Below are positions 1 through 64,000 of a DNA stretch of 64,000 nt, piece after piece. Origin of the DNA: Sediminibacter sp. Hel_I_10 (GTDB lineage: Bacteria; Bacteroidota; Bacteroidia; Flavobacteriales; Flavobacteriaceae); assembly GCF_000688335.1 (NCBI RefSeq), contig NZ_JHZX01000001.1, positions 2,604,001-2,668,000 of the forward strand. The letters run 5' to 3'. Positions within the stretch are counted from its first letter, which is position 1; the number at the start of each line of letters is the position of its first letter. The position numbers and the translations under genes were made by a program. Below the pieces are notes generated by a model. It searched no databases and was not told where the DNA came from. It worked only from the letters and a program-made list of their open reading frames with translations.

Positions 1-1
1 T

Positions 2-457
2 TATTTTAATGAGGATATGCAATTTAGTAGCAAGGATAACTCAAGAAACATTGGAGGCATAGTTGGAAACGGACGTTTTGAGAAGCAAATGATTTTATCT
101 AAAAAAGCATTGTACCACGGTTTTCAAAACACAACAGATAAAAGCAATACAGGCATACACGAATTTGTACACCTTATTGATAAGCTGGATGATAGAACAG
201 ATGGCGTTCCAGAGCGATTATTAGAACATCAATATGCAATACCTTGGCTGAATTTAATTCATAAGGAAATAGAAGCCATAAACGACAACCATTCTGATAT
301 CAGAAAATATGGTGGTACAAACCAAGCAGAATTCTTTGCAGTAGCTTCAGAATATTTCTTCGAGCGCCCAGATTTGCTCAAAAAGAAACATCCAGAACTT
401 TATAAAATGTTAGTTAAATGCTTCAATCAAAAATTAGCAAATCCAATTAAAAATTAG
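2..457 (+). CDS. M90 (MtfA-like) zinc metallopeptidase, C-terminal part
   Basis: The reading frame is open to the left edge, so the N-terminus is outside the window and the first visible ATG (17) is internal. The visible part carries a zincin motif HEFVHLID (HExxH) and, about 60 residues later, the segment AEFFAVASEYFF, whose Glu is the expected third zinc ligand. This HExxH plus FFAVASEYFF pairing is typical of the M90/MtfA peptidases. In Enterobacteria MtfA is a cytosolic peptidase that interacts with the glucose-PTS repressor Mlc; no such role can be inferred here. The gene lies on the inner side of an integrase and att site, so it is probably cargo of the integrated element. A hairpin separates it from the convergent integrase. 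Confidence 0.8.
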   Translation, partial: YFNEDMQFSSKDNSRNIGGIVGNGRFEKQMILSKKALYHGFQNTTDKSNTGIHEFVHLIDKLDDRTDGVPERLLEHQYAIPWLNLIHKEIEAINDNHSDIRKYGGTNQAEFFAVASEYFFERPDLLKKKHPELYKMLVKCFNQKLANPIKN

Positions 458-498
458 TTTCTATTTAGGAGAGATTAAATCTGTAATTGAAAATCGTA

Positions 499-554
499 AA
501 GAGCGGATATTTTGAATATGCTAAACTACTTATAGCAATAAAATATCCGCTCTT
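499..554. terminator. Long hairpin terminator, probably bidirectional
   Basis: Two 15-base arms (499-513 and 540-554) are perfectly complementary, with the core AGCGGATAT paired to ATATCCGCT. T or A runs sit on the arms, and a smaller inner GCTA/TAGC pairing lies in the loop. It sits between two convergent genes, the M90 peptidase and the integrase, where a shared terminator is expected. Confidence 0.65.
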
Positions 555-569
555 CAATTATTTATTTCC

Positions 570-1784
570 TCAAAAGTTTATAACACTATCCAATGCATCA
601 TCTGCCTCTTTATGGATGAAATTGGCTTGATAGTTCAAGGTGGTTTTCAAATCACTATGGCGATATAATTTCTGTAGCATCAACGGATGAATGGCATCCC
701 CAGCAATATTTCCAAAACTATGCCGTGCTATGTGCATCGTTATTTTCTTATTTATTTTAGCCTTTTTAGAGATTGATTTTAGATTGTCATTAAACCTCTT
801 TGTAGCAGTTTTTCTCTTGTTATATAAATCTTTCGCATTTTCAGGGTCTGCCTTTTTCAATTCAGGGAAAACAAAATCATCATCACTTCTTTTATCATCT
901 TTATATTGGTCTAAAATCTTTAGTACTTTTTCAGGAATTTTTAATGATAGAAGTTTTGCGTTTTTATGCATTCTATAATGCAGCCTGTTATCATAAATAT
1001 CTGACCATTTGGTTCGTAGAACATCAGAAACCCTCATACCAGCAAAATTGAAACTAAAAAGCCAAACATTTCTAGTATGCATTTCAGAAGGTTTGAGATT
1101 TATCAAATTTTCAATTTGTTGAATCTCTAAAATATTTAGTCCGACTTTGGTAGTTTCAGGAAATTTGATTTTTATTTTATCGCCACCGAAGGGATATAAT
1201 TCTCTGCTTACAATTTTGTATTTAATTGCTCTGTTAAATAATAGCCTTACAAATACCAAAATGTTCATTATTGAGGTTTCAGACAGGGAGTACTTAACTT
1301 TTAAAGTTAACATCAGTTTTTTAAGAAAACGTTCATCAATTTCTTGAAAAGACAATTGTTTCGAATTGTGATATTTTATAATAAAGCTCAACCACGCTTT
1401 ATCAGTAGATAAACGATTTAGCTTTTCTGTACTTTCTAAATCGTCAAGATGTTCTTGTGCTAATTCAAAGAATGTAGCATTGATACCGGAGGAATATATT
1501 TCCTTCTTAATTTGATTGGCAGAAGCATCTTTTTGTTCGGATTGAAGCGTAATAAGAGCATTGTTTAATTCAGAAAGTTTCAAGGATAACAAATTGTTCA
1601 AGGTTTTGAAATTTATGTGTGATTTCTTAACCCGAATATTCTTTTCATCCCAATCTTCCAATTCAATGTAGTGACCTATATATTGGTATGTTGAGCGACG
1701 ATTTTTTGTAATACGTATGGCAAGAGGATACAAGCCTTCTTTATTAGGCTTTTTGCGAAGAACTATTTTAGCGTTTGATGACAT
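570..1784 (-). CDS. Tyrosine recombinase (integrase) of a genomic island
   Basis: A 404-residue site-specific recombinase of the Bacteroidota phage-integrase type. The N-terminal part resembles an Arm-type DNA-binding domain (about 1-90), then a SAM-like core-binding domain (about 105-205), then the catalytic domain. All canonical residues are visible: R251 in AGMRVSDV, H351 and R354 in HIARHSFG, H376 in YRHSDL and the nucleophile Y385 in TTLNYQ. It is transcribed away from a truncated tRNA-Leu and a set of direct repeats just upstream of its start (1819-1922), as expected for an integrase beside its att site. The island would extend to the left of the window. The full set of catalytic residues suggests it is functional. 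Confidence 0.93.
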   Translation of the reverse strand: MSSNAKIVLRKKPNKEGLYPLAIRITKNRRSTYQYIGHYIELEDWDEKNIRVKKSHINFKTLNNLLSLKLSELNNALITLQSEQKDASANQIKKEIYSSGINATFFELAQEHLDDLESTEKLNRLSTDKAWLSFIIKYHNSKQLSFQEIDERFLKKLMLTLKVKYSLSETSIMNILVFVRLLFNRAIKYKIVSRELYPFGGDKIKIKFPETTKVGLNILEIQQIENLINLKPSEMHTRNVWLFSFNFAGMRVSDVLRTKWSDIYDNRLHYRMHKNAKLLSLKIPEKVLKILDQYKDDKRSDDDFVFPELKKADPENAKDLYNKRKTATKRFNDNLKSISKKAKINKKITMHIARHSFGNIAGDAIHPLMLQKLYRHSDLKTTLNYQANFIHKEADDALDSVINF

Positions 1785-1818
1785 AATTGACCTGTTTTGC
1801 GTACGAAAGCCAAATCAG

Positions 1819-1922
1819 GTACAACATAGGTACAACATTCAATTTTGAATGTTTAGTTTACCAAGAAGTTTCCCTAAAGATACAAATTTATTAGTTTCTC
1901 TGGGTACAACATAGGTACAACA
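1819..1922. repeat. Two 20-bp direct repeats, candidate integrase arm-binding sites
   Basis: The 20-mer GGTACAACATAGGTACAACA occurs at 1819-1838 and again at 1903-1922. Each copy contains two GGTACAAC units, giving four units in about 100 bp. They lie between the integrase start and the tRNA-derived core. This is the usual place for arm-type recombinase sites, though the function is inferred from position only. The rest of the 1785-2178 gap holds only the tRNA fragment and its terminator. Confidence 0.6.
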
Positions 1923-2020
1923 AATGTTGAAATCAATTGATATTAGATGATATCAAAGAAAATGACATATTATATAATCAATTGAAAATGAGTGGCTTTG
2001 GTGCTGTTTGGGCAAATGTA

Positions 2021-2077
2021 CGCTAGACTTAGGATCTAGTGCCGCAAGGTGTGGGAGTTCGAGTCTCCCCGCCCGCA
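2021..2077 (+). other. 3' fragment of tRNA-Leu(UAG): attR-like junction
   Basis: The anticodon arm is complete: stem CTAGA/TCTAG with loop CTTAGGA, giving anticodon TAG. It is followed by a long class-II variable arm, a T arm with stem GGGAG/CTCCC and loop TTCGAGT, and a 3' acceptor strand CGCCCGC followed by A. The matching 5' acceptor strand (GCGGGCG) and a normal D arm are absent upstream; the preceding bases are unrelated. This is therefore not a working tRNA gene but the leftover 3' part. Integration into a tRNA gene leaves exactly this on the side away from the reconstituted gene. The fragment's 3' end faces the chromosome and the integrase lies on the other side, which fits. Confidence 0.8.
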
Positions 2078-2080
2078 CAA

Positions 2081-2118
2081 AAGACTCTTCTTAATGTAAG
2101 GAGGGTCTTTTTTTTGTT
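2081..2118 (+). terminator. Rho-independent terminator of the original tRNA-Leu gene
   Basis: A hairpin formed by AAGACTCTT and GAGGGTCTT (about 9 bp with G-U pairs) is followed by a run of eight T. It begins a few bases after the tRNA 3' end, so it was probably the terminator of the intact tRNA gene before integration. Confidence 0.7.
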
Positions 2119-2178
2119 TGTGATTTTTACTGTCCAATTATAAGGAGAATTATTTTTCAATCTTATTTCTTTCCCTCT

Positions 2179-3108
2179 CTAGCTCTTAAAATTTTGAACC
2201 CAGTCAAATTGTTGAGCGATGATGCGCTCTTTCTCTACGTTTAGAAATTCAAGATAGGCCAAAGCCGCTGGTGATAATTTTTTTGAGGTTAACCAAATTA
2301 AGTTCCAGGACGTGCTAATGGGCAGGCCTTTAACGGGAATGATTTTTAAATCTTCATTTTTGAGTTCGTTTCTAATACCAATGAGTGGCATGATAGAACA
2401 TCCTAATCCAGAAAGTACCGCTTGTTTTACAGCTTCGTTAGAGGTGAGTTCTATTTTTTTTCTAACTGAAAATTTATTTTTAGATATAAATAGTTCCATG
2501 GCATTTCTAGTAGCAGAACCTTGCTCTCTGTATATAAGCGGTGCATTTTCAAATAGTTTCTTTTTAGACGTGCCCTTTTTAAATGTTGAATGGCTAGAGC
2601 CCACAAAATAAAGTTGATTCTGCATCAATTCTATTTTTTCAATCTTCAATTTTTTTGGAAGTACCGATACAAGTGCGAAATCTACTTCATTTAATTCTAA
2701 ACTTTCAACCACGGTGGTTTTATTGGTCACGTCCATATTCAAATCGACGCCAGGGTTTTGCTTCATGAAATCTGCTAAAAAATAGGGCATCACATATTTG
2801 CCTGTAGACACCACAGAGAGTTTGAGACGTCCCGACAGTTGTCCTTTATAGGCTAGTGTTTTATAATTTATGGCATAAACCTCATTAATTATTTTTTCGG
2901 CCGCAGCGGCAATCTCCAATCCAAAATCTGTGATAAAAAGTTGCCGTCCTACAACTTCTGTTAGTGGAATGGGAAATTGATCTTGAAAATTTTTAAGCTG
3001 AATTGATACCGCTGGTTGGGTTAAATGTAAACTCTCGGATGCCTTGGTGATGCTCTTTAATTCGGCAACTTTTAGAAAGATGGTGAGCTGGTGAAGCGTA
3101 TAGTTCAT
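2179..3108 (-). CDS. LysR-family transcriptional regulator beside the dab operon
   Basis: A 309-residue LysR-type regulator. It has an N-terminal winged helix-turn-helix (about 1-60, with the helix segment SITKASESLHLTQPAVS) and a periplasmic-binding-protein-like effector domain (about 90-300). It is divergent from the dab operon, with 112 bp between starts. In this intergenic space lie two dyads, including TTATG-N5-CATAA (3118-3132), which has LysR-box form. CbbR/CmpR-type LysR proteins regulate inorganic-carbon genes in other bacteria. By position this protein probably senses a carbon-status signal and controls dabB-dabA, but its ligand cannot be read from the sequence. Confidence 0.88.
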   Translation of the reverse strand: MNYTLHQLTIFLKVAELKSITKASESLHLTQPAVSIQLKNFQDQFPIPLTEVVGRQLFITDFGLEIAAAAEKIINEVYAINYKTLAYKGQLSGRLKLSVVSTGKYVMPYFLADFMKQNPGVDLNMDVTNKTTVVESLELNEVDFALVSVLPKKLKIEKIELMQNQLYFVGSSHSTFKKGTSKKKLFENAPLIYREQGSATRNAMELFISKNKFSVRKKIELTSNEAVKQAVLSGLGCSIMPLIGIRNELKNEDLKIIPVKGLPISTSWNLIWLTSKKLSPAALAYLEFLNVEKERIIAQQFDWVQNFKS

Positions 3109-3117
3109 AAAATTATT

Positions 3118-3132
3118 TTATGTATTGCATAA
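3118..3132. promoter_or_regulatory. Candidate LysR-box dyad (T-N11-A type)
   Basis: TTATGTATTGCATAA is a perfect 5-bp inverted repeat around a 5-base spacer, 10 bp upstream of the lysR start. A second dyad, ATTAT-CT-ATAAT, lies at 3158-3169 nearer the divergent operon. LysR proteins usually bind a recognition site and a second activation site in such spaces. Assignment is by form and position. Confidence 0.45.
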
Positions 3133-3220
3133 TAAATATAAATAAAAATTAATGACTATTATCTATAATCTTTGTGCCGTTATTAAAATTAAAACGTAAC
3201 ACATTCTAAAATTCAGAACA

Positions 3221-3529
3221 ATGGAAACAAAAGAACGGGTAAAAAAAGAACAAGCAACACAACATCTTCAATTGGTAAAAGGTGATTTTACCACATCTGA
3301 AGCCTCTCACGTTATTATGAGCTTAATTGATGGAAAAATCAACTTTCATAAGTTTTTAAGGTTTCAAAACTGGGAGAGAGATCACCAATGTGATACCAAC
3401 CCAATTGATCTTCGTATTGCTGAACTTGAAAAAGAAAAGGAGGTAGCGCGAGATTTTATCGATTATGCCAGGTCAGAAGGGAAAGATCTAAAGATTGACG
3501 GGGTTCTAAAAATTAGTCTTTCAGAATAG
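3221..3529 (+). CDS. Small cytosolic protein, first gene of the dab operon (unknown function)
   Basis: A 102-residue protein with no signal peptide or membrane segment. It is rich in charged residues, with a probable alpha-helical C-terminal half (LRIAELEKEKEVARDFIDYA). I do not recognise a family. It is the first gene after the divergent LysR promoter region, and its stop codon is directly followed by the ATG of the next small gene. It therefore very likely belongs to the dab transcription unit. A role as accessory or regulatory factor of the carbon pump is possible but is only inferred from position. Confidence 0.75.
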   Translation: METKERVKKEQATQHLQLVKGDFTTSEASHVIMSLIDGKINFHKFLRFQNWERDHQCDTNPIDLRIAELEKEKEVARDFIDYARSEGKDLKIDGVLKISLSE

Positions 3530-3763
3530 ATGAACACCTTAAAACAAAAATTAACGATGAACTTTTCAAAATCAACACTGGTCCCTTTATTGGGAATGAC
3601 CGTGGTCGCACTTTTTATCATCCTAGCCTATGTAAGCCATAATGTATTCTTAGATAAGCTTCTTGTCTGTGGGTTTATCCTTTTGATGGTGCTTTTTGTG
3701 AAACTACGGGCAGGGGGAACTCAAAATAAAGACAACAGCGAGTCGGTTAATGATCCGCTATAA
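3530..3763 (+). CDS. Small two-helix membrane protein in the dab operon
   Basis: A 77-residue protein with two hydrophobic helices (about 17-38 and 42-60) and a short polar C-terminus. The chosen ATG follows the previous stop without a gap. An in-frame ATG nine codons later is an alternative start, because no clear ribosome binding site decides between them. It is followed after 18 bases by dabB. It could be a small subunit or stabiliser of the DabB/DabA complex. No family was recognised, and the start is the least certain part. Confidence 0.6.
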   Translation: MNTLKQKLTMNFSKSTLVPLLGMTVVALFIILAYVSHNVFLDKLLVCGFILLMVLFVKLRAGGTQNKDNSESVNDPL

Positions 3764-3781
3764 ATGAGATGAAGCGAAGAC

Positions 3782-5272
3782 ATGATGAAACAGAACAAAA
3801 TGAAACTCAAAGATAATCCTAATTTAACAGGTCAAATGACCGCAGAAAAAAGTACTGTCAAGCCTTTACTTACTGCCAATGTTATAGCGCTAGTGATGTG
3901 GCTACTTTTTTCTGCTAACCTTTTATACCTACTTTTAAATTTTAAGCAAGTACCGCAATGGACCTTCGAGAACCTCTTTAAAATAGATGGCTTCACGGTT
4001 TTGATATGGACGGTTGTCACATTTTTTAGTGGCATCGTGACCACTTACGCTCGTAATTATTTGCACGGATCTCGATACCAGTCAAAATTTATGTGGTTAT
4101 GCTTGGCTTTTACGCTATCTGTAATGTTATTGGTTATGGCTAATAACGTATTCTTATTGCTGCTAAGTTGGTCATTAATGGGCGTTTTGATGTCCAAATT
4201 GATAGGTATAGATATCACGTGGGGAGAGGCAAGAGAAGCTTCTAAATTTGCATTAAAGTACTTTCTGCTTGGAACAGGTTTTTTAAGTGCAGGATTACTT
4301 TTGATAGCGATTGTTAGCGGAGAGTTTACTGTCATTGGGTTGTCATTGGCGGTGTCTCAACTACCATTTTATATCGTTTTGATATCGGCCCTTTGTGTGA
4401 TTATAGCGGCGCTCATACAATCGGCAATCTATCCTTTTCACCGTTGGTTGCTATCGGCAATGACATCTCCAACCCCTGCTTCTGCACTCATGCATGCTGG
4501 TTTTGTTAATGGTGCAGGTATTTTGCTAGCCTTGTTTTCAACGCTCTTGTTTGTCTCCAATACACTTAATATCCTTTTTATTATTGGAGGGCTTACCGCC
4601 ATTATTGCCCAATTCACCAAGTTACTTCAAGTCAATGTCAAACAGAAATTGGCTTGCTCTACAATAGCGCAAATGGGTTTCATGATCATGCAGTGCGGCC
4701 TTGGCTTTTTCAATGCAGCGGTTGTACATTTAATTCTTCATGGGTTTTATAAAGCGTATTTATTTCTTTCTTCCGGAGAAGAAATTGCGCAAACCCGACC
4801 TCAAGATCAACTGAAACTGCATATCAGACCAGCTCAAGCTTTTGTCGTGTTGCTATTTGGAGGCTTAGGAGCTTTTCTCTTTGCGTTTTGGACAGGTAAG
4901 GGAATGACAGATAGCGGTGTGTTCCTCACATTGATTGTTGCTATTACCGTTGGTCAAGCGACCTATAATATTGTAAAAGAAAAGAGTTTATCAGTTCTTC
5001 AGAAGATTAGTGTGCCACCGTTACTGTTTATGGCAGGAATTGGAGTTTATGCGCTCTTTTATAACGGTGTTTCGGCATTAATGTCGCATATGCCCATGAT
5101 AGCAGAACCTTTGCCGTTATCTGGAGTTCAAATCACATTTGGTATCATATTCTTGATAGGATTTTTTATCATGAAATTAGGGGTCTACCGAAAACTTCCT
5201 TGGCTCTACGTCAAGTTAATGAATGTTTCTCAGCCCTATAAAAAAACAGTTTTAACTTATAAATCAAAATAA
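3782..5272 (+). CDS. dabB: DabB: membrane subunit of DAB inorganic-carbon pump (NuoL/MrpA-like)
   Basis: A 496-residue polytopic membrane protein of the proton-conducting antiporter family (complex I ND5/NuoL-like). It has about 13 hydrophobic segments and the family hallmark PTPASALMHAGFVNGAG in the middle (about 230-250). In DAB systems DabB is the cation-conducting subunit that powers DabA, which converts CO2 to bicarbonate in one direction and so accumulates inorganic carbon in the cytoplasm. The gene is two bases before dabA, as in described dab operons. Homologous subunits occur in NADH dehydrogenase and Mrp, but the adjacent DabA and the absence of other Nuo or Mrp genes settle the assignment. 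Two ATGs in tandem (3782, 3785) leave a one-codon start ambiguity. Confidence 0.92.
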   Translation: MMKQNKMKLKDNPNLTGQMTAEKSTVKPLLTANVIALVMWLLFSANLLYLLLNFKQVPQWTFENLFKIDGFTVLIWTVVTFFSGIVTTYARNYLHGSRYQSKFMWLCLAFTLSVMLLVMANNVFLLLLSWSLMGVLMSKLIGIDITWGEAREASKFALKYFLLGTGFLSAGLLLIAIVSGEFTVIGLSLAVSQLPFYIVLISALCVIIAALIQSAIYPFHRWLLSAMTSPTPASALMHAGFVNGAGILLALFSTLLFVSNTLNILFIIGGLTAIIAQFTKLLQVNVKQKLACSTIAQMGFMIMQCGLGFFNAAVVHLILHGFYKAYLFLSSGEEIAQTRPQDQLKLHIRPAQAFVVLLFGGLGAFLFAFWTGKGMTDSGVFLTLIVAITVGQATYNIVKEKSLSVLQKISVPPLLFMAGIGVYALFYNGVSALMSHMPMIAEPLPLSGVQITFGIIFLIGFFIMKLGVYRKLPWLYVKLMNVSQPYKKTVLTYKSK

Positions 5273-5274
5273 CG

Positions 5275-7644
5275 ATGAGCCAGTATCTTTTAAAACGTAT
5301 TGACAACGTTTCAAAAACAATTGGAAACACTTGGCCACTGTATACGTTTGTAGCCTCTAATCCTTTGGCGGGATATGAAACATTCCCTTTTCATGATGCT
5401 ATTAATGTTGCAGAAAAAGAGTTTGGCGCGCATGTTTTTCCTGATGCAAAATTATACCGCCAAGCTTGGGAAAATGGTCATATTGATGCAAATATTCTAA
5501 ATACAATTCTTCAGGATAATGGCTTTGAAAAATCAGCAGCGCATTATCTAGAGCTACTAGAATCGCAAAAACCAATCGAAACGCATAATGTCAATCAAGA
5601 CGTGGATCGCATTATGGCCAAATGGTTAGCAGCTTTTTTAGATGAAGGTTTGGCAGAGTGGGAGATGCCTTTTAAAACTGATGGCTTTTATGCCGCATGG
5701 CGACTATTGGCAATCTACGATTCCGATTTGGGCAGTACATCCTTAAAAGAGATTCCCAAAACAAGCGAAGCCGCACTAAAGAGCATTCTCAAAAATCATT
5801 CAGAAACTGATTATGATGCTATTTTTAAATATCACTTGGCTGCGCTTCCTGGTTGGACGGGATACATAAAACACCGCCAACAATCTCATACTGATTGGCA
5901 AAAAGCCTACCCCATAAATTTGATGGATTATTTGGCAGTTCGCCTTTGGACCACTAAAAAATTAAATGGGTCTGTACTGCCAATTAAAATTGAGGATGCT
6001 CAGGATGATACTGTATTTGAACTCAAACATATTTGGCTTAAAGCATGGGAGCAGAGCTGGCAACAGGAACTGGTCAATACTTTGGAAGTACCATCTACCT
6101 TGAGCGCTACTGATGATCGACTGCCCGATGCACAAATGGTATTTTGTATTGATACTCGATCAGAACTCATTAGAAGGCATGCGGAATCGCAAGGTAACTA
6201 TGAGACATTTGGTTATGCTGGTTTTTTTGGGATTGCCATGGATTATGAAAACAAAATTGATGGCATCACTAGAAAATCGTGTCCGCCCATTGTGTCTTCA
6301 GCATATAAGGTTTCAGAAACAGCGCGATCAGAAACGAGGGCGCAAGTTTCAACCTACAATAAGCGCACAGAAGTGCTAAAGTTTAGCGCTTATTTTAAGA
6401 AGCGAATGAAAAACATGCTGCCATCTGCTTTTGGTTATGTAGAAGGTTCTGGCTTTTTTTACGGTATCTCTTTGTTGCTAAGAACCTTGTTCTCTGGAAA
6501 GCACTATCAAAATAGACAAAAACAGGGGTCTAAAATGGAAGCCATTTATGAGCCCAGTATTAAAAAATCGGTAAACCATGATCTTGTTGAAACAAGCATT
6601 CCAATTGAAGAAAAAGTAGCCATTGTGAAATCGGCTTTTGATCTCATGGGTTGGGAACAATTTGCGCCTTTAGTGCTGTTTGTTGGCCATGGCAGTCATT
6701 CTCAAAATAATCCGTTTAGTTCAAGTTTAGATTGTGGTGCTTGTGCGGCAAGTCCAGGAAGACACAATGCCCGAATGCTCGCAAAACTCGCTAACGATTG
6801 GGAAGTAAGATATGCATTACGTGATTTATATGACATTAACATTACTGATAACACGATCTTTATTGGTGCAGAGCACAATACCACAACCGATGCTATTGAA
6901 ATTTTTGATTCTGAAGTACCAATCTCTCATAAGCAATGGGTTGATGATTTAAGAGTGAATCTGCTAAAAGCCCAAAAATCAGCGACTGAAGATCGATTTA
7001 GTACGAACAAGAAAAGTATTTCCTTGGCACACTACAAAGCTAGTAATTGGAGTGAAACACGACCAGAATGGGGGCTTGCCAAAAATGCAGGTTTTATAAT
7101 CGGTCCAAGAAGCTTAACCAAAGACAGCAATCTTGATGGGCGTTGTTTTCTTCATTCTTACGATTGGAAACTAGACCTTGAAGGAAAGGCCTTGGAAGGG
7201 ATTATGCAAGGCCCAATGGTGGTAACGCAATGGATCAATAGTCATTATTATTTTTCAACAGTAGATAACAATACCTATGGCGGAGGCTCTAAAATAACCC
7301 ATAATATTACGGGTAAGTTTGGAGTAGTTCAAGGCAATGGTGGCGATCTTAAAATGGGTTTACCCCTGCAGTCTTTGTATGCTTCAGACGATGATATGTA
7401 TCACCAACCTTTGAGATTATCGGTCATCATTCAAGCTCCGGTAAATCGGGTGTCTGAGATTTTAGTGAAGAATAGTCATCTTATGGAATTGCTTAATAAT
7501 GAATGGTTGTATTTAGTGGTTATGGATCCTACTGATCATAATAAAACATTTCGTTATCGCAAATCCTTACAATGGGACAATATTTCCAATTCAACTAAAG
7601 CCGCCAAAAGTAAGAGTGAGGTAGACGAACTGATTTCAGCCTAA
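5275..7644 (+). CDS. dabA: DabA: zinc-dependent CO2-hydrating subunit of DAB pump (DUF2309)
   Basis: A 789-residue cytoplasmic protein of the DUF2309/UPF0753 family, now known as DabA, a beta-carbonic-anhydrase-like subunit. The zinc and catalytic residues are present: C291 and D293 in FCIDTRSE, H472 in VGHGSHSQNN and C487 in LDCGACAAS. The H-to-C spacing of 15 equals that of the Halothiobacillus protein (H524/C539). With DabB it forms an energy-coupled CO2-trapping complex at the inner membrane. Its start is two bases after the dabB stop, indicating translational coupling. In a heterotrophic flavobacterium it would supply bicarbonate for anaplerotic and biosynthetic carboxylations at low CO2. 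Length and motifs are complete. Confidence 0.95.
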   Translation: MSQYLLKRIDNVSKTIGNTWPLYTFVASNPLAGYETFPFHDAINVAEKEFGAHVFPDAKLYRQAWENGHIDANILNTILQDNGFEKSAAHYLELLESQKPIETHNVNQDVDRIMAKWLAAFLDEGLAEWEMPFKTDGFYAAWRLLAIYDSDLGSTSLKEIPKTSEAALKSILKNHSETDYDAIFKYHLAALPGWTGYIKHRQQSHTDWQKAYPINLMDYLAVRLWTTKKLNGSVLPIKIEDAQDDTVFELKHIWLKAWEQSWQQELVNTLEVPSTLSATDDRLPDAQMVFCIDTRSELIRRHAESQGNYETFGYAGFFGIAMDYENKIDGITRKSCPPIVSSAYKVSETARSETRAQVSTYNKRTEVLKFSAYFKKRMKNMLPSAFGYVEGSGFFYGISLLLRTLFSGKHYQNRQKQGSKMEAIYEPSIKKSVNHDLVETSIPIEEKVAIVKSAFDLMGWEQFAPLVLFVGHGSHSQNNPFSSSLDCGACAASPGRHNARMLAKLANDWEVRYALRDLYDINITDNTIFIGAEHNTTTDAIEIFDSEVPISHKQWVDDLRVNLLKAQKSATEDRFSTNKKSISLAHYKASNWSETRPEWGLAKNAGFIIGPRSLTKDSNLDGRCFLHSYDWKLDLEGKALEGIMQGPMVVTQWINSHYYFSTVDNNTYGGGSKITHNITGKFGVVQGNGGDLKMGLPLQSLYASDDDMYHQPLRLSVIIQAPVNRVSEILVKNSHLMELLNNEWLYLVVMDPTDHNKTFRYRKSLQWDNISNSTKAAKSKSEVDELISA

Positions 7645-7688
7645 ATAAAAACGAGCTTATAATTGGCCAATTCTAAATAAAGGGCGTT

Positions 7689-7720
7689 AAAGGCTCCACT
7701 CAAATGATGTGGAGTCTTTG
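7689..7720. terminator. Hairpin terminator between dabA and the DNA glycosylase gene
   Basis: AAAGGCTCCAC and GTGGAGTCTTT form an 11-bp stem (one G-U pair) around a short loop. It lies between convergent genes, 45 bases after the dabA stop, and probably serves the dab operon. Confidence 0.6.
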
Positions 7721-7786
7721 CATTTAGATTCACCTGAAAGCGTCATAAAGATTTTTTATGTAGCTTAACTGCGCTTGAGTTGTTAA

Positions 7787-8569
7787 CTAAAGTTTTTGCC
7801 ATTCTGGGGAAAAATAGGTAGCCCGTCCTCCCAACTTTATCTTTTCTATGGGTCCACCTGTATGATAGCAAGTGCCGCCTTTTTCTCTAAAATGCATGAG
7901 ATAGTTTTTGGGAAAATCGTCATAATGGGCGTCATGTTTTATAGCCACTTCAATCACTTCTTTCATGGCATCAAAAACTTTCCTTAGAGCGCTTTCATCC
8001 ATGTCTTCCACTTTTGTTTTAGGGTGAATTTGGGCTTGGTAGAGAATTTCGTCTGCCATCCAATTACCAACGCCCGCAGCCACACTTTGATCCATGATGA
8101 TCTTTTTGATATGGGTTTTTCGTGTGCTTAAAGATGCTGCAAATAACTCAAAGCTGAGGTCTCTCGCATCATCGCTCAAGTCGTGTTCTTTTTTATAATC
8201 TTCTATAGAATCGATAAGGTTCCACCAACCGAATTTACGTTTGTTTTCAAAAGCAAAATGAAAACCATTTTCGAAGGTGAGTACAATATGGCCAAACTTA
8301 GGTCTGTCTTCTACATCTTTATAGTAATTGGGTCTTCCCGTCATGCCAAAATGCATCACCAAAATCTTTTGACCTGTGGTTTCGAGAAATAAGTATTTTC
8401 CAATGCGTTTTGTCGCGGTAAGTTCTGCTCCTAAAAGCGCTTTTTCAAATTCGGACTTCGCGACCTTTAGCAGTCTATTATCACGACACTCAAAGGCTTT
8501 TATGGGTTGATGCAATGAGGTACTGTCTATATATACTTTGTAACCTTGTACTTCTGGTAATTCTGGCAT
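7787..8569 (-). CDS. Fpg/Nei-family DNA glycosylase with a zinc-less finger
   Basis: I place the start at 8569, giving 260 residues beginning MPELPEVQ. These enzymes need Pro2 as the catalytic nucleophile and Glu3 exposed at the mature N-terminus, so the longer reading from 8608 (13 extra residues) must be wrong. The protein has the family beta-sandwich, the helix-two-turn-helix segment (DQSVAAGVGNWMADEIL) and a C-terminal hairpin with the Arg of GGRATYF. In ordinary Fpg this hairpin holds four zinc cysteines; here only the first remains (GTCYHTGG...YFSPEW), so it should be a zinc-less finger as in NEIL1-like enzymes. It removes oxidised bases and nicks the DNA by beta/delta elimination. It is a stand-alone gene after the GH2 gene on the same strand. 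Confidence 0.88.
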   Translation of the reverse strand: MPELPEVQGYKVYIDSTSLHQPIKAFECRDNRLLKVAKSEFEKALLGAELTATKRIGKYLFLETTGQKILVMHFGMTGRPNYYKDVEDRPKFGHIVLTFENGFHFAFENKRKFGWWNLIDSIEDYKKEHDLSDDARDLSFELFAASLSTRKTHIKKIIMDQSVAAGVGNWMADEILYQAQIHPKTKVEDMDESALRKVFDAMKEVIEVAIKHDAHYDDFPKNYLMHFREKGGTCYHTGGPIEKIKLGGRATYFSPEWQKL

Positions 8570-8673
8570 TCTTTTTTTAATAAATTTAAGGAAAAAGCAC
8601 AGGTTCACAAAGTGATTTGGTGTTAAGGCAAATACTCATGAGCATTTCTATTATGATGACTTCTTCTGAAATG

Positions 8674-11121
8674 TTACGGATTAAGAGATTTGCTCTGTAA
8701 TTCCAATTGTCCAGTTTTTAATCCCTTCCCAGTTACTTTGACTGCTATAGAGCCAGCCTTTTCAATAGATTCAATAATTACCACTAATTTTCCGCTAAAA
8801 AGTTGCATTGTGGGTAAGTGAAACGGTTCCAAAGATGTCGGATCGCCATTGCAAACCGCTTTGAAGTTTCCGGCACCATTAACTTTAAAAGAAAGTGGCG
8901 TGCTTGCGGTAGGGCAGGGAATGCCATTTTTATCAACTACGGAAACCGTTATAAATGCAAGATCTTTACCATTGGCGGTAAGTGTTTTAACGTCTGGATC
9001 AAGAATAATCTGATCTGGTGTTCCTGCGGTGGTAACTTGTTCTTCTGCAACCGGTTTTCCATCTTTGTCGAGAGCGACCACTTTTAATGTGCCGGGTTGG
9101 TATTTGACATCCATCCACATTAAGCGGTATCGATTTTGTGGCGTACTTTTATTTTTATACTGAACGCCCAAGCTTTCGCCGTTTAAAAATAATTCGGCAC
9201 TATCGTAATTGGTATAAACAAAAACTGGAGTTGTTTTACCTTGGCGTTCTGGCCAATTCCAATGCGGAAGAATGTGTAATGTTTCATCTGTTGTATTCCA
9301 ACGACTTCTATAGAGGTAAAATCGATCTTTAGGAATGCCAGCCAAATCACAGATGCCAAAATAAGAGCTTCGTGCCGGCCACGCTTCATCATAAGGCGTA
9401 GGTTCTCCCAAATAGTCAAACCCCGTCCAAACAAACTCGCCAATTACCCAAGGCTTATCATCTTGCAGCACAAAGTCATCATCAGGAAGGTTGGACCAGC
9501 TGCAATACTCTAAATCGTAAGATGAAGATTGGAGATCGTCATACGTTTTCATAGCAGCTTTTTCTACAGGAAATTTGTAAATTCCTCTCGAGCTTACGGT
9601 TGATGCCGTTTCTGATCCTAAAATAAATCCTTGTGGAAAAGCCTCATAAGCATCTTCATATAAGTGAACCCGATAATTCAATCCAGGGACATCTAATAAT
9701 GCCCCAAATCCTGATGCCATAGTGGCCTTAACTTGATCCATTCCCACCGTTACTGGACGTGTGGGGTCTTCTCTATGAAAAATATCTTGTAACCATTTGG
9801 CTCGTTTTACACCTTCACTTCCCCATTGGTCTGGCACTTCGTTACCAGCGCTCCACATGATGATACTTGGGTGGTTTCGAGTTGCACGTACTAGGTTTAC
9901 CACATCTTTTTCGGCGTAGTCTTCAAAAAACCGATTATAGCCATTTTCTACTTTAGGTTTTGCCCATTCATCAAAACTCTCCGCTAAAAACATAAACCCC
10001 ATTTCATCACAGAGCTCTAATTGCTCAAGAGAAGGCATGTTGTGAGCGCTTCTTATGGCATCACAGCCCATGTCTTTTAAAATGCGCAATTGTCGTCTTA
10101 AGGCAGCGGTATTGATTGCAGTTCCCAACGGACCTAAATCGTGGTGAAGACAAACGCCTTTAAATTTTCTGACTTCTCCGTTTAAACTAAAGCCCTTATT
10201 GGGCTCGTACTTAATGTCGCGTATGCCAAATCGTTTTGTGACTTCATCCTTTAACTCATTACCATCAAATAATTTTATTACGGCGGTATATAAATACGGG
10301 TTTTCTGGGCTCCATAGGTTTGGATTTTCAACCGCTAAATTTTGCTCAAAGGTATTTCCGAAAATTTGTTCTGTTTCATTGGTGCTTACTTTATGGTCTT
10401 GGGCATCATAGACCTCGGTGAGCAAGCGCAAGTTTGCTCCAGACACCTCAGTTTTGACGTTCACTTTTGCCAAATTAGACGCTATAAAGGGTGTGGTGAT
10501 AAACGTACCCCATTGGTTAATACTCGATTTATCTTTAACAACAATGCTCACATTGCGATAGAGTCCAGCCCCAGGGTACCAACGTGACGATAGACCAAGA
10601 TTGTTTAATTTTACAGCGAGCAGATTAGTGTTATTGCCGTTTATGTGTTCTGTGATATCAAAATAGAAATAGCTATAACCATATTTCCATTCTCCAATCT
10701 TGTTGCCATTTAAAAAAACTTCTGGCTCGCTCATGGCACCTTCAAAAACAATCAATACTTTTTTGGTATCATCAAAATTTGGTAGCGAAAATGGATGTCT
10801 GTACCAAGCTTCTCCAATGTAAGGTAATGCACCAGTTCTGCCTGTTTTTTCAGAAGCAATTTGTTCGCCATTTTGTTCTATGGCTACAATTTGCTTGTCA
10901 ACCTCTTTGTCAAAAGGACCGTAAATGGCCCAATCATGAGGCACGGTAACAGACTCCCAATTGGCATCGTCAAATTCTGGAGATTTTGCATTATGGTGTT
11001 GGCCTTTATTGAATTTCCACCCATTTGTAAGTGTGATTTCCTGTCGTATCTGTGCGTTGACGCTTAAACTAAAAAGAAATAAAGCTAAAACGGTATTTAT
11101 GAAATATGTGGTGATTTTCAT
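8674..11121 (-). CDS. GH2 beta-galactosidase, secreted/periplasmic
   Basis: An 815-residue protein with a signal peptide (cleavage near VNA-Q24). It then has the GH2 sugar-binding beta-sandwich (about 30-200), an immunoglobulin-like domain, the TIM barrel (about 310-610), and C-terminal beta domains of the DUF4982/Ig-like kind. The acid/base is E428 in SAGNEVPDQW and the nucleophile is E562 in VIGEFVWTGF, so both catalytic residues are present. GH2 members may cleave beta-galactosides, beta-glucuronides or beta-mannosides. The directly adjacent GH53 endo-galactanase (9 bp upstream) makes beta-galactosidase acting on galacto-oligosaccharides the best reading. It is the last carbohydrate gene of the left arm of the locus. 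Confidence 0.9.
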   Translation of the reverse strand: MKITTYFINTVLALFLFSLSVNAQIRQEITLTNGWKFNKGQHHNAKSPEFDDANWESVTVPHDWAIYGPFDKEVDKQIVAIEQNGEQIASEKTGRTGALPYIGEAWYRHPFSLPNFDDTKKVLIVFEGAMSEPEVFLNGNKIGEWKYGYSYFYFDITEHINGNNTNLLAVKLNNLGLSSRWYPGAGLYRNVSIVVKDKSSINQWGTFITTPFIASNLAKVNVKTEVSGANLRLLTEVYDAQDHKVSTNETEQIFGNTFEQNLAVENPNLWSPENPYLYTAVIKLFDGNELKDEVTKRFGIRDIKYEPNKGFSLNGEVRKFKGVCLHHDLGPLGTAINTAALRRQLRILKDMGCDAIRSAHNMPSLEQLELCDEMGFMFLAESFDEWAKPKVENGYNRFFEDYAEKDVVNLVRATRNHPSIIMWSAGNEVPDQWGSEGVKRAKWLQDIFHREDPTRPVTVGMDQVKATMASGFGALLDVPGLNYRVHLYEDAYEAFPQGFILGSETASTVSSRGIYKFPVEKAAMKTYDDLQSSSYDLEYCSWSNLPDDDFVLQDDKPWVIGEFVWTGFDYLGEPTPYDEAWPARSSYFGICDLAGIPKDRFYLYRSRWNTTDETLHILPHWNWPERQGKTTPVFVYTNYDSAELFLNGESLGVQYKNKSTPQNRYRLMWMDVKYQPGTLKVVALDKDGKPVAEEQVTTAGTPDQIILDPDVKTLTANGKDLAFITVSVVDKNGIPCPTASTPLSFKVNGAGNFKAVCNGDPTSLEPFHLPTMQLFSGKLVVIIESIEKAGSIAVKVTGKGLKTGQLELQSKSLNP

Positions 11122-11130
11122 AGGTTGGAT

Positions 11131-12324
11131 TTAGTCCTCTAAAGAGCCATTATAAAATTGTAGGCCTAAGGTTGCCTTATTGTCATGATCAAAAAGCGTG
11201 GCGTTATCCCAATGCGATCCTTGTGCCCAAAGCGTGCTACAGGATGTAGATACCCAAGCAGGCTCCCAATATATAATGCCTGCTCCGCCAACATTCTCCA
11301 TAATTGTTTTAAGTTGATTGAGGTAATCCAGTTGTCCTTGCTGGCTTGCAGGATGTCCACTAACTAATGCATCTGCACCTAAAATATTATTGGCTGCATC
11401 GGCATTGTCTAGTGTAAAAGGATAGGCGGTTTCTACAATCATTAATTTTTTTCCGTAGGTATTCTTTAAAGAGGTAAGGGGTTGGTTTACATTTTCGAGG
11501 GTGTATTCTGACCAAATAGGATAGTAGGAGAGGCCAATCCAATCAAAATCTGTAATACCATTTGCAGTAGCTTCTTCAAACCACCATAGTGCATTTTCAG
11601 GCTGAGCAATATGGAGCATGACTTCAATATCGGCATTGTTTTCTGCGGAAATATCCCTTACGGCATCAATCCCTTGATTAATAAGTGATGCATTACGCGC
11701 CCAATCAATAGGCCAGACGAGCTCACCATCCTGTAGGATCATGGCGTTAATTTCATTGCCCACTTGAACAATTTCAGGCAATAAGTTTAAAGCCGCCAGA
11801 TCATTTAAGGTAGTATAGGTGTAATTATAAAGCAGCGCTCCTAAAGCCGAAGTATTATTGATCTCACTAGCCCAAGCAGCAGGAATTTGTTGTTGTGATG
11901 GGTCTGTCCATGTGTCGCTATAATGAAAATCCAATAACACGGCCATGCCTTTGGCCTTTGCACGCGCTATCGTTTCTTTAACATCATTGTAATTGGAATA
12001 GTTCGTCCAAGTAGGGTTGTGCCATAAACGTACCCTTACCAAATTTGTGCCCGCATTTTTGAAAATATCATAGACATCCATGCTGGTGCCATTAGCATCT
12101 TTATAGGAGGCATTACAATCTTCCATTTCATTAACATACGATAAGTCGGCACCATAATAAAAATCTATGGATTGTGGTGGTTCTGCAACGCCGTCGTCTG
12201 TTGGGTCAACAACCACATCATCATCAATACTGGAATCGTCATTTTTGTCGGAGCTTGAACAGCCCTGATTTATGATACAAAAAATAGAGGCTATCCAGAT
12301 AAATTTAAAATTGTAAAGTGTCAT
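11131..12324 (-). CDS. GH53 endo-beta-1,4-galactanase lipoprotein
   Basis: A 397-residue SPII lipoprotein (Cys22 after a hydrophobic segment, then a Ser/Asp-rich linker to about residue 50) carrying one GH53 TIM barrel. Family features are clear: the start GADLSYV, VRVRLWHNPTW, the acid/base E191 in VQVGNEINA and the nucleophile E298 in MIVETAYPF. GH53 enzymes cut internal beta-1,4-galactan links of type I arabinogalactan and pectin side chains. The lipoprotein signal followed by acidic residues (SSSDKNDD) is compatible with surface exposure, as for SusD-like proteins. It is co-directional with GH2, nine bases before that gene. Upstream is a terminator for the amylase gene and a 190-bp gap, so GH53-GH2 may have its own promoter. 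Confidence 0.93.
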   Translation of the reverse strand: MTLYNFKFIWIASIFCIINQGCSSSDKNDDSSIDDDVVVDPTDDGVAEPPQSIDFYYGADLSYVNEMEDCNASYKDANGTSMDVYDIFKNAGTNLVRVRLWHNPTWTNYSNYNDVKETIARAKAKGMAVLLDFHYSDTWTDPSQQQIPAAWASEINNTSALGALLYNYTYTTLNDLAALNLLPEIVQVGNEINAMILQDGELVWPIDWARNASLINQGIDAVRDISAENNADIEVMLHIAQPENALWWFEEATANGITDFDWIGLSYYPIWSEYTLENVNQPLTSLKNTYGKKLMIVETAYPFTLDNADAANNILGADALVSGHPASQQGQLDYLNQLKTIMENVGGAGIIYWEPAWVSTSCSTLWAQGSHWDNATLFDHDNKATLGLQFYNGSLED

Positions 12325-12460
12325 TGTAACGTGCGTTTTTTATGAACTAAAGTTAAACAACTTCCTTAGTATAGAAGACAAGTACCTACCGGTTTTTATA
12401 CTAATAGAACTGCTTTAAATGAGCGCTGTATTTTATCACAACCAGAGGTAATTCATTAAA

Positions 12461-12493
12461 AAAAGCCTCTTGTAATATCACAAGAGGCTTTAA
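12461..12493 (-). terminator. Terminator after the T9SS amylase gene
   Basis: Read on the minus strand, AAAGCCTCTTGT pairs with ACAAGAGGCTTT (12 bp, 6-base loop) and is followed by a run of T. It lies 22 bases after the amylase stop, and so separates the susCDEF-amylase unit from GH53-GH2. No further feature is visible in 12325-12460. Confidence 0.8.
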
Positions 12494-12514
12494 AGACTAG
12501 TATTGGTAATTGGT

Positions 12515-15391
12515 TTATTGTTTGATCAATTTCGAGGTTAGAAATGCGCCGTTATTGTTCTTGATTTTAACAAGGTATAGGCCTTGGTTAAGATTAGAAA
12601 TGTTGAAAGCATCATTTTGAGAAAAGTCGCCTTGAAATGATTTGATTAATTTTCCTGTAATATCAAAAATTTCTAATTGGCTGATGGCTTTATTGATTTT
12701 GAAAGCACTGTTTGCCGGATTTGGAAAAATACCGAATGTGGTTTCAGTAGCAACCTGATCTACAGTTAAGGTTGCTGGTTGATTACCGAAAATTCTAAAC
12801 TGTCCAGCAGGAATGTTGATGGTTGCCCCGCTATAAGTTGTATTTCCAGACGCGTCCATAAGATCATACCATGTGCCTTCCGTAGGGAAATTGGTATTGA
12901 TAGTTCTTGTAGTCACATCAAAATTTGCCAATACAATCACGTTTCTCAGTTGAGTAGTAGGTAAAGCGGTGTCAAAGACGTCAATTCTTGGGGTTAAAGC
13001 GCCAGAAGTAATCGTATAATCACCTTCAAAAACAGGCTCGTTTATTTTAAGCGCATTCAACCTTGCCCAATCATTGTAAATTTGATTTCGACTGGCATCG
13101 TTCAGCCAGTTTTCCGTCCATTGTGGTTGTGGCTTGGTGTCTAATTTGCAATCACCATCTGTGCCTCCAGGTTCATTCACAGTACCGTTAAAGCAGGTAA
13201 ATATAGAATTGTCCATCCCTAAATCTCCAAAGTGCCATACCATTTTTGGACCAGGAACGGTAATGGTAACAGCTCCTAAAGCAGACATTCTAGACAATGC
13301 TGTTTCTAGGTCTCTTACGTTATGGCTAAAATTTGAATTATTTCCAAACTGCAGATTTCTGTACATCAAGCGCTCTTCATCATGACTTTCGGCATAACCC
13401 ATAACACGTTTTCCTTCAAATCCGTGGCTTTCATGCCCCATTCTATTGATGTTGGCGTTGTACCCCATGGTTAGTTCATTGTATGCATTATTCATGATTC
13501 CCCACATCATTATCCCTTTGTCTTCATCTAAACGATAATTAGCCCATTCCTGTTCTTCATTATCAGTACCTAGGTGTTCAAAAATCACATAATGGTCAGG
13601 ATCTAATGACCAAGAATAATCAGCATAGGCTTTAAGAATATCTACACGATCTTGTTGGTATCCGTTGGTACAGCCTTCATCACTTCCTGTGCAGTTTTGT
13701 GTAAATCCTTTGGTTAAATCCCAGCGGAAACCGTCAATCTTAAAATCTTCTATCCAATGCTTAATCACACGTTCTGTGTAAGCTTGTGTCAAGTCACTTT
13801 GGTGATTGAAATCTGATCCTACACTGTAACTGTGACGTGCAGTTTCATTAAAGTACGGGTTTTCGCTACTCGGATTTCCGAAGCCATCACCATCAGGATC
13901 ATTGACCCACATGCGCACCATTGGATTTCTTCCAAAGGCATGGTTAAGTGCTACATCTAAAATTACGGCAATTCCGTTTTGGTGATAAACATCAACGAGC
14001 TCTCTAAATTTATCTTCGGTACCATAAAATTTGTCTAATGCCATATGAAACGATGTATTGTATCCCCAGCTTTCATTGCCTTCAAATTCCATCACAGGCA
14101 TGAGCTCTATGGCATTTATATTTAAATTTTTAAAGTAATCGATTTTATCTATAAGATCTTGATAGTTTCTATCTGCATCAAAATCTCTTACCAAAACCTC
14201 ATATACGATAAGATCTTCTTTTTTAGGAGGATTGAAATTAGCGACTTGCCAGTTGTACGGTGTTTGACCGGTTTGAAGAACAGTTACTTCATAATTTTGG
14301 TTTGCTGGATAAGCAGGTAAGTCAGGATAGCTATTAGTTGGAATATATTGGTCATCATAAGGAGATAGCACCAAAGTAGAGAAAGGATCTGCAACTTTAA
14401 CCAATACTTGAGAGTTTGCTATGGGTGTTTGATCGTAGACCCAATATTGAAATGTTTCTATTTGACCAGGTGTTAAGCCGTTGATTTGAAGCCAATACTT
14501 CCCTGTGCTTGGGTCTTGCTTCATGAAATCACTATCAGAAGGGGCATAGTTGTTAAAACTGCCTGCTACTTGAACAAAATCTTTTTCTGGCGCGGTTAAC
14601 ACTAAGGTTGCAGTAGTTTGATCTGTCCCGTAATTGATACCATCTTCAAGTCCAGTAGGTAAGGCTTCTTCAACAACAGTTGGAGCCACTAACACTTCAA
14701 AAATGGCTTCTCCAGTTTCTGTAGAGCCAGGAGGAGTTCCTACAAATCTAACTGTTCCACTTTCTGTAATGTTGGAAATTGTTGTGTTACATGAAGGAAA
14801 TCCACAAGTGCCAGTAGCTACGGAGACATCATTATAGAAAATTTCAAAACTCCCTTGCACTGTGGCTGAACCTTGAAAATTAATAGTAGCGCTAACAGAT
14901 ATGTTACCTCCAGAATTCACTATTGCCAAGGAGCTTGATGGCAAGGTGATGTTGATATTGACGCTACCTACGGAGAAAATAAAATCATTACAGCCGTCAT
15001 CTTTTAGTTCTTGGGATCCATCTTCATTTCTAAAGACCATTCCTATTTGCGTGGCAGTTGCTGCTTGACTTTCGGTAAGATTATAATAGATTTCTGGTGT
15101 AATGGTAATGCTGTAGGTGCCATCACCGTTAGAGGTCATTTCACCAACACCGTCATCTTGGCCATAGTTTCCAATAACGTTAAAACCAAAGGCGTTACTA
15201 TTGTCTCCAATGCCAGAGTGCATATACACTTTTGCTGGGTTACTTAATCCATTGCAATTGCTATCTGAACTATTAATATCTAAAGTAATGGTAACAGGTT
15301 CATCAATCTCAATTGCGCCAACGCTCAAGGATACTTGAGCATAAGAAGCAAAAGATAATAAAAGAAAAAAGGTGTATAAATAAGATTTCAT
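12515..15391 (-). CDS. Secreted multidomain GH13 alpha-amylase with T9SS sorting domain
   Basis: A 958-residue protein. Signal peptide (to about residue 18, SYA-Q), two N-terminal beta-domains (about 20-235, possibly starch-binding), an E-set/CBM48-like domain (about 245-355), a GH13 barrel (about 375-760), a C-terminal beta domain, and a T9SS type-A sorting domain in the last 75 residues (FPNPANSAF...GLYLVKI...KLIKQ). Catalytic residues: nucleophile D558 in GFRWDLTKG, acid/base E605 in VIFEHLG, and D671 in ESHDEERL. It should be exported by the type IX system, anchored or released at the cell surface, and make the first cuts in starch-like alpha-glucan for the SusCD importer. It is co-directional with susF, 70 bases downstream, with a hairpin between. 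Confidence 0.92.
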   Translation of the reverse strand: MKSYLYTFFLLLSFASYAQVSLSVGAIEIDEPVTITLDINSSDSNCNGLSNPAKVYMHSGIGDNSNAFGFNVIGNYGQDDGVGEMTSNGDGTYSITITPEIYYNLTESQAATATQIGMVFRNEDGSQELKDDGCNDFIFSVGSVNINITLPSSSLAIVNSGGNISVSATINFQGSATVQGSFEIFYNDVSVATGTCGFPSCNTTISNITESGTVRFVGTPPGSTETGEAIFEVLVAPTVVEEALPTGLEDGINYGTDQTTATLVLTAPEKDFVQVAGSFNNYAPSDSDFMKQDPSTGKYWLQINGLTPGQIETFQYWVYDQTPIANSQVLVKVADPFSTLVLSPYDDQYIPTNSYPDLPAYPANQNYEVTVLQTGQTPYNWQVANFNPPKKEDLIVYEVLVRDFDADRNYQDLIDKIDYFKNLNINAIELMPVMEFEGNESWGYNTSFHMALDKFYGTEDKFRELVDVYHQNGIAVILDVALNHAFGRNPMVRMWVNDPDGDGFGNPSSENPYFNETARHSYSVGSDFNHQSDLTQAYTERVIKHWIEDFKIDGFRWDLTKGFTQNCTGSDEGCTNGYQQDRVDILKAYADYSWSLDPDHYVIFEHLGTDNEEQEWANYRLDEDKGIMMWGIMNNAYNELTMGYNANINRMGHESHGFEGKRVMGYAESHDEERLMYRNLQFGNNSNFSHNVRDLETALSRMSALGAVTITVPGPKMVWHFGDLGMDNSIFTCFNGTVNEPGGTDGDCKLDTKPQPQWTENWLNDASRNQIYNDWARLNALKINEPVFEGDYTITSGALTPRIDVFDTALPTTQLRNVIVLANFDVTTRTINTNFPTEGTWYDLMDASGNTTYSGATINIPAGQFRIFGNQPATLTVDQVATETTFGIFPNPANSAFKINKAISQLEIFDITGKLIKSFQGDFSQNDAFNISNLNQGLYLVKIKNNNGAFLTSKLIKQ

Positions 15392-15410
15392 TTCAAAATG
15401 AGGTGTTTAA

Positions 15411-15446
15411 AAAAAAGGCTATGTAATTATAACATAGCCTTTTTTA
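15411..15446. terminator. Strong hairpin between susF-like and amylase genes
   Basis: AAAAAAGGCTATGT pairs with ACATAGCCTTTTTT (14 bp), with a T run on either strand. It lies in the 70-bp gap between two co-directional genes, so it probably acts as an attenuator or mRNA-end stabiliser. That would allow higher expression of susCDEF than of the amylase. Confidence 0.7.
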
Positions 15447-15461
15447 TGATTTACTAAATAC

Positions 15462-17261
15462 TTAATCTACTGATATCGTAAGATTAACCGTGTCTACTGT
15501 GATGGTATAGGTTCCTGGAGTTCCGTCAAATAGGAAGTTTGAATCTCCATCCAGGGCATTGATTAGATCTGGGTCTATAGTGTATCCATTACCTTCATAG
15601 GTTGGATAATTAATACCTGTATCCCAATTGCTATTTATGGTAAAGAATCTGAACGCATCATTCTGTAAAGCGACTTGTCCAGAATAAATTCCTGCACCTG
15701 TGCATGGTAAGGCTACAGGTGTATCCCAAGACCAACCGGCATCTACAATTCCTGCGCCTACTAGCCATAATTGCTCAAATTCGCACGTTAATTGTTCGGC
15801 TTCTAAGGTTATGGTTTTGTTGATATCGTCTACAGTAAGGAAGTAGGTTCCTGGGGTACCGTTAAAAAAGAAGTTTGAATCTCCATCCATAGCATTCGTG
15901 AAATTACTATCAATAGTATACCCTGAACCTTCATAACCTGGGTAGTTGGTTCCTGAATCCCAATTGTTGTTAACGGTGAAAAATCTAAAGGCATCATTTG
16001 AAAAGGTAACGTTGCCTGAATATGTACCATTACCAGTGCAGGGTAATGAAACTGGGTTATCCCAAGACCATCCTGCATCTGTTCCTGCTCCAACTAAGTA
16101 TAATTGATCAAAGTTACAGTTTGGGCCTACTACTGGAGGACTTAAAGTTATGGTTTTAGCAACGGTATCAATTTGAATAAAATATTCTCCTGGAGTTCCT
16201 GTAAATTGGAAGTTATTATCCCCATCCATTGCATTGACCAGATTAGAATCTATTGTATAACCAACAGCTTCGTAATAAGGGTAGTTTAGTCCGGTATCCC
16301 AGTTGGTCGCTTCAGTAAAGAATCTAAAGGCATCATTAATTAAATTGATATTTCCAGAATAAACAGTTCCTTGTAATGGAAGTTCAACCGGATTGTCCCA
16401 AGACCAGCCAGCATCTGCGGCACCGGCACCAACGACATACAGTATTGGCGAAAGTTCTACGCTGTAAGGAGTAACAGTAATGGTAACAGGTTCAGAAATA
16501 CGTTCCATATTACCGCCATCCATCATAATGCTTGCTCTCACTCTAAAGTCTAAACTTCCAGCTTCTTCTGCAGCTAAACCCGCATTAAGAACAATGTCAT
16601 TAAAGGCTTCATGAGTAAACTCTAAGCTTGTATCATTTCCTGCAGTTTCAGTAATAATAGTTTCGAAATTTGTGCCACCTTGAGCAAATTGCACATCATA
16701 ACTTACAACTACAGAGCTGTTTTCTCCAAAATCAGGATCCTCCCAAGACATAGAAATTGCGGTATCGTTTGGTGTGGTTTCAAGTAACACCAAATTGAAA
16801 CTATTGTCAGGAGAAGTGATAATTGGTAATGCTTCAGAATAAGAAGATACACTAAAGCTTACACTGTTTGAGACGAGAGATCCCGAGGTAACACGCAAGT
16901 AAACCGTAAAAGGTTCAAAAGCGTCTGCACCCGCACCTAGAACTGTATTGTTAAACTCAGATACTGTCATTGTAAAACGATCAGTAGTTGAGGTGCCAAC
17001 AACCATAGGGCTCTCAAAAGAATTGTCAGATGAAAGCTCTATAACATACCCGTCAGTGCCAGAAGATAGTGGATTATCCCATACAATAGTCATTGCAGGA
17101 TTGTCTGGTAAATTGTAATTAAGATTGATATTTGAAATTGTTGGTTCTAACAATTTAAACTGCGCCTCAGGAGAGGAAGTCTCTAGAGTCTCATCTTTTT
17201 CGCATGCCATAAATACAAAGAACAAACTAAGTATTAGAGCACTAAATTTTGTAAATTTCAT
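15462..17261 (-). CDS. SusF/SusE-like surface starch-binding lipoprotein with three tandem repeats
   Basis: A 599-residue SPII lipoprotein (Cys20, MACEKDE). It has two N-terminal SusE-like beta-sandwich domains (about 35-145 and 150-270) and then three highly similar modules of about 100 residues (starting near 274, 386 and 497). Each module repeats GAGWSWDNP-type and FRFFT...NWD motifs with conserved tryptophans, as in the starch-binding domains of SusE/SusF (WSWD, NWD, GYTID). It would bind alpha-glucan on the outer surface next to SusCD. It is 11 bp downstream of the susE-like gene and the fourth gene of the susC-led operon. The modules resemble each other far more than different SusF domains usually do, suggesting recent duplication. 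Confidence 0.85.
   Translation of the reverse strand: MKFTKFSALILSLFFVFMACEKDETLETSSPEAQFKLLEPTISNINLNYNLPDNPAMTIVWDNPLSSGTDGYVIELSSDNSFESPMVVGTSTTDRFTMTVSEFNNTVLGAGADAFEPFTVYLRVTSGSLVSNSVSFSVSSYSEALPIITSPDNSFNLVLLETTPNDTAISMSWEDPDFGENSSVVVSYDVQFAQGGTNFETIITETAGNDTSLEFTHEAFNDIVLNAGLAAEEAGSLDFRVRASIMMDGGNMERISEPVTITVTPYSVELSPILYVVGAGAADAGWSWDNPVELPLQGTVYSGNINLINDAFRFFTEATNWDTGLNYPYYEAVGYTIDSNLVNAMDGDNNFQFTGTPGEYFIQIDTVAKTITLSPPVVGPNCNFDQLYLVGAGTDAGWSWDNPVSLPCTGNGTYSGNVTFSNDAFRFFTVNNNWDSGTNYPGYEGSGYTIDSNFTNAMDGDSNFFFNGTPGTYFLTVDDINKTITLEAEQLTCEFEQLWLVGAGIVDAGWSWDTPVALPCTGAGIYSGQVALQNDAFRFFTINSNWDTGINYPTYEGNGYTIDPDLINALDGDSNFLFDGTPGTYTITVDTVNLTISVD
15465..16442 (-). repeat. Triplicated starch-binding module within the susF-like gene
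   Basis: Three tandem copies of about 300 bp (approximately 16142-16442, 15795-16106, 15465-15771). Each encodes the order VGAG, GWSWD, YSG, NDAFRFFT, NWD, GYTID, ALDGDSNF or AMDGD, GTPG. Copies two and three are the closest to each other. The similarity is visible at DNA level as well, so these are candidates for copy-number change by recombination. Confidence 0.8.
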
Positions 17262-17272
17262 AGTCTTATTTT

Positions 17273-18409
17273 TTATAAATTTAATGGGATCATGATGTAA
17301 TCGCCTGTTAGGTCGTTAAACCAAACTTCATAATCATCTTGAACAATTACAGGAATTGCATTTCCACCTTCGGTAGCAGAGCCTGAGAATGAAGAGTCAC
17401 TTCCCCAAGATGCACCGGTATTAGTAGTGAAGGAAACATCACCAGGCGCTAGATTTATGCTATTTACATACCAAATATGTGAATCAAACGGTAATTGCAT
17501 CATAACGGCATCTTCAGTTAAAGCTGAACCTTGGAGGGTCATACTCGAAAATTCTGTAGCCCCTGAAGCGTCATAGGGTTCAATCGAATAAGTAAAAGAG
17601 GAGAAGTTCACTGTAAACTTATAATAACCATCTGCAGTAACTCCAAAACGTCCTGGATCACTATCTTGTGTTGTTGGGTTACCGGCAATTTCTCCTGAGG
17701 TCTCTATAAGGTCGTCTGGTTCAGATAGGGTAGTTCCCCACTGTGGTTGCCACATTCCTCTTGCTTCCAAAAGCTTAAATCTTCCATCTGTAAAACCGCC
17801 CCCTCCTTTGGTAAACAACCCGGTGTAAGTGTATAGGTCAATGTTTTCGGCATCTCTAAATAATGGAGGGTTGTTATTATTATTGTTCCAATCTGCCGCG
17901 GTACCATTTCCAACTAAAAAGTAATCTTTAAAATCATAGTTGAAATAAGGTTGAACAGAAAACATAATAGCATTCGATGACACAGGGAGACCGTTTTGTG
18001 TACCAATAGAGCTCTCAACCTTAGCATAAAGCGTGTTAAACTCAAAAGGAGGTATTCCTACGGTACCAGCTATGGTATTCAATTCATTCATAGATAATGT
18101 GGCAGATGTAGCGCCTGCTGCAGAGGTTGCTACAACAGGGTTAGTAAAAGAAGCATCTGAAGCCATGATCACATCATAATTTTCTGATGCAGGGAATCCG
18201 TAGTCTGCCTCTTCCCAATTAAAAGTTACCGCAGGATTAGCTGGGTTGTTAGGGTCTAATTCTATCATCGACACCGAAAGCTCTGATAGACTTATAGGAT
18301 TTGTTTCAGAAACTGTTATTATAGCATTATCATCTTCGCAGGAGTTAAGAAAAAAACCTAGAGACAGCACTGCTAACAGTAAAATTTTAAATTTCATATT
18401 ATTTTTCAT
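17273..18409 (-). CDS. SusE-like outer-membrane lipoprotein
   Basis: A 378-residue SPII lipoprotein (Cys24 in LNSCEDD). It has an N-terminal SusE-type beta-sandwich (about 40-150: PAVTFNWEEADYGFP...NYDVIMASD) and C-terminal domains that include a SusF/SusE-like binding module (FLVGNGTAADWNNN) and a carbohydrate-facing tail. It is 14 bases after susD and 11 before the susF-like gene, in the classical susC-D-E-F order. The expected role is starch-oligosaccharide binding at the cell surface. Sequence divergence among SusE proteins is high, so the name rests on domain form and operon position. Confidence 0.82.
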   Translation of the reverse strand: MKNNMKFKILLLAVLSLGFFLNSCEDDNAIITVSETNPISLSELSVSMIELDPNNPANPAVTFNWEEADYGFPASENYDVIMASDASFTNPVVATSAAGATSATLSMNELNTIAGTVGIPPFEFNTLYAKVESSIGTQNGLPVSSNAIMFSVQPYFNYDFKDYFLVGNGTAADWNNNNNNPPLFRDAENIDLYTYTGLFTKGGGGFTDGRFKLLEARGMWQPQWGTTLSEPDDLIETSGEIAGNPTTQDSDPGRFGVTADGYYKFTVNFSSFTYSIEPYDASGATEFSSMTLQGSALTEDAVMMQLPFDSHIWYVNSINLAPGDVSFTTNTGASWGSDSSFSGSATEGGNAIPVIVQDDYEVWFNDLTGDYIMIPLNL

Positions 18410-18423
18410 AATTAAAGCAATTT

Positions 18424-20013
18424 TTAGTATCCTGGATTTTGTGTCAAGTTAGGATTAGCACTGATATCTGAAGTTGGTATTGGAAATACGTCTCTAAAAG
18501 AAGCCGTAGTTGTACCATTAGGTACATTTCCTTTATATGGCCAAATTCCGTTTTCAGTGAATAAATTGAAACGCACTAAATCTGTTCTTCTATGGCATTC
18601 CCATTGAAGTTCTTTAGCTCTTTCATTGATGATAAAGTTTAAATCGAGACTGCTAGCGGTAATGTTTGCAGAGTTGTTTTCATAAGCACGCTCTCTTAAT
18701 TCATTCATGTAACCAACAGCAATACTCATATCTCCGCCGCCGCCTCTAAGGTGAGCTTCAGCGTACATTAAGTAAGCATCTGCTAATCTAAACATTGGGA
18801 AATCTGTATCTGGGAAATCTCCAGATGGATCAGATCCAGGGTTGCCGTTGCGATCAACATTTCTGTATTTAGCAATAGCATAGCCATCTTGAAAATTTGA
18901 AATATCATTGATTTCTAAAGATTGCCCTTCAGTAAAAAACAATTCTCTAGTGTCTGAAGAGTTTGCCATTCCTGGGAACTTCTCTACAAAGGCACTTGTG
19001 GTTCTTACTCCGGCCCAACCGCCATTGACTCCGAATTCCGCAGGAGACATATCGCCTCCAATTGGGGCATGGCACAAGAATGTCATTCCTCCAAAAGACT
19101 GGGTGTTTAATCCATCAAATGCGATAGGAAAGATAATTTCATTAGACTGGTGATTATCTGCTAAAAACAGGTATTCATAATTAGGCTCTAAGGTGTATTG
19201 TTGCGAATTAATTACTTTTTCTACTGTTAGTCTAGCATCTGTGTATCTTGGAGTATTAACGTATACTTCAGCATTAAGGTACAATTTAGACAACAACATC
19301 CACGCAGCAGCTTTATCGGCTCTGGCATATTCATTTTCTCCTGCATTTACTAATTCTGAATCTATGGCAATCAGCTCATCTTCAATATAATCAAATAAGT
19401 CTTGAGCATTTGTTTGAGCTGGTAAAAAAGCACCAATCTCACTAGCCTCTGTAGTAAATGGAACGTTTCTATACATGTCTAAAGCATGGTAATAACTTAG
19501 CGCTCTCATAAAGCGTGTTTCAGCTCTATAGGTTTGAATTTGAGCTCTCAAATCGCTATCAACGCCCCTAGCATCTAACTTATCAGATTCTGTTTGACGA
19601 ATAAACTCATTACACAAACTAATTTGGTAGAAGATTCTTGAATACATGGTGCTAATAAATTCATTACCTGCCGTCCAGTTTTGGTAATGAAGATCTTTAA
19701 TGGTACCATCATTCCAACCGATAACAGCTTCGTCTGTCGTTAACTGTTGTAACATCCAATACAGTCGTAAGTAATTGGAGAATCCCTCATCTAATCCGTT
19801 GATATCAGGATTTCCAGCGGGTCCCTGTTGGCCACTTACCGCAATACCCGCATAAATTTTAGCAAGAAAAGAACGGTAGGAGGCAGGATCTTGAAAAACT
19901 TCGTCTGCCGTGTCTTGGTTTATCGGTTTAAGGTCATCAATTTCATTAGTACATGAAATCATGGCTAAAATACCGAAAGCAAGCAGTGCTATTTTTTGAA
20001 TTTTGTTTAACAT
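18424..20013 (-). CDS. susD: SusD/RagB-family substrate-binding lipoprotein
   Basis: A 529-residue SPII lipoprotein (Cys21 in MISCTNE). It is helix-rich with TPR-like repeats and has the SusD family features: an N-terminal DEVFQDPASYRSFLAKIYAG segment, the central FRLADAYLMYAEAHLRGG and the C-terminal NLTQNPGY end. SusD caps the SusC barrel and delivers oligosaccharides. It follows susC after 22 bases. Alpha-glucan is the likely substrate, given SusE/F-like neighbours, the surface amylase and the divergent maltose genes. Confidence 0.96.
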   Translation of the reverse strand: MLNKIQKIALLAFGILAMISCTNEIDDLKPINQDTADEVFQDPASYRSFLAKIYAGIAVSGQQGPAGNPDINGLDEGFSNYLRLYWMLQQLTTDEAVIGWNDGTIKDLHYQNWTAGNEFISTMYSRIFYQISLCNEFIRQTESDKLDARGVDSDLRAQIQTYRAETRFMRALSYYHALDMYRNVPFTTEASEIGAFLPAQTNAQDLFDYIEDELIAIDSELVNAGENEYARADKAAAWMLLSKLYLNAEVYVNTPRYTDARLTVEKVINSQQYTLEPNYEYLFLADNHQSNEIIFPIAFDGLNTQSFGGMTFLCHAPIGGDMSPAEFGVNGGWAGVRTTSAFVEKFPGMANSSDTRELFFTEGQSLEINDISNFQDGYAIAKYRNVDRNGNPGSDPSGDFPDTDFPMFRLADAYLMYAEAHLRGGGGDMSIAVGYMNELRERAYENNSANITASSLDLNFIINERAKELQWECHRRTDLVRFNLFTENGIWPYKGNVPNGTTTASFRDVFPIPTSDISANPNLTQNPGY

Positions 20014-20035
20014 GATATTTTTCTTTTTATAGTTT

Positions 20036-22942
20036 TTAAAATGTAAAGTTTAATCCCAAAACAAAAGTTCTTGGTCTTGGATAAACATTGTTGTCAACTC
20101 CACTCGCAATTTCAGGATCTAACCCAGAATACTCAGTGATTGTAAATACATTAGTCGCGGTTAGAGAAGCTCTAAAATTTATTTTTTCAAATGGAATGTT
20201 GTATCCTAAAGAAATGTTATCCAATTTCATGAAGGATGCATTTTCAACATATAAATCTGAAAACTGTTGATTATTAATGAAGCCGGTATTTAAAACATCT
20301 GTGCTACCATTTCCGTAGTGCATGTTTCCTACCTGATTTAAAAGGGCCTCTTGATATCCGTTGGCCGAATTAAAGTTATTATAAAGGTAATTGCCTAAAC
20401 TTCCTCTTAGAGTAAAGCTTAAATCCAAATTTTTATAACTCATGTTCGACGTAAATCCGAAAAAAGAATTAGGTGTAGGAGATTTGTATCTGTACTTGTC
20501 ATTATCATTGATAATATTATCACCGTTAAGGTCTGCATAAGCACCCTCAATAGGCTGTCCATTATTATCATACAATTGTTTAAATACATAGAATGCATTT
20601 GGTTGATTTCCTACAGTATTAATTTGGATGAGGTTACCAACGCCTCCAGAGAGTGTCGGGCCTGTTGGTGTTCCAATTGAGTTTGGATTATCAGAAAGTG
20701 TCAATTTTGTGATTTCAACGTCACTTACGGTAAAGTTGGCATTCACATTCCAATTAAAGTTTTCAGTTTTAACAGGAGAGAAATTAATACCTAGCTCTAT
20801 ACCTTTACTCTCTGTTTCTCCGACGTTCTGATCTAAAAAGTTCTCTAGGTTACTGCCCGCTGGAACTGGAGCAAATTGCAATAAATCTTTGTTTTTTCTA
20901 TAATAAGCATCAATTGTACCTGTAATTTTATTTTTGAAAAAACCGTAATCTATACCAACATTATACATGGTGGCTTCCTCCCATTTAAGGTTTTGATTGT
21001 ATCCTTCTGGTCTAATGGTAGGAACAAATTGATTTCCAAATTGATATTGCGATTGAAAATCTCCCAAACTATATACGCCTAGATATGGAAATGCACCACC
21101 AACAGCTTGCTGGCCAGTAACACCCCAACTCAATCTTAATTTTAAATTACTAATGGTTTCAGAGTCTTTTATAAAATCCTCATCAGAGGCTAACCAAGAG
21201 AATGCGGCCGAAGGGAAATTACCATTTCTATTATCTGGTGAAAATCGAGAGGTAATATCTCTTCTATAGGTTCCAGTGAAAATATATTTATCTGCTATAG
21301 TGAAATTAGCTCTAGCAAAATAAGATTCTAAAATCAATTGAAAAGGTACAGGTGGAATCACGGCATTAAATTCTCCGGTTCCTGTATTTAAGTCTCTAGA
21401 TTCTGAAATATTATAAAATCTTTGGTAAGTATGTCCTGCAGTAAGATCTACAGAAGTTATCACTGAATTTAAACTTTTTTTGTAATTAAGGTAGAAATCT
21501 AAAAGCCTGTTTTTATTTATGCCAAAATAAGAGCCTCTACTTGCAAACTGATTAGCATTTAAGTTGTTGAATCCTGCGGCAGCATTTGTGAAATAACGGC
21601 CATCATATTCCTCATAATCAATACCAGCATTAACATTTAATCTCAACTCTGGTAAGAAGTGAAATTTGTAATCTAACTGAATGTTTGAGATGTTTCTTTT
21701 TGCACGTTGTCTATTGTCTCTCAATTCTAAAAGAGATACAGGGTTTCTCGGAGCTAAATTTCTTACCCCATCAGCATCTTCAAATTCAAAATAGCCACCA
21801 TAGTTTCCTGCTACAGGTTGAGTGGGGTCAAAGAAAAGCGCACTTCCAATGGCACCTTCATCAGCAAATCTGTTGTCAACTAAACTTCCTTTAGAAGACA
21901 CATTAACCTTTAAATGATCGTCAAATAAGCGGTGTTCATAATTTAAATTAAGAGCGTTTCTTCGGTATTGTGATGTCAATAAAATACCGTTTTGATTGGC
22001 AAGGTTATAGTTCACTCTAATAGAACTATTCTCAAATCCTTTAGAAACTGTTAAGTTATGAATTCCTCCCTCTGCCGCTTCGTAAATTTGATCTTGCCAA
22101 TCTGTATTTGCATTTCCCAATAAATCTTCGTTACCTCCATTATCGATTATGAACTGTCTAAATTGGTCAGCACTTAAAACATCTACCTTATCAATTAACT
22201 TTCCAGTAGAAACCTGTAAATCATATTCTACTTTAAGTGGGGCATTTCGTGTTCCTTTTTTTGTGGTAATGATTACGACACCCGCGGTAGCACGTGATCC
22301 ATATATTGCAGTTGCAGAGGCATCTTTTAATACAGTATAGCTTTCAATTTCATTAGGGTTAATGGCGTTAAGACTTTGCCCACTTAAAGGGATACCATCT
22401 ACAACAATAAGAGGACTATTGTTTCCGCTTAAAGAACCACCATTTCTAATTCTAATTTCAGCTCCAGCTCCAGGAGAACCAGAAGAAGAGGTTACTCTTA
22501 CACCGGCAGATTTACCAGCTAAAAGGTTTTCGGGAGAGACAATAGCACCTTTATTGAACTCTTCAGAATCAATTTTTTCTAATGATCCTGTAGCGTCCTT
22601 TACAGTGGTTGTACCATAACCAACGATAACCACTTCATCCAATTGACCAGAATCTTGGGTTAAAACAACGTTTAATTCGGGTTGACCAGCATAGGTGACT
22701 TCCTTAGTGACATACCCTAAGTATGAAAAGACTAAAACTTGTCCCTCAGCAACAGTAATTGAGAAATTACCATCGAAGTCAGTTGATGCTCCAGTGGTTG
22801 TATCCTTTACAAGAATATTAACCCCTGGTAAAGGCATTGCGTTAGCCTCGTCTGTTACAGTTCCAGATACTTTCGTCTGCCCAAAAAATAGTGCAGGTAT
22901 CAAAAATGTCATCAGTAAAAAGCCATTAAAAAATGTTTTCAT
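20036..22942 (-). CDS. susC: SusC/RagA-family TonB-dependent transporter
   Basis: A 968-residue outer-membrane transporter. It has a signal peptide (to about residue 21, FFG-Q), a carboxypeptidase-regulatory-like domain (about 24-100, SGTVTDEANAMPLPGVNI), a TonB-box region and plug (about 110-230, with GYGTTTVKDATGS and SGSPGAGAEIRIRNGGS), and a C-terminal 22-strand barrel ending in FTF. It imports oligosaccharides into the periplasm with TonB energy, together with SusD. It is the first gene of the left operon, and a LacI-type palindrome lies 113 bp upstream of its start. At 968 residues it is of usual length for the maltodextrin type. Confidence 0.97.
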   Translation of the reverse strand: MKTFFNGFLLMTFLIPALFFGQTKVSGTVTDEANAMPLPGVNILVKDTTTGASTDFDGNFSITVAEGQVLVFSYLGYVTKEVTYAGQPELNVVLTQDSGQLDEVVIVGYGTTTVKDATGSLEKIDSEEFNKGAIVSPENLLAGKSAGVRVTSSSGSPGAGAEIRIRNGGSLSGNNSPLIVVDGIPLSGQSLNAINPNEIESYTVLKDASATAIYGSRATAGVVIITTKKGTRNAPLKVEYDLQVSTGKLIDKVDVLSADQFRQFIIDNGGNEDLLGNANTDWQDQIYEAAEGGIHNLTVSKGFENSSIRVNYNLANQNGILLTSQYRRNALNLNYEHRLFDDHLKVNVSSKGSLVDNRFADEGAIGSALFFDPTQPVAGNYGGYFEFEDADGVRNLAPRNPVSLLELRDNRQRAKRNISNIQLDYKFHFLPELRLNVNAGIDYEEYDGRYFTNAAAGFNNLNANQFASRGSYFGINKNRLLDFYLNYKKSLNSVITSVDLTAGHTYQRFYNISESRDLNTGTGEFNAVIPPVPFQLILESYFARANFTIADKYIFTGTYRRDITSRFSPDNRNGNFPSAAFSWLASDEDFIKDSETISNLKLRLSWGVTGQQAVGGAFPYLGVYSLGDFQSQYQFGNQFVPTIRPEGYNQNLKWEEATMYNVGIDYGFFKNKITGTIDAYYRKNKDLLQFAPVPAGSNLENFLDQNVGETESKGIELGINFSPVKTENFNWNVNANFTVSDVEITKLTLSDNPNSIGTPTGPTLSGGVGNLIQINTVGNQPNAFYVFKQLYDNNGQPIEGAYADLNGDNIINDNDKYRYKSPTPNSFFGFTSNMSYKNLDLSFTLRGSLGNYLYNNFNSANGYQEALLNQVGNMHYGNGSTDVLNTGFINNQQFSDLYVENASFMKLDNISLGYNIPFEKINFRASLTATNVFTITEYSGLDPEIASGVDNNVYPRPRTFVLGLNFTF

Positions 22943-23054
22943 AGAAGATTTTTAAAAAAGTTAGTTGCTTAATATTTTGTTATATTTTCACTTCTCAGGG
23001 TTAAATCTATGTAAAATCTATGTATTAAAAACTTTAACAGAATCTAATTAGGTT

Positions 23055-23070
23055 ACGAAAACGTTTTCGT
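23055..23070. promoter_or_regulatory. 16-bp perfect palindrome, likely LacI-family operator
   Basis: ACGAAAACGTTTTCGT is fully self-complementary with a central CG, the form of LacI/GalR-family operators. It lies in the 368-bp space between the divergent susC and lacI starts, 113 bp upstream of susC. The adjacent LacI-family protein is the obvious ligand. The rest of the space (22943-23310) is AT-rich, and I see no convincing second operator or gene in it. No other copy was noticed in the window. Confidence 0.7.
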
Positions 23071-23310
23071 GTTAAAAACTTTTTTAATATTGACTGAAAA
23101 CAATAAAAAACAAGCTGATTTTAACAATATTGCAATATTACACTGCCTTTGTTGAGAAGTTTTGAGAATTAAGCAATTCACTTTTTTATTCTAAGATACT
23201 AATTTTTCGTTAAAACGGAACATCGAGTAGCTTTCTTTGTCAGTTTAAATTTTAGTAATTTCACTTTTTGATATAGGTGTCAAAAAAATTAAAAGCCAGC
23301 ATTTTTTAAG

Positions 23311-24369
23311 ATGAAAAGAAAAGTTACCCTAAAACAAATAGCTAAAGAGTTAGACGTTTCTATCTCTACAGTGTCTAAGGCATTACGTGATAGTATAGAG
23401 ATTAGTGAAGATACGCGTCAAAAAGTTCAGGCTTTCGCAAAACTTTATAATTATAGACCTAATAACATCGCCTTAAGTCTAAAAAACAGGAAGACCAAGA
23501 CCATCGGTATTATCATTCCTGAAATTGTTCATCATTTTTTCTCTAAGGTTATTACTGGGATTGAGCTGGTAGCCAATAAACGTGGTTATAATGTTATTGT
23601 AGGACTTTCAAATGAGAGTTTTGATAAAGAAGTGCTCAATATGCAAATGTTGGCCAATGGGAGCATTGATGGATTTATACTATCTATTTCGAAGGAAACA
23701 TTACAGCAGCAGGACTACCATCATTTTACCGAAACCATTAATCAAGGCATGCCCATTGTGATGTTTGACCGTGTTGTAAATGATATTGCTTGTGATAAAG
23801 TAATTGTAGATGATGCCAAAGGCGCTCATAAGGCTGTAGAGAAACTAATTAGCAATGGTTGTAAACAGATAGCAATCATCACTACAAAAGATTATGTTAG
23901 TGTTGGTAAGCTAAGAACTCAAGGCTATTTGAAAGCTTTAGAAGATCATAAAATGGAGCCAAAATCATCTTTGATTTTAAAGGTTGAAGATAAATTACTT
24001 TCAGATGATCATTTAGACGAATTGGAAGCTGAAATTCAAGAAATGTTTAAAGCCAATAAACATATAGATGGTGTTTTTGCGGTAAATGAACTCTATGCAG
24101 TTACAGCGATAAAGGTGGCTCGAAAGATGGGTCTGGATATTCCAGGATCTCTACAAGTAGTAAGTTTTAGTGATGGAGTACTTTCCAAACACTGCACGCC
24201 AAGTCTTACAACCATTAGTCAGCATGGCCAAAAAATAGGAGAATCTGCAGCAGAGTTATTGATTAATAGACTAGAACAAGAGGAAGAGGAGGAAGATGAG
24301 TCTTACGAAGAACATTATGAAACTATTGTTATTGAGACAGACCTCATTGAGAGGGAGTCTACTAAATAA
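23311..24369 (+). CDS. LacI-family regulator of the alpha-glucan locus
   Basis: A 352-residue LacI/GalR regulator. It has an N-terminal helix-turn-helix (TLKQIAKELDVSISTVSKALRD, roughly 5-27), a hinge helix (IALSLKNRKTKTIGIIIP), and a periplasmic-binding-protein-like sugar-sensor core (about 60-335). The C-terminus is acidic (EQEEEEEDESYEEHYE). It is divergent from susC and upstream of the transporter and phosphorylase genes, so it likely controls both arms in response to maltose or a related sugar. Flavobacteria often use a LacI regulator where Bacteroides uses SusR. Whether it represses or activates cannot be read here. Confidence 0.93.
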   Translation: MKRKVTLKQIAKELDVSISTVSKALRDSIEISEDTRQKVQAFAKLYNYRPNNIALSLKNRKTKTIGIIIPEIVHHFFSKVITGIELVANKRGYNVIVGLSNESFDKEVLNMQMLANGSIDGFILSISKETLQQQDYHHFTETINQGMPIVMFDRVVNDIACDKVIVDDAKGAHKAVEKLISNGCKQIAIITTKDYVSVGKLRTQGYLKALEDHKMEPKSSLILKVEDKLLSDDHLDELEAEIQEMFKANKHIDGVFAVNELYAVTAIKVARKMGLDIPGSLQVVSFSDGVLSKHCTPSLTTISQHGQKIGESAAELLINRLEQEEEEEDESYEEHYETIVIETDLIERESTK

Positions 24370-24388
24370 ACCACTTGAGGTATTTCTA

Positions 24389-24417
24389 TTGCCAAATCAA
24401 AACTTTTAGTATATTTA
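24389..24417 (+). promoter_or_regulatory. Candidate Bacteroidota promoter upstream of the sugar symporter
   Basis: A TTG (24389-24391) is followed after 18 bases by TATATTTA (24410-24417), one base from the TAnnTTTG consensus of the Bacteroidota primary sigma factor. It would give a leader of about 80 bases before the symporter ATG, so the gene may be transcribed separately from lacI. Confidence 0.4.
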
Positions 24418-24504
24418 CGCCATATTCAAAACTTATATTTTCACTCTCTCCTTTATAAGTTTTGGTAAGTTTAACGCTTATCAATAGTATCAAAAACATA
24501 TACT

Positions 24505-25878
24505 ATGATGAAAAAGCGCATTCTTGGTTTTTGGGAAATTTGGAACATGAGTTTCGGTTTTCTGGGAATTCAATTCGGTTTTGCTTTACAGGGAGGCTTT
24601 ATGTCTCGAATCTTCCAGACCTTAGGTGCTGGTAAAGAAGAAATTCCATTGTTGTGGATTGCTGCTCCGCTGACGGGTCTGCTGGTTCAACCTATTATTG
24701 GTTATATGAGCGATAGGACTTGGAGTACGAGATGGGGTAGGCGTCGTCCTTATTTTTTGATTGGAGCAATTTTAAGTTCCATAGCCTTATTCTTTGTGCC
24801 TTTTTCTCCAGAATTGTGGATAGCAGCCGGTTTTCTTTGGATACTCGATGCCTCTATAAATGTGTCTATGGAGCCATTTAGGGCTTTAGTAGCAGATAAG
24901 TTGACCGAGTCACAACGAACCTATGGTTTCGTCATGCAAACACTCATTATTGGAATTGGAACCTGGGTGGCCAGTAATTTGCCTTGGTTAGTTTCAGAGA
25001 TGGGTGTAAGCGACTCTGCGGCGTCTGGAGTTGTACCCGATTCTGTAAAAATAGCTTTTGCTATTGGAGCATTTGTTTTTCTAATTAGTATCCTTTATAC
25101 CGTATTTACAACTTCAGAATATCCTCCAGAGGATATGGAGGAGTTTGAAAGAGAGAAAAAGCAAAAAAACAGCTTTGTGTCAGACATTGTCAATAATATT
25201 GGTAACATGCCAAAGACAATGAAAAAATTAGGCGTCATCCAATTTTTTAGTTGGTTCGCCTTCTTTACCATGTGGAGTTTGGCAAATCCTGCTTTAACAG
25301 AACACGTTTACAAAACACCGGCTCCTATCGAGTCTAATTTTGACATGACCAATATTTTGGACAAAGAAGCTTTTGATACAGAGAATACCGCTTTTCAAAA
25401 GGCTTCAAATTCAGTTGGTTCGGCCATGGGTGTTTACGGACTCTCATCAATGGCTTTCGCACTATTATTAGTGCTCTATACCTCAAAAAAGAACATCAAT
25501 AGAAAATATGTACATATGTTATCGCTATCTTTAGGTGGCGCAGGTTTTCTGTTGATGAATGTTGTGTCTCCAGAACAACTCAAATACTGTTTTATCCTCA
25601 TAGGGATTGCATGGGGAAGTATACTTTCTATGCCATATGCCATGCTATCCAGCTCTGTTGACCCTAAAAAGATGGGCATGTTTATGGGCATTTTTAACAT
25701 GTTTATAGTCATTCCTCAAATTATTGCTGCCTTAGGCGGTATCAATTTCGTGTCAGGCCTCTTAGGTGAAGAAGCAATCAATGCCATGAGTATTGCAGGA
25801 ATAAGTCTTTTAATAGCCGGTTTGAGTAATTTTTTAATTACAGACAAAGCCGCAATTTCATATCAACCCACAGAATAA
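24505..25878 (+). CDS. MFS sugar/H+ symporter (SLC45/GPH-like), probable maltose importer
   Basis: A 457-residue inner-membrane carrier with about 12 hydrophobic segments. It has MFS cytoplasmic-loop signatures such as GYMSDRTWSTRWGRRRPY (about 70-90), typical of the SLC45/sucrose-type symporters. It is the second gene of the right arm, directly before beta-phosphoglucomutase and the GH65 phosphorylase (five bases to pgmB). That context points to uptake of maltose or another small alpha-glucoside from the periplasm for intracellular phosphorolysis. The substrate is inferred from context only. Confidence 0.88.
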   Translation: MMKKRILGFWEIWNMSFGFLGIQFGFALQGGFMSRIFQTLGAGKEEIPLLWIAAPLTGLLVQPIIGYMSDRTWSTRWGRRRPYFLIGAILSSIALFFVPFSPELWIAAGFLWILDASINVSMEPFRALVADKLTESQRTYGFVMQTLIIGIGTWVASNLPWLVSEMGVSDSAASGVVPDSVKIAFAIGAFVFLISILYTVFTTSEYPPEDMEEFEREKKQKNSFVSDIVNNIGNMPKTMKKLGVIQFFSWFAFFTMWSLANPALTEHVYKTPAPIESNFDMTNILDKEAFDTENTAFQKASNSVGSAMGVYGLSSMAFALLLVLYTSKKNINRKYVHMLSLSLGGAGFLLMNVVSPEQLKYCFILIGIAWGSILSMPYAMLSSSVDPKKMGMFMGIFNMFIVIPQIIAALGGINFVSGLLGEEAINAMSIAGISLLIAGLSNFLITDKAAISYQPTE

Positions 25879-25883
25879 TATTA

Positions 25884-26555
25884 ATGACTAAAAAAGGATT
25901 CATATTCGATCTAGACGGTGTCATCGTAGACACTGCAAAATACCATTTTCTTGCATGGAAAAATCTTGCTAATAGTATTGGCGTAGATTTTTCAGAAGAA
26001 CAAAACGAACATCTAAAAGGTGTTAGCCGAAAACGCTCGCTAGAGAAAATTCTGGATTGGGGCAATAAGACCTTGTCAGAAGAGGAATTTAATAGACTCA
26101 TGGGCTTAAAAAACGAAGATTATCTAAGCCATATCAATCAAATGGATGCTTCTGAAATCTTACCAGATATTGAGAAAACTCTAGATTTTTTGATAGATAA
26201 AGAACAGGGACTAGCCTTGGGATCGGCAAGTAAAAATGCAAAACCCATATTAAAGAAGGTCGCTCTGCTTCATAAGTTTGATGCCATTGTTGATGGTAAC
26301 GATGTGTCAAAGGCAAAACCAGACCCCGAGGTCTTTTTAAATGCCGCTAAATTATTGGGTGTTGCACCAAAAGATTGTATTGTTTTTGAAGATTCTGTAG
26401 CCGGAATTCAAGCCGCCAATACCGCTCATATGTTATCTATTGGCATTGGCCAAAAGTCTGTTTTGCACGAAGCCGATTACATCTTTAATGACTTTACTGA
26501 AATTTCCGAAAGTTTCTTATTAGATATCATATCTAATAGAGTACACAAAAAATAA
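25884..26555 (+). CDS. pgmB: Beta-phosphoglucomutase (HAD family)
   Basis: A 223-residue HAD hydrolase-fold enzyme. Nucleophile D9 and acid/base D11 lie in FDLDGVIVD, with the cap domain after it (HFLAWKNL...GVSRKRSLEKIL). The motif-II Ser is in GSASKNAK, the Lys in KAKPDPEVF, and the acidic pair in FEDSVAGIQAA. It converts beta-glucose-1-phosphate to glucose-6-phosphate. The next gene, a GH65 phosphorylase, makes exactly that sugar phosphate from maltose, so the pair forms a short phosphorolytic pathway in the cytoplasm. The cap Arg/Lys and GVSR motifs favour beta-PGM over a general phosphatase. Confidence 0.93.
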   Translation: MTKKGFIFDLDGVIVDTAKYHFLAWKNLANSIGVDFSEEQNEHLKGVSRKRSLEKILDWGNKTLSEEEFNRLMGLKNEDYLSHINQMDASEILPDIEKTLDFLIDKEQGLALGSASKNAKPILKKVALLHKFDAIVDGNDVSKAKPDPEVFLNAAKLLGVAPKDCIVFEDSVAGIQAANTAHMLSIGIGQKSVLHEADYIFNDFTEISESFLLDIISNRVHKK

Positions 26556-26585
26556 AACTTTAGTTCACATTATAATTAGAATATC

Positions 26586-28892
26586 ATGAATCATAATTAT
26601 ATAAAACCAGATGCTTGGTCCATCATAGAAGAAGGATTTAATCAAGAGCATGTTAAATCATCCGAAAGTTTATTTAGCATTGGTAACGGGGCCATGGGCC
26701 AACGTGCCAATTTTGAAGAGCATTATTCCGGTAAGACCTTTCAAGGAAGCTATATTGCTGGCGTTTACTACCCAGATAAAACACGAGTAGGCTGGTGGAA
26801 AAATGGTTACCCAGAATATTTTGCCAAAGTATTAAACGCACCAAATTGGATAGGGATTGATGTAGCCGTTAATGGCGAGGTACTAGATTTGGCCAAATGT
26901 AATAAGGTAGACCATTTCCGTAGAGAACTCAATATGAAAGAAGGTTGGTTGTCTCGAAGTTTTACGGCCACTCTTCAAAACTTTACAGAGATCAAAGTTG
27001 AGGTCAAGCGTTTTTTGAGTTTGGATATGGATGAGGTTGGGGCTATTCAATACCAAATTACACCAATAAATAAAGATGCTCACGTTCAGTTCTCGCCTTA
27101 TTTAGATAATGGTATTACCAATGAAGATACCAATTGGGATGATAAATTTTGGGATGTACTCGCCGTTGATCATGATGGTGATCAGGCATTTATTACATCA
27201 CGTACCATGAAGACCCATTTTTATGTATGCACAGCCATGCATACTCAGGTATCTATAAATGGTGAGCCCACAAACCAAGAGAAAGACGTGGATGCTGGTG
27301 CAGATAAAATCATGTTTTCTTATCAAAACGATGTCAAAAAAGGTGATGTGATCACAATGACCAAGTTTGGTGGGTATACGGTAGATCGTAATCATGATCA
27401 AAACGAATTGGTTTCGGTTGCAAAAAAGACACTTCAAGAAGCTATGAATATTGGCTTTGACGCTTTATTGGCACAACAAAAAGAGGCATGGGCAAAAATT
27501 TGGCACATGTCTGATATTACCATTGAGGGAGACGTTGCTGCACAACAGGGTATTCGTTTCAATATCTTTCAGCTTAATCAAACCTATCTTGGTAAGGATG
27601 CAAGACTTAACATAGGGCCTAAAGGTTTTACAGGTGAAAAGTACGGGGGAAGCACGTATTGGGACACTGAAGCGTATTGCATACCATTTTACATGGCTAC
27701 TAAAGATCAAGAAGTGGCTAGAAACTTATTGGCTTACCGCTATAACCATTTAGAAAAGGCCATTGAAAATGCCGAAAAACTTGGGTTTTCACATGGAGCA
27801 GCACTCTATCCTATGGTGACCATGAACGGTGAAGAATGTCATAATGAGTGGGAAATTACCTTTGAGGAAATTCACCGTAACGGTGCAATTGCTTTTGCTA
27901 TCTACAACTATTTTAGATTTACAGGAGACTTCAGTTATATTCCAGAGAAAGGATTAGAGGTGCTTATTGGCATTTCTAGATTTTGGCAACAGCGCGCTAC
28001 CTTTTCCGAAGCAAAAAATAAATATGTCATATTAGGGGTTACGGGTCCTAATGAGTATGAAAATAATATCAACAATAACTTCTATACGAATTACATGGCC
28101 AAGTGGTGTATTGAATATACCCTAGAGGTCATTGGTAAGGTTAAAGATGGTTATGCTGATGATTATGCAAGGATTAAGGGCAAGACAAAAATTACAGACA
28201 ATGAGCTAGATCAATGGGAAAAAGTAGCGAGTGAAATGTACTTTCCTTTTGACAAAGAGCGAAATATTTATTTACAACAGGATGGCTTCTTGGATAAAGA
28301 GCTCATCACTGTAGCCAATTTGCATAAGTCGCAACGCCCAATTAATCAAAAATGGTCATGGGATCGTATTTTGCGTTCACCATATATCAAACAAGCCGAT
28401 ACCTTGCAAGGGTTTTACTTCTTTGAAGATCATTTTTCTACGGAGGAACTAGAACGCCATTTTGATTTTTATGAGCCATTCACCGTTCATGAAAGTTCAC
28501 TTTCGCCTTGTGTACATAGTATACAGGCTGCCAAACTAGACCGTATGGATCAAGCCTATATGTTCTATTTGAGAACCTCAAGATTAGATTTAGACGATTA
28601 TAATAAAGAGGTAGAAGAAGGATTGCACATTACCTCTATGGCTGGGACTTGGATGAGTATTGTAGAAGGTTTTGGTGGTATGCGCGTTAAAGAAGACGCA
28701 CTGTCTTTTGATCCTAAAATTCCTAATGAATGGGAAGCCTATTCCTTTAAAATCAATTTCAGGAATCAAATCTTAAAAATTAACGTCAGCAAAGCAGAAA
28801 CAACTTTTGAACTAGAAGGGGATACCGAGATTGATATCTTGGTCAATGGTAAAGTGGTAGCCGTTGGACCCAATACTTTAGTAACTGTTTAA
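26586..28892 (+). CDS. GH65 maltose phosphorylase (or related disaccharide phosphorylase)
   Basis: A 768-residue cytosolic enzyme without a signal peptide. It has the GH65 N-terminal beta-sandwich (about 1-260), the linker, the (alpha/alpha)6 barrel (about 320-690) and a small C-terminal beta domain. The general acid lies in WEITFEEIHRNGA (Glu pair 427-428). GH65 phosphorylases invert the linkage and yield beta-glucose-1-phosphate; maltose is the usual substrate, but trehalose, kojibiose and nigerose enzymes share the fold. The neighbouring beta-PGM and alpha-glucan genes make maltose likeliest. It is 30 bases after pgmB and is followed by a terminator-like hairpin. Confidence 0.92.
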   Translation: MNHNYIKPDAWSIIEEGFNQEHVKSSESLFSIGNGAMGQRANFEEHYSGKTFQGSYIAGVYYPDKTRVGWWKNGYPEYFAKVLNAPNWIGIDVAVNGEVLDLAKCNKVDHFRRELNMKEGWLSRSFTATLQNFTEIKVEVKRFLSLDMDEVGAIQYQITPINKDAHVQFSPYLDNGITNEDTNWDDKFWDVLAVDHDGDQAFITSRTMKTHFYVCTAMHTQVSINGEPTNQEKDVDAGADKIMFSYQNDVKKGDVITMTKFGGYTVDRNHDQNELVSVAKKTLQEAMNIGFDALLAQQKEAWAKIWHMSDITIEGDVAAQQGIRFNIFQLNQTYLGKDARLNIGPKGFTGEKYGGSTYWDTEAYCIPFYMATKDQEVARNLLAYRYNHLEKAIENAEKLGFSHGAALYPMVTMNGEECHNEWEITFEEIHRNGAIAFAIYNYFRFTGDFSYIPEKGLEVLIGISRFWQQRATFSEAKNKYVILGVTGPNEYENNINNNFYTNYMAKWCIEYTLEVIGKVKDGYADDYARIKGKTKITDNELDQWEKVASEMYFPFDKERNIYLQQDGFLDKELITVANLHKSQRPINQKWSWDRILRSPYIKQADTLQGFYFFEDHFSTEELERHFDFYEPFTVHESSLSPCVHSIQAAKLDRMDQAYMFYLRTSRLDLDDYNKEVEEGLHITSMAGTWMSIVEGFGGMRVKEDALSFDPKIPNEWEAYSFKINFRNQILKINVSKAETTFELEGDTEIDILVNGKVVAVGPNTLVTV

Positions 28893-28904
28893 TTAAAAAG
28901 AATT

Positions 28905-28940
28905 GACCTGCTGACTTTCCAAAGTTAGCAGGTCTTTTAT
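28905..28940 (+). terminator. Hairpin between the phosphorylase and SusA-like genes
   Basis: GACCTGCTGACTTT pairs with AAAGTTAGCAGGTC (14 positions, one mismatch, 2-base loop) and is followed by TTTTAT. It lies 13 bases after the GH65 stop and 14 bases before the next ATG, so it may end or attenuate the cytosolic part of the operon before the glycosidase part. Confidence 0.7.
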
Positions 28941-28953
28941 TAATGATTATAAT

Positions 28954-30942
28954 ATGAAGACATTCAAACTAAAAGACATGTTGAGATACAGTGCTATAGC
29001 TCTAATGCTTTTGGTATTTGGATGCAAAAATGAAAACACCAAAGCTGCTACGGAAGCTAAATCATCAGCAGAAACAGCCTTCATTGATCAAAATGATATT
29101 GAACGGATTGAGCCCCCAAATTGGTGGGTAGGGTTTGAAAATGATACGTTACAGTTATTGGTAAAACATGATCATATTGCGAGTTATTCGCCTCAAATTA
29201 ATGCCGATGGCATTTCAATTCAAAAGGTGACCAAAGGTGATAACAGCAACAACTATCTTTTTATTGATATTATTATTGCTGAAGGGACTTCCGCAGGAAC
29301 ATTCAATATTCAGTTCAAAAATGATCAAGACGATACCTTAATAGCTACTTATGAGCTAAAAGCCCGCGAAAAATCGGCTCAAGATTTTATTGGTTTTGAT
29401 AGTAGTGATGCCATTTACTTAATCACACCAGATCGATTTGCAAACGCCAACGCGCTTAATGACACCCCGCTTTCTATGGAAGGCCAACCTGAACTTTTAG
29501 AGCAAACCGTTGATCGCAGTAATGATTATGCCAGACATGGCGGCGATATTGAGGGCATTACCCAACATTTGGACTATATTTCCAATCTCGGTTTTACAGC
29601 CGTTTGGCCACAGCCGTTGTTAATCAATGACATGAAACATGCGTCTTACCATGGGTATGCCATAACCGATCTGTATAGGTTAGATCCTCGTTTTGGAACC
29701 TTGAGCGCTTATCAAGAGCTTTCTCAAGCCTTAAAGCAAAAGGAGATGAAACTCATTATGGATCAAGTGGCCAACCATTGCGGAATAGAGCACTGGTGGA
29801 TGAAAGATCTTCCATTTAAGGATTGGGTGAATCTTCAAAAAAACTATGAGGATCATATAGAGCATTGGAACAACGATGTTACTATGAACTCAAACCATAG
29901 GCGTACCACCAATCAAGATACTTATGCTTCAAAGGCAGACCATGATGCACTTTCCCAAGGTTGGTTTGTATCTACTATGCCAGATTTGAATCAGCGTAAC
30001 CCATTTATGGCAACCTATCTCATCCAAAATAGTATTTGGTGGATAGAAACCGCACAATTGGATGGCATTCGTCAAGACACCTATCCTTATCCTGATAAAA
30101 CCTTTATGAGTCACTGGGCAGGTGCTATCATGACCGAATATCCAAATTTTAGTATTGTAGGTGAGGAGTGGAGTTACAATCCCTTGCTCATTGGCTATTG
30201 GCAAGATGGGGCTAATAATAAAGATGGGTACGACTCCAATTTAAGATCTACTATGGATTTTGCCATGCAAGCTAATGTCATAGCGGCCCTCAATGAAGAA
30301 GAAAGTTGGGATAAAGGCCTAGTAAAAATATATGAGGGACTTGCTAATGATTTTCATTATGCCAGCCCAAAAGACATTATGGTCTTTCCAGATAACCATG
30401 ATATGAGTCGCGTTTTTACGCAACTTAAAGGAGATATCGCTAACACAAAAATGGCGTTGGCAACCTATGCCATGATGCCTAGAATACTTCAAATGTATTA
30501 TGGCACAGAGATCTTGATGAATGATTTTGAGAATCCTGGCGATCATGGGTTAATCAGGACAGACTATCCTGGTGGATGGGAAGGCGACACCAAAAATGCC
30601 TTTACAGGAGCAGGACTTTCTTCGGAAGAAAAGGACATGCAATCTTTCGTTAAAAAATTGCTCAATTACCGTAAAACCAGTGATGCCATTCACGATGGAA
30701 AGACATTGCATTTTGCACCCGAAAACGGCATTTATGTATTGAGCAGAAGTCTTAATGATGAAACTGTGGTCTTGATTTTGAATAAAAATCAAAAGGCAAC
30801 AGCTTTAGATCTCAAACGTTTTGCTGAAATGGGATTGGATGGACAAACACTAAAAAATGTAATTTCTGAAGAAACTGTAAAATGGCAAGACAGTATCCAG
30901 TTGTCCAACAAAGGACTTGTGTTGTTAACTACGAAACAATAA
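28954..30942 (+). CDS. SusA-like GH13 neopullulanase/cyclomaltodextrinase lipoprotein
   Basis: A 662-residue SPII lipoprotein (Cys24 in VFGCKNE). It has an N-terminal cyclomaltodextrinase-type beta domain (about 45-140, PPNWWVGF), the GH13 barrel (about 150-560) and a C-terminal beta domain. Catalytic residues: nucleophile D375 in GIRQDTYPY, acid/base E404 in VGEEW and D483 in DNHDMSR. It resembles Bacteroides SusA, which degrades maltodextrins and pullulan in the periplasm. The acylated N-terminus places it on the inner face of the outer membrane or in the periplasm. It is the first of six consecutive glycosidase genes. Confidence 0.92.
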   Translation: MKTFKLKDMLRYSAIALMLLVFGCKNENTKAATEAKSSAETAFIDQNDIERIEPPNWWVGFENDTLQLLVKHDHIASYSPQINADGISIQKVTKGDNSNNYLFIDIIIAEGTSAGTFNIQFKNDQDDTLIATYELKAREKSAQDFIGFDSSDAIYLITPDRFANANALNDTPLSMEGQPELLEQTVDRSNDYARHGGDIEGITQHLDYISNLGFTAVWPQPLLINDMKHASYHGYAITDLYRLDPRFGTLSAYQELSQALKQKEMKLIMDQVANHCGIEHWWMKDLPFKDWVNLQKNYEDHIEHWNNDVTMNSNHRRTTNQDTYASKADHDALSQGWFVSTMPDLNQRNPFMATYLIQNSIWWIETAQLDGIRQDTYPYPDKTFMSHWAGAIMTEYPNFSIVGEEWSYNPLLIGYWQDGANNKDGYDSNLRSTMDFAMQANVIAALNEEESWDKGLVKIYEGLANDFHYASPKDIMVFPDNHDMSRVFTQLKGDIANTKMALATYAMMPRILQMYYGTEILMNDFENPGDHGLIRTDYPGGWEGDTKNAFTGAGLSSEEKDMQSFVKKLLNYRKTSDAIHDGKTLHFAPENGIYVLSRSLNDETVVLILNKNQKATALDLKRFAEMGLDGQTLKNVISEETVKWQDSIQLSNKGLVLLTTKQ

Positions 30943-31030
30943 TTTATAATGTTTGAATTGAAATAAGTTTCAGTGAAACGATGTTTCCCAAGAAAAAATT
31001 CAACGATGATTAAAAAGATTTAAAAGGTCA

Positions 31031-33421
31031 ATGAGAACGCTAAAATTATTTATTCTATTTCTAGTTGGCATACAACTATCGTTTGCTCAAAACCCAGACC
31101 GTAGTTATGAGTCTCATAAACAGGATAAAGATAAGTTAACGGTAAAGACCAATGATGGTGTTTATGTGTTTCAAATTTATACTGAAAATATTATTGAAAC
31201 AACCTTTATTCCAAATGGTGAAGCTCAAAAAACACCTTCTCATGCAGTGGTTTTACAGCCTAAACCTGGCCCAGTCGCTTTAGGTGTTTTTGAAGAGTTC
31301 ATTTTGTATAGCGGTAAGTATATCTCCGTTACCATCACAAAACAGCCATTTAAAATCACCTATAAGCACGATGGAGAACCCATCATTTCAGAAAAATTGG
31401 GATACGTTAAAAATGATAGTTTAGAAACCATACAATTCAACCTAGACAAAGAAGAAGTGCTCTATGGCGGCGGTGCGAGAGCTTTGGGAATGAATCGCAG
31501 GGGCAACCGATTAGAACTCTACAACAAGGCGCATTATGGGTATGAAACCCGTTCTGAACTTATGAATTTCACCATGCCCATTGTCATCTCTTCAAAGCAG
31601 TACCTAGTACATTTTGATAATGCACCAATTGGGTTTTTAGACCTAGATAGTAACGATGATGATACGTTAACTTATGAAACCATTTCGGGACGTAAGACCT
31701 ATCAAGTCATTGTTGGCGAGTCTTGGTATGATCTCATAGATCAATATACCGATTTAACAGGGAAACAGCCCATGTTGCCCCGTTGGGCTTTAGGGAATTT
31801 CTCGAGCAGGTTTGGCTATCACACCCAAAAGGAAGTGATAGAAACGATTGATCAATTTAGAGCAGAAGACATTCCTGTAGACGCCATTATTCTAGATCTA
31901 TATTGGTTTGGAAAAGAACTGAAGGGCACCATGGGAAATCTGGCTTTTGATCGAGATTCTTTCCCAAATCCTGAGCAAATGATCAAGGATTTGCACGATA
32001 GAAATGTAGAGACGGTATTAATAACAGAGCCTTTTGTGTTGACCACTTCTAATCGTTGGCAAGAGGCGGTAGATCAAGATGTGCTTGCTAAGGACAGCTT
32101 AGGTCATCCCTATAAATTTGATTTTTACTTCGGAAACACGGGCTTGATTGATATCTATGCTCCAAAAGGGGAACAATGGTTTAAAAACATTTACAAAGAT
32201 TTGGCCGCTATGGGCGTCAATGGTTTTTGGGGAGATTTGGGCGAGCCAGAAGTCCATCCCTCAGCCTTAATTCATGCTACAGGTACAGCAGATGAAGTTC
32301 ATAATATTTACGGCCACGATTGGGCAAAATTAGTTCAAGAAGCAAGTTTAGAAACTAACCCAAACAAAAGACCTTTTGTATTAATGCGTGCAGGGTATTC
32401 TGGGTCACAACGCTACGGTTTAGTGCCTTGGTCTGGAGATGTCAATAGAACTTGGGGAGGCTTGCAAAGTCAGCCAGAAATTGCACTTCAAATGGGTATG
32501 CAGGGTTTGGCTTATATGCACAGTGATCTCGGTGGTTTTGCAGGAGCAAATCTCGATGATGAATTATATGTACGATGGTTACAGTACGGCGTTTTCAATC
32601 CCATATTTAGACCACATGCGCAAGAAGAAGTACCTAGTGAACCCATTTTTAGAAGTAAAAAAGCCAAAGCATTAGCAAAACAGGCGATCGAGTTGCGCTA
32701 TAAATTATTACCTTATAACTATAACCTAATGTTTGAAAACAATCAAACAGGAACCCCCTTAATGCGACCATTATTTTTTGAGGAAGCAGATAACCCTAAG
32801 TTGTTTGATTATTCTGAAGCCTATTTGTGGGGCCCCGATATTCTAGTCGCTCCAGTTTTAAAGTCCGGACAAATAACTAAAGATGTCTATTTTCCGAAGA
32901 ACTCCAATTGGTATGATTTCTATACCGATGAAAAGATGGAGGGCGGACAAACAAAAACCATTCAAACTAAAGAACAATCCATACCAACATTTGTTAGAGG
33001 TGGCAGTTTTATTCCTATGGTAGAAAACCTAAATTCCACTAAAGATCATCAACTCCAAGATTACCAACTGCATTACTATTTTGATGACTCAATCTCAACA
33101 TCTGAACGTGAATTTTATAACGACAATGGCGAAGTTGCTGCCCATGAAAAGGGGATTTATGAGATTTTGGAGTATCAAGCAAATTACGAGGATAACAGGC
33201 TAGAATTTGCATTCGAATTAGAAAAAGGGGTCAACCTAAGCCTCTCTAAAAAGTTAATTCAATTCGTAATCCACAATATATCCCAGCAGCCTAAAACAAT
33301 CAAGTTAAATTCTAAAAGTGTAGAAAGTAAATGGGATGCGCAAGCAAAAACAGTAACTGTTCCGATTTCTTGGGATACGAGTTCGCAAAATATCAAGATT
33401 AAAATAAAACTAGCCAAATAA
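31031..33421 (+). CDS. GH31 alpha-glucosidase, periplasmic
   Basis: A 796-residue protein with an ordinary signal peptide (cleavage near SFA-Q20). It has an N-terminal galactose-mutarotase-like beta-sandwich, the GH31 barrel (about 245-590) and C-terminal beta domains. The nucleophile is D402 in WGDLGEPEVHP and the acid/base is D470 in WSGDVNRTWGG. It should remove terminal alpha-glucosyl residues (alpha-1,4 or alpha-1,6) from oligosaccharides brought in by SusCD. Some GH31 act on xylosides or transfer glucose; the context favours glucosidase. It lies seven bases before the next GH13 gene. Confidence 0.92.
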   Translation: MRTLKLFILFLVGIQLSFAQNPDRSYESHKQDKDKLTVKTNDGVYVFQIYTENIIETTFIPNGEAQKTPSHAVVLQPKPGPVALGVFEEFILYSGKYISVTITKQPFKITYKHDGEPIISEKLGYVKNDSLETIQFNLDKEEVLYGGGARALGMNRRGNRLELYNKAHYGYETRSELMNFTMPIVISSKQYLVHFDNAPIGFLDLDSNDDDTLTYETISGRKTYQVIVGESWYDLIDQYTDLTGKQPMLPRWALGNFSSRFGYHTQKEVIETIDQFRAEDIPVDAIILDLYWFGKELKGTMGNLAFDRDSFPNPEQMIKDLHDRNVETVLITEPFVLTTSNRWQEAVDQDVLAKDSLGHPYKFDFYFGNTGLIDIYAPKGEQWFKNIYKDLAAMGVNGFWGDLGEPEVHPSALIHATGTADEVHNIYGHDWAKLVQEASLETNPNKRPFVLMRAGYSGSQRYGLVPWSGDVNRTWGGLQSQPEIALQMGMQGLAYMHSDLGGFAGANLDDELYVRWLQYGVFNPIFRPHAQEEVPSEPIFRSKKAKALAKQAIELRYKLLPYNYNLMFENNQTGTPLMRPLFFEEADNPKLFDYSEAYLWGPDILVAPVLKSGQITKDVYFPKNSNWYDFYTDEKMEGGQTKTIQTKEQSIPTFVRGGSFIPMVENLNSTKDHQLQDYQLHYYFDDSISTSEREFYNDNGEVAAHEKGIYEILEYQANYEDNRLEFAFELEKGVNLSLSKKLIQFVIHNISQQPKTIKLNSKSVESKWDAQAKTVTVPISWDTSSQNIKIKIKLAK

Positions 33422-33428
33422 GTTTATA

Positions 33429-35327
33429 ATGAAACACAACAATCTCTATATCCTTACGCTAATTATGCTATGCTTTTTTGGCTGTAAAAACGAAACAAAA
33501 CCATCAGACATGGAGCCTAACCAAAATGTCGATTCGATACAGAAACCTATGAAGAAAAAAGAAGTTGTTTACCAAGTCTTTACCAGACTCTTCGGAAATA
33601 CAAACACCACCAACAAACCCTGGGGAACTTTAGAAGAAAATGGGGTTGGAAAGTTTAATGATTTTACAGACAAAGCACTTGGCGAGATTAAAGATTTAGG
33701 CATTACCCACATTTGGTACACTGGGGTTCCGCATCATGATGTGATTACCGATTATACACAATTTGGGATTTCAAATGACGATCCAGATATTGTAAAAGGA
33801 CGAGCAGGTTCTCCCTATGCCGTAAAAGATTACTATAACGTCAATCCCGATTTGGCTGTTAATGTCGACAATCGTTTGGAAGAATTTGAAGCCTTGATTG
33901 AACGATCACATAAAGCAGGCTTAAAGGTTATTATCGATATCGTTCCAAATCACGTGGCTCGAAACTATCAGAGTTTAACAAATCCTGAGGGAATTTCAGA
34001 TTTTGGAGCAGATGATGATAAGACAGTGACCTATAACGTAGATAATAATTTTTATTACAATCCTGGAGAGCCGTTTCAAGTTCCAAATTGGAAAAATGGT
34101 TACCAGCCTTTGGGAGGTGAAACCCACCAAATGGCCGATGGAAAATTTAAGGAAATCCCAGCAAAATGGACGGGAAATGGTTCACGTGCCTCCCAGCCTG
34201 ATATGAATGATTGGTATGAAACAGTTAAAGTCAACTACGGAATTTCTCCCGATGGTGTTAAGGATTTTGACGAATTACCAGAGGGCTTCGAGAATGAAAA
34301 CTATAAAGCGCATTTTGAATTTTGGAAAGACAAAACCGTTCCCAGTTCTTGGGTCAAGTTTAAGGATATTGCCTTATACTGGACAAATAAGGGCATTGAT
34401 GGTTTCCGATTTGATATGGCCGAAATGGTGCCAGTAGAGTTTTGGAGCTATATGAACTCAGCGATCAAAATGGAAAATCCAGATGCATTTCTATTGGCAG
34501 AAGTTTATAATCCTAGCCTTTATCGAGCGTATATCAAAAAAGGGAAAATGGATTATTTGTACGATAAAGTACAGCTTTACGATACCTTAAAACACGTGAT
34601 GCAAGGTCACGGAAAGACAGATCACATCCCGCCAATTCAAGAAGATCTAAAAGATATTGAGCACCATATGCTTCACTTTTTAGAAAACCATGACGAGCAA
34701 CGTATTGCCAGCCCGGATTTTGCTGGTAGTGCCAAAAAAGGAAAACCTGCCATGGTGGTATCTACTGCCATAAGCACATCTCCTACCATGATTTATTTCG
34801 GACAAGAATTTGGAGAGCCCGCTCAAGAAGATTTGGGTTTTGGTGACCCCACGAGAACTTCCATTTTTGACTATGGAAGCGTTCCAAGTTACGTGCGTTG
34901 GGTAAATGATAAGCAATTTGATGGCGGTCAATCTACACCAAAAGAAAAAGAATTAAGAGATTTCTATAAACGACTCCTAAACTTTACCATCAACAGCCCG
35001 GCTTTGGCAGGACACTATGCAGATATCCACTTGTATAATCAGCAACATACAGAATGGTATAACGACAAGGTCTTATCTTTTGTGCGCTGGAGCGAAGATG
35101 AAAAATTAATTGTCATTTCAAATTTTGATGCCAATAATGCCTTTGGTTTTGAACTTCAAATCCCTTCGGAAATTTTAAACGCATGGCAACTCGGTTCTGG
35201 CGAATATCAATTTGAAGACCAGCTCTACAATGCGTATAAGCCTATACTCAAAGTTAATGAAGATCACGCCACAATTAGAGTAGACATCAAGCCATTGGAG
35301 TCCTTTATTCTTAAAATGAAGTCGTAA
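33429..35327 (+). CDS. GH13 alpha-amylase-family lipoprotein
   Basis: A 632-residue SPII lipoprotein (Cys19 in FFGCKNE) with one GH13 barrel and a C-terminal beta domain. Region I is IDIVPNHVA, the nucleophile D329 lies in DGFRFDMAE, the acid/base E358 in LLAEVY and D422 in ENHDEQR. A longer B domain than usual follows region I (about 190-290). The stop and the next gene's ATG share one base (TAATG), so translation is coupled to the following GH13. The product specificity (amylase, oligo-alpha-glucosidase or transferase) cannot be read from the motifs. Confidence 0.9.
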   Translation: MKHNNLYILTLIMLCFFGCKNETKPSDMEPNQNVDSIQKPMKKKEVVYQVFTRLFGNTNTTNKPWGTLEENGVGKFNDFTDKALGEIKDLGITHIWYTGVPHHDVITDYTQFGISNDDPDIVKGRAGSPYAVKDYYNVNPDLAVNVDNRLEEFEALIERSHKAGLKVIIDIVPNHVARNYQSLTNPEGISDFGADDDKTVTYNVDNNFYYNPGEPFQVPNWKNGYQPLGGETHQMADGKFKEIPAKWTGNGSRASQPDMNDWYETVKVNYGISPDGVKDFDELPEGFENENYKAHFEFWKDKTVPSSWVKFKDIALYWTNKGIDGFRFDMAEMVPVEFWSYMNSAIKMENPDAFLLAEVYNPSLYRAYIKKGKMDYLYDKVQLYDTLKHVMQGHGKTDHIPPIQEDLKDIEHHMLHFLENHDEQRIASPDFAGSAKKGKPAMVVSTAISTSPTMIYFGQEFGEPAQEDLGFGDPTRTSIFDYGSVPSYVRWVNDKQFDGGQSTPKEKELRDFYKRLLNFTINSPALAGHYADIHLYNQQHTEWYNDKVLSFVRWSEDEKLIVISNFDANNAFGFELQIPSEILNAWQLGSGEYQFEDQLYNAYKPILKVNEDHATIRVDIKPLESFILKMKS

Positions 35328-36730
35328 TGATAAAAACAGTTTTAAGTGTGTTGTTGCTATCTTTAATTTTGTCTTGCAACAATACAAAAGAAATGAATGA
35401 TAGTGAACAACAAAATATTGAGGACACCTTAGGTGTTTTTCAACCTAAAGACTACGTTAAGTTAACGCATCCCGAGTGGAGTAAGAATGCCGCAATATAT
35501 CAGTTAAACACCAGACAGTTTTCAGAAGAAGGTACCTTTAAAGCAGCGCAATCCCAATTACCACGTCTCAAAGACCTAGGGATTGATATTATTTGGTTAA
35601 TGCCAATACATGCTATAGGCGCAAAAAATAGAAAAGGGAGTTTGGGCAGTCCTTACTCCGTAAAAGATTATTATAGCGTGAATCCTGAATTTGGTACGTT
35701 GCAAGACCTGAAGAATTTTGTAAAGGCAGCTCATGATCAAGGCATGTATGTTATTTTAGATTGGGTTGCCAACCATACTGCTTGGGATAACATTTTGGTA
35801 GAACAGAACCCAGATTGGTACGCTAAAGATTATAAAGGCGATTTTCGACCGACACCTTGGTGGGACTGGAGCGATATTATAGATTTGGATTATAGCAAAC
35901 CAGAGCTTAGAAAATACATGACAGAAGCTTTAAAGTATTGGGTTGTAGAAACCGATATTGACGGATACCGTTGTGATGTTGCGGGTTTTGTACCCATAGA
36001 TTTCTGGAATAATGTAAGGCAAGAATTAGATGCCATAAAACCTGTGTTCATGTTGGCGGAATGGGAAAGTAGAGATTTACATGCTCAAGCTTTTGATATG
36101 ACCTATGCTTGGAGTTGGAATGAAACCATGCATAAAATCTGTAAGGGTGAAAAAGATGTCAACGGATTGTACGTGTATTATTCCTGGAACGAAAGCGCAT
36201 TTCCCAAAAACAGTATGCGCATGACCTTTGTTAGTAACCACGATATGAATTCATGGGAAGGTACCATGTATGAGCAATTTGGAGATGGTCTTGAAGCAGC
36301 TATTGTCTTATCTGTGGTAGGCGATGGCATGCCATTAATTTATAATGGACAGGAAGCAGGAAACAACAAACGATTGGAATTTTTCGAAAAAGATCTTATT
36401 CAATGGAAAACGGATACCATTGGAGTATTATATCAAAATCTATTTGCTCTTATGAAATCAAACACTGCGTTGTGGCATGGGAAATGGGGAGCAACGATGA
36501 TTAAAGTGCCTAATAGTGATGAAAGCGAGGTGCTGAGTTTTGTTCGTCAAAACGAAAAAGATAAGATCTTTGCCGTTTTTAATTTTTCTGAAAAGACAAA
36601 AACGGTAACCTTCAAAGAAACTCTTTACCACGGCAACTATAGAGACCTTAGAGCAGACAGCATCACCGCATTTGATGCCAATTCTCAAATAGAATTGAAA
36701 CCATGGAGCTATAGAGTTTTTATCAAATAA
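35327..36730 (+). CDS. Compact GH13 alpha-amylase lipoprotein
   Basis: A 467-residue SPII lipoprotein (Cys17 in LILSCNN) with a short GH13 barrel. It has LMPIHAIGAKNRKGSLGSPY, region I DWVANHTAWD, nucleophile D217 in GYRCDVAG, acid/base E245 in LAEWE and D306 in VSNHDMNSW. The small size and the motif GSPYSVKDYYSVNPEFG are typical of a Bacteroidota group annotated as alpha-amylase. It is translationally coupled to the preceding GH13 gene and is followed by another GH13 after 20 bases. Confidence 0.9.
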   Translation: MIKTVLSVLLLSLILSCNNTKEMNDSEQQNIEDTLGVFQPKDYVKLTHPEWSKNAAIYQLNTRQFSEEGTFKAAQSQLPRLKDLGIDIIWLMPIHAIGAKNRKGSLGSPYSVKDYYSVNPEFGTLQDLKNFVKAAHDQGMYVILDWVANHTAWDNILVEQNPDWYAKDYKGDFRPTPWWDWSDIIDLDYSKPELRKYMTEALKYWVVETDIDGYRCDVAGFVPIDFWNNVRQELDAIKPVFMLAEWESRDLHAQAFDMTYAWSWNETMHKICKGEKDVNGLYVYYSWNESAFPKNSMRMTFVSNHDMNSWEGTMYEQFGDGLEAAIVLSVVGDGMPLIYNGQEAGNNKRLEFFEKDLIQWKTDTIGVLYQNLFALMKSNTALWHGKWGATMIKVPNSDESEVLSFVRQNEKDKIFAVFNFSEKTKTVTFKETLYHGNYRDLRADSITAFDANSQIELKPWSYRVFIK

Positions 36731-36750
36731 TAATAAGCAAGAGTTAGAGC

Positions 36751-38409
36751 ATGAGAACAATCGGAATCTTAATTATAGTATTAGCAACCATGTTAAGTTG
36801 TAAAACAAACACCAAAGACGTTGAGGATCAAAAGAAACAGGCCCCTTTTATATGGGAAGGTGCCAACCTGTATTTTTTATTGACGGATCGGTTTCATAAT
36901 GCAGACCCCTCCAATGATGTCAATTTTGACCGTACCGAAGAAACCGCAAAACTTAGAGGTTTTGAAGGAGGTGACCTTAAAGGCGTTACCCAAAAAATAG
37001 AGGAAGGTTATTTTACAGATCTAGGTGTTAATGCCATTTGGATGACGCCTGTTGTTGAGCAAATTCATGGCGGTACTAATGAGGGCACTGGTGTAACTTA
37101 CGGGTATCATGGTTATTGGGCAAAAGACTGGACGTCTCTAGACCCTAACTTTGGGACAAAAGCCGACTTAAAAAATCTAATAGAGGCTGCTCACAAAAAG
37201 GGAATTCGTATACTTTTGGATGCCGTGGTCAACCATACTGGGCCAGTTACCAAGAAAGATCCCGTTTGGCCAAATGATTGGGTAAGAACAGAGCCAACAT
37301 GCACTTATGACAATTACGAGAACACCGTAAGCTGCACCTTGGTCGATAATCTTCCAGATATTTTGACAGAAAGCGATGATACCGTAGCCTTACCGCCACA
37401 ATTGGTTGAGAAATGGAAGGCTGAAGGACGCTATGATCAAGAAATGGAAGAACTTGATGCCTTTTTTGAAATAACAGGACATCCAAGAGCCCCTCGATTT
37501 TACATCATGAAATGGCTTTCAGACTATATCACCGAGTTTGGGATAGACGGCTATAGAGTAGATACGGTAAAACATACCGAAGCATACGTTTGGCAAGAAT
37601 TTAGAACCATTTGTGATGTGGCCTTTGCCGAATTCAAAAAGAACAACCCAGAAAAAGTATTGGACGACAATGGTTTCTACTTAGTTGGCGAAGTATATAA
37701 TTATGGCATTTCAGCAGGAAAAGCCTTTGATTTTGGTGATAAAAAAGTAAATTATTTTGATGCATCGTTTAATAGCCTCATTAATTTTGAGCTGAAATGG
37801 AACGCTAAACAAAAAACGAAACAACAGGTTTTTAAACGTTACTCAGATATTTTAAATGGAAATTTAAAGGGCTATGGTGTTCTTAATTATTTAAGTTCTC
37901 ATGATGATGGTCAGCCATTTGATCCCAACCGAGACAACTCGTATGAGACGGCAACTTTATTGATGTTAACCCCAGGAACGTCACAACTTTATTATGGTGA
38001 TGAATCTGCCAGACGTTTGGTTGTTGAGGGTACAGAAGGTGATGCCAACTTAAGATCCCCGATGAATTGGGAGGACATACAAAGTGATGAGAAGACAAAA
38101 GCAGTACTTCAACACTGGCAGAAATTAGGTCAATTTAGGGCTAATCATCCCGCTGTAGGGGCAGGTGTGCATCACATGATCTCAAAAGCACCTTATGTAT
38201 TTAGTCGTACGTTTTCTTCGGAAAATTTTAATGATAAGGTGGTTGTAGCATTAGATTTAAAAAGCGGTCCTAAAACGGTAAATGTATCTCAAGTTTTTGA
38301 AGATGGAAGCGTCATAAGAGATGCATATTCCAATCAAGAAGCTACTGTAAAAGACGGTCAATTAACGATCGATTCAAATTTTGAAATCTTGCTTTTAGAG
38401 CAAAACTAA
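36751..38409 (+). CDS. GH13 (MalS-type) periplasmic alpha-amylase lipoprotein
   Basis: A 552-residue SPII lipoprotein (Cys17 in TMLSCKTN). The barrel has LTDRFHNADPSND, GYHGYWAKDWTSLDPNFG, region I DAVVNHTG, nucleophile D271 in GYRVDTVKH, acid/base E314 in LVGEVYN and D385 in SSHDDGQ. The GYWAKDWTSLDPNFGT segment and a long insertion with paired cysteines (CTYDNYENTVSCT) resemble MalS-type periplasmic amylases. It probably cuts imported maltodextrins. It is the fourth GH13 of the right arm. Confidence 0.9.
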   Translation: MRTIGILIIVLATMLSCKTNTKDVEDQKKQAPFIWEGANLYFLLTDRFHNADPSNDVNFDRTEETAKLRGFEGGDLKGVTQKIEEGYFTDLGVNAIWMTPVVEQIHGGTNEGTGVTYGYHGYWAKDWTSLDPNFGTKADLKNLIEAAHKKGIRILLDAVVNHTGPVTKKDPVWPNDWVRTEPTCTYDNYENTVSCTLVDNLPDILTESDDTVALPPQLVEKWKAEGRYDQEMEELDAFFEITGHPRAPRFYIMKWLSDYITEFGIDGYRVDTVKHTEAYVWQEFRTICDVAFAEFKKNNPEKVLDDNGFYLVGEVYNYGISAGKAFDFGDKKVNYFDASFNSLINFELKWNAKQKTKQQVFKRYSDILNGNLKGYGVLNYLSSHDDGQPFDPNRDNSYETATLLMLTPGTSQLYYGDESARRLVVEGTEGDANLRSPMNWEDIQSDEKTKAVLQHWQKLGQFRANHPAVGAGVHHMISKAPYVFSRTFSSENFNDKVVVALDLKSGPKTVNVSQVFEDGSVIRDAYSNQEATVKDGQLTIDSNFEILLLEQN

Positions 38410-38464
38410 CCCTAAGCGATATGTGCTCCGTTGCGCCAGCTAAAAAACGTATTCTAATTTTAAT

Positions 38465-40591
38465 ATGATGAAAATAACAAACCTATTCGCAGTTTTAACC
38501 CTTTTAATGATGGCTTGTAATCCTTCGGAAGATCAAAATAGTATTGAAGCAACTTCTCCAAAAGGAAACATTAAGGTGATGTTTAATGTTTCCGAAGAAG
38601 GACAACCCTACTACATGGTTGCGCTAAAAAACAAGACCATTGTGGATACCTCATTTTTAGGCTTTGAGTTTAAGGATGCTCCAGCATTTGACAAAAACTT
38701 TAAAATTACCAATTCTGAAACGTCCAGTTTTAACGAGACTTGGCAAATGCCATGGGGAGAGCAGGTAGATGTTGTCAACCATTATAACGAATTGGCCATA
38801 AGTTTAGAAGAAAACACCGAAACTAAAAGACAACTCAATCTTGTGTTTAAGGTGTATGACGATGGTATTGGTTTTAGATACGAAATCCCAAAACAAGAGG
38901 GGTTTAAGGATGAGATTTACATTACAGATGAGCACACCCAATTTAATCTTACCGAAGATTATAAAACCTTTTGGATTCCTGGAGACTGGGACATTTATGA
39001 ACATTTGTACAATACCACTAAACTGTCTGAGATAGATGCCATGCAGTTTGCCAATCATAAAAACCTAGCTCAAACTTACATTCCTGAGAATGCCGTAAAT
39101 ACACCAGTGACCATGGTTGGGGCAGATGGTACGCACTTGAGTTTTCACGAAGCAGCCTTGGTAGATTACTCTGGAATGACCTTAAAAGTAGATACCAAAA
39201 ATCTAAATCTTGAAAGTAATATAGTAGGTTCGGAAAATAGGGATTACAAAGTAAAACGAACGCTCCCTATGACAACGCCTTGGCGTACCATTCAAATCGC
39301 AGAGAATGCTCCGGAATTAATTGAGTCCAAACTTATTGTAAATCTTAATGAGCCCAATAAACTTGGCGATATCTCGTGGTTTAAACCTATGAAATATACG
39401 GGCGTTTGGTGGGAAATGCATTTAGGAAAGTCCTCTTGGGATTACGGCATGACTCAAAACATGAGCACTTGGACCGATGCTGGAGAAGCACATGGTAATC
39501 ATGGTGCAAATACGGAAAACGTTAAGCGTTTTATTGACTTTTCAGCAAAAAATAATATTGGAGGTGTTTTGGTTGAAGGTTGGAATACAGGCTGGGAACA
39601 TTGGATTGGTTTTGAAGATCGTGAGGGTGTTTTTGATTTTGTAACACCTTACCCAGATTACGACATCGCTGAAGTGGTGCGCTACGGAAAAGAGAAGGGC
39701 GTTGATATCATTATGCATCATGAGACTTCGGCCGCAACTGAGACCTATACCAAGCAACAGGATACGGCATTTGCATTAATGAAGAAATACAATATGCACG
39801 TGGTTAAAACGGGATATGTTGGTAAGATCCTACCAAAAGGAGAGTACCATCATGGGCAGTATATGGTGAACCATTACAACAATACCGTAGAAAAGGCAGC
39901 AACTTACGAGGTGGCTATCAATGCTCATGAGCCAATAAAAGCAACTGGTCTTCGCCGTACGTACCCTAATACAATTTCTAGAGAAGGTCTTCGTGGCCAA
40001 GAGTTTAATGCCTGGGCGAGCGATGGTGGAAATCCTCCAGAACACTTACCAATTGTGGCATTTACAAGAATGTTATCTGGTCCAATAGATTTTACACCAG
40101 GTATTTTTAACATTAAGTTTGATGAGTATAAAAAAGACAACCAGGTCAATACTACCATAGCCCAGCAACTGGCGCTGTACGTTGTGATTTACAGTCCAGT
40201 GCAAATGGCAGCCGACTTGGTAGAGCACTATGAAGCCAATCCTGAGCCATTACAATTTATAAAAGATGTAGGTGTAGATTGGCAACAAACGAAAGTGTTA
40301 AATGGTGAAGTTGGAGATTATGTGACCATAGCAAGAGAAGAAAGAGAAACGGGCAACTGGTTCTTGGGCAGTATTACAGATGAAAATGCACGCGAACTTG
40401 AAGTGAGTTTTGATTTCTTGGAAGATGGTCAGGATTATTCTGCAACCATATACAAAGATGGGAAAGATGCCCATTGGGACAAAAATCCTACAGACATTGC
40501 TATTGAAAGCATGACCATCAACAAAGCTTCTAAAATAACCCTGAAACTTGCTCCTGGTGGCGGTACAGCCATTAGCATTATGAAACTATAG
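38465..40591 (+). CDS. susB: GH97 alpha-glucosidase, SusB-like, inverting type
   Basis: A 708-residue SPII lipoprotein (Cys18 in MMACNPSE). It has the GH97 N-terminal beta-sandwich, the barrel and a C-terminal beta domain. E420 (HHETSAATE), E489 (NAHEPIKATG) and E513 (LRGQEFNAW) match the spacing of SusB's E439, E508 and E532, so it belongs to the inverting alpha-glucosidase branch rather than the retaining alpha-galactosidase branch. It would release glucose from maltodextrins in the periplasm. It is the last gene of the right arm; transcription probably ends in the following 154-bp gap, where I found no strong hairpin. Confidence 0.95.
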   Translation: MMKITNLFAVLTLLMMACNPSEDQNSIEATSPKGNIKVMFNVSEEGQPYYMVALKNKTIVDTSFLGFEFKDAPAFDKNFKITNSETSSFNETWQMPWGEQVDVVNHYNELAISLEENTETKRQLNLVFKVYDDGIGFRYEIPKQEGFKDEIYITDEHTQFNLTEDYKTFWIPGDWDIYEHLYNTTKLSEIDAMQFANHKNLAQTYIPENAVNTPVTMVGADGTHLSFHEAALVDYSGMTLKVDTKNLNLESNIVGSENRDYKVKRTLPMTTPWRTIQIAENAPELIESKLIVNLNEPNKLGDISWFKPMKYTGVWWEMHLGKSSWDYGMTQNMSTWTDAGEAHGNHGANTENVKRFIDFSAKNNIGGVLVEGWNTGWEHWIGFEDREGVFDFVTPYPDYDIAEVVRYGKEKGVDIIMHHETSAATETYTKQQDTAFALMKKYNMHVVKTGYVGKILPKGEYHHGQYMVNHYNNTVEKAATYEVAINAHEPIKATGLRRTYPNTISREGLRGQEFNAWASDGGNPPEHLPIVAFTRMLSGPIDFTPGIFNIKFDEYKKDNQVNTTIAQQLALYVVIYSPVQMAADLVEHYEANPEPLQFIKDVGVDWQQTKVLNGEVGDYVTIAREERETGNWFLGSITDENARELEVSFDFLEDGQDYSATIYKDGKDAHWDKNPTDIAIESMTINKASKITLKLAPGGGTAISIMKL

Positions 40592-40692
40592 GATTGTATA
40601 GCGTACGTATCATGATTGAATTATAGTGTTCCTTAATTTTTTGATTCAAAAATATTGTGGATACTTATAAAATTAAGCGTAAGAACAAGTTC

Positions 40693-40719
40693 TTGTCATC
40701 GACTAAACGCATAATTTTG
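40693..40719 (+). promoter_or_regulatory. Bacteroidota-type promoter for the GAF-domain gene
   Basis: TAATTTTG (40712-40719) matches TAnnTTTG exactly, with a TTG 16 bases upstream (40693-40695). It would start transcription about 20 bases before the ATG at 40746, so this gene is independent of the carbohydrate locus. Confidence 0.55.
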
Positions 40720-40745
40720 TACCTTTAATTGAGGATTTTTTTGTC

Positions 40746-43139
40746 ATGACAGATATTAATGAAAATATAGAATTGCCTTTTGAGCTAAACATTAGCTTTA
40801 ACAAATTGTTGGAGTATTATGAAGAATTAGCTGAAAGTGACGATGAGTTTCTTGCAAAAAAAGCGCAACGTATTCTCAACAAGCAAAGCACAGCTCCAAT
40901 TTTAAGAGACGGTTTTAGCGAGGTTAAATATCTTAAAGAATACAAAGAGGAAATCAATTTTATTCTTCAAGATTCTTTTAATGAGATCTTGACGAGAAAT
41001 GAGATTAAAAATGCCTCAGTACCATTCCATAGTTTGATTTTTAGCTCTTCTAAGCGGTTTAAAAGCATTATAGAAGATGCTGGAGAAGATTTCAATCTCA
41101 AGGTCATCAATCTTCCTGAGAATGACAGGTATGTTATGGCCTGCACCATTATACTACATGCAGTATATGGATACGATTTAAATTTTAAGCGTCCATTTTA
41201 TTATGAAATTCCAGATAAAAAAGGCCATTTAAGACAGTATAAAATATTGTATAATGCAGATTTTACTGAGGTCATAAAAAAAGAATCAGCCCCTAATATT
41301 TCCGAAGAAGATTACAACGAGCTTTTAGATAATTTTGATGATATTTCGCTTTGGCACAAAAAATTTCCACCAAATAGTTATCTCTTTAAAGGATTCGTCA
41401 TTAACAATATGTTCGATATCACTATTGATCATGCCATTTCAGAAATTAAATCTAATTTGTTGATTTCTGTAAAAAGTCAAAGTGATTATTTTATAAAAAA
41501 CTTTGAGAAGACGTTTCGCTCTTTGTTCGATATTCAAGATATTGGAGTGGGATTTGTGATTTATAATAAATCTGAAGACACTTTTGAACATGTTATGGAT
41601 AAGGGGATCAATAGCTTTCTCTTATTAAATGAAGATAGTAAGGACTGTGTATCTGCACTTTGTGAGGGATCTTATAAAAAGCTCTTAACCGAAAAAAGCT
41701 TCTTTACCATTTCTGATGTGGATAAATACTTTGAGCAATCTAAAGGAGAAGCTCAGTATCAAACATTACATGAACAAGGAATTAAAAGCGCCATTTTTGC
41801 ACCAATCTCGTATGCCGGAGACCTTATGGGTGTTCTGGAGTTGGTCTCAAAAACACCTAAAGCTTTAAATAGCGTTAATGCCAATAAACTTAAAGATGTC
41901 ATGCCTTTTATTGTGTCTTCGGTGTTGCGTTCAAAAGCTGAAGAAGAGAATTTAATAGAGGCTGTGATCCAGCAAGAGTGTACTTCGATTCATCCCAGTG
42001 TCTATTGGAAATTTAGGGATGCTGCATATCAATTTTTAAAGGACAAGCAGCGATTTGGAGACAAGGCTATGTTTCGAGAGATTGTTTTCAATAACATTTA
42101 CCCGTTATTTGGGCAAATTGATGTTCAAGGATCTTCTGATGCTAGAAATCAGGCCACCAAAAAAGACTTGTCGCTACAATTGAGTTACGTATCCAAGATT
42201 ATGAAAAAAATAATGGATAGTGAATCTTTACCGGTCTATGATCAAATCTTGTTTCAGTTGAATACTTTTTCAGATGAACTTAACTCCGACTTTAAGGTCG
42301 ATAGTGAACAGCGCATTGTGACTTTTCTTAAAAAAGAGATCGAGCCCATTTTGAAATTTAAGTGTGAAAACGATGATTCGGGAGAGTTTAGAGCAGATAT
42401 CGAAAAGTATTTTGATAAGATTGATGAAGAGATGGAATTGATCTATTACTACCGAAAGAATTACGATGAAACGGTGGCACTCATCAATAAAAACATGGCT
42501 TTATTGATTGACCAAAAACAAGAAGAAGCGCAAGACATGTATCCGCACTATTTTGAGCGTTACAAAACGGATGGCGTTGAACATAACATGTACATTGGAG
42601 AAGCCATTACTAGAGCAGATAGTTTTAGCAAAGTGTATCTTTATAATCTTCGTTTATGGCAGCTACAGGTCATGTGTGAAATGGAAAATGCCTACTATCA
42701 AAATAGACATGAATATCCTATTGCGCTAAATGTGGCCTCGATGATATTGGTATTTAACCAGCCTTTATCCATAAGATTTAGAATGGATGAAAAACAGTTT
42801 GATGTAGATGGTACTTACAATGCCAGATATGAAGTGGTTAAAAAGCGTGTTGACAAAGCATTTATAAAAGGTACAGAAGAACGCGCCACCCAAAATGGAA
42901 AAATCACCATCGTTTATTCTCAAAAAGAGGATGAAGAAGAGTACCTTCAATATGTGAATTTCTTGCAGTCTAAAGACATTCTAAACGATGATGTTGAAAT
43001 TTTAGAACTTGAAAATCTGCAAGGGGTCACAGGGCTTAAAGCTATTAGGGTAAGTATTCTTTACCAGAGTAGTATTGATGATAAGACGAAGAAGGCCTTA
43101 TTTACCTATGATGACCTTATGAAAGAGATTAGCGCTTAA
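40746..43139 (+). CDS. Large GAF-domain protein of unknown function
   Basis: A 797-residue soluble protein with no signal peptide or membrane segment. A GAF-like sensor domain lies at about 250-400 (IQDIGVGFVIYN...IKSAIFAPISYAGDLMGVLELVS). The flanking regions are alpha-helical, and the C-terminal part (about 640-797) is mixed and ends in a small alpha/beta segment (NGKITIVYSQKEDEEEYLQY). No kinase, cyclase or DNA-binding output domain is apparent. Its stop overlaps by four bases the stop of the convergent HD/PycTM gene. GAF domains often bind cyclic nucleotides or redox ligands; the ligand here is unknown. Confidence 0.8.
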   Translation: MTDINENIELPFELNISFNKLLEYYEELAESDDEFLAKKAQRILNKQSTAPILRDGFSEVKYLKEYKEEINFILQDSFNEILTRNEIKNASVPFHSLIFSSSKRFKSIIEDAGEDFNLKVINLPENDRYVMACTIILHAVYGYDLNFKRPFYYEIPDKKGHLRQYKILYNADFTEVIKKESAPNISEEDYNELLDNFDDISLWHKKFPPNSYLFKGFVINNMFDITIDHAISEIKSNLLISVKSQSDYFIKNFEKTFRSLFDIQDIGVGFVIYNKSEDTFEHVMDKGINSFLLLNEDSKDCVSALCEGSYKKLLTEKSFFTISDVDKYFEQSKGEAQYQTLHEQGIKSAIFAPISYAGDLMGVLELVSKTPKALNSVNANKLKDVMPFIVSSVLRSKAEEENLIEAVIQQECTSIHPSVYWKFRDAAYQFLKDKQRFGDKAMFREIVFNNIYPLFGQIDVQGSSDARNQATKKDLSLQLSYVSKIMKKIMDSESLPVYDQILFQLNTFSDELNSDFKVDSEQRIVTFLKKEIEPILKFKCENDDSGEFRADIEKYFDKIDEEMELIYYYRKNYDETVALINKNMALLIDQKQEEAQDMYPHYFERYKTDGVEHNMYIGEAITRADSFSKVYLYNLRLWQLQVMCEMENAYYQNRHEYPIALNVASMILVFNQPLSIRFRMDEKQFDVDGTYNARYEVVKKRVDKAFIKGTEERATQNGKITIVYSQKEDEEEYLQYVNFLQSKDILNDDVEILELENLQGVTGLKAIRVSILYQSSIDDKTKKALFTYDDLMKEISA

Positions 43140-44410
43140 ACCCAATAAGTATCTATTGGGTTAGTGTTGATATCAGACGTTTCCACAGGAATTCCTGGGG
43201 TTTTAGGTAATACATCTTCAAAATCCCTTCCGTTTGTTTTTAGGGCTACAGCAAAAGCGATTACCGAAACAATAATCCCCGTCATAAACACGGTATAAGT
43301 AATTCTTAAGATTCTATATTTTCGCTCTAATACCACTCCTAGAAAATACAAATCCTTGGTAAGTGACTTGTACACGTATTCTTTGTCTTTTAAAAGTTCG
43401 GAGATGGCCCATTCAAAGTCATTCAGTTTCATTTTATGAAAATTTCCGAAGAAGGTTAAATTGACTTCCTTATTCTCCACATCTTCCTTTGTGAATTCTC
43501 CACTTGTAATATTAGGCCTTGTTGCGATAATGGATAGAATCATAGAGACTACACAAAACAAGGTAAAAATAGCCGTTGGATAGATGAGGTAGGCATTATT
43601 ATCTAAAGTGGCAATTAAATTTGCTAGAACCAAAGAAATGATAATGGCATTTACCGAAAGTAAAATGTTAGCTTTAGTATCGGCAATATCACTCAATTTG
43701 ATATGGTTTCTTAGTGCTACACGGTAAAAGGTTTGAATGCCACGTTCTGGACTTTCATTTTTATATTGGGCCTTGTATTTGGCCTTCATTTCCTCTTTCT
43801 TGTATTTCTTTTTAATCTTTTTCTTAGCTTTTAAGAGCTTTCCTAAATTATCACTTTTGGTCTCTTCCCAATTTTTTAAAGCATAATCGGTGTAAAATTG
43901 GTGCTGTTTGGCAAGTACCTTAATGTTCTCTTCGCGCCATTCTGGAGCAGTATAACTTTTGATGTTTCTTAGATCTAATTCCTTTCTCAAAAACTCACTT
44001 GCTTCTTCAAAATACTCCTTGCCAAAATGAGAGGCATCTGCATCCCTAATGATTTTGTCAAGTTCTGTCTTGGGAGAATCTTTAAACTTAGTGGCCATGA
44101 TGCACTTGTTAACGCCATCAATAATCGCTTTGTCAACATTGTGTTTGTTTAAAAATTCTGTGGCAATTTCTACACTGCGCTCTTCATGATCTTCGGTACC
44201 TTTGGTGTATCCGGTATCGTGTAAAAGGGCTGCTAGTTCGAGAATTTCTTCTTCTTGGCTAGATAGCTCACTATGCTCAATAAGTTCTCGTGTGCTTTTT
44301 AAAACACGCTCAGTATGCTTATAATTATGATATAAGAATGAGGGATCAAGTTCCTTTTTGAAAAGGTCAAAAACAAATTGTTCGGTTTTGGTAATGAGTT
44401 CAGATGCCAT
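43136..44410 (-). CDS. HD phosphohydrolase fused to a Pycsar-effector-like (PycTM/DUF5706) membrane domain
   Basis: A 424-residue protein. The N-terminal HD domain (about 1-180) has the metal ligands H32, H64-D65 (LLHDTGY) and D123 (IIRDADASH). A basic linker follows (about 190-220, KKKIKKKYKK). Then comes a PycTM-type region with FYRVALRNHIKLSDIADTKA and hydrophobic helices near 255-275, 280-300 and 375-395. In Pycsar defence, PycTM effectors damage the membrane when cCMP or cUMP binds. The same module also occurs in chromosomal proteins of flavobacteria with an HD domain, where the role is unknown. No nucleotidyl cyclase lies in the window. The HD domain could hydrolyse a nucleotide signal that the membrane part senses. 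Confidence 0.82.
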   Translation of the reverse strand: MASELITKTEQFVFDLFKKELDPSFLYHNYKHTERVLKSTRELIEHSELSSQEEEILELAALLHDTGYTKGTEDHEERSVEIATEFLNKHNVDKAIIDGVNKCIMATKFKDSPKTELDKIIRDADASHFGKEYFEEASEFLRKELDLRNIKSYTAPEWREENIKVLAKQHQFYTDYALKNWEETKSDNLGKLLKAKKKIKKKYKKEEMKAKYKAQYKNESPERGIQTFYRVALRNHIKLSDIADTKANILLSVNAIIISLVLANLIATLDNNAYLIYPTAIFTLFCVVSMILSIIATRPNITSGEFTKEDVENKEVNLTFFGNFHKMKLNDFEWAISELLKDKEYVYKSLTKDLYFLGVVLERKYRILRITYTVFMTGIIVSVIAFAVALKTNGRDFEDVLPKTPGIPVETSDINTNPIDTYWV

Positions 44411-44576
44411 AGAATAATATTAAATTCAGAATGTAAAACTACGAAATAACATGGTAACGTTTTTGATATATTTTTAACACAAATGCGTTTAATATTTGTA
44501 AATTATCATTTTTTTCAGACAAAATAAAACCCATTAGCATCAAGTTTTTTGCGTAGAAAGCATTTGATTTGAATCG

Positions 44577-44584
44577 TAACTTTG
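44577..44584 (+). promoter_or_regulatory. -7 element (TAnnTTTG) upstream of egtB
   Basis: TAACTTTG matches the Bacteroidota -7 consensus and lies 30 bases before the ATG at 44614. It overlaps the upstream TTG (44569) that would otherwise be a possible start, which argues for the ATG start of egtB. A well-spaced -33 box is not evident. Confidence 0.4.
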
Positions 44585-44613
44585 AATACAGCCAATCCAT
44601 TATAAAATATCAC

Positions 44614-45756
44614 ATGCTTAAAAAGCAATTTATTGAAACAAGAGCCCGATTTCTCAAAATCTGTGAAGATTTAAAGATAGAGGACTACTCTGTACAACCC
44701 GCTATTTTTGTGTCACCTCCAAAGTGGCACTTAGCCCATAGCACTTGGTTTTTTGAGCAATTTGTACTCTCAGAATTTAGTGAGGGTTATAAAATCTACG
44801 ACGAGGATTTTGCTTATTTGTTCAACAGTTATTATAATAATGCTGGCAAGCGCGTATTAAGACCTAATCGGGGATTGATGACCAGGCCTCCAGTAGAGGA
44901 CGTTTACGCTTATCGCGATTATGTTGACGCCGCTATGATTTCATTTTTAGAAGGTCATCCTTCTGAAAAAGCCATGACTGTGGTTCAATTGGGCATTCAG
45001 CATGAACAACAACACCAAGAGTTGTTTTGTTATGATATCAAATACATTTTAGGAAACCAACCTACCTTCCCTCTATTGAAGAATGATTTGACTTTAGCTG
45101 AAATTTCAAAACCTTCAACATGGTTAAAAGTAAATAAAGGACTTTACGATATAGGTCATACAGAAGAAACATTCTGCTATGATAACGAGTTAGGCCATAA
45201 CAAAGTGTTTTTGAATGCCTATGAGATAAGTGACCAATTGGTGACCAATAGAGAATATTTAGAATTCATGAAGGCTGGCGGTTATCAAGACTTTAATTTA
45301 TGGCATGCCGAAGGATGGGAATTCATTCAGCAAAATAATATCAAAGCACCAGAATATTGGCATGAGGTTGAGGGCGAATGGCACCAATATACCTTAGATG
45401 GTTTTATGAAAGTACATCCAGATCAACCGGTCATGCATGTGAGCATGTATGAGGCTTTTGCTTATGCCGAATGGCGAAATTTACGATTGCCAACAGAATT
45501 TGAATGGGAAGCAGCTTCGAGTCTTTTTGAATTTGGACAACTCTGGGAGTGGACCAATAGCGCTTATCTCCCTTATCCAGGTTTCTCTAAAGCACCAGGC
45601 GCTTTAGGTGAATATAACGGAAAATTTATGATTAACCAGATGGTGTTGAGAGGCGCTTCTATAGCGACTTGTCCAAATCACAGCCGTTCAACATACCGCA
45701 ATTTTTTTCACCCTAATATGAGATGGCAATTCTCAGGAATACGATTAGCAAAATAA
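44614..45756 (+). CDS. egtB: EgtB-like iron-dependent sulfoxide synthase (ergothioneine biosynthesis)
   Basis: I chose the ATG at 44614 (380 residues, MLKKQFIETR) over the in-frame TTG at 44569, because a promoter-like TAACTTTG overlaps the latter. An N-terminal DinB-like helical domain carries the three iron ligands, H39 (WHLAHSTWFF), H130 and H134 (HEQQHQE). A C-terminal FGE/sulfatase-modifying-factor-type domain follows (about 170-380, ending FHPNMRWQFSGIRLAK). EgtB joins trimethylhistidine to a thiol (cysteine or gamma-glutamylcysteine) with O2. The next gene, egtD, makes the trimethylhistidine and starts three bases later. No EgtC or EgtE gene is nearby. A related 5-histidylcysteine sulfoxide synthase (OvoA) is an alternative, but a separate EgtD favours ergothioneine. 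Confidence 0.88.
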   Translation: MLKKQFIETRARFLKICEDLKIEDYSVQPAIFVSPPKWHLAHSTWFFEQFVLSEFSEGYKIYDEDFAYLFNSYYNNAGKRVLRPNRGLMTRPPVEDVYAYRDYVDAAMISFLEGHPSEKAMTVVQLGIQHEQQHQELFCYDIKYILGNQPTFPLLKNDLTLAEISKPSTWLKVNKGLYDIGHTEETFCYDNELGHNKVFLNAYEISDQLVTNREYLEFMKAGGYQDFNLWHAEGWEFIQQNNIKAPEYWHEVEGEWHQYTLDGFMKVHPDQPVMHVSMYEAFAYAEWRNLRLPTEFEWEAASSLFEFGQLWEWTNSAYLPYPGFSKAPGALGEYNGKFMINQMVLRGASIATCPNHSRSTYRNFFHPNMRWQFSGIRLAK

Positions 45757-45759
45757 GAT

Positions 45760-46701
45760 ATGAACCATCCATTTGCCCAAGATGTTATCAAGGGATTATC
45801 ACTAGAACAAAAAAAGTTATCTTCTAAATACTTTTATGACGATAACGGCAGCCGCATTTTTCAAGAAATCATGCAAATGCCAGAATACTATCTAACAGAT
45901 TCTGAATTTGAAATACTGTCCTTACAGGCCAAACAAATTGTAGAAAAACTAAAATTTTCTGAGCCCTTCAATATTATTGAACTGGGAGCAGGTGACGGAT
46001 TTAAAACTTTTAAGCTGCTGGAATATCTAGTTAATGCCGAAATTGATTTTACGTACATGCCTATTGATATATCTCAAGAGGCCAATGATATTTTGCAAGA
46101 AAAGCTAAAGGAGCGCTTACCTGATTTATCCATCACGCCCAAGACGGGAGATTATTTTGAGGTTATTGAAAAGATTGGTAAACAAAGCACGCCCAATTTG
46201 CTCTTGTTTTTAGGGGGTAATATTGGTAATTATCCAAAAGAGGAAGCTCTAGACCTGCTCAACTTGTTTAACAGCAGTATGAACGTTGGTGATAAATTAC
46301 TGATAGGGCTAGACTTGAAGAAAAATCCCATTACCATTCACAATGCTTATTATGATCAAGGTGGTATTACAAAGCGGTTCAACTTAAACCTGTTGATACG
46401 GATAAATAGAGAATTTGATGCCGATTTTAAAATAGACGATTTTGATTTCTATTGCCATTATGACCCAGATAATGGTAAGGTAAAAAGTTTTATAGTGAGT
46501 CTTAAACAGCAATCTGTGTATTTAAAAGCTTTGGATACAACCATTCATTTTAATCAGAACGAATTGATTTGGACGGAACTTTCAAAAAAATATGATGTTG
46601 AAGAAATAGAGACCTTAGCAGAGCTAACCAACTTTAAAGTCAATCATCACTTTTTGGATTGTAAGCATTATTTTACAGATAGCTTGTGGGAAAAAAAATA
46701 G
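45760..46701 (+). CDS. egtD: EgtD: L-histidine N-alpha-methyltransferase
   Basis: A 313-residue SAM-dependent methyltransferase of the EgtD family. It has the N-terminal YFYDDNGSRIFQEIMQMPEYYLTDSE motif (given here only as its key parts YFYDD and PEYYLT), the SAM-binding IIELGAGDGFKT, and the LLLFLGGNIGNY motif. It converts histidine to hercynine (N-alpha-trimethylhistidine), the substrate of EgtB. It is cotranscribed with egtB, with a three-base gap. The length matches EgtD (about 320). The product is an antioxidant betaine in the cytosol. Confidence 0.92.
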   Translation: MNHPFAQDVIKGLSLEQKKLSSKYFYDDNGSRIFQEIMQMPEYYLTDSEFEILSLQAKQIVEKLKFSEPFNIIELGAGDGFKTFKLLEYLVNAEIDFTYMPIDISQEANDILQEKLKERLPDLSITPKTGDYFEVIEKIGKQSTPNLLLFLGGNIGNYPKEEALDLLNLFNSSMNVGDKLLIGLDLKKNPITIHNAYYDQGGITKRFNLNLLIRINREFDADFKIDDFDFYCHYDPDNGKVKSFIVSLKQQSVYLKALDTTIHFNQNELIWTELSKKYDVEEIETLAELTNFKVNHHFLDCKHYFTDSLWEKK

Positions 46702-46774
46702 ATGGTTTACGATAGGTTTTTTATAAATACAGTAAGGATTATCTTGAAACGTTTAAAAGATTAAGACAAAACGA

Positions 46775-49700
46775 ATGAAGTTATATAGAATAGCATTTAT
46801 CATCATTTCTTTAGCAATTCTCAATGCTTGTGCCACTTACAAGGCTCAATACCGCAATGAGGAAGATAAAATCATTGAGTTGCCAGACAAAGAGATCGAA
46901 AAGACATTTTATCTTGTTGGCGACGCAGGAACCTCTCCGCAAGGTGGCATGAGCACAGCGCTTACTGTTTTCAATAAACATATCGCAGAGCGCGAAACAC
47001 AAGGTGATTACACGATATTTTTAGGTGATAATATTTATCCTGCAGGTCTTCCAAAAGAAGGCCAAAAAGGAAGAGCAACTGCTGAAAATGCCCTTAATGG
47101 GCAAATTAAATCTGTAGATAATTTTGAGGGTGAGGTTGTTTTTATCCCTGGTAATCACGATTGGTATGCCGATGGACCAAAAGGCTTGCGTTTAGAAGAA
47201 AAATACGTTGACGATGCTTTGGGTAAAAATACGTTTCAGCCAGAAAAAGGATGTCCGCTGGTAAGTATAGACGTCAGTGAGACGGTACAGCTCATCGTCA
47301 TTGATACGCAATGGTATCTCGAGAATTGGAACCGTCATCCTACCATGAATGATAATTGCGAGATCAAAACCCGAGAGCGTTTTTTCTTAGAGCTTGATGG
47401 GGAGCTTAAAAAGGCGCAAAACAAAACGATTGTATTTGCCATGCACCATCCCATGTATACAAACGGAGTTCATGGGGGTAATTATGCTATTTCAAAGCAT
47501 CTGTTTCCCACTCAAAAAAAGATTCCGATACCTATTTTGAGTTCTTTAGCGACCCAAATTAGAACCCAAGGCGGTGTATCCATTCAAGATCGTTACAACG
47601 AAAGCTACAATAACTTGATGAATAGAATTGAGACCTTAGCTCTTGACGCTGATAAGTTGGTGTTTGTTTCTGGTCATGAGCATACGTTGCAATACAATGA
47701 AAAGGGAAATATTAAGCAAATCGTTTCAGGATCAGGTGCTAAAGAATCTTATGCGACGCTAGCAGATACTGGTTTGTTCTCTTACGGAAAACAAGGTTTT
47801 GCAGAACTCACAATTTATAAGGATGGCAGCAGTTGGGTCTCTTTTTACGGTGAGGAAAATGGCAAACCCAAAAAGCTTTTTGTTAAAGAGATCATGACAC
47901 CTACCGAAGCGTTTGATGTGTCAAATTTACCCGATAGTTTTCCGCAAGAAGTGGAAACATCGGTCTATACCGCTGAGCAAACTAAAAAATCAGACTTTTT
48001 TAAGTCGGTGTGGGGCGAGCACTACCGCCACATTTACAGTACAAAGATTAAAGCGAAAGTGGCCACATTGGATACCCTGTACGGTGGATTGGAAATTGTA
48101 CGCGCTGGAGGAGGTCACCAAACGAGATCTTTGCGTTTAAAAACTAAGGATGGTCGTGAGCTCAACATGAGAGCACTCAAGAAAAGTGCAACACAGTATT
48201 TACAAACAGTCCTGTTTAAAGACACTTATATTCAGGATGAATTTGAGAAAACGGCTGTTGAGGAGCTCATCTTCGATTTTTATACCGCAGCTCATCCTTA
48301 TGCATTTACTGTGGTGCCAGATTTATCTGATGCAGCCGAAATATACCATACCAATCCAAAATTGTACTTTATTCCGAAGCACAAATACTTAGGGCGATAC
48401 AATGTAGATTATGGAGGGGAACTTTACATGATAGAAGAGCGGCCAGAAGATAACTACACCAAGGAGCGTAATTTTGGATATGCCGATGATATTGAAAGTA
48501 CTCACGACATTATTGAAAAAGTTAGAGAGGACGAGAAGTACAAAATTGATGAGAATGCTTATATAAGAGCGCGTTTATTTGATATGCTTATTGGCGATTG
48601 GGATCGTCATCAAGATCAATGGCGTTGGGCTCAATTTGACCAAGAAAATGGAGATAAACTGTTTAGACCTATTCCAAGAGATAGAGATCAAGTGTTTTCT
48701 AATTTTGATGGTTCTTTGTTAGATGTGATGCGTATTATTGCTGGACCAGCCAAGCAATTGCAAGTGTATGATGAAGAGCTTAAGAATATTGATTGGATGA
48801 ATGCTGCTGGGATCAAATTAGATCGTGTACTGGTTCAAGCTTCAGAGCGTGAAACATGGATTAAGCATGCAAAATTTCTCGAAGAACACATCACTGATGA
48901 GGTCATCGATAGGGCATTTACAAAAGTGCCAGAGGCCGCACAGGATAGTACCTTGCAAGAAATCAAAGTCAAGTTGAAAGGCAGACGTGGTAATCTGGTA
49001 GATATTGCCAATAGATACTATGAGCACCTTAATAAATTGGCCATATTATCGGGTACAGATAAAGATGATTATATAGAGATCACCCGAGTGGGAAATAATA
49101 AGACGCGTGTGAAAATTTCTCGAATTAAGGATGGTGAAAAAGGCGAAGTGGTTGTAGATAAAGTGTTTGACAAGAACATCACCAAAGAAATATGGGTTTA
49201 TGGTCTTGATGATACCGATGTGTTTGAAGTGACAGGAAAAGCCAATAACCCTATTTTTATAAGGCTTATCGGTGGTCAGGAAAATGACACGTACATCATA
49301 GAAAATGGAAGAAGGGTGAAGTTCTATGATCACGAAAGTAAAGAGAATACGGTTAAGAAAAATAAAGGAGGTACAGAGCGATTTACAGATGTGTACACAC
49401 TCAATCTTTTTGATTATCAAAAAAACATCTCCAAGAATAAAGTGTTTACACCGGTATTAGGATTTAATCCAGATGACGGGATTTCCCTTGGGTTGGCGTT
49501 TTCCTCAACTACCAATGGCTTTCAGCGTAATCCATTTTCTCAACAGCACCGTTTTAAGGGCGGATATTACTTTGCGACAAGTGGTTTTTCTTTGAAGTAC
49601 GAAGGTGAGTTTGCTAATATCATGAACGATTGGAACTTGCAAATAGGCGGACAATTTACCTCCGAAAACTTTACGAACAATTTTTTTGGCTTCGGAAATG

Positions 49701-50482
49701 AAACAGTCAATCGTGATGACGAGTTAGACTTTGATTATAATCGCGTCAAGACAAGCATCTATGGTGCCAGAGCAGGGATTATTAAAAAAGGGAGTTTTGG
49801 TAGTGATTATGGGTTTAGGGCCGTTTTTGAAGCCATTGAGATTGGAGATACGGCCAATAGGTTTATTACTACTGATTTTGTATCAAGTGAAAATACTGAT
49901 TTCTATGAAAGACGTCTCTTTGGCGCATTAGAAGCAGAATATAATTACGAGAGTTTTGATAAGAAAAATAGTCCTTCACGAGGGATGACATTTTTACTGA
50001 ACGTTGGTGCGAAAACTGAATTTAATACTATTGAAAATTTATATGGATATGTAAACTCTAGCCTTGGGTTTTACAATTCGATTTCAAGAAATAGAAAATT
50101 GGTATTAAAAACCGATGTAAGAACCCAATTAAGAATTGGAGACGGATTTCAGTTTTACCAAGCGTCAAGAATTGGCGGAAAAAGTGGGCTAAGAGGATAT
50201 CGCGCGCAACGTTTTACAGGGAGAAATTCTTTTGTTGGGAGTACCGATCTAAGATACAGTTTTAATGCCATTAAAACCAATACTTTACCACTGCAACTGG
50301 GAGTGTTTGGAGGTTTTGACGTAGGTCGAGTTTGGATTGAAAATGATTTTTCAGACAAATGGCATAACGATTATGGAGGAGGCTTATGGATTACCGCAGC
50401 AGATAGTTTGTCAGGAACTTTCAATTTATTTCACGGAGATGAAGGCCTTTGGTTTACCTTTGGTTTTGGACTTAATTTCTAA
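46775..50482 (+). CDS. Lipoprotein fusion: metallophosphoesterase - kinase-like segment - Omp85-like barrel
   Basis: A 1235-residue SPII lipoprotein (Cys19 in LNACATY). Residues about 44-330 are a calcineurin-type phosphoesterase with all metal motifs: GDAG (49-52), GDN (84-86), GNHDW (126-130), HHP (224-226) and GHEH (300-303). Residues about 430-720 carry GGGHQTRSLRLK (445-456), RALKKSA (466-472), GDWDRHQDQWRW (from 607) and PRDRDQVF (from 634). These look like the Gly-loop/Lys, DRH catalytic loop and DxD metal motif of HipA/PI4K/FAM20-type kinases. Residues about 900-1235 form a beta-barrel with the Omp85 LRGY motif (1139-1142) and end in F. The barrel would sit in the outer membrane with the catalytic parts in the periplasm. 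The kinase reading is my inference. A paralogue starts at 61635. Confidence 0.82.
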   Translation: MKLYRIAFIIISLAILNACATYKAQYRNEEDKIIELPDKEIEKTFYLVGDAGTSPQGGMSTALTVFNKHIAERETQGDYTIFLGDNIYPAGLPKEGQKGRATAENALNGQIKSVDNFEGEVVFIPGNHDWYADGPKGLRLEEKYVDDALGKNTFQPEKGCPLVSIDVSETVQLIVIDTQWYLENWNRHPTMNDNCEIKTRERFFLELDGELKKAQNKTIVFAMHHPMYTNGVHGGNYAISKHLFPTQKKIPIPILSSLATQIRTQGGVSIQDRYNESYNNLMNRIETLALDADKLVFVSGHEHTLQYNEKGNIKQIVSGSGAKESYATLADTGLFSYGKQGFAELTIYKDGSSWVSFYGEENGKPKKLFVKEIMTPTEAFDVSNLPDSFPQEVETSVYTAEQTKKSDFFKSVWGEHYRHIYSTKIKAKVATLDTLYGGLEIVRAGGGHQTRSLRLKTKDGRELNMRALKKSATQYLQTVLFKDTYIQDEFEKTAVEELIFDFYTAAHPYAFTVVPDLSDAAEIYHTNPKLYFIPKHKYLGRYNVDYGGELYMIEERPEDNYTKERNFGYADDIESTHDIIEKVREDEKYKIDENAYIRARLFDMLIGDWDRHQDQWRWAQFDQENGDKLFRPIPRDRDQVFSNFDGSLLDVMRIIAGPAKQLQVYDEELKNIDWMNAAGIKLDRVLVQASERETWIKHAKFLEEHITDEVIDRAFTKVPEAAQDSTLQEIKVKLKGRRGNLVDIANRYYEHLNKLAILSGTDKDDYIEITRVGNNKTRVKISRIKDGEKGEVVVDKVFDKNITKEIWVYGLDDTDVFEVTGKANNPIFIRLIGGQENDTYIIENGRRVKFYDHESKENTVKKNKGGTERFTDVYTLNLFDYQKNISKNKVFTPVLGFNPDDGISLGLAFSSTTNGFQRNPFSQQHRFKGGYYFATSGFSLKYEGEFANIMNDWNLQIGGQFTSENFTNNFFGFGNETVNRDDELDFDYNRVKTSIYGARAGIIKKGSFGSDYGFRAVFEAIEIGDTANRFITTDFVSSENTDFYERRLFGALEAEYNYESFDKKNSPSRGMTFLLNVGAKTEFNTIENLYGYVNSSLGFYNSISRNRKLVLKTDVRTQLRIGDGFQFYQASRIGGKSGLRGYRAQRFTGRNSFVGSTDLRYSFNAIKTNTLPLQLGVFGGFDVGRVWIENDFSDKWHNDYGGGLWITAADSLSGTFNLFHGDEGLWFTFGFGLNF

Positions 50483-50493
50483 AAGCAGAATCT

Positions 50494-51816
50494 TTGAAAC
50501 GTTATTTATATATTGTTCTTAAATATTTTACCAATCTAGAAAGTAATATCGCTTTCTACCCCTCACTGATCAGTTTGTTCGGGTTGGTTTTTGCCTTCTT
50601 TATGATTGTGATGGAAAGTCTTGGGGCTTCAAGATATCTTGTGGAGCATGCACCTGTTTTAGTGGTAAATAATGTAGAAACAGCCAGAAGTCTGCTAACT
50701 ACTTTTATTGCCGGACTTATTTCTATAATGGTGTTTAGCTTTTCACTTGTGATGATATTGCTTAATCAAGCCTCTAGTAATTTTTCTCCTAGATTACTAC
50801 CAGGACTTATTTCAAATAGAAGACATCAAATTATTCTTGGTATTTATAACGGCACATTGCTGTATTCCATTTTCACCTTAGTCTCCATTGTCCCTACTGG
50901 TGACAAATACCAATTACCAGGCTTTTCTGTGTTATTGAGTATTATTTTTATGACCTTGAGTCTAGGCGCATTCATTTACTTTATTCATTCGATCTCTCAA
51001 GAGATTCAGGTGAATACAATCATGGATAAAATCTTTAAAACCTCAAAAGGACGATTGGATAAATTAATAGAGGCAGAGAAAGAACTCGATATTGATTTTG
51101 GCGACACATCAGATTGGAAAGAAATTATGGCCGATGATACCGGTTATTTGCAGGATGTAAGCTTAAAATCTTTGGCCGAAATTGTCAAAGAGCATAATTT
51201 AAGAGTAGAAATTGTACCTATAAAAGGCGCCTACGTACTTCGAGGCATTCCTGTAATACGGTACAAAGGAGAAATCAATGATGATGAGCTAGAAAAAGAG
51301 ATGTTAGATACCATCACCTTCTCTAAAGATGAACTTATTGAAGATAATTATGTGCTCGCTTTTAAGCAAATTACCGAGATTGCTTTAAAAGCAATGTCAC
51401 CAGGAATTAATGATCCAGGAACATGTATTAATGCTATTGATTATTTGACCGAGCTTTTTGCATTACGCATGAAAAAGAAAGATGTGAGCTACTATTTTAA
51501 TGAAGACGATGAGGCGCTCATTTTTATAAAAACCGTTAGTTTTAAGCAACTGTTGTACAATGTTATGGCGTCACTTCGTACCTATTGCAAACATGACATT
51601 ATCATTGTGCAAAAGCTTTTTATTATGCTTCAGTATTTATTGCAGAGTCGAGAGGTGCTTAAAGAGTCTTACAAGGAATCTATTATTGCCGAAATTCAGA
51701 ACCTAAAGACCGATGCCCTTAAAAACCATGACAATGAAGCCGATCTTGAGGTGATTCATAATTACATAAACAATTTGGAGCGAAGAAATCCTTCAGAATA
51801 TGAGTTTGAATCATAA
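50494..51816 (+). CDS. DUF2254 family membrane protein
   Basis: A 440-residue protein with four hydrophobic helices in its first 170 residues (LISLFGLVFAFFMIVM; FIAGLISIMVFSFSLVMILL; YNGTLLYSIFTLVSIV; LLSIIFMTLSLGAFIYFI) and a cytosolic C-terminal domain with the DUF2254 hallmark ALKAMSPGINDPGTC. The start is a TTG, 11 bases after the preceding stop; no in-frame ATG occurs before residue 37, which would cut the first helix. The function of the family is unknown. By spacing it may be cotranscribed with the phosphoesterase/barrel gene. Confidence 0.85.
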   Translation: MKRYLYIVLKYFTNLESNIAFYPSLISLFGLVFAFFMIVMESLGASRYLVEHAPVLVVNNVETARSLLTTFIAGLISIMVFSFSLVMILLNQASSNFSPRLLPGLISNRRHQIILGIYNGTLLYSIFTLVSIVPTGDKYQLPGFSVLLSIIFMTLSLGAFIYFIHSISQEIQVNTIMDKIFKTSKGRLDKLIEAEKELDIDFGDTSDWKEIMADDTGYLQDVSLKSLAEIVKEHNLRVEIVPIKGAYVLRGIPVIRYKGEINDDELEKEMLDTITFSKDELIEDNYVLAFKQITEIALKAMSPGINDPGTCINAIDYLTELFALRMKKKDVSYYFNEDDEALIFIKTVSFKQLLYNVMASLRTYCKHDIIIVQKLFIMLQYLLQSREVLKESYKESIIAEIQNLKTDALKNHDNEADLEVIHNYINNLERRNPSEYEFES

Positions 51817-52617
51817 CTCAAAACGATATAAATTTCCACCTTCATGACCTTTTTGTTCATCAGTAATTAGAACTTCGTTTTCCCTTATAAAGACAATGCC
51901 CTCTTTTTGTGAGTCGTGATCAAATCCTATGACTTCAACCGTACCTTCAAAAAAAGCATCAGATTTAAAATTGGTAAGTTTCCAAACTTTCTCGTGGTTC
52001 AATAACACAACTGTTTTGCCATTGGCACTAATGTCGGCAGAGGTCACTTTATCGTGCTTACCATCGAGGTTAAATTTAATCACCTCTTTGGCAACTTGGT
52101 TCCCAATGTTGTTTTCTACGGAAATCATCACCCCGTGTTTGTCATCTTTGCTGAAAATATAAAACCGGTTCTTAAATAAGAAGAATGCTTCAAAATCCAT
52201 GGACTCCATATCCTCAGGAAGTTTGAAAGCTATGGTTTCAGCCTTGCAGGTTTTGTCTTCTTTCCCGGGACGCTCAACTTTATAGATTTGAAAATCTTCT
52301 CGATCTTTTCCGTTATTGCCAAAATCGCCAATGTAGACGTTGCCTTCAGAATCGGAGGCAAGATCTTCCCAATCGGTATTAATTGCGCCTTCCACCTCAA
52401 GCGTCTTGCTCAATTGTCCTTTACCGTCAAGAGCAAAAAGGGTATTGGGATTGCCGGCATCTTCAATAACCCATAATAAACGATCATTGGCCGTATATTC
52501 TAGGGCAGAGGCTTCCTTCATTCCAAAAGGTAAATCTGTGATGTTGTCTAGTTTACCAGTTTGGCAGGAGCTAATAAGTACAAAGTGCAGTATAATGATG
52601 ATCTGTAGTGCTTTCAT
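51811..52617 (-). CDS. Predicted beta-propeller lipoprotein
   Basis: A 268-residue SPII lipoprotein (Cys18 in LISSCQTG). It has repeated beta-strand blocks with motifs such as LWVIEDAGNP, TDWEDLASD...VYIGDFGNN, YIFSKDD and VLITDEQ, resembling propeller proteins of the SdiA-regulated/NHL kind. The recurring D-x-G-N and W-E-D-L segments suggest calcium or ligand binding. It is convergent with the DUF2254 gene, overlapping it by six bases. Its substrate and role are unknown. Confidence 0.75.
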   Translation of the reverse strand: MKALQIIIILHFVLISSCQTGKLDNITDLPFGMKEASALEYTANDRLLWVIEDAGNPNTLFALDGKGQLSKTLEVEGAINTDWEDLASDSEGNVYIGDFGNNGKDREDFQIYKVERPGKEDKTCKAETIAFKLPEDMESMDFEAFFLFKNRFYIFSKDDKHGVMISVENNIGNQVAKEVIKFNLDGKHDKVTSADISANGKTVVLLNHEKVWKLTNFKSDAFFEGTVEVIGFDHDSQKEGIVFIRENEVLITDEQKGHEGGNLYRFEL

Positions 52618-52889
52618 AAGTAAAATGTATTCTCTCGAAAAGTAATGGCTTTCGTTTAGACTTAGAAATTCGTGCTCTTAAAAAAATGATAAAATATTTA
52701 TATCTTTTGATTCTCAGTGATTTGCTTAGTTTTTAATAAAAAGGGCTATCACGCTTTAGGTCAAATTGTATATTTCAGAGGATTTGATGTGGGATGCCCC
52801 GATAGGTTTGTAATACGTCTTATCTTTGTCATGAGAAAAGGTGCTTATGAGTTGTTTCCGTATTTTAAAATATTGACTAAAGCATTGTC

Positions 52890-53012
52890 ATGGCTATAAA
52901 ACAACAAGAATTTAAGATTATAGCGTGGGCCGTAAATACATCAAAAGCCATTAAACATATGTATAAAATTGGTGTAGACCATATTATTTTTGAAGATCGA
53001 GATCATATATGA
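52890..53012 (+). pseudogene. C-terminal remnant of a glycerophosphodiester phosphodiesterase
   Basis: A 40-codon frame (MAIKQQEFKIIAWAVN...GVDHIIFEDRD) resembles the conserved C-terminal end of GDPD enzymes (the WTVN...GVDGIITDRP pattern). Nothing upstream continues the match: a stop lies four codons earlier, and 52618-52889 shows no other recognisable coding. Its stop overlaps the ATG of the next gene (ATGA), which suggests it was once translationally coupled to it. I read it as the tail of a deleted gene, though a short match of this kind could be chance. Confidence 0.4.
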
Positions 53013-54253
53013 AACATTTTGACGTCATTATTGTTGGAGGTGGAGCCGCTGGTTTTTTTGCAGCAATCAATATCGCGCAACAGAACGTAAGACTCAAGGT
53101 TGCACTTCTAGAAAAAGGGAAGCAGGGCTTGCAGAAAGTAAAAGTGTCTGGCGGAGGACGCTGCAATGTAACCCACGCAGAATTTGTGCCTTGGGAATTG
53201 GTGCTCAACTATCCTAGAGGTGAGAAAGAATTGCTAGGTCCCTTCCATCATTTTATGACGGGAGATACCATTGCCTGGTTTGAAAACCGTGGCGTGCCTC
53301 TTAAAATTGAAGAAGATGGCAGAATGTTTCCAGAAAGCAACTCGTCTCAAACCATTATTGATTGCTTTTTGAATGAAGCAGAAAAAAGTGGTGTGCAAAT
53401 GCTTTATGGGCATGCGCTAAAATCGCTGCAAAAAGAGCGTGGTTTTTGGAAAATTGAGACGTCTAACGCAAATTTTTCCGCAGAAAAAATAATCATGGCC
53501 ACGGGAAGTAGTCCTAAAATTTGGTCGCTTTTAGAAGCCTTGGGTCATCACATTATTGAACCTGTGCCATCGTTATTTACATTTGATATTGCAGATGAGC
53601 GTATTAATGGTATTCCTGGGGTGGTGGTTAACAATGTTGAGGTTGAGGTGCTCAACTCTAACCTTAGTAGCGAAGGCCCTTTGTTGATTACGCATGTGGG
53701 TATGAGCGCCCCTGCAATTTTGAAATTGTCTGCATTTGGAGCGTTGGAGCTGGCGCGTAGTGACTATAAATTTGAAATTAAGATCAACTTTATAAAAATG
53801 GGTCTAGAGGATTGTGTTGCACAACTAAAACGCTTTAAACAATCACTTTCAAAACGTACCGTTTATAAATTCGCACAGTTTGAACTACCTAAACGTATTT
53901 GGAGAAAGCTGGTGTTAGCCTCAGGAATACCTCAAGACTTTAGATGGGCAGATATTGATAAAAGCCAAATTATTCAACTTGCAGAGCAATTGACCCAAGC
54001 GGTATTTAGCGTGACAGGTAAAAGTACGTTTAAAGAAGAATTTGTGACCGCTGGTGGTGTAGATCTAAAGGAAATCAACTTCAAAACCTTTGAAAGTAAG
54101 GTTTGTGAAAATCTCTTTTTTGCAGGCGAAATTTTAAACATTGATGCCATTACCGGTGGATTCAATTTTCAAAATGCTTGGTCAAGCGCATACATTGCGG
54201 CACAACATATTAGTGCGTCCCAGTTTGAATACGAGGGCGAAGATGCCCTTTGA
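53009..54253 (+). CDS. BaiN/HI0933-family FAD-dependent oxidoreductase
   Basis: A 414-residue cytosolic flavoprotein. It has an N-terminal dinucleotide-binding motif (VGGGAAGFFAA), the family signature KVSGGGRCNVTH and a C-terminal FAD-contacting GEILNIDAITGGFNFQNAW. The substrate of most members is unknown, although a Clostridium member reduces a bile-acid intermediate. The start overlaps the GDPD remnant by four bases (ATGA), and the 3' end overlaps the convergent histidine kinase gene by 44 bases. Confidence 0.92.
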   Translation: MKHFDVIIVGGGAAGFFAAINIAQQNVRLKVALLEKGKQGLQKVKVSGGGRCNVTHAEFVPWELVLNYPRGEKELLGPFHHFMTGDTIAWFENRGVPLKIEEDGRMFPESNSSQTIIDCFLNEAEKSGVQMLYGHALKSLQKERGFWKIETSNANFSAEKIIMATGSSPKIWSLLEALGHHIIEPVPSLFTFDIADERINGIPGVVVNNVEVEVLNSNLSSEGPLLITHVGMSAPAILKLSAFGALELARSDYKFEIKINFIKMGLEDCVAQLKRFKQSLSKRTVYKFAQFELPKRIWRKLVLASGIPQDFRWADIDKSQIIQLAEQLTQAVFSVTGKSTFKEEFVTAGGVDLKEINFKTFESKVCENLFFAGEILNIDAITGGFNFQNAWSSAYIAAQHISASQFEYEGEDAL

Positions 54254-56468
54254 CAATGCTTCTAAAATCCTCAAAATTATAAGGCTTGGTAATGATGTGG
54301 TTCATACCGCTCATGTTGGCTTTCTTGCCAATTTCCGCAGAGTTTAATGCCGTTAATGCCAAAATAGGAATGTTTGGATTGAACAATCTAATATGTCTAG
54401 TCACTTCAAACCCATCCATTTCTGGCATATTGATGTCCATAAGCACCATGTCATAGTCTTTTTTCTTAACTAACGTTAGTGCCTCTTTACCGTTAGATGC
54501 TGTTTCACAGGTAAAGCCGGGTATTCGCTCTACATTTTTCTTTGTGATTAAGAGGTTGATTTTATTGTCATCAACAATGAGTACATGATTCTCTATTGGG
54601 TAGTTTAAATTCTCCTCAACTTTTATCGTTCTGTCTGGTTTTTCGCAAAGTTCAAAATTGACAGAGAAGAAGAAATTACTGCCTTTGTTTGGTTTGGAAA
54701 TAAAATCGATATCGGTATTATGGCTCTTTAAAAGTGTTTTCACAATGTAAAGACCAAGTCCTGAGCCGCTGCTGTTTTTTTGTAAAAACATTTTGTTTTC
54801 AAACGCATTAAATACGGTTTGTCTATGCTCTTCTTTAATGCCTATTCCTGAATCTTTCACCTCAAACAGCAATTCTACATGCGCATTAGTGCGCTTCTGC
54901 TCACTGATATTAATCGATACAAATCCTTTTTTAGTATATCTAATGGCATTATAGGCTAGGTTGATTAATATTTGGCTAAACGCCACTTTGTCCACCAATA
55001 TATATTCATTGTCGTCAGAGGCTTGAATGTCATATCTTAGTTCCAATCCCTTATTTTCAGCAGCAATTTTAACTGTGCTTACAACGCTTTGTACAATGTG
55101 ATCAATGCGACTCGGTTTTTTTCTCAATTTTTTTGTCTCAAATTTCAAACGTGTCGCCTGAAGTACGTTGTCAATAAGTATTGACATATAGTTACTGGAA
55201 GAAATAAGGGAACTTAAGTAAGATTGTCTTTTTTCTTCATCCTGCTCTTGCTCTATCAAGGTAGCAAGACCATTTATGCCATAGATTGGAGTCCTAAGTT
55301 CATGACTTAGAATAGAAAAGAATTCTAAGCGCTCTATATCTTGTTTTCTCAATTTCTCATTACTGTCTTGAAGGTCGAGATTGATATTTTCAATGTTTTT
55401 TCTCGTCTTGTAATAGTAGAAGCAGAAAATAATAACGGTTAAGAGTAGTATGCTGGATATTATGGTAGAGGCTGCAAAAGATTGTGAGATTTTATTGTCT
55501 TTCTCTCTTAACTTATTTGCAGAGTTTAATTGATCTTCTGTTTGGATGATTTTGTAAATAAGCTCCCCGTTTTTTGCGCTCCTTTCTTCAAAATCCCGTA
55601 GGGCTAAATATTTGTAAGTATCAGACTTGAGTAGATATTTAACTGCAGAATCGGGCTGTTTTGCTATTTCATTAAAATATCTGTATTTATAGAAATTAAA
55701 GGTCGCGAGTTGACGATGCGAGTTTTTGTCAGATTCGATTTTTGCCTTAAAGTCATCGGGATCAATAGCAAAAAGCAAGGCGTTTCCTTTTTCAAATTGG
55801 TTTAATTTAATTAGAGCAATAGCTTCGTGATATTGATAAACATATTGAAGCCTTCGTTTTAAATGATCTTGAACAAAGTCTTTAGAATAATTAAGCTTTG
55901 AAAAATCAGTATTTTCCAATTTGTTCAAACCAAATTTTGCCAAGAGCAATAAACTGTCATTTTCATTGGTATAGTAGAAATTTTTGATTTTATCTTCAAG
56001 ATTTAGAAAGAACAACTCACTATTTAAAGACCTTGAAGACTGTTGCGCAATACTATAAATACTATCAAATTTGGTATAGTTACGTTTGTTTAGGTAAAGA
56101 CAGGTTAAGTTGTGCAGCACGTAATCTCTACCTCTCAGATCATTGATAGAGTCATAGATGTTTAATGCCTTCCCATAATAAAATTCAGCGGTTTTGTTGT
56201 TTCCCATTTCTGAGAATACCATCCCTAAATGATTATAAGATTTAGCTTCATATTTTGTGAAGCCATACTTTTTAGTGAACTTAAGCGCTTGGTCAAGTAA
56301 AATAGTAGCTTCGTAGAGGCTATCATTTTTGATAAGCTGATCTACCCGTTGGCTATCAAAAGTGCACTTTGAATCTTCGTTAAGTATGAAGAGATCTTGA
56401 GCCAATAGTAATTGTATGCTAAGGCAAAAAAACAAGGCCAGAGTAGGTAGTAGCTTAGGGAGCTTCAT
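54210..56468 (-). CDS. Hybrid sensor histidine kinase with periplasmic TPR region
   Basis: A 752-residue protein. Signal peptide or first helix (1-23), a TPR-like periplasmic region (about 40-310), a transmembrane helix near 335-357 (ASTIISSILLLTVIIFCFYYY), HisKA with the H-box SHELRTPIYG, HATPase with N (LAYNAIRYT), G1 (DSGIGI) and G2 (GSGLGLYIVKTL) boxes, and a C-terminal receiver (VDDNKINLL, phospho-acceptor Asp in VLMDINMPEMDG, Lys in TKPYNF). The layout is that of Bacteroidota hybrid kinases sensing envelope cues. No separate response regulator lies next to it. It is a single gene on the minus strand with a 44-base overlap at its 3' end. Confidence 0.93.
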   Translation of the reverse strand: MKLPKLLPTLALFFCLSIQLLLAQDLFILNEDSKCTFDSQRVDQLIKNDSLYEATILLDQALKFTKKYGFTKYEAKSYNHLGMVFSEMGNNKTAEFYYGKALNIYDSINDLRGRDYVLHNLTCLYLNKRNYTKFDSIYSIAQQSSRSLNSELFFLNLEDKIKNFYYTNENDSLLLLAKFGLNKLENTDFSKLNYSKDFVQDHLKRRLQYVYQYHEAIALIKLNQFEKGNALLFAIDPDDFKAKIESDKNSHRQLATFNFYKYRYFNEIAKQPDSAVKYLLKSDTYKYLALRDFEERSAKNGELIYKIIQTEDQLNSANKLREKDNKISQSFAASTIISSILLLTVIIFCFYYYKTRKNIENINLDLQDSNEKLRKQDIERLEFFSILSHELRTPIYGINGLATLIEQEQDEEKRQSYLSSLISSSNYMSILIDNVLQATRLKFETKKLRKKPSRIDHIVQSVVSTVKIAAENKGLELRYDIQASDDNEYILVDKVAFSQILINLAYNAIRYTKKGFVSINISEQKRTNAHVELLFEVKDSGIGIKEEHRQTVFNAFENKMFLQKNSSGSGLGLYIVKTLLKSHNTDIDFISKPNKGSNFFFSVNFELCEKPDRTIKVEENLNYPIENHVLIVDDNKINLLITKKNVERIPGFTCETASNGKEALTLVKKKDYDMVLMDINMPEMDGFEVTRHIRLFNPNIPILALTALNSAEIGKKANMSGMNHIITKPYNFEDFRSIVKGHLRPRIQTGTH

Positions 56469-56596
56469 ATTTGGGATTGATAAACAGTATTAACCTTAGG
56501 CAAACATACAAATTAATTGGTCAGAAGCAAATATATGTAGGAAAGGTATTACTTAAAAATAAAATTTAACACTTTTTAAAATGGTTAATCGGGATT

Positions 56597-57160
56597 ATGA
56601 ATAAAAAAGAACAAATAATGATCGCATTGCTTAGGGGTATTAATGTGGGTGGTCATAAAAAGATGCCAATGGCAGCTCTTAAAGTGTTATTGTCAGGCAT
56701 AGGTTTGAGCGGTGTAGTCACTTATATTCAAAGTGGAAATGTTCTATTTCAAGTAGAAGATGATCTTATGCCTAATCTTGATCGGCTAATTGAGGATAGC
56801 ATTCGTCAGCATTTTGGGTTTGATGTGCCAGTGATCCTTAAAACAAAATTTGAATTCGAAAGTATTTTTAAGGCTTGTCCTTTTTCCGAAGAAAAAAAAG
56901 AAAAGTGTTTGTTTGTGGTTTGTTCAAAGGAACCAGATGCTGAAAAGGTGAAGCATTTTATGGAAGCGCAATCCAACGCAACTGAAGAATTGGCAATTGT
57001 TAGAGATTGTCTGTACTTGTATGCTGAAAAAGGGATTGGTAAAATGAAGTTTAATATGAATGAGATGGAAAAGAAATTGGGTGTCAAGGCCACTTCAAGA
57101 AATTACAAAACAATGAGAAAGTTAGTATCTTTGGTGTCGATAACTCAAACAAATGACTGA
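56597..57160 (+). CDS. DUF1697 family protein
   Basis: A 187-residue cytosolic protein of the DUF1697 family, recognised by IALLRGINVGGHKKMPMAAL, YIQSGNVLF and the C-terminal ATSRNYKTMRKL. The function is unknown. It overlaps the start of the diphosphomevalonate decarboxylase gene by eight bases and therefore is transcribed with it, but the pairing tells little about its role. Confidence 0.92.
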   Translation: MNKKEQIMIALLRGINVGGHKKMPMAALKVLLSGIGLSGVVTYIQSGNVLFQVEDDLMPNLDRLIEDSIRQHFGFDVPVILKTKFEFESIFKACPFSEEKKEKCLFVVCSKEPDAEKVKHFMEAQSNATEELAIVRDCLYLYAEKGIGKMKFNMNEMEKKLGVKATSRNYKTMRKLVSLVSITQTND

Positions 57161-58241
57161 AAACCGATTCCGCGCCGCCGCATATTCTAAAACCGTAAGT
57201 TCAGGACGTGTGTCTTGGTCTGCTCCAAGTAATATTGCTTTAGTGAAATATTGGGGTAAGAAGGCAGATCAAATCCCGCAGAACCCATCGATAAGTTTTA
57301 CCTTAAATGAATGTAAAACAATTACCACGGTTAGTTTTTCAAAAAAAGAAAGTGAGCATGAATTTTCATTTGATCTCTATCTTGATGGTGAGAAAAAGGT
57401 AGATTTTAAACCAAAAATTCACACCTTTTTTAAGCGCATCGCCCAGTACTTGCCATTTTTAAAAACTTACCATTTCAAGATTGAAACGTCAAATACTTTT
57501 CCGCATAGCTCAGGCATTGCTTCGTCAGCATCAGGAATGAGTGCTTTGGCCTTATGCTTAATGAGTATTGAAAATTTACATCTCGAGTCTGAGATGGCAG
57601 AAGCAGACTTTAATAAAAAAGCTTCTTTTTTAGCAAGACTAGGATCTGGTAGTGCCTGTAGAAGTATTGAAGGAGATCTCGTGGTTTGGGGTGATCACAA
57701 AGAGGTTACGGGAAGTTCAGATCATTATGGCGTGAGATATCCGTTCACGGTGCATGATAATTTTAAGGCTTATCAAGATGTCATCCTTTTGGTAGACAAA
57801 GGTGAAAAACAAGTAAGTAGTACCGTGGGGCATAATTTGATGCACAATCATCCGTATTCGCAACAACGTTTTGAGCAGGCTCATTCCAATTTATCAGAGC
57901 TTATCAAGGTTTTCGAATCGGGCGATTTAGATGCGTTTATTGGGATTGTAGAAAGTGAGGCTTTGACGTTGCACGCCATGATGATGACGAGCATGCCTTA
58001 TTTTATTTTAATGAAACCAAATACACTCAACATCATCAATGCGATTTGGAAGTATCGACAAGATACGGGTTCTAAAGTGTGCTTTACTTTAGATGCCGGA
58101 GCCAATGTGCATGTGCTGTTTCCGAAGAAGGAAAGCGACTCTGTATTGGTGTTTATCAAAAAGGAATTGGCGAGTTTTTGTCAAGATGAAAATTATATTA
58201 TTGATCATGTTGGTTTTGGTGCCAATAAAAACGATATTTGA
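57153..58241 (+). CDS. mvaD: Diphosphomevalonate decarboxylase
   Basis: A 362-residue GHMP-superfamily enzyme. It has the N-terminal SAPSNIALVKYWGK motif, the ATP-binding SSGIASSASGMSALA, SACRSIEGDLVVWG and the C-terminal TLDAGANVHVLF that holds the catalytic Asp. It makes isopentenyl diphosphate from mevalonate diphosphate. The gene is followed by mevalonate kinase and a prenyltransferase, a mevalonate-pathway cluster common in flavobacteria. It overlaps the DUF1697 gene by eight bases, and the frame is open from 57153. Confidence 0.96.
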   Translation: MTENRFRAAAYSKTVSSGRVSWSAPSNIALVKYWGKKADQIPQNPSISFTLNECKTITTVSFSKKESEHEFSFDLYLDGEKKVDFKPKIHTFFKRIAQYLPFLKTYHFKIETSNTFPHSSGIASSASGMSALALCLMSIENLHLESEMAEADFNKKASFLARLGSGSACRSIEGDLVVWGDHKEVTGSSDHYGVRYPFTVHDNFKAYQDVILLVDKGEKQVSSTVGHNLMHNHPYSQQRFEQAHSNLSELIKVFESGDLDAFIGIVESEALTLHAMMMTSMPYFILMKPNTLNIINAIWKYRQDTGSKVCFTLDAGANVHVLFPKKESDSVLVFIKKELASFCQDENYIIDHVGFGANKNDI

Positions 58242-58319
58242 TTACAAATGAGAGTAGTGTGGTGATGCAATAAAAGGTCCCAAACTTTTTCATAAAAATA
58301 CGTATCATCAAATATTACG

Positions 58320-58327
58320 TATATTTG
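58320..58327 (+). promoter_or_regulatory. -7 element (TAnnTTTG) upstream of mevalonate kinase
   Basis: TATATTTG fits the Bacteroidota -7 consensus, 46 bases before the ATG at 58374. No clear -33 TTG at the right distance was seen. It suggests that the kinase can be transcribed apart from mvaD. Confidence 0.35.
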
Positions 58328-58373
58328 CATAGTGATTAATTGTCACTTACAGACTGTTAACTGAAGACCCCAT

Positions 58374-59303
58374 ATGAAAGGACCGCTTTTCTACTCAAAA
58401 ATTCTACTCTTTGGAGAGTATGGTATTATTAAAGATTCTAAAGGACTCTCTATACCTTATAATTTTTATAACGGTGCATTAAAAACAGACGGAAATACTT
58501 CGGAAGTTGCACAAGCTTCAAACACTGGTTTAAAGAAATTTGCCTTGTATTTGTCAAATATTGATAGTGAAATCGTCACTTTTGATATGGCATCTTTTTT
58601 AAAGGATATTGAAGGCGGGATGTATTTTGATTCCTCCATTCCTCAAGGTTATGGCGTAGGAAGCAGTGGTGCTTTAGTGGCAGCTATTTATGATAAGTAT
58701 GCCAATAATAAAATTACGGTCTTAGAGAATTTGACAAGGGATAAACTATTATCACTTAAAAGAATCTTTGCTGAAATGGAATCTTTTTTCCACGGAAAGT
58801 CGTCTGGTTTAGACCCTCTGAACAGTTATTTGAGCATTCCGATCTTAATTAATTCGAAAGATAATATTGAAGCTACAGGAATTCCTGCCCAACAAACTGA
58901 TGGCAAGGGTGCTGTGTTTTTAATTGATTCTGGAAGTGTTGGAGAAACTGCTCCAATGGTGAGCCTCTTTATGGAAAGTATGAAGCAGGAAGGCTTCAGA
59001 AAAATGCTTAAAGATCAGTTCATAAAACATACCGATGCCTGTGTCGATGACTTTTTGAAAGGAGACGTCAAGTCTTTGTTCAAAAACACCAAACAGTTGT
59101 CTAAAGTGGTTTTAAATCACTTTAAACCAATGATTCCACAACAATTCCATGAGCTTTGGAAAAATGGACTGGACACCAATGATTACTATTTGAAATTATG
59201 TGGTTCTGGCGGTGGAGGCTATATTTTAGGATTTACCGAAGATATTGAAAAAGCAAAGCAGTCTCTCAAAGGTCATAACTTAGAAGTGGTTTATAATTTC
59301 TAA
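58374..59303 (+). CDS. mvk: Mevalonate kinase (GHMP family)
   Basis: A 309-residue GHMP kinase. It starts KILLFGEYGIIKDSKGL, has the ATP-binding PQGYGVGSSGALVAA, FHGKSSGLDPLNS with the catalytic Asp, and the C-terminal LCGSGGGGYILGF. It phosphorylates mevalonate, the step preceding phosphomevalonate kinase and MvaD. The latter is directly upstream. It is short but complete for bacterial members. GHMP kinases of the galactokinase group differ in the N-terminal motif, so mevalonate is well supported by sequence plus neighbours. Confidence 0.88.
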   Translation: MKGPLFYSKILLFGEYGIIKDSKGLSIPYNFYNGALKTDGNTSEVAQASNTGLKKFALYLSNIDSEIVTFDMASFLKDIEGGMYFDSSIPQGYGVGSSGALVAAIYDKYANNKITVLENLTRDKLLSLKRIFAEMESFFHGKSSGLDPLNSYLSIPILINSKDNIEATGIPAQQTDGKGAVFLIDSGSVGETAPMVSLFMESMKQEGFRKMLKDQFIKHTDACVDDFLKGDVKSLFKNTKQLSKVVLNHFKPMIPQQFHELWKNGLDTNDYYLKLCGSGGGGYILGFTEDIEKAKQSLKGHNLEVVYNF

Positions 59304-59381
59304 ATTGTCACTCCATTTTTATCCGTGATTGCTCAGTAAATCCTAAGTTTGCTGGTATCTCATATTTTCAACGCAGACGTC

Positions 59382-60284
59382 ATGCTCTCACGACAACAAA
59401 AACACATTGTCCTTAAGTTTTTTAGTATGTTCTCTGTGGTTCGAGGCTACAACATTCTTATTGTAGTCATTGCACAGTATTTAACGTCAATATACATCTT
59501 GGCTCCAGAAAAAACTCTTAGGTCCGTTCTTTTTGATATTAATTTACTGATGCTGGTACTGGCTTCCTCGGCGACCATTGCCGGTGGCTACATTATCAAT
59601 AATTTTTATGATTCTGAAAAAGACAGTATCAACCGCCCAAATAAGTCGAGACTAGACCGGTTAATCAGTCAAAACACCAAACTATCCTTTTACTTCGTTC
59701 TTAACTTTTCCGCAGTGGTAATGGCTAGCTACGTAGCTTTTAATGCAGTGCTGTTTTTCTCTGTTTATATTTTTGGGATTTGGTTCTATTCTCATAAGTT
59801 AAAGAAATTGCCATTTATTGGTAATATCACGTCTGCTATATTAACAATAACGCCCTTTTTTGCAATCTTTCTGTATTACTTAAATTTCGATACGGTCATT
59901 TTTGTGCACGCCATTTTCTTGTTTTTTATAATTTCTATGAGGGAGTTGACCAAGGATCTAGAAAATATAAAAGGCGATTTATTGCTTAACTATAAAACGA
60001 TTCCTATTGCATACGGTGAGAAATCTTCTAAAATCATGCTCACTATTTTAGCACTATTGACCTTGCTTCCAACCTACCTGCTTTTGTATCGCTATAATGT
60101 GGGGCACATGAATTTGTTCTTCTATTTCTCCACGGTTTTGTTGCTTTTGTTTCTGGTCATTTTATGGAAATCGAAGCGTAAAATTCACTATTTAATACTT
60201 CATAATATTTTAAAATTTATCATTGTAGCTGGCGTCTTTTCTATTGTTTTGATCAATGTAAGCGTTGTTCTTAATAGAATTTAA
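59382..60284 (+). CDS. UbiA-family prenyltransferase
   Basis: I chose the ATG at 59382 (300 residues, MLSRQQKHIV) over the TTG at 59349 because the 11 extra residues match no expected N-terminus. The protein has eight to nine hydrophobic helices and the two Asp-rich motifs NNFYDSEKDSINRP and ELTKDLENIKGD, which bind the prenyl diphosphate via Mg. Flavobacterial homologues are often annotated as geranylgeranylglycerol-phosphate geranylgeranyltransferases; the acceptor cannot be decided here (quinone, haem or glycerol phosphate). It follows mevalonate kinase after 78 bases, in the same isoprenoid cluster. Confidence 0.85.
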   Translation: MLSRQQKHIVLKFFSMFSVVRGYNILIVVIAQYLTSIYILAPEKTLRSVLFDINLLMLVLASSATIAGGYIINNFYDSEKDSINRPNKSRLDRLISQNTKLSFYFVLNFSAVVMASYVAFNAVLFFSVYIFGIWFYSHKLKKLPFIGNITSAILTITPFFAIFLYYLNFDTVIFVHAIFLFFIISMRELTKDLENIKGDLLLNYKTIPIAYGEKSSKIMLTILALLTLLPTYLLLYRYNVGHMNLFFYFSTVLLLLFLVILWKSKRKIHYLILHNILKFIIVAGVFSIVLINVSVVLNRI

Positions 60285-60503
60285 TTTTAAAATAATTGGA
60301 TGATTTTGGTTTTTGTGCCATAATTGATGGTAAACCTTGGTTTTTTATTTTTTTTAGGTCATAACCTCAGGTGTTTTTAGTTTTTAGTACTTGAAATATG
60401 GGTTTGCGAAGCTATAAATATCAGTTAAATACGAATAAAACACAGCAAAACCGAGGGTTACCAATACACCGTATAATATATCGATTAATAGCTGCAATTA
60501 TTC

Positions 60504-60511
60504 TACCTTTG
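60504..60511 (+). promoter_or_regulatory. -7 element (TAnnTTTG) upstream of the RluB-like gene
   Basis: TACCTTTG fits the -7 consensus and lies 16 bases before the ATG at 60528. The preceding gap (60285-60503) holds no gene that I can see. Confidence 0.4.
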
Positions 60512-60527
60512 CAAAAATTGAGTAATC

Positions 60528-61406
60528 ATGAGTAGACATCAAGGAACAGGCGGAAAAGGTAAATCTTCAGGGACAAGACAAAGCAAGCCTTTGAATAAGA
60601 AATCGGCTAGAGGGAAAGATAATACTAAAGATAAAAGTGTTGCTCGAGGTAATGCACCTATTAAGAAAACCCAGACTTCTAAGCCTACCAAATCCAATCC
60701 TGATGAAATACGATTGAATAAGTATATTGCTAACTCTGGTGTGTGTTCACGTAGGGATGCAGATATGCATATTGCAGTAGGAAGCGTTACTGTTAATGGT
60801 AAAGTCATTACAGAAATGGGCTATAAGGTAAAATTAGATGATGAGGTTCGTTTTGATGGTGCGCGCATCAACCCTGAGAAAAAAACCTATGTGCTACTCA
60901 ATAAACCAAAAGGATTTGCAACTACAACCAGCGAGACTAAAGGCCGTACAGTGATGGATTTGGTTGCTAATGCCACTACTGCGCGTATTAAGCCTATTGG
61001 ACGTTTAGGCCGAAATTCTACGGGTCTTTTACTATTTACAAATGACGATGCCATTGCCAATAAATTTGTAAACTCTAAAAATGGAGTGATCAGAATTTTC
61101 GAAGTTGAATTGGACAAAAATTTAAAGTACGAAGACTTTAAAAAGATTCAAGAAGGATTTAAAGTAGCAGGAAAAAAAGTAGAGATTGAAGAGATTAGCT
61201 ATATTGATGGAGCGCCAAAATCTATGATCGGACTCAAAATCAAGAATACCGGTAACTCTATTCTGCACACTATTTTTGATGAATTTGGTCATGAAATTAT
61301 TAAGGTAGATTGTGTTGCCATTGGTCATCTTACCAAAAAGGATCTTCCTAGAGGTCATTGGAAACACCTTACCCAACAAGAGATCAATACCCTAAAAATG
61401 CTGTAA
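60528..61406 (+). CDS. RluB/RsuA-type pseudouridine synthase homologue lacking catalytic Asp
   Basis: A 292-residue protein with a Lys/Ser/Thr-rich basic N-terminal extension (about 1-60), an S4 RNA-binding domain (about 62-110, IRLNKYIANSGVCSRRDAD) and an RsuA/RluB-type catalytic domain (about 120-285, LLNKPKGFATTTSE). The active-site motif, normally GRLD...TGLL, reads GRLGRNSTGLLLF here, so the catalytic Asp is Gly161. The conserved RQVRRMF-type segment near the C-terminus is replaced by GNSILHTIF (242-250). The protein is otherwise full-length and in frame, so it is probably an RNA-binding paralogue without synthase activity. It would be named RluB by similarity alone. Confidence 0.82.
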   Translation: MSRHQGTGGKGKSSGTRQSKPLNKKSARGKDNTKDKSVARGNAPIKKTQTSKPTKSNPDEIRLNKYIANSGVCSRRDADMHIAVGSVTVNGKVITEMGYKVKLDDEVRFDGARINPEKKTYVLLNKPKGFATTTSETKGRTVMDLVANATTARIKPIGRLGRNSTGLLLFTNDDAIANKFVNSKNGVIRIFEVELDKNLKYEDFKKIQEGFKVAGKKVEIEEISYIDGAPKSMIGLKIKNTGNSILHTIFDEFGHEIIKVDCVAIGHLTKKDLPRGHWKHLTQQEINTLKML

Positions 61407-61634
61407 TAGTATTTTGTTATTTCTATTTATGGTAGTTTTATTTGAGCCTGAAATTGCTTAAATTACTGTGCTTTACTTTCAGTTAAGGCTACTATAATTC
61501 CCTAAATCGCTTTAGCGTACACTTATTTAGCAATAAGACACATATTTGCCTTTAAAATGAGGTTTCTTAAGGGTTAAAACGGTGGAACTTACCGTAAGAA
61601 ATATTAATTTTGAATTTTTAAAAAACAATCCTAA

Positions 61635-64000
61635 ATGGTGTATTATACTTCTGCACAAATTTTCCCTTTTGTCAAAAAAATAAGCTTGTTTATATGTTTT
61701 GCTTTGGCAATGATTACTGGAGCTTTCGCTCAAGATAAAGAGGTGGAGCAAACCTTTTATTTTACAGGAAACACTGAGCTTGAAACCGGTAATCCCACTC
61801 AAGCAGTCTTAAAGGCGATAACTGAAATGTCCCAAAAAGACGACAAGGCTACGTTTGTAGCACTTGGAAATATTACTAAAAACGGCTATGCTCCGAAGAA
61901 AAAGGATCGTAAAGAAACCGAAGAATTACTGCAAGCGAGTTTGATGCAGCCGTTGAGCAAATTCAATGGAAATGTGATATTTATTCCAGGTAAAAATGAA
62001 TGGAATAAAAACGGCCACGAGAATATTGACGATATGGAGTCTTTTATTCAAGATAATAGCGAAGTCAAGTTTTGGCCCAATGATGGTTGCCCTAGAGAGA
62101 TAGAAGATCTAGACATGGATAACGTAGAGTTGCTCATGATTGATTCGCAGTGGTTCTTAGAGGACTGGGATGACCATTTATATCTTAATAATAAATGTGA
62201 CATTAAATCCCGAGATGACTTTATTGCAAAGTTTAAAGATGATCTCAAAGACGAGCAAAACAAGACCGTAATCGTTGCCATTCATCATTCTATTCTTACC
62301 TATTCGCGTCAAGATTTCTTTGAAAATATTGGAGGGCTTAGCGTCGAGGATTATTATAGCACACAACGTCAAAAATTGGCAGGCACATTAGAAACGTTAG
62401 CAGGCCTGTTTCCTGATGTTATTTTTGTTTCGGCTAGTGACAAAAACCTACAATACATAGCCGATGATGGTGTACGTCAAATTATTAGTGGCGCTTCGTC
62501 TTCAAAATTAGATAATGTTAGAAAAGCTAAAGACGGTCAGTTTACGTCAAAAACCAATGGTTTTGCGAGACTTACAGTTTATAAAGATCGCAGTTCTAAA
62601 GTAGAATTTTTTGCAACGGGAGATGACCTTCCGAAGAAATTATTCGAAAAGGAAATTAAACGTCAGCAAACCACTCCAGACGAAGTCTCTTATCCTGATA
62701 TAAGTACGTTTGGAGATACTTACAGAGCTTCTATTTATACAGAAGAGGAAACAAAAAAGAGCGGATTACACCGTTTTTTATGGGGTAAGCATTACCGTGA
62801 TGTTTACAGTAAAGAGATTGAAGCTCCAGTTTTAAATCTGGCAGAACTTCCTGGAAATGTTCACGCGATTTCTGAAGGTGGTGGTAATCAATCCCGTTCG
62901 TTAAGATTGATAGATGATAATGAGAATGAGTATACTGCTCGCGAACTCCGCAAAAGTGCTACACGATTTATTCAGTCTAAAATAAAAGATCATTATGTTC
63001 AAGATTTTATGCAAAATACCGTTGCAGAAGATATTGTTCAAGATTTTTATACGACGGCCCAGCCTTACGCGCCCTTTGCACTTAATCCTATTTTTGATAG
63101 TCTTGATATTTACAATGCAGAACCAAAGATCTATTATCTGCCTAAGCAAAAACAATTAGGCATTTATAACGAAGATTACGGTGATAAGCTTTACATGCTT
63201 GAGGCGCATGCGGGAGATGAGAATAAGTCTTTTGCCCGCTTCGGAAACCCAGATGATATCATAAGCACCAAAGATCTATTAGCAGAAATTAGAGCGTCGA
63301 AAAAAAATCAAGTTGATGAGCCTAATTTCTTAAAAGTACGATTGATGGATTTTGTGGTTGGTGATTATGACCGTCACTACGATCAATGGCGTTGGTCTGC
63401 TTACGAAAAAGAAGATGGTACAACCTTATATAAAACAATCCGTCGTGATCGTGATCAAGCATTTCCAAGATATGATGGGGTGATATTAAGCATATTGAAA
63501 ATGGGCTTGATTGACTTTAGATCTATGGAGCGTTATGATGATGATGTGGATAATGTAAAATGGATGAGTCGTTATGCCTACCCACTAGATCAAGCATTCC
63601 TTAAGGAGATTACTTGGGAAGATTGGCAAAAGCAAGTGCAGTTTATTCAGCAAAACTTAACCGATGATACCATTGAAAAGGCGTTTGAAACACTTCCAGA
63701 AGCTGCTCAAGATGCGAGTATAACTGATATCAAAAAAGCGTTGAAGGCCAGAAGAGATAATTTGGAGTCTATTGCCAGACGTTATTATGAGTATTTGATG
63801 AGTCATCAAATTATTTTAGGGACCAAAGAGAAAGATGATTTCTTAATTACGCGCAAGCCTAATGGCGAGACCACTGTAAAACTAACTACAGAAGACGATC
63901 AAATTTTTGAAAGAACTTACAGTAAAGAAGTGACTAAAGAAATCTGGATTTACGGACTAGATGATGAAGATACTTTTAAGGTTGTTGGAGAAGGTGACAA
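61635..64000 (+). CDS. Metallophosphoesterase/kinase-like paralogue, phosphoesterase motifs degenerate (runs off window)
   Basis: The frame is open from ATG 61635 to the window edge (788 complete codons) and continues beyond it. It has a signal peptide (cleavage near AFA-Q33), not a lipobox. It aligns throughout with the 46775 protein: the N-terminal phosphoesterase domain, then HAISEGGGNQSRSLRL (Gly 415-417), RELRKSAT (436-443), GDYDRHYDQW (from 576) and RRDRDQAF (603-610). The phosphoesterase ligands are mostly lost: GDAG reads TGNT, GNHDW reads GKNEW (119-123) and GHEH reads SASD (266-269), while one IHHS remains. The first domain is therefore probably inactive. Spacing from the DRH Asp to the DxD Asp is 28 residues in both proteins. 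The C-terminus is not visible, and a barrel is expected by homology. Confidence 0.85.
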   Translation, partial: MVYYTSAQIFPFVKKISLFICFALAMITGAFAQDKEVEQTFYFTGNTELETGNPTQAVLKAITEMSQKDDKATFVALGNITKNGYAPKKKDRKETEELLQASLMQPLSKFNGNVIFIPGKNEWNKNGHENIDDMESFIQDNSEVKFWPNDGCPREIEDLDMDNVELLMIDSQWFLEDWDDHLYLNNKCDIKSRDDFIAKFKDDLKDEQNKTVIVAIHHSILTYSRQDFFENIGGLSVEDYYSTQRQKLAGTLETLAGLFPDVIFVSASDKNLQYIADDGVRQIISGASSSKLDNVRKAKDGQFTSKTNGFARLTVYKDRSSKVEFFATGDDLPKKLFEKEIKRQQTTPDEVSYPDISTFGDTYRASIYTEEETKKSGLHRFLWGKHYRDVYSKEIEAPVLNLAELPGNVHAISEGGGNQSRSLRLIDDNENEYTARELRKSATRFIQSKIKDHYVQDFMQNTVAEDIVQDFYTTAQPYAPFALNPIFDSLDIYNAEPKIYYLPKQKQLGIYNEDYGDKLYMLEAHAGDENKSFARFGNPDDIISTKDLLAEIRASKKNQVDEPNFLKVRLMDFVVGDYDRHYDQWRWSAYEKEDGTTLYKTIRRDRDQAFPRYDGVILSILKMGLIDFRSMERYDDDVDNVKWMSRYAYPLDQAFLKEITWEDWQKQVQFIQQNLTDDTIEKAFETLPEAAQDASITDIKKALKARRDNLESIARRYYEYLMSHQIILGTKEKDDFLITRKPNGETTVKLTTEDDQIFERTYSKEVTKEIWIYGLDDEDTFKVVGEGD

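Follow-up and report, generated by a model that had tools for sequence, protein, structure and literature searches.

A single intact chain encoded in the window, the 64,000-nucleotide stretch of Sediminibacter sp. Hel_I_10 DNA analysed here, joins a purple-acid-phosphatase-like metallophosphoesterase, a kinase-fold domain and an Omp85 β-barrel, and this union is real. The predicted structure supports the middle domain as a new family of protein-kinase-like fold in which the nucleotide/metal residues are retained. Taken whole, the best explanation is an exported, outer-membrane-anchored bifunctional phosphotransfer protein, a reading held tentatively and at slightly less than an even chance.

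Architecture of the three-module protein

The original prediction placed the three modules in one lipoprotein, which agrees with the lipobox, the Pfam matches and the models. The features of the reading frame are as follows.

46775-50482, + strand: whole ORF, 1235 aa from ATG, stop-free reading frame
46775..46831, + strand: predicted lipoprotein signal peptide, lipobox LNAC at residues 16-19 with Cys19 (from sequence)
46907..47899, + strand: purple-acid-phosphatase-like metallophosphoesterase, residues 45-375, 7/7 scored ligand positions present
47957..49054, + strand: kinase-fold domain of an unnamed family, residues 395-760 (AlphaFold, Foldseek against PDB)
48107..48121, + strand: Gly-rich loop GGGHQ, residues 445-449, between two N-terminal strands
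48182..48184, + strand: candidate β3 lysine K470, end of model strand E78-86
48596..48622, + strand: putative catalytic loop DWDRHQDQW, residues 608-616, with D610 and with Q615 at the kinase Asn position (CtkA alignment)
48680..48688, + strand: DRD, residues 636-638, after model strand E244-250
49055..49414, + strand: all-beta stretch before the barrel, residues 761-880 (DSSP of the model, Pfam)
49430..50479, + strand: Omp85 beta-barrel, residues 886-1235, 16 long strands, LRGY 1139-1142, terminal Phe 1235

The phosphatase module matched Pfam Metallophos (PF00149) with 41.4 bits against a cutoff of 21.5 and contains GDAG (49), GDNIY (84), GNHDWY (126), HH (224-225) and GHEH (300-303), so that the intact five-motif phosphoesterase described at the outset is borne out. 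The passed PF00149 cutoff and the five motifs, including the Tyr of GDNxY, assign it to the purple-acid type, and a PDB sequence search at E≤10 returned 6 matches, all of them purple acid phosphatases (E 0.005-0.0097). A simple lipobox rule, which overlooks some clear lipoboxes, scored 115/131 phosphatase-bearing relatives (those cut by contig edges excluded) and 1/30 kinase-barrel relatives without phosphatase.

At the other end, the barrel was modelled by AlphaFold with pLDDT 92, and its 16 strands together with the (V/L)RG(F/Y) motif identify it as Omp85. In a Foldseek run of the same kind as for the middle domain, each of the 50 matches listed belongs to BamA/BAM complex, TamA or the SAM complex, the best at E 4.9e-13; the NCBIfam Omp85 model gave 54 bits, below its cutoff of 200. 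No POTRA domain was recognised in a Pfam scan of the ORF, residues 761-880 being all-beta in the model; Omp85 proteins with a non-POTRA or absent N-terminal domain appear in the available text of a 2014 survey (PMC4104836).

A kinase-fold domain of an unnamed family

By sequence check, the four strings on which the kinase proposal was built are each present once in the ORF translation, namely GGGHQTRSLRLK (Gly-loop segment, residues 445-456), RALKKSA (466-472), GDWDRHQDQW (607-616) and RDRDQVF (635-641); the distance from the last phosphatase motif to the start of the Gly-loop is 142 residues, where 300 had been stated. For residues 385-880, AlphaFold gave a model with pLDDT 88 and pTM 0.89, and Foldseek against the PDB returned 14 matches at E≤0.001 to kinase-fold proteins, among them PI4KII, HipA, COQ8, RIO and ABC1, with TM-scores of at most 0.36 and high rmsd. 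The original prediction had named a non-kinase fold as the ground for abandoning its proposal; structure prediction and Foldseek produced none, and the kinase assignment holds as a predicted fold.

The Gly-loop, β3 Lys, DRHxDQ loop and DRD lie in kinase order along the predicted strands and helices of the model, as the order of motifs in the sequence had suggested, and D638 is taken as the DFG-Asp equivalent. Any common pocket of these residues is judged from this order on the secondary structure. Together, the predicted fold, the Gly-loop between β1 and β2, the β3 Lys, the catalytic-loop Asp and the metal Asp after β8 mark the domain as kinase-fold. The helix expected to be αC is weakly modelled (pLDDT 50-63), and its candidate acidic partner for the β3 Lys, D501, with pLDDT ~63, is found in 134/137 phosphatase-bearing distinct rows. 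At the fifth position after the catalytic Asp, where Asn was expected, Gln occurs in 163/177 distinct rows and Asn in 5; this position varies among atypical kinases.

Conservation was scored in 177 distinct domains including the window's, 137 with phosphatase and 40 without. K470 is kept in 136/137 and 35/40 of these rows, respectively, D610 in 135/137 and 34/40, and D638 in 137/137 and 31/40. Alignment A4 omits 17 row sets with changed motifs and was thinned at the level of 62% identity, which biases its invariant columns in favour of intact rows. The kinase-fold domain is carried by 145/395 sampled genomes of the phylum, and considering this spread together with the conservation in 177 domains, the motif pattern is not attributable to chance.

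The window's domain has no Pfam match at E≤10, and as the domain passes no known kinase family cutoff, it is a new kinase-fold family. In a PDB profile search CtkA was the best of three matches (E 0.16), with DRH loop on DRH loop; in an earlier search of this kind, five non-kinase chains outscored CtkA. Profile comparison gave P 0.0032 and an HHalign probability of 9.9% for CotH, and P 0.015 and 3.0% for HipA, with the catalytic loops aligned on each other in both cases, and nine unrelated control profiles gave P 0.043-0.71.

Proposed phosphotransfer at the outer membrane and its alternatives

In the favoured explanation, the modelled Omp85 barrel would anchor the protein in the outer membrane, the lipid predicted from the N-terminal sequence would tether the phosphatase end, and the enzyme domains would presumably face the periplasm. 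The kinase-fold domain would most likely catalyse transfer of a phosphoryl group from a putative donor to an envelope substrate, and the purple-acid-phosphatase-like domain would most likely remove or trim phosphate within the same pathway. What the data support is the fold, the motifs, the architecture, the co-occurrence, the copy divergence and the gene linkage.

The kinase-fold domain also occurs with the barrel alone and as a single domain (429-431 aa frames), and in two genomes (L048 and L243) kinase-fold domain, phosphatase and barrel are three consecutive genes; the three modules belong together yet can occupy separate chains. Among viral contigs, 0 relatives were confirmed from 34 pattern matches, and phage records yielded no relative. 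The window holds a second copy, in which no lipobox was found:

61635..64000, extending past the window, + strand: paralogue, 1195-aa frame, most phosphatase ligands lost, kinase motifs retained

In four tandem pairs the kinase motifs are retained in the upstream copy, which lacks 4-7 of the 7 phosphatase ligands; the downstream copy has 7/7 phosphatase ligands and an altered kinase site. The downstream copies are not clearly kinase-dead, given D610 and D638 in 5/5 and K470 in 4/5; they are accordingly labelled altered, which falls short of demonstrated reciprocal loss. Of 172 rows, 169 were eligible for a tree after removal of L057, L078 and the L092 copy, which is cut, and 95 of these were used, namely about one-third of the intact rows, the tandem partners and all others. 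The changed-kinase and changed-phosphatase labels on the tree are the author's own marking.

These data bear on whether the kinase-fold domain might instead be a non-catalytic, pseudokinase-like binding or scaffold module that regulates the phosphatase or the barrel on sensing a nucleotide, a lipid phosphate or polyphosphate, which we regard as unlikely. Such a role would suit an exported location (the periplasm is not known to contain ATP), the Gln at the Asn position, and the changed kinase motifs in 17/95 tree rows, 10 of which are persisting barrel proteins without phosphatase. Against it, K470, D610 and D638 are each kept in at least 135/137 distinct phosphatase-bearing rows, and 14 tree rows keep the kinase motifs despite lost phosphatase ligands, the starred branches forcing at least 6 changes of label.

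For the favoured phosphotransfer protein, the gene neighbourhood provides a further line of evidence. Among the matches listed, polyphosphate kinase PPK1 lies within 10 kb of the domain in 21/75 genomes having both, with 0.76 expected, and the linked genomes span 10 family groups; the sample was 80 genomes hand-picked for spread from the 145, and some domain copies may be missing. PPK1 occurs in 1/79 flavobacterial loci and near none of the domain copies in the window's own genome. The linkage suggests a phosphotransfer pathway tied to polyphosphate metabolism. A kinase/phosphatase pair at the outer membrane that uses a donor other than cytosolic ATP and whose two activities are divisible between gene copies is, as a full proposition, distinctly unlikely; the same linkage suggests polyphosphate as its candidate donor. 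Two conserved neighbours lie in the window:

43136..44410, - strand: HD + PycTM protein, conserved neighbour in 55/79 and 21/43 loci
51811..52617, - strand: SdiA-regulated/phytase-like propeller gene, conserved neighbour, matching the profile of distant neighbours (E 3.2e-9)

The propeller family is found near the domain in 37/79 and 17/43 loci, the set of 43 being hand-picked, with several loci from one genome and three from plasmids. In L253 a longer antisense frame took the place of the domain's own, and the genes around it were therefore not counted as neighbours. EgtB and EgtD are each found near the domain in 8/79 loci, and DUF2254 gave 10 matches among the 79 loci, one locus twice; local synteny is the likely cause of these positions.

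On one Hymenobacter plasmid a full-length copy is immediately preceded, among annotated genes, by one for an undecaprenyl-diphosphate phosphatase, and another plasmid has a PAP2 phosphatase gene ~2.9 kb downstream of a copy, with four annotated genes in between. Both would fit a transfer of envelope-lipid phosphate from a non-nucleotide donor, for instance undecaprenyl diphosphate, for which LpxT-like logic is the model, with phosphatase and kinase-fold site acting sequentially. This is quite unlikely, as the genes come from two loci only and kinase-fold enzymes normally use nucleotides. It is highly improbable that the protein works as a type Vd-like autotransporter, passing its enzyme domains as cargo through the barrel to the cell surface; the combination of enzyme and Omp85 barrel recalls PlpD, but the PlpD enzyme domain was reported to be periplasmic (PMC11116518), and the split gene sets put enzyme and barrel on separate chains. 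That the middle segment has another fold and resembles kinases by chance, as the absent Pfam match and low TM-scores might hint, is barely credible in view of the confident model, the kinase-fold Foldseek matches and the independent in-register sequence matches.

Comparison with known kinases and Omp85 fusions

The likeness to PI4K, HipA and FAM20 kinases initially proposed is upheld by Foldseek, by weak in-register matches to CtkA, CotH and HipA, and by a subthreshold one to Fam20C. For type II PI4K the Foldseek probability is 1.00 (4hnd), and PF00454 (PI3/PI4 kinase) was matched in 0/148 genomes at E≤0.001 and in none of 20 domain members. HipA reaches a Foldseek probability of up to 1.00 and the CtkA DRH loop aligns with that of the domain, and HipA_C (PF07804) had no Pfam match among the 20 members; HipA/CtkA kinases are cytosolic. 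In the CotH set from Bacteroidota (PF08757), GNWD and IPYDYD align to the domain's GDWDRH and IPRDRD, with 1/20 members matching at E 0.19, short of the cutoff, and no CotH match in the window's genome at E≤1e-10. PMC7821199 describes CotH as having an atypical kinase fold with a distant relationship to Fam20C. Fam20 secretory kinases have an exported kinase fold, as proposed for the ORF, and Golgi casein kinase is among the Foldseek matches. The best Fam20C (PF06702) match of 148 genomes falls within the kinase-fold domain of one family member, the sole one matching, and scores 20.4 bits where the cutoff is 26.8. In hmFam20, as far as the available text goes, the catalytic Asp299 is followed two residues on by His301 (PMC5865150), a spacing that resembles the DRH of the domain.

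The exported kinase-fold families would gain an unnamed one, which about one-third of the sampled phylum genomes carry and which, on the models, is linked to a phosphatase in an outer-membrane protein. Bacterial phosphorylation outside the cytosol, and its donor, become testable in laboratory Flavobacteria, with the polyphosphate kinase linkage as the first concrete lead and naturally occurring copies that have lost the phosphatase site as ready comparisons.

The initial statement that no such system had been described stands for the kinase-fold part, which was not found in print among the literature matches listed, where the string GDWDRH was also without occurrence, and falls for the remainder. 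Heinz & Lithgow (2014) had set apart proteins with Omp85 and PF00149 as the 'Metallo' subfamily, conserved at genus level only, with PF00149 called a metalloprotease; the word kinase is absent from the main text as available (PMC4104836). The ORF fits this subfamily in joining PF00149 to an Omp85 barrel, a match made by description and not by their sequences. Its putative phosphatase has motifs in common with purple acid phosphatase/TRAP (ACP5), including the Tyr of GDNxY, these enzymes being the sole PDB sequence matches, and differs in its fusion to kinase-fold and barrel domains. PlpD, as described in the available text (PMC11116518), is a patatin-Omp85 protein that likewise has an enzyme domain attached to the barrel, whereas its enzyme is a different one and it carries a POTRA domain.

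Architecture of the window protein

The following features of the window are considered in this section and the next two:
46775-50482 (+): intact open reading frame encoding the 1235-aa window protein
49055-49414 (+): all-beta segment of this protein with a GGxxxD turn, which we take to resemble calcium-binding RTX repeats
61635-64000 (+): window paralogue (L003/L052), cut by the window end

The window protein carries a lipobox, LNAC, whose last residue is Cys19. All motifs quoted in the original prediction were found in its sequence, and the spacing of 300 residues from phosphatase to kinase-like segment is corrected here, as the Gly-loop begins 142 residues past the last phosphatase motif. 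GDxG, GDNxY, GNHD, HH, and GHxH are all kept in the phosphatase domain, which scored 41.4 bits as a metallophosphoesterase against the Pfam cutoff of 21.5 (scan at E≤1) and matched only six PDB sequences at E≤10, all purple acid phosphatases (E 0.005–0.0097). The barrel was matched by ShlB in the same scan (16.1 bits, below the cutoff of 22.7) and by NCBIfam Omp85_fam (54 bits, cutoff 200). Its model, residues 870–1235, comprises 16 long strands at pLDDT 92, and the 50 Foldseek matches listed were BamA, TamA, and SAM/BAM complexes (best E 4.9e-13, TM ≤0.67 on the query). No POTRA domain was seen in the window protein. The all-beta residues 761–880 link the kinase-fold domain to the barrel; in the alignment, the GGxxxD segment occurs in barrel-bearing members and is absent from two standalone ones of 429–431 aa.

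Fold of the middle domain

In the window protein itself, no Pfam family matched the middle segment at E≤10. Searching 20 family members against Pfam gave 12 families, each in one member (best E 0.019), among which CotH (E 0.19) was the only kinase family by name. Residues 385–880 were modelled at pLDDT 88 and pTM 0.89 from an alignment of 72 rows, comprising the window protein, the window paralogue, and named loci. Foldseek against the PDB returned 14 matches at E≤1e-3: Rv3197 and MSMEG_1954 (presumably of ABC1-type kinase fold, a number of these entries being titled as complexes with AMPPNP or ADP), PI4KII-alpha and HipA (probability 1.00 each), ADCK3/COQ8A, Rio2, and one pre-40S chain, taken here as a RIO kinase. 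The rest of the 50 matches listed either were titled kinase, pseudokinase, mTOR complex, or phosphotransferase or, in the case of an mdt protein, hipBA, YihE, and a second pre-40S chain, are presumed to share the kinase fold. TM-scores were low (0.13–0.32 on the query, ≤0.36 on the target; rmsd 8–21), as would be seen for a distant relative that carries additional elements. Because the barrel model in the same search gave only Omp85-type proteins among the matches listed, the search does not give kinases for any input.

On the model, the Gly-loop (445–449) lies between two strands, and the strand that follows bears R466 and K470. D501 lies within a helix (a weak stretch, pLDDT 50–63) and E554 at a strand end; model helix 209–222 is followed by DWDRHQDQW, two strands, and DRD at 636–638. 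This predicted order of elements fits a kinase. The position of the kinase Asn is Gln in 163/177 distinct rows and Asn in 5/177.

CtkA was the top of three PDB matches with a 67-row profile (E 0.16) and the sixth of seven with a 20-row profile (E 0.23). In profile comparisons the catalytic loop fell on that of CotH (P 0.0032, probability 9.9%) and of HipA (P 0.015, probability 3.0%), and nine unrelated control families gave P 0.043–0.71. The CtkA, CotH, and HipA matches are weak and in the right register. Across 148 genomes, the Fam20C HMM scored best, at 20.4 bits against a cutoff of 26.8, within the kinase-fold domain of one family member. CotH is described as an atypical kinase-like fold with Fam20C as a distant relative (PMC7821199). 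Since no family cutoff was passed, the domain is assigned to the kinase fold without being placed in any known family. The predicted kinase-like segment is borne out as a fold by the Foldseek matches and the motif order on the model, a claim we regard as well supported and hold with high confidence.

Distribution and divergence of the two sites

In the window's phylum, taken to be Bacteroidota on the basis of the named relatives, P0001 picked up relatives in 132/296 genomes and the kinase-fold profile in 145/395. Five plasmid records (three Hymenobacter, Persicobacter, and Parabacteroides) carry relatives, annotated as hypothetical protein in four and without a feature in one. On a Hymenobacter plasmid, an undecaprenyl-diphosphate phosphatase gene (L255, 1783-2616; annotated CDS 1831-2619) lies directly upstream of a full-length copy. 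In L054 (genome G152, contig C15), about 2.8 kb separates a phosphatase-only relative, located from 190733 onwards, from a match to the polyphosphate kinase PPK1.

Of the 178 collected kinase-fold domains (177 distinct), 137 belong to phosphatase-kinase-barrel frames and 35 to kinase-barrel frames, of which 6 and 5, respectively, sit where a contig or stretch ends; five are in frames with neither partner, and the remaining one is the window paralogue. In two of those five, L048 and L243, three genes in a row encode kinase-fold domain, phosphatase, and barrel, and each of the first two has its own lipobox. A lipobox was found in 115/131 phosphatase-bearing frames not at an end, by a rule that misses some clear cases, and in 1/30 kinase-barrel frames.

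All seven scored ligand positions are present in 124/144 phosphatase domains of the relatives; at least two are changed in 16/144 and exactly one in 0/144, and 4/144 have a gap in at least one of them, two of these domains being the window paralogue, present twice. The window's genome holds four copies: the window protein with both sites kept, two further copies with phosphatase ligands lost, and a kinase-fold protein that stands alone and has a hydrophobic anchor at its N terminus. The window paralogue retains its kinase motifs and has lost most phosphatase ligands, and no lipobox was found in it; it is a natural kinase-only candidate.

Tandem copy pairs occur in L081, L086, and L087 (Aequorivita) and L096 (Marixanthomonas). 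Their upstream copies have 7, 6, 6, and 4 of the 7 phosphatase ligand positions changed, respectively, and keep the kinase motifs. The downstream copies have 7/7 phosphatase ligands, with GNHE instead of GNHD, and show loss of the Gly-loop, H612 to E or S, Q615 to H, D636 to N, and, in 3/4, a changed D501; because K470, D610, and D638 are still kept, we call this site altered, not demonstrably dead. A downstream copy of this kind is also present in L092, with K470 to Q; the upstream copy there is cut by the contig.

In a 95-row tree for which only the sequence following the kinase-fold domain was used, the four upstream rows and the five downstream rows each form one clade (100*). Eight changes were required for the label 'phosphatase lost, kinase kept' (14 rows), with starred branches forcing at least 6; 'kinase altered, phosphatase kept' (5 rows) required 1, and 'kinase changed, no phosphatase' (10 rows) 6. 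Both sites are changed in two rows, L217 and L235. From these clades and counts, the tandem pattern probably arose in one event, and, as judged from residues, the phosphatase site is lost repeatedly while the kinase-fold site is kept. Because metal and nucleotide residues persist even where phosphatase ligands are lost, we lean towards the domain being an active phosphotransferase.

Gene neighbourhood, possible donors, and known systems

Neighbouring genes of the window and of related loci include:
40746-43139 (+): protein of 797 aa, its GAF similarity below cutoff at best; conserved in 41/79 flavobacterial and 4/43 distant loci
43136-44410 (-): HD+PycTM protein; near the family in 55/79 flavobacterial and 21/43 distant loci
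44569-46701 (+): directly upstream, EgtB plus EgtD-like gene (below the NCBIfam cutoff); each in 8/79 loci
L260, 7973-9931 (-): adenylate/guanylate cyclase plus TPR protein, adjoining a kinase-barrel gene
L260, L262-L264: besides PPK1, a 168–177 aa gene, presumably SixA-like, and an HD+PycTM gene

The name PycTM derives from a Pycsar effector; the neighbour looks like a conserved chromosomal gene. An SdiA-regulated/phytase-like propeller gene (Pfam names checked for 6) is present in 37/79 flavobacterial and 17/43 distant loci; in 15 it lies immediately upstream in the same orientation.

PPK1 was found in 13/43 distant stretches (L256, L259, L260, L262-L264, L270, L276, L277, L279, L280, L289, L290) versus 1/79 flavobacterial ones. 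For a whole-genome test, 80 genomes with the domain were hand-picked from 145, of which 75 also have PPK1. In 21/75 genomes, which fall into 10 family groups, the two lie ≤10 kb apart, against 0.76 expected if places were random; they lie ≤15 kb apart in 27/75 (1.14 expected). Genomes within one family group are not independent. In G118 the PPK1-linked copy is the standalone one; in the window's genome no copy is linked to PPK1. Judged roughly by eye, no HipA match (9 shared genomes) or CotH match (6 genomes) lay ≤10 kb from PPK1.

ATP is not known to occur in the presumed compartment of the kinase-fold site. Only gene linkage to PPK1 suggests polyphosphate as phosphoryl donor, and two plasmid loci suggest undecaprenyl-diphosphate. 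That both sites work in one envelope pathway has close to, though slightly under, an even chance.

Our literature search, with most subscription papers and preprints outside its scope, did not turn up any account of the kinase-fold part; the sources include PMC5865150 and a Legionella kinase survey (PMC9758233). 'Kinase' has zero occurrences in the main text of Heinz and Lithgow (PMC4104836), who in 2014 defined an Omp85 subfamily, 'Metallo', with PF00149 and called that domain a metalloprotease. In PlpD, the enzyme domain is periplasmic (PMC11116518).
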